Positions 1 to 11,121 of a stretch of DNA of 11,121 nt are shown here, in pieces. Location of the stretch: positions 1 to 11,121 of the forward strand of contig JABMQG010000345.1 of NCBI GenBank assembly GCA_013203365.1, given 5' to 3'. The position numbers were made by a program, and so were the translations under genes. A model generated the notes under the pieces. The model was given only the letters and a program-made list of their open reading frames with translations. It did not search any database and was not told the origin of the DNA. Within the stretch, counting starts at the first letter, position 1; each line of letters starts with the position of its first letter. The DNA is from Planctomycetota bacterium (GTDB taxonomy: Bacteria; Planctomycetota; Phycisphaerae; SM23-33; FEN-1343).

Positions 1-1
1 G

Positions 2-1357
2 CTTTACACCGCCGTGATATCGCTACTTTTATCGTCGCACACCTCGGCGGCACCTGCCGGTTCGACCCAGACCAAAGGCGATGATCTTGAGGCCTCGGCC
101 AGATCTTTCGTCCAGTTGCTGGCCGAGGGCAACGCGCCGGCGGCGGCAAGGAGGTTCGACGGGCAGATGAAGAAGGCCCTGCCTGGGGAGAAGCTCGCGG
201 AGGTGTGGAAATCGGCGCAGGCGGAGCTCGGCGTGTTCGAGAAGATTCTTGGCGTACGAACCGAAAATCCGGGCAGGTACAGTATCGTGTTCGTCACCTG
301 CCGATTTGCCCGTGGCAACCGGGACGTGAAACTCACTTACGACCCCCACGGGAGGATCACCGGGCTGTATTTCGTCCTCACCCGCAGCAATGCGGCCTGG
401 AAGGTGCCGGCGTACGCCGACCGAACCGCCTTTCGGGAACGAGACGTGTCTGTCGGCCAGGGAGAGTTGAAGTTACCCGGGACGCTGACGATGCCGCTGG
501 CCCGCGGGCCTTTTCCCGCCGTTGTGCTGGTTCACGGGTCCGGGCCGCAAGATCGCGATGAGTCGATCGGCCCCAACAAGCCGTTTTGCGACATGGCGTG
601 GGGGTTGGCGTCCAGGGGAATAGCCGTCCTGCGCTACGACAAACGGAACCACAAATACCCAGAGCAGTTCCGCACCTCGGATAGTGTCACCGTTACAGAC
701 GAGACAATCGACGACGCCCTGTCGGCAGTGGAACTGCTGGGCAAGACCGCCGGCATCGACGGGCAGAGGATTTTCGTCGTCGGCCACAGCTTTGGCGGAA
801 CGCTGGTTCCGCGAATCGCAGCGCGCCAGGCGAATCTCGCCGGGATTGCCATCCTGGCCGGGTCCACCCGGGCGCTGGAGGACGTTCTGCTTGAGCAGTT
901 GAGATACACCTTCTCCCTCGACGAGATAATCAGCGAACACGAGCAGAAGATACTCGCCGATTTGGAAAAGCAGGCCGCCCTGGTCAAAGGGGCGAACCTG
1001 TCAAGGTTTCTGCCGCAGAGCGAATGGCCCTTTGCGATTCCCCCTTCCTACTGGCTGGACCTGCGGGCCTACGACCCGGGCCAGACCGCCGGTAAACTTG
1101 ATTGCCCGATTCTGATCCTTCAAGGTCAGCGGGATTACCAGGCCACGATGGAAGACTTCCAGGGCTGGAAGACCGCACTATCGGCCCGGCCCAAGGTCCA
1201 GTTCAATCTTTACCCCAAACTGAATCATTTGTTCATTGCCGGGGAGGGCCAGTCCACGCCTGCCGAGTACGACCTGCCGGGTAATGTAGACCAAGCCGTA
1301 GTGGAAGACATCGCCGCCTGGATCAAGGGCCGGCAGCCGAAGGCCCCGCAGCAGTAG
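2..1357 (+). CDS. Alpha/beta hydrolase with N-terminal DUF3887 domain, exported (5' partial)
   Basis: Serine hydrolase of the alpha/beta fold, acting on an unknown ester or peptide-like substrate. The frame is open to the window edge and has no start codon in its first four codons. The first possible start is a GTG at 14; residues below are numbered from it. The sequence before about residue 15 is hydrophobic and ends in a Ser-Ala-Ala-Pro-Ala stretch, which looks like the end of a signal peptide. The true start is therefore probably upstream of the window and the product exported. Residues about 24-130 resemble DUF3887, a small domain often placed before such hydrolases. The hydrolase domain follows: oxyanion-type HGSG at 174-177, nucleophile Ser259 in GHSFGG, acid Asp374 in QGQRD and His405 in LNHLF. 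The triad is complete, so the enzyme should be active. The gene converges on the DUF4838 gene. Family assignment is firm, substrate unknown. Confidence 0.88.
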   Translation, partial: LYTAVISLLLSSHTSAAPAGSTQTKGDDLEASARSFVQLLAEGNAPAAARRFDGQMKKALPGEKLAEVWKSAQAELGVFEKILGVRTENPGRYSIVFVTCRFARGNRDVKLTYDPHGRITGLYFVLTRSNAAWKVPAYADRTAFRERDVSVGQGELKLPGTLTMPLARGPFPAVVLVHGSGPQDRDESIGPNKPFCDMAWGLASRGIAVLRYDKRNHKYPEQFRTSDSVTVTDETIDDALSAVELLGKTAGIDGQRIFVVGHSFGGTLVPRIAARQANLAGIAILAGSTRALEDVLLEQLRYTFSLDEIISEHEQKILADLEKQAALVKGANLSRFLPQSEWPFAIPPSYWLDLRAYDPGQTAGKLDCPILILQGQRDYQATMEDFQGWKTALSARPKVQFNLYPKLNHLFIAGEGQSTPAEYDLPGNVDQAVVEDIAAWIKGRQPKAPQQ

Positions 1358-1450
1358 GTTCATGGCCGCTGTCGCACGCAAAACGAGGAGTTCTACGAGC
1401 CGCAACCGGCAGGGAGCGGGCAATTAGCAGCCCGTTCGCACCCGCTCGCG

Positions 1451-1487
1451 GCTCTGTCATGACCCGTCAATTGAGGTCAGACAGAGC
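1451..1487. terminator. Hairpin between convergent genes, possible bidirectional terminator
   Basis: Arms GCTCTGTC (1451-1458) and GACAGAGC (1480-1487) are perfect complements. They continue inward, after one bulged A, as TGACC/GGTCA (1460-1464 with 1475-1479), giving 13 pairs around a 10-nt loop. The hairpin begins about 93 bp after the hydrolase stop and ends 1 bp from the stop of the leftward DUF4838 gene. No clear T-run follows on either strand, so Rho-independent activity is plausible but unproven. A second, imperfect hairpin (1397-1420 with 1441-1454) shares its edge and would compete with this one. Confidence 0.45.
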
Positions 1488-1488
1488 A

Positions 1489-3435
1489 CTAGGTGGCCAC
1501 CGGCAGCGGCTCGAGTGAATCCGCCTTCCGGTCGCACCACTGGGCGAGGTAGAGCAGTTCGTTCGCCACGAAATTCTGCGTCGCGAGATACTCTTTGCGG
1601 TCGCTCCGCGCGGGCGGGGCGAACCTACGCCCGCACGAGAGTGCGTTTCTTGCGCCGCGCCGCAGAACGGACGATGCCTCTCTGAGCCGGCGGCGATTCG
1701 GACGGTTCAGGCAAGCCATGCGCAGGTTTTGCCCCCGGACCTGGTGCATCCAGGTCTGCATCTCGGCGGCCACCAGTTCGAGCAACTCCGCGAATTCCGC
1801 CAGGCGCTTCCTGGCCGCGGGGTCCGCGGCTGATCGCTCAAGCTTCCTCGCCGCTGCGGGCAAGGCCGCCGCCGCACGCGCCGCACGAGCCAGCGCTTGG
1901 GCGTACGCCCGGGCCGCCGGGCCCGTAGCCCCTGTCGGCCAAAGATAATCGCCCTTGTCGCTCACGTCGTAGCAGCACACAGCCAGCGCCGGCCGGAGCA
2001 CCGTCTCCCATCGCTTAAACAGGTTCATCACCGCCTGCGCCTCGGAGCCGAAAGAGTCGGCATAGCCCCTGAGGACGTCCTGCGGCTCGAGGCGGGCGTC
2101 GTAGGCCAGCCGGCCGAAGGCGATGACGTTGATCAGCTCCACTGCGGCCAGTTCGCGCGTGCTGCCGAAATGGCTGGTGAGCTCGCGCAGCCCCAGCCGC
2201 CGATAATGCCTGAAATCCTCCGCCATGACCTGAAGCATCGGCGGAACGAAATTGCGGAAGAGGATGCCGTCGATGTAGTAATCGAAGGGCCCCGTGAAAG
2301 GGTGGCGCCCGAAGATATCCAGTTGTCTCCGGAATTGCTCGTTGCGCTGGACATTCCGGGGGCACTGCGGATCGCCCAGTCCGTGGGCGTAGCAGCGGTC
2401 GCGCGGCGCGTAGAGCAGAAACACGTTGGGGTCGGGCTCAACGGTGGCTGGGGATACGGCAGTGTCATGGTAGGCCAGGAACGCCACACTGATGTGCTGG
2501 CCCGCCGTCCGCAGGGCCCTGGCGGCGGCATTGGCCGTCTGCAGGGACTGGTCGGCGGGGTCAAGATGTTTGCATGTGGGGCAGTTGCACCAGCCGCCGC
2601 CCTGAATGTCGTCCGGCCACCAGTGGAAGCCGACGGCCCGGGCATGGCGACGTGCGAAGAGTCTGGCGTTGGCGGCGATGATTTTTCGTGTACCGGCGCC
2701 GCTGGAGCAGCCGTTGTGGTCGGGCGTTCGCGGGGCGGCCAGGCCGCCCGGCACGGAACGGAAGTACTCCGGATGTCGCTCGAACTGCCTTCGCGGCAGG
2801 AGTTCGTTGAAGTAGTGGCCGCCCACCTCGCACGCGATGCCGCGCCGGTCGCAGGCTCGCCGGAAGGCCGGCGTGTCCAGGCCGAGGTTCATCATCAGGA
2901 TCTTGTTCACCCGCGAGCGGGCCAGGAACGTTAGGCATTCCTCGGTTGTGGCGCCGGAGAAGCCGCCGGTGAACATCATGCAACGGTACTCGAATTGCCA
3001 CTGACCGGTCAGTGGCAGACTACCGCCTGGGCCGCCCCCGCCGGTCACTACGGCGATGCCGTCTCCGCCCGGGGCCACGTAACGAACGCCCAGTGCCTCC
3101 AGCAGTCCGTAGACGCCGTAAAGCAGCCCTGCGCCGTCGCCGCCTCGAATGACTATGTCGCCTGGCGCGGCATCCACGCGGTAACCCTGCGCGCCAATGG
3201 GCGCGCCAGGCGAGGCCAACGAGGCCACCTTGGAGGACAAGCCCATCGCGATTTCATGCCGCCTCGCCCTGCATGCACGGTGCTTCCGGGCCGACAGGCC
3301 AAGCTTGCGGAGCCCCAGCAGCAGCTCCTCCATGGCGAAGGCCTCCACGGCCTCGGCGGTGCTGCACCAGACGTGCAGCAGTCGGCCCGAGTCCAATTGC
3401 AGCCGATCCCGCATCGATTCGCGACGCTTTCCCAT
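1489..3435 (-). CDS. DUF4838 domain-containing protein (glycoside-hydrolase-like)
   Basis: A 648-residue protein of the DUF4838 type, a family found with polysaccharide-degrading enzymes; its reaction is not established. Residues about 20-130 form an N-terminal domain like that preceding the catalytic barrel of GH20/GH67 enzymes, with the typical run GLLYGVYGLLEALGVRY at 103-119. The DUF4838 core spans about 145-440. It includes HWWPDD at 271-276 followed by a CxCxxC cluster (Cys283, Cys285, Cys288), a pattern usual in this family. The C-terminal 200 residues are mostly Ala/Arg-rich helix. The ATG at 3435 is supported by AAGGAG six bases upstream. No signal peptide is visible, which is unexpected if the substrate is an extracellular glycan. 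The gene stands alone, 197 bp downstream of thiE, and is followed at once by a hairpin. Family call is good; an enzymatic role is inference. Confidence 0.82.
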   Translation of the reverse strand: MGKRRESMRDRLQLDSGRLLHVWCSTAEAVEAFAMEELLLGLRKLGLSARKHRACRARRHEIAMGLSSKVASLASPGAPIGAQGYRVDAAPGDIVIRGGDGAGLLYGVYGLLEALGVRYVAPGGDGIAVVTGGGGPGGSLPLTGQWQFEYRCMMFTGGFSGATTEECLTFLARSRVNKILMMNLGLDTPAFRRACDRRGIACEVGGHYFNELLPRRQFERHPEYFRSVPGGLAAPRTPDHNGCSSGAGTRKIIAANARLFARRHARAVGFHWWPDDIQGGGWCNCPTCKHLDPADQSLQTANAAARALRTAGQHISVAFLAYHDTAVSPATVEPDPNVFLLYAPRDRCYAHGLGDPQCPRNVQRNEQFRRQLDIFGRHPFTGPFDYYIDGILFRNFVPPMLQVMAEDFRHYRRLGLRELTSHFGSTRELAAVELINVIAFGRLAYDARLEPQDVLRGYADSFGSEAQAVMNLFKRWETVLRPALAVCCYDVSDKGDYLWPTGATGPAARAYAQALARAARAAAALPAAARKLERSAADPAARKRLAEFAELLELVAAEMQTWMHQVRGQNLRMACLNRPNRRRLREASSVLRRGARNALSCGRRFAPPARSDRKEYLATQNFVANELLYLAQWCDRKADSLEPLPVAT

Positions 3436-3441
3436 GAGTGG

Positions 3442-3447
3442 CTCCTT
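3442..3447 (-). promoter_or_regulatory. Ribosome binding site of the DUF4838 gene
   Basis: AAGGAG on the minus strand, six bases before the ATG at 3435. It decides this start over the internal Met at residue 8. Confidence 0.75.
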
Positions 3448-3541
3448 CCGAATGCAGGTGACGCCATCGTGTGCGATAATTCTTTCTGGCCGCTGCTAAC
3501 GTCTGTTTAGTGCGTTTGTAACCGTTATTGGACAGGAGAAA

Positions 3542-3627
3542 GTAGTAAGTAGACCGCCGAAGATGCCCTGCCAGTCGATTGGTATGGTTCTCCAATCGAG
3601 GCGTCAGGGACGTTTTCTACTTTCTAC
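3542..3627. repeat. Nested inverted repeats between thiE and the DUF4838 gene
   Basis: Outer arms GTAGTAAGTAGA (3542-3553) and TCTACTTTCTAC (3616-3627) are complementary except for one position. Inside lies a second stem: TCGATTGG (3575-3582) with CCAATCGA (3592-3599), extended by CCCTG (3566-3570) with CAGGG (3605-3609). The right outer arm is itself a tandem copy of TTTCTAC (3614-3620 and 3621-3627). On the leftward transcript this is the trailer of thiE and the leader of the DUF4838 gene. It could be a terminator, a processing site or a decayed mobile repeat. No T-run marks it as a standard terminator. Confidence 0.45.
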
Positions 3628-3631
3628 CGCT

Positions 3632-4711
3632 CTATGTGCGACCTTTTTCCTGACAGGAAAAATGGTCGCACACCGCCATCTGAGCCAGCAGCTTTTCCTT
3701 GACGGCCCGGCAGACGACTTGGGGGTCGTCAGCGGTCAATATCGCCTGGCAGACTGCCACGCAGCATCCGCCGGCTGCTGCGAGTTGGCCGATGTTGTCA
3801 GGCGTGATGCCGCCGATTGCCATGTGGGGCACGTCAATCTCGGCTGCCACCTGCTTTAGCAGTGAGATTCCGGCGACAGGTGCGGCAGCCTTTGTGTGCG
3901 AGGGGAACATCGGCCCGACGCCAACGTAGTCCGCACCGGCCGCCACGGCCGCTCGTGCCTGGTCGATGGAATGGGTGCTCAACCCCACCAGCTTGTCGCC
4001 GCCGACGATGCGGCGGGCCTCGGCTACCGGCAGATCGTCCTGGCCGACGTGGACGCCGTCGGCCTGCACTACAGCTGCGATATCCGGCCGATCGTTTATG
4101 ATTAGCAACGTCTCGGTCTGGAGCGTCAAGGCCCGCAGGCGACGAGCCAGGTCCCAGAGTTGGCGGTCAGGAAGATTCTTCTCTCGCAGTTGAATGCAGT
4201 CCGCCCCGCCTGCGATGGCGGCGTGGGCCGTAACTACTGGGTCGCTTCTGCAAAGGTCCGAGGTCAACAGGACGCAAAGCCTGGCCCGTCGTAGACGACC
4301 GGTCAGCCCGCTCCGCACGCACAGCCGTTGTTCGAACGTGTACGCCTGGTATCGCAGCTGTTCGACGTCTCTGGCGATGCCGGCGTCAATGAGTTTGATG
4401 TATTCCTCGATCGTCCGCAGCGCCTCTCCGAGCCGTTTGCACGCGGCGGTAGCCACTGCCGCCGGCGAGGGTCGGTCGGCTTCCTCAGGTGTGGTCACGG
4501 TGGTGCCCACATCGCCTTCGGTGTCCCTGCCGGCAAGCAGTTCCGCCGCCGGCAGAGACTCGATCACGGTCCGCAGCCGGCCCCGCATCACCTTAGCCAA
4601 GGCCGACAGGGCAGGGTCGTCCAGCACGAAGCGTACGTACTCCTCCGCCACTCGCAGCGCCTCGCGGGCCCGGTTGAAGTTCGCATCCAGGATTCGATAG
4701 ACCTCTCGCAT
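3632..4711 (-). CDS. thiE: ThiD2-ThiE fusion: HMP-phosphate kinase / thiamin phosphate synthase
   Basis: Bifunctional cytoplasmic enzyme of thiamin synthesis. Residues about 5-130 form a ThiD2 domain, marked by LDANFNRAREALRVAEEYVRF-like sequence at 8-28 and a second RTIEEYIK helix at 99-106. ThiD2 is known as a monofunctional kinase for hydroxymethylpyrimidine phosphate, replacing ThiD. Residues about 144-345 are ThiE, which joins the pyrimidine to thiazole phosphate. ThiE motifs: QLREKN (174-179), INDRPD (205-210), HVGQDD (221-226), GLSTHS (243-248), GVGPMFPSHTK (264-274) and the phosphate loop IGGI (299-302). Length (359) suits the fusion. No other thi gene is in the window and no TPP riboswitch is recognisable upstream. 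The ATG at 4711 has no Shine-Dalgarno sequence, but a stop lies just upstream in frame and there is no other start, so the choice is forced. The 3' end overlaps a long hairpin. Confidence 0.93.
   Translation of the reverse strand: MREVYRILDANFNRAREALRVAEEYVRFVLDDPALSALAKVMRGRLRTVIESLPAAELLAGRDTEGDVGTTVTTPEEADRPSPAAVATAACKRLGEALRTIEEYIKLIDAGIARDVEQLRYQAYTFEQRLCVRSGLTGRLRRARLCVLLTSDLCRSDPVVTAHAAIAGGADCIQLREKNLPDRQLWDLARRLRALTLQTETLLIINDRPDIAAVVQADGVHVGQDDLPVAEARRIVGGDKLVGLSTHSIDQARAAVAAGADYVGVGPMFPSHTKAAAPVAGISLLKQVAAEIDVPHMAIGGITPDNIGQLAAAGGCCVAVCQAILTADDPQVVCRAVKEKLLAQMAVCDHFSCQEKGRT
3636..3671 (-). repeat. Long hairpin over the 3' end of thiE
   Basis: GTGCGACC (3636-3643) pairs with GGTCGCAC (3664-3671), and TTTTTCC with GGAAAAA directly inside. 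There is one bulged T and a 5-nt loop TGACA. The structure encodes the last dozen codons of thiE and ends two bases before its stop codon. It could protect or terminate the transcript; no T-run follows on the minus strand. Confidence 0.5.
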
Positions 4712-4717
4712 GCCGGC

Positions 4718-4723
4718 ATTGTA
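4718..4723 (-). promoter_or_regulatory. Candidate -10 box for thiE, suggesting a leaderless transcript
   Basis: TACAAT on the minus strand matches five of six bases of the bacterial -10 consensus and lies six bases before the thiE ATG. Transcription would then begin at or next to the A of the start codon. This agrees with the absence of a ribosome binding site. No good -35 box is seen at the expected distance, so the call is tentative. Confidence 0.35.
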
Positions 4724-4878
4724 TGCGGACTAGGCAATAAGAACCAGCCGAAGCACATGGAGCAGCCGATTGCAGCCTCGCAGCCCACCTTGCGCCCTCG
4801 AACAATGGATGTGCGGCCGCCCGCAAACGATCCTGCTAGAGTGACGCATGACGGCCAACGGTCTTTCGAGCGGACTTC

Positions 4879-5892
4879 CTACCACCCACGTTCGCCGGCG
4901 GCTTCGGCAGCGCCGGCGGCCCACCAGTTGGGGTCGCGGAAGTACTCTTTGAGCATCATGGCGACCGTCACGCCATCTCCACAGGCGGTGGCCAACTGCA
5001 TGGGTGCGGCTGCGCGGCAGTCGCCGGCGGCGAAAACGCCCGGGACGGACGTGCGTAAGGCCGTGGTGTCGCATTCGAGGTAACCCAACTCGTTGGTTGC
5101 CACGAAGCCCTTGAGGAAGGCCGTGTTCGGCACCATGCCGACAAAGATAAACACGCCGTCGACGTGGAGGGATTCGACGTCGCCGGTTTCGACGTTTTTA
5201 ATCTCGACGTGATCGAGCGTGGCCTTTTCGCCGTCGCCGACGATTCGCTCGACCACATAGGGCAGCTTGATCTCGATGTTATTCTCGCCGGCCTTTTCGT
5301 AGAGCTCCTCGATCAGTATCTTCTGTGCGCGGAACTGGCGCCGGCGATGGATGAGTGTGGTTTTTTTGGCGAAACGAGTGGCCAGGAAGATGGCGTCCTG
5401 CACGGCCGTATTGCCACCTCCCACGGCCAGGACGTGCTTATCGCGATAGAACGCCCCATCGCAAGTAGCGCAGTAGCTTACCTTTCCCGCCTGGCGCATC
5501 TGTGTCTCGCCCGGGACGCCCAGTTGGCGGTAATCGCTGCCTGGCGATAGTATTATGGCCCTCGAACGGTAGACGGAACTTCCACCTTCGATTTCGATTT
5601 CGAGCACGCCGTCGTCTCGGCGGCGCAGGGCTGTGACGGGCTGGCCGGTTCGGATGCTCGTGCCAAAGCTATGCACCTGGTTGACCATGTGCTGGACCAA
5701 CTCCGGCCCGCCGACGCTTTCCCATCCGGGGTAGTTTTCGATGTGTTCGGTAAGCATGATCTGCCCGCCAGGCAGGCCGTTTTTTTCCAGGATGAGCGTG
5801 GAGTACCTGTCCCTGCTGGTGTACAGCCCCGCGGCCAGGCCAGCCGGGCCGGCACCTACGATGGCTACGTCGAATACTTCCGGGTCAGACAC
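4879..5892 (-). CDS. trxB: Thioredoxin reductase (FAD/NADPH)
   Basis: Cytoplasmic flavoenzyme that passes electrons from NADPH to thioredoxin. FAD-binding GAGPAG is at 13-18, followed by the early GLPGGQI motif at 39-45. The redox-active CATC pair is Cys141/Cys144. The NADPH site has GGGNTA at 158-163 and the phosphate-binding HRRRQFRA at 182-189. The second FAD motif GVFAAGDC is at 285-292. At 337 residues it is slightly longer than usual because of a Trp/Ala-rich tail after residue 318. The start is GTG at 5892, with AAAGG seven bases upstream. No thioredoxin gene is adjacent. It follows the PH-domain gene by 86 bp on the same strand and precedes thiE by 167 bp. All catalytic features are present. 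Ferredoxin-dependent relatives exist, but the intact HRRxxFRA motif favours NADPH. Confidence 0.95.
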   Translation of the reverse strand: MSDPEVFDVAIVGAGPAGLAAGLYTSRDRYSTLILEKNGLPGGQIMLTEHIENYPGWESVGGPELVQHMVNQVHSFGTSIRTGQPVTALRRRDDGVLEIEIEGGSSVYRSRAIILSPGSDYRQLGVPGETQMRQAGKVSYCATCDGAFYRDKHVLAVGGGNTAVQDAIFLATRFAKKTTLIHRRRQFRAQKILIEELYEKAGENNIEIKLPYVVERIVGDGEKATLDHVEIKNVETGDVESLHVDGVFIFVGMVPNTAFLKGFVATNELGYLECDTTALRTSVPGVFAAGDCRAAAPMQLATACGDGVTVAMMLKEYFRDPNWWAAGAAEAAGERGW

Positions 5893-5978
5893 GTCAGGAC
5901 CTTTCTATTCTATTGTTTGGTTGTACTGTTGACGTTACTCGATTCTCTCTTGCCCTGTCGGCGAAGCCAACGCGGCAG

Positions 5979-6617
5979 TCAGAGGCCGGCGGGGCCACCC
6001 CTGTTCTGGGCACGGCGGATGTATTCGACGACCAGCTTGTGTACTTCGGCCGGCTTGGCGATCATGGTCCATGCCGCTTCCATTTGGCCGGTGCCGGCCG
6101 TGGCAAACAGAATCGTGCCGATTCCGAAGATCCGTTCCGCCAGCGACAGTGCCAGAACGGTGTTCTGGAGGCGTTGCAGCGGGCATTCGAACACGCTGAC
6201 GTGCAACACCCCCTTTATGCGTAAGATTCGGCGGTTGGTCAGGACGTAGATTCGGCTGAGCCATTGAAGGCCGGCTAAGGCCAGTCGCAGCAAGCCGGCG
6301 GCAACGCAGGCGGCGACAATGGCGTTGGTGGGAAGCTTGATGATGTCGAATCCGTTGATGGCGGCGGCCGCCATCGACGCCATCGCCAAGGCCAGCAGGA
6401 CCGGCGCGCTGACCAGAAGCACGAAGAATCCGCTGGGTTTGATCGACAGGACTATTTCCTCCCCGTCCTGGATCAGCTGCGCCGGCAGGGCGATGTCAAC
6501 GCCCAGGGCGGCGGCGTGGAGCGACTCGGCAGTGGCCGTCATTGTTTGCTGCGGCGGCTGGGCCAAGCAGCCACAGCACCCCCTGCCCTTGCACATTTGT
6601 GCAGGGCTTTCAGGCAT
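5979..6617 (-). CDS. Bacterial PH-domain (bPH2/DUF304) membrane protein with Cys-rich N-terminus
   Basis: Small membrane protein of the bacterial PH family. Such proteins are poorly understood and are often linked to membrane stress or to assembly of other membrane proteins. Numbered from the ATG at 6617, two hydrophobic segments lie at about 63-87 and 97-119. The bPH2 signature follows at about 123-175: YVLTNRRILRIKG, then FECPLQRLQN, then RIFGIGTI and FATAG. The start is uncertain. ATG 6617 has GGGGAG upstream but only two bases away. A GTG at 6671 would add 18 residues, and an ATG at 6542 would remove 25. With the 6617 start the N-terminus carries Cys-Lys-Gly-Arg-Gly-Cys-Cys-Gly-Cys, a possible metal-binding or lipid-anchoring patch. 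trxB lies 86 bp downstream. Domain call is firm, function unknown. Confidence 0.8.
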   Translation of the reverse strand: MPESPAQMCKGRGCCGCLAQPPQQTMTATAESLHAAALGVDIALPAQLIQDGEEIVLSIKPSGFFVLLVSAPVLLALAMASMAAAAINGFDIIKLPTNAIVAACVAAGLLRLALAGLQWLSRIYVLTNRRILRIKGVLHVSVFECPLQRLQNTVLALSLAERIFGIGTILFATAGTGQMEAAWTMIAKPAEVHKLVVEYIRRAQNRGGPAGL

Positions 6618-6939
6618 ATCTCCCCGCCAGACATCCTGGGAGGACCGTGGTTTTGCCGATGGATACTTCACGTCACAAGACGCTTTCCCTAAATACGATT
6701 ACATTGGATAGAATACAGTGGAAAGTCGCTGTAGTCCAGCCTGTCCACCCGAGAAACCCCATCTACATCTTTGAATTAGACGAACAGCACGTTTCGGACG
6801 ATCCTTGGCGAGCAAAGCTGGCAAGGTCCGAGGCTAATGCTTGATCGTTTTCGGGTGTATGCGGCCGAGAAGCGAAGGACGGCCTGCAGTAGCGCAGACT
6901 GGTCGAGTCGGCCGAGAGCAGAATAACCCAGCCCCCTTG

Positions 6940-6958
6940 CTGCTATGCCAGATAGCAG
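6940..6958. repeat. Inverted repeat, 7-bp perfect arms
   Basis: CTGCTAT and ATAGCAG flank a 5-base spacer GCCAG. It is the outermost of four inverted repeats downstream of the signalling operon. Confidence 0.55.
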
Positions 6959-6970
6959 AAGAAGCCTTAA

Positions 6971-7004
6971 AGGCCGAATGCCGTAAGTACTTACGGCATG
7001 GCCT
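6971..7004 (-). terminator. Hairpin built on a perfect 22-bp palindrome, likely operon terminator
   Basis: ATGCCGTAAGT followed by its exact complement ACTTACGGCAT makes a 22-bp perfect palindrome at 6978-6999. AGGCC (6971-6975) and GGCCT (7000-7004) extend it, with a two-base bulge. As RNA this gives about 14 pairs capped by GUAC. It lies 80 bp past the FNT-fusion stop. On the leftward transcript it is followed by TTAAGGCTTCTTCT, moderately T-rich. A terminator is the simplest reading. The perfect symmetry would also suit a binding site for a dimeric regulator. Confidence 0.5.
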
Positions 7005-7007
7005 CGA

Positions 7008-7020
7008 CCGAATTATTCGG
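7008..7020. repeat. Short palindrome CCGAAT-T-ATTCGG
   Basis: Six-base arms around a single central T, between the FNT-fusion stop and the 22-bp palindrome. It could pair in the operon's 3' end; alone it says little. Confidence 0.4.
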
Positions 7021-7083
7021 GGCGACAGGTGGCGGGAATGATCACGTGGTCGAACTCGGAGTATTTTCTGTAATTATTGTTAT

Positions 7084-8343
7084 TCAAACCTTCTTGGCCT
7101 GCTTCCGTACGTAGACCAGCCAGTAGACCGAGCCGACGAAAATGGCCCCGCCCGCGATGTTGCCCAGCGTCACCGGCAGGAGGTTGCGGACCAGGAAATT
7201 GCCCCACGTCAGCACGTCCAGGTTCATGCTCGCCGACGTGGCGCTGCCCTTGAGGAACAGCCCCATCGGAATGAAGTACATGTTCGCGATGCAGTGCTCG
7301 AAGCCCAGCGCCACGAAGGACATGATGGGGAAGAAGATCACCATCACCTTGCCGGCGATGTCTTTTGCGGAGAACGCCATCCATACCGCCAGGCAGACCA
7401 GCCAGTTGCAGCCGACGCCACGGAAGAACGCCTCGCCGAACGAAAGCTTGATTTTTGCGCTGGCGATGGCCATCGCCTTTTCCCCGACCGCCCCGTCGGC
7501 CATCTTCCAGATGCCGGCATGGTAAAGGATGTACGCCAGCAGCACCGCCCCTACGAAGTTGGCCAGGTACACCTGGGACCACCGGCTGAGCATGCGAGCA
7601 GTACCCAGCTGCCGTTCCAGCACACCGGAGATCATCAGGTTGTTGCCGGTGAACAGCTCGGCCCCTGCGATCACGACGAGTATCAGCCCCAGAGAGAAGG
7701 CGCTTCCGACCAGCAACTGCGCGATCCCGACGCCGACCCTGCTTGCCGCATCGTGCCCCACCAAGGTAGCCAGGGCCGCCCCGAACCCGATGTACGCCCC
7801 GGCCAGCAGTCCAAGGACAAGGGTGTTGAGAAGTGAGGCCGCCCCTTTATTGACGCTCACGGCCTTGGCCACCATCTGTGCCACGGCCTGCGGGGTGCGG
7901 TGCTCAAAATGCTCGGGGTTGGGGGCGACGTCCTTAAGTTGCTGCGCGATGCTTTCGGCGGGTCCGGCATAATGCGGGCGGGCCATCGCCTTGTCCACCG
8001 CCTGCACGATCTCTTCCGGGGTGAAGGGTTTGCATACATAATCCGACGCACCAAGGCGAGTTGCCTCCGCAGCCGATTCCACCGTTCCATACCCGGTGAT
8101 GATCAGCACGGCGGCGTGCACGCGATCCGCTCGGATGCGCCGGACGATCTCCATGCCATCCATGTCCGGCAGCTTCAGATCGACCAGCACGCAGTCGAAA
8201 TAGCCTTGTCGAGTGCGATCCAGGCCCTCCTTACCGGCGGGGGCGGTCTCTACCTCGTAGCCGCTTTGGGTGAAGATCCTCTGGCAGCTTTCTCGCACGG
8301 TCGGTTCATCATCCACGATCAGAATGCGTTTATTGGCGTACAA
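7084..8343 (-). CDS. Response-regulator receiver fused to an FNT-family (formate/nitrite) channel
   Basis: A 419-residue protein combining two complete domains. Residues 5-120 are a CheY-like receiver with acidic pair Asp11/Asp12, phospho-acceptor Asp55, Thr83 and Lys105, all intact. A linker (about 121-150) leads to a full FNT channel at about 150-415, the family of FocA, NirC and HSC that moves formate, nitrite or hydrosulfide as pentamers. FNT signs: GLLAGAYIGFGA (178-189), GAELFTGN (227-234), NWLVCLAVW (313-321) and GFEHCIANM (347-355), whose His350 is the central pore histidine. About six membrane helices can be drawn. The FNT N-terminus is cytoplasmic, so the receiver would face the cytoplasm beside the gate. 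The substrate cannot be told from sequence. The start is TTG at 8343, with AAAGGAG six bases upstream; no other start precedes Met61. The ribosome site overlaps the stop of the preceding regulator gene, so translation is probably coupled. Confidence 0.93.
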   Translation of the reverse strand: MYANKRILIVDDEPTVRESCQRIFTQSGYEVETAPAGKEGLDRTRQGYFDCVLVDLKLPDMDGMEIVRRIRADRVHAAVLIITGYGTVESAAEATRLGASDYVCKPFTPEEIVQAVDKAMARPHYAGPAESIAQQLKDVAPNPEHFEHRTPQAVAQMVAKAVSVNKGAASLLNTLVLGLLAGAYIGFGAALATLVGHDAASRVGVGIAQLLVGSAFSLGLILVVIAGAELFTGNNLMISGVLERQLGTARMLSRWSQVYLANFVGAVLLAYILYHAGIWKMADGAVGEKAMAIASAKIKLSFGEAFFRGVGCNWLVCLAVWMAFSAKDIAGKVMVIFFPIMSFVALGFEHCIANMYFIPMGLFLKGSATSASMNLDVLTWGNFLVRNLLPVTLGNIAGGAIFVGSVYWLVYVRKQAKKV

Positions 8344-8348
8344 AGGAC

Positions 8349-8355
8349 GCTCCTT
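8349..8355 (-). promoter_or_regulatory. Ribosome binding site overlapping the upstream stop codon
   Basis: AAAGGAG lies six bases before the TTG start of the FNT fusion. It directly follows, and shares sequence with, the TGA of the response regulator gene at 8356-8358. It justifies the rare TTG start and suggests translational coupling. Confidence 0.7.
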
Positions 8356-8970
8356 TCACCAAACTTCAGCCTCCAGGCGCTGCTGTAGCCACTGTCGTTC
8401 CTGGGGCGAAAGCTCTCCGCACTGCTTTTCGATCCAGGCGATGTCACCAGAGACGATCGCAGCCTCGGCCCGGTCACCCAGGGCAAAGCCGGAAAGTACT
8501 CGGCTGCCTTCGGCCAGCACCCGCGCGCCAAACGAGGGGTCTTGGGCTGCAACCCTCAGCACGGCGCGAACCTTGTCGGCTTGGACTTCCGGCGCAGCCG
8601 GCGGGACGAGAAGGGCCTTGTTGACGGCCTCCACGATCTGATCGGGGGTAAAAGGCTTCTCAATGTATTCCGACACCCCCAACTTCGTCGCCGTCACCGC
8701 CGAAGTAATTGTTCCGAAACCAGTAATGATGATAATCGCCGTCTGTGGCCGATCCTTTCGCACGGCGCGGACCAGCTCCATGCCGTCCAAGTCCGGCATC
8801 CTCAGGTCGGCCATCACCAGGTCGAAGGGCTGCGAAAGGGCCTGCCGCAGCCCCTCTTGGCCACTTTCGGCGGTCTCCACCTGATGACCTTCCACCAAGA
8901 GGATTCGCCGACAGCTCTTGGTCACCACCGGCTCGTCATCTACCACCAGGATTCTTCGAGCTGCTACCAT
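8356..8970 (-). CDS. Single-receiver response regulator with a conserved-looking C-terminal tail
   Basis: A 204-residue response regulator without a DNA-binding or enzymatic output domain. The receiver covers about 5-120, with Asp11/Asp12, phospho-acceptor Asp55, Thr83 and Lys105 at exactly the numbers found in the FNT fusion. A hand alignment without gaps gives about 64 identities in 115 positions, so the two are close paralogs. The last 75 residues form a distinct helical tail: AAQDPSFGARVL (141-152), then GFALGDRAEAAIVSGDIAWI (161-180) and ERQWLQQRLEAEVW (191-204). This resembles the short helical domain of Os1348/NHLP-type proteins; that is recognition from memory and uncertain. The frame is open to 9084, but those extra codons cover the sigma-54 promoter and are unlike a receiver N-terminus. 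The ATG at 8970 has GGAAGGA 11 bases upstream. The FNT fusion follows after 12 bp. Confidence 0.88.
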   Translation of the reverse strand: MVAARRILVVDDEPVVTKSCRRILLVEGHQVETAESGQEGLRQALSQPFDLVMADLRMPDLDGMELVRAVRKDRPQTAIIIITGFGTITSAVTATKLGVSEYIEKPFTPDQIVEAVNKALLVPPAAPEVQADKVRAVLRVAAQDPSFGARVLAEGSRVLSGFALGDRAEAAIVSGDIAWIEKQCGELSPQERQWLQQRLEAEVW

Positions 8971-8990
8971 GGCACACCATTTCCTTCCTG

Positions 8991-9015
8991 CCAGGACCCG
9001 GGCTGCCCGGGCTGG
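8991..9015 (-). repeat. GC-rich hairpin in the leader of the regulator operon
   Basis: CCAG (8991-8994) and CCCGGG (8997-9002) pair with CCCGGG (9006-9011) and CTGG (9012-9015), around a CTG loop with a two-base bulge. Underlying it is a tandem repeat of CCCGGGCTG. In the predicted leader it lies directly before the GGAAGGA ribosome site of the response regulator and could affect its translation. Confidence 0.45.
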
Positions 9016-9036
9016 CCCATCCGATCGACAACGATA

Positions 9037-9051
9037 AGCAACCCTCGTGCC
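9037..9051 (-). promoter_or_regulatory. Sigma-54 (-24/-12) promoter of the regulator-FNT operon
   Basis: The minus strand reads GGCACGAGGGTTGCT. GG at 9051-9050 and GC at 9039-9038 are exactly 10 bases apart. Against the known consensus YTGGCACGrNNNTTGCW only the T before GG differs. The predicted start is near 9026, giving a leader of about 56 bases to the ATG at 8970. Such promoters need RpoN and an AAA+ activator. Neither regulator here has an AAA+ domain, so the activator must be encoded elsewhere. Confidence 0.7.
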
Positions 9052-9072
9052 GGGGAACTTCTGGAGGCCGGC

Positions 9073-9084
9073 ATGTGCGCACAT
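9073..9084. repeat. Perfect 12-bp palindrome ATGTGCGCACAT
   Basis: Fully symmetric 12-mer, 21 bp upstream of the sigma-54 promoter in the divergent region. It could be an operator; its role is unknown. Confidence 0.4.
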
Positions 9085-9290
9085 TCGCCATAACCCGTTT
9101 CAATATCGGCGGATAGACTTCGGAAATACTCGCCCTTGATCTGATGTCATTTCCCCTGCTCCCGGCAGACCGTATGGCCAAAGCCGACAGTTGTATGTCT
9201 GTCTTGTACACATCATCGCCCCCGGCTGATGACTATCAAACCTCTAGCGGCATAGGTAGAATGAGGCCTGATTCAAGCAGGAAGGATCGA

Positions 9291-11121
9291 ATGAGGCTAA
9301 GCAGCCGAGTCATGTTGAGCATGCTCTCTGTTGTCGCGATCTCCGGAGGTGTCTCCACGGTGATCGGAGGACATCTGCTCTGGCGCAACCTGAGCCGGGA
9401 AGCCGAGAATCGGGTGCGCCAGGATCTTAACGCCGCTGGCGAGTTCTACAACCAGCATCTCCAGAGCATGGCCGAGCCATTGCGTTACACAGCTATGGGC
9501 GAACGGTTTTCTGAGGCCCTCGCTGAGAAAGAACTCCAGTACCTCAGCTCGCGGTTGGAGTTGGTCCGCAAGAATGCCTCGTTGGACATCCTGTGCGCCA
9601 CGGACGCCAACGGCATCGTGATTTACCGCGCGCACCGCGGTGAACTGTCCGGCGACTCCTTGGCGGAGGATCGCTTGGTCAAGGCGGTGCTGGCCGGCAA
9701 GGACGCCGTCTATGGGACCATCCTGGTGCCGATGGAAACCCTCCAGCGAGAAGCCCCGGCGTTGGCGAGAAAGGCCAGGATCGGGATTCTTCCCACAACC
9801 AAGGCCAGACCGTCGGACAAGACCGAGTTGAATTCGGGCATGATGCTTTGCGCGGCGGCTGCCGTGCGGGGAAACGGCGGGGAACTCATCGGGGTACTCA
9901 GGGCCGGCGTCCTACTGAATCGCAATTACGACCTGGTCGACCAAGTCCAGGACATCGTATTCCATGCAGAGCGATATCGCCAGAAGCTGCTGGGCACGGC
10001 CACTGTCTTTCAGGACGACGTTCGCGTCTCGACCAACGTTCTGCAGCCTGACGGCACTCGTGCCATCGGCACCCGCGTCAGCGAGGAGGTTTATGACTGC
10101 GTTTTCGGTCAGGCCAAAACCTGGGTGGGCCCGGCCTGGGTGGTTCAGGACTGGTACATTTCGGCTTATGGGCCCATTCACGACATCGACGGCAAGACAA
10201 TCGGAATGCTCTACGTGGGAGTGCTGAAGCAGAAGTTCGACGCGGTCATGCTGGGCACGTTCCTTACCTTCTCGCTGGTGGCGCTGGCTGGCGTGGTGGC
10301 CGCCGGCCTGGCGGCCTGGCGGCTCTCGGTGACCATCTCGCGACCCGTGCTGGCCCTGGCACGAGCCACGGAGAGCATCGCGGGAGGAGACTTCTCGCAG
10401 AAGCTCACGGTGGAATCCACGGACGAACTGAATTCCCTGACCTATGCCTTCAACACTATGACAAACTCACTGAACGAACGGGATGAACTGCTGAAAGAGC
10501 GAACGCGCCTCCAACTGACCCGTTCCGAACGGCTGGCGTCGATCGGCCGGCTGGCTGCCGGTGTGGCCCACGAGATTAACAACCCGCTGACCGGCGTGCT
10601 AACCTTCGCCCACATGCTTCTCAAGGATGCCCCGGAGGGGTCCCCCCAGAGGGAAGACTTGCAGACCATCATCGACGCCACCACGCGATGCAGGGACATC
10701 GTCCGTGGGCTGTTGAACTTCTCGCGGCAGAGCGAGCCGCACAAGACGCAGTCGGACCTGAACCAGGTCCTCCGAGAGACCATCAGCCTGATCCGGAACC
10801 AAGCCTCCATCAGCCGCGTGAGCATCTCGGAGGAATTCGAGCCCTCCCTGCCCCCGGCGGTGATCGATTCCAACCAGATCAAAGAGGTCGCGGTGAACGT
10901 GCTAGTCAATGCCATAGACGCTTCGAGCGAGGGCGGAAGCCTGACCGTTCGCACCCGTCCGTTGGACAAGGACGGCATCAAGTGGGTTGAGTTCGAGATT
11001 ACCGATACCGGCTGCGGAATCTCTCCGGAAAACCTCGAACGCGTCTTCGACCCTTTCTTCACCACCAAACCGACCGGCAAAGGTACTGGGCTGGGCCTTG
11101 CCATCAGCTACGGCATCGTCA
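9291..11121 (+). CDS. Membrane sensor histidine kinase with Cache, HAMP, HisKA and HATPase domains (3' partial)
   Basis: 610 residues are visible before the window ends. A transmembrane helix at about 7-30 and a second at about 319-343 enclose some 285 extracytoplasmic residues. This region has Cache-type features: DGTRAIGTRV (254-263), TWVGPAWVVQDWYISAYGPI (277-296) and IGMLYVGVL (304-312), recalling Cache_3/Cache_2 sensors of small organic ligands. HAMP covers about 340-397. HisKA carries His427 in GVAHEINNP. The ATPase domain shows the N box with Asn540, the G1 box DTGCG at 572-576, the F box DPFFTTKP (587-594) and GKGTGLGL (596-603). The rest of the ATPase domain and any C-terminal receiver lie beyond the edge. 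ATG 9291 is chosen for the AGGAAGGA just upstream; an in-frame ATG at 9261 would add 10 residues. It is divergent from the two regulators and is their likely partner. Confidence 0.92.
   Translation, partial: MRLSSRVMLSMLSVVAISGGVSTVIGGHLLWRNLSREAENRVRQDLNAAGEFYNQHLQSMAEPLRYTAMGERFSEALAEKELQYLSSRLELVRKNASLDILCATDANGIVIYRAHRGELSGDSLAEDRLVKAVLAGKDAVYGTILVPMETLQREAPALARKARIGILPTTKARPSDKTELNSGMMLCAAAAVRGNGGELIGVLRAGVLLNRNYDLVDQVQDIVFHAERYRQKLLGTATVFQDDVRVSTNVLQPDGTRAIGTRVSEEVYDCVFGQAKTWVGPAWVVQDWYISAYGPIHDIDGKTIGMLYVGVLKQKFDAVMLGTFLTFSLVALAGVVAAGLAAWRLSVTISRPVLALARATESIAGGDFSQKLTVESTDELNSLTYAFNTMTNSLNERDELLKERTRLQLTRSERLASIGRLAAGVAHEINNPLTGVLTFAHMLLKDAPEGSPQREDLQTIIDATTRCRDIVRGLLNFSRQSEPHKTQSDLNQVLRETISLIRNQASISRVSISEEFEPSLPPAVIDSNQIKEVAVNVLVNAIDASSEGGSLTVRTRPLDKDGIKWVEFEITDTGCGISPENLERVFDPFFTTKPTGKGTGLGLAISYGIV

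Follow-up and report, generated by a model that had tools for sequence, protein, structure and literature searches.

The formate channel FocA of E. coli, V. cholerae and S. typhimurium carries a short N-terminal segment under the control of PflB, which binds the FocA N-terminus and controls translocation; without the N-terminal helix, translocation in vivo is severely disrupted and the contact between Thr91 and His209 is lost (PMC11841067, PMC12559229). Response regulators of the FixJ and NtrC types have a receiver with active-site and switch residues and a linked kinase, and their outputs are DNA binding or an enzyme. Transporters have also been found joined to two-component parts: CbrA is an SLC5-type transporter fused to a kinase, on the input side as a sensor kinase. 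In the planctomycete protein Ks-Amt5, an Amt transporter fused to a histidine kinase likewise serves as input, and its transport is lost (PMC5764959).

Within the window (the whole 11,121-nucleotide stretch of planctomycete DNA analysed here), we find a single reading frame in which a receiver is followed by an FNT channel. This protein, RR-FNT, shares the fold, the pore residues and the N-terminal helix of FocA, but has a receiver ahead of that helix. It resembles FixJ- and NtrC-type regulators in its active-site and switch residues and in its linked kinase, whereas its predicted output is a membrane channel; unlike Ks-Amt5, it combines a receiver with an apparently intact channel, on the output side. 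We give slightly better than even credence to the reading that RR-FNT works as a response regulator with, as its output, a pentameric channel of the FocA type, probably for formate, gated by phosphorylation through the N-terminal helix.

The RR-FNT protein and its conservation

The gene and its parts are as follows.

7084-8343, minus strand: RR-FNT gene (receiver and FNT channel); TTG start at 8343, stop at 7084, 419 amino acids
7996-8325, minus strand: receiver domain, residues 7-116 (Response_reg, 1.8e-31); codon of the phospho-acceptor Asp55 at 8179-8181
7894-7980, minus strand: linker, residues 122-150; low-confidence in the model, of near-constant length in most relatives
7843-7893, minus strand: helix, residues 151-167, matching the FocA N-terminal helix; Lys166 aligned with FocA Lys26
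7117-7863, minus strand: FNT channel domain, residues 161-409 (Form_Nir_trans, 5.2e-79); codon of the pore residue His350 at 7294-7296

A Shine-Dalgarno-like AAAGGAG precedes the TTG start. The preliminary description had reported an uninterrupted frame with a complete receiver and a complete channel, and both are there: Asp11, Asp12, Asp55, Thr83 and Lys105 all lie where it placed them, and the motif GFEHCIANM occupies residues 347-355. The Pfam matches cover positions 1-110 of 111 in the Response_reg profile (residues 7-116) and 8-240 of 240 in Form_Nir_trans (residues 161-409), separated by a linker of about 30 residues. The receiver has the acidic pair, the phospho-accepting Asp, the Thr/Ser and the Lys of response regulators, and the channel has the pore Thr, the pore His and the Phe gate of FNT proteins (T232, H350, F216 and F343); judged by these residues and profiles, the protein belongs both to the FNT family and to the response regulators. 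It scores 265.4 bits against PF01226 (cut-off 34.6) and 252 bits against TIGR00790 (cut-off 232.3), while its 227.9 bits against the FocA equivalog model TIGR04060 fall below the cut-off of 290.1; by sequence it is FocA-like and not classed as a FocA equivalog. Its best sequence matches among solved proteins are the formate channels 3kly (3.1e-53) and 3kcu (9.7e-48), followed by the bicarbonate transporter LciA (6.9e-41) and then by the hydrosulfide channel (HSC) and NirC. No kinase domain was found in RR-FNT by Pfam when it was examined as a possible transporter-type sensor kinase similar to Ks-Amt5.

A single-chain structure model (80-sequence alignment, mean pLDDT 84.4, pTM 0.62) predicts a receiver, a poorly defined stretch at about residues 122-150, the helix at 151-167 and the channel, and matches full-length E. 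coli FocA (9g49) with a TM-score of 0.92 by target length. Because the linker is modelled with low confidence (block mean pLDDT of 62, 47 and 52 over residues 121-150) and the pTM is 0.62, the position of the receiver relative to the pore is uncertain.

The preliminary description had proposed a search for the same domain order. Of the 120 homologues listed from a protein search with 7,998 scored, 119 carry both precomputed domains, the window's own protein included. A second search, begun from a relative at locus L083, listed 120 proteins, 96 with both domains and 24 with the channel alone. An alignment of 227 rows contained 200 that qualified as fused, among them two receiver-kinase-FNT proteins. 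All 200 fused rows have Asp55 and Lys105, Thr or Ser at position 83 and Tyr or Phe at position 102, and the acidic pair, and with it the full receiver set, is found in 199, the remaining row having a gap at the pair. The channel is kept equally well: the equivalents of FocA F75, L79, L89, F90, T91, N172, F202 and H209 (where we take L79, L89, F90 and N172 to be the FocA numbers of the positions checked) are each retained in 199-200 of the 200, unlike what is expected of a channel degraded into a sensor. At the FocA Lys26 position 180 rows have Lys; at that of F207, 105 have Tyr, 92 Phe and 3 Leu. F75, T91, F202, F207, H209 and K26 are residues named in PMC12559229.

Measured between motif positions on raw sequences, the receiver motif KPF and the channel motif ELFTG lie 122-129 residues apart in 134 of the 138 sequences that came from the first search and the fetched loci. 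The L083 lineage has a longer and more varied linker, with the FNT domain starting between residues 152 and 194 across the eight two-domain members that were scanned and a KPF-ELFTG spacing of 145-155 in many rows; the value of 187 for L083 itself was probably counted from an earlier KPF. The near-constant spacing in most sequences fits mechanical coupling better than a free docking arm, and a linker of about 30 residues could also be a loose tether rather than a lever.

An assembly or frameshift artefact is ruled out, since the same fused frame appears in many independent contigs and in two chromosomes (Spirochaetaceae CP070696.1 and Desulfosediminicola flagellatus NZ_CP050698.1). The frame is broken in two relatives, at L032 and L134. 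In Desulfosarcina cetonica (L032:2907-4156) it is in two pieces and in genome G704 (L134, from 1498) it stops inside, each reflecting either real decay or sequencing error. On this comparison of sequences the architecture is real and conserved. Open-licence PMC searches gave no paper pointing to a receiver-FNT protein by title, abstract start or hit counts, and the terms 'response regulator', 'fused' and 'fusion' are absent from the main text of a 2017 FNT survey (PMC5525234). The architecture is undescribed in the literature searched, although database annotation already gives both Pfam domains on RR-FNT proteins.

Distribution and origins of the fusion

Among the best 80 loci from a scan of genome contigs, fused genes were found in Planctomycetota, Desulfobacteraceae, Desulfobacterales, Desulfosediminicola flagellatus (chromosome), Desulfamplus, Spirochaetaceae (chromosome), Acidobacteria, Candidatus Zipacnadia, Latescibacterota and deltaproteobacteria. 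Matches to both domains were also counted in sampled genomes, in each case including the centre genome and with only part of the candidates scored, so that the counts may be lower bounds: at least 2 of 392 genomes in the window's phylum and at least 2 of 38 in its order, at least 2 of 257 and 7 of 85 in the two classes of the desulfobacterial members (the frame being broken in one of these seven), at least 3 of 248 in the spirochaete class, and, for the class to which the planctomycete G429 belongs, at least 1 of 75 (the centre itself). RR-FNT therefore occurs in several bacterial phyla, sparsely. The earlier statement that FNT proteins are normally free-standing agrees with the rarity of the fusion in the window's phylum, but has to be qualified, since RR-FNT proteins form a conserved family that spans several phyla, and the FNT domain has other fusion partners as well.

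The fused gene is the sole FNT gene found in 14 of 15 genomes, the broken copy in G442 (two pieces) being counted once, and no other FNT gene was found in the window's assembly (2.6 Mb, 82% complete). The exception is the spirochaete G431, whose second FNT (L127:7541-8755) bears a C-terminal CBS pair and has two CheY-like receivers and a GAF histidine kinase as its neighbours. A Nitrospirae metagenome-assembled genome encodes an FNT with a C-terminal PilZ domain (L050:9989-11254), suggesting control by c-di-GMP. Like RR-FNT, these two proteins, a single example of each, join an FNT channel to a cytoplasmic signalling domain, but the domain is C-terminal and the signals are different. FNT fusions with histidine-kinase domains were seen in addition to those with CBS and PilZ: P0249 (685 amino acids) and P0255 (672 amino acids), found in the L083 search, hold receiver, HisKA, HATPase and FNT in one chain, with HisKA scores of 18-19 bits, under the cut-off of 26.9. 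As a separate matter, plasmid cargo was rejected as an explanation, with no plasmid match at E 1e-60.

A tree of 98 FNT domains places 36 of the 37 fused domains, together with three unfused ones, in one group (SH-aLRT 93, not starred); the remaining fused domain, L083, joins three unfused domains to make a starred group of four (96). The tree of receivers pairs the FNT receiver of L083 with that of its own RR2, the partner response regulator described below (71% identical, support 99), and in the planctomycete lineage it shows the RR2 receivers as sister to the FNT receivers. A single clade of all 37 fused receivers has a p-AU of 0.076, not rejected at 0.05, and without L083 the value is 0.70. 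Given the position of the L083 channel among unfused domains and the pairing of its receiver with its own RR2, L083 looks like a separate fusion and two origins are likely. A single origin for all fusions fits less cleanly, L083 lying outside the main FNT group.

The same relationships bear on whether the receiver is an ordinary passenger that does nothing to transport, or whether the protein is split in two in the cell. Fusions between operon neighbours are common, RR-FNT lies directly after RR2, and in the planctomycete lineage their receivers are sister groups. A drifting passenger, however, would be expected to lose its active site, and Asp55 and Lys105 are universal in the fused rows; moreover, the fusion spans several phyla and was probably made a second time with a similar cast of genes. 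We give the passenger explanation very little credence.

The putative operon, its linked kinase and a candidate promoter

Upstream and downstream of RR-FNT, we identified the following features.

8356-8970, minus strand: RR2, a partner response regulator of 204 amino acids with a receiver and a helical C-terminal domain of about 75 residues that has no Pfam match
9037-9052, minus strand: candidate sigma-54 (-24/-12) promoter, CGGCACGAGGGTTGCT, 66 nucleotides before RR2; as good a box occurs in 0.7% of 300 shuffles
9291-11121, plus strand: histidine kinase (Cache_3, HAMP, HisKA, HATPase_c), divergent from RR2 and ended by the contig end
6978-6999, minus strand: perfect 22-nucleotide palindrome, ATGCCGTAAGTACTTACGGCAT, about 85 nucleotides after the RR-FNT stop; hairpin z = -4.5

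The RR2 gene stops 12 nucleotides upstream of the RR-FNT start, which suggests that the two are transcribed together, and the palindrome is a possible transcript end; it was read directly from the sequence, an inverted-repeat search over 6700-7110 having returned nothing at its settings. The C-terminal domain of RR2 is conserved, with a consensus around SGDIAWIEKECGEL. It matches nothing in Pfam, and the 50 listed Foldseek matches either cover the receiver alone or span more than 150 columns at an rmsd of 7.7 or more; we note it as an orphan output domain. The longest frame of the kinase begins at 9144, and its relative at L145 aligns from kinase residue 50 (9291). Elsewhere in the window, at 3632-4711, a ThiD2-family domain is fused with thiamine-phosphate synthase.

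We inspected 27 fused loci, several only about 4 kb long (the window, L002-L015, L032, L083/L141, L112/L145, L120, L129-L134, L136/L142 and L137/L143). A homologue of the window's kinase is present in 18, in some with the kinase core only within the locus, and RR2 in 15, with a shorter form at L136. One or both occur in 21 of the 27, and both are absent from six (L006, L010, L011, L015, L131 and L137), of which L131 has a distant kinase match (28%). The sensor part of the L141 kinase homologue is GAF/PAS. L145, a relative from the same order, repeats the window's layout and continues past the kinase to a sigma-54 NtrC-type regulator, as does L141; both planctomycete loci that reach far enough have this regulator after the kinase, whereas what mostly comes after the kinase in desulfobacterial and spirochaete loci is a single-domain, CheY-like receiver. 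At L002:1602-3980, upstream of RR2 and RR-FNT, there is a further fusion of a receiver with a metabolic module, in this case with 4Fe-4S and pyridine-nucleotide oxidoreductase domains.

The alpha-1 helix of a receiver is the surface that recognises the kinase. Its motif appears alike among receivers of the same locus, most clearly at L083/L141 (CRSCSDIL in the FNT receiver, CKSCCDIL in RR2 and CKSCQDIL in the NtrC-type regulator), a likeness to which relatedness also contributes. The linked kinase presumably phosphorylates the RR-FNT receiver. The idea that a phosphorylatable receiver sits at the known control point of FNT gating is supported by the retention of receiver and pore residues and by the neighbouring kinase gene.

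Several receivers per kinase at each locus, as in phosphate-sink designs, would also suit the opposite direction of signalling, in which formate occupancy or flux in the channel would alter how the receiver gains or loses phosphate, either reporting formate to the kinase, RR2 and the sigma-54 regulator or drawing off phosphate as a sink tuned by formate. The planctomycete protein Ks-Amt5 is a known example of a sensing fusion between transporter and kinase (PMC5764959), and two distant relatives of RR-FNT have a kinase between receiver and channel. In Ks-Amt5, however, the transporter precedes the kinase and transport is lost (PMC5764959), whereas in RR-FNT the channel comes last in the chain with its pore residues intact, and the window's kinase has a Cache sensor of its own. 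Signalling from channel to receiver is thus the main alternative to phosphorylation-gating, weakened by the intact pore and by the place of the channel in the chain, and we regard it as unlikely.

The best sigma-54 box scores 9 or more in 7 of 19 upstream regions, the window's included, against 0.33 expected from shuffles, with a threshold that is not independent, as the count followed a first look at 12 regions showing the hits. The other 12 of the 19 lack a box of this quality, and matches across the whole window (12 versus 13.2 expected) and across L145 (9 versus 15) are no more than chance for the window and fewer than expected for L145; the case for sigma-54 is therefore built on the position of the box and on the 7 of 19 regions. 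Sigma-70-like sites number two, with 0.9 expected, and were given no weight. The preliminary description had cast the fusion as a fast alternative to transcriptional output. As stated, this is probably wrong, considering the NtrC-type regulator behind the kinase in the same-order relative and the L083 lineage and the sigma-54-like boxes ahead of 7 of 19 operons; direct control of the channel probably adds to transcriptional control and does not replace it. The adjacent kinase, the partner receiver RR2 and the transcriptional arm were all missing from that first account, which also left the substrate open.

Substrate and proposed gating

Gene context is the main guide to the substrate. In the spirochaete chromosome (L005), NuoE-, NuoF- and FdhA-type genes begin 19 nucleotides after RR-FNT (FdhA, 898 bits versus a cut-off of 666), in G888 (L142) RR-FNT faces an FdhA-NuoF-NuoE set, and in G706 the RR-FNT operon lies behind a NuoF-type cluster with a partial molybdopterin domain. 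Of the 27 loci, many of them only about 4 kb long, just two have FdhA-type genes adjoining the fused gene, and a third has a NuoF-type cluster; HypD and HypE lie upstream in two fused loci. FdhA is common in anaerobes. Across whole genomes, it is above the TIGR01591 cut-off in 14 of 18 with the fusion, the window's included, versus 5 of 14 control genomes, and the window's genome has it on another contig, next to a NuoF-type frame. PFL-like enzymes, to which the partner of E. coli FocA belongs, are present in 13 of the 18 fused genomes; they were not found in the other five, among them the window's (assembly 82% complete), which leaves the analogy with FocA incomplete. From the formate dehydrogenase (FDH) context, formate is most likely what the channel conducts, possibly in coupling with a cytoplasmic FDH. 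Nitrite, hydrosulfide and bicarbonate may be alternatives, since LciA outscores both HSC and NirC by sequence.

FDH genes beside the fused gene at L005 and L142 would equally fit a receiver that, when phosphorylated, recruits a cytoplasmic partner such as FDH or RR2 to the mouth of the channel and leaves the pore ungated. PflB, recruited to the FocA N-terminus where it controls translocation, offers a precedent (PMC11841067, PMC12559229), and the conserved helical domain of RR2, with no Pfam match, could serve such docking. Yet the FDH genes adjoin the fusion at just those two loci, PFL-like enzymes were not found in the window's genome, and the near-constant spacing in most sequences favours mechanical coupling. 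We hold recruitment without gating to be a little less likely again than signalling from channel to receiver.

In our preferred reading, gating by phosphorylation, the membrane kinase would sense an external cue through its Cache domain and phosphorylate receivers that share a docking surface: RR2, the receiver borne by the channel and, in relatives, the NtrC-type sigma-54 activator. In five receivers below a presumed pentamer, phosphorylation of Asp55 would shift the Thr83/Tyr102 switch together with the alpha4-beta5-alpha5 face. Through the linker, and whichever the presumed sign of the gating, the receivers would pull or free the N-terminal helix that FocA needs for the Thr91-His209 contact and an open pore. 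The same signal would thereby set formate flux directly and also set expression. We see even chances that these proteins represent ion channels that two-component phosphorylation gates directly, response regulators with anion permeation as their output, a class that arose at least twice and that in a few proteins takes in the kinase as well, one polypeptide then holding receiver, kinase and channel.

If this reading is true, formate flux across the membrane would be switched in phosphotransfer time and not in gene-expression time. RR-FNT would then be a natural handle on how the FNT N-terminus opens and closes the pore, with a gate that may be locked on with beryllofluoride or off by Asp55Ala, and gating would become testable without the PflB complex. 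It would also extend the range of outputs of response regulators to a membrane channel.
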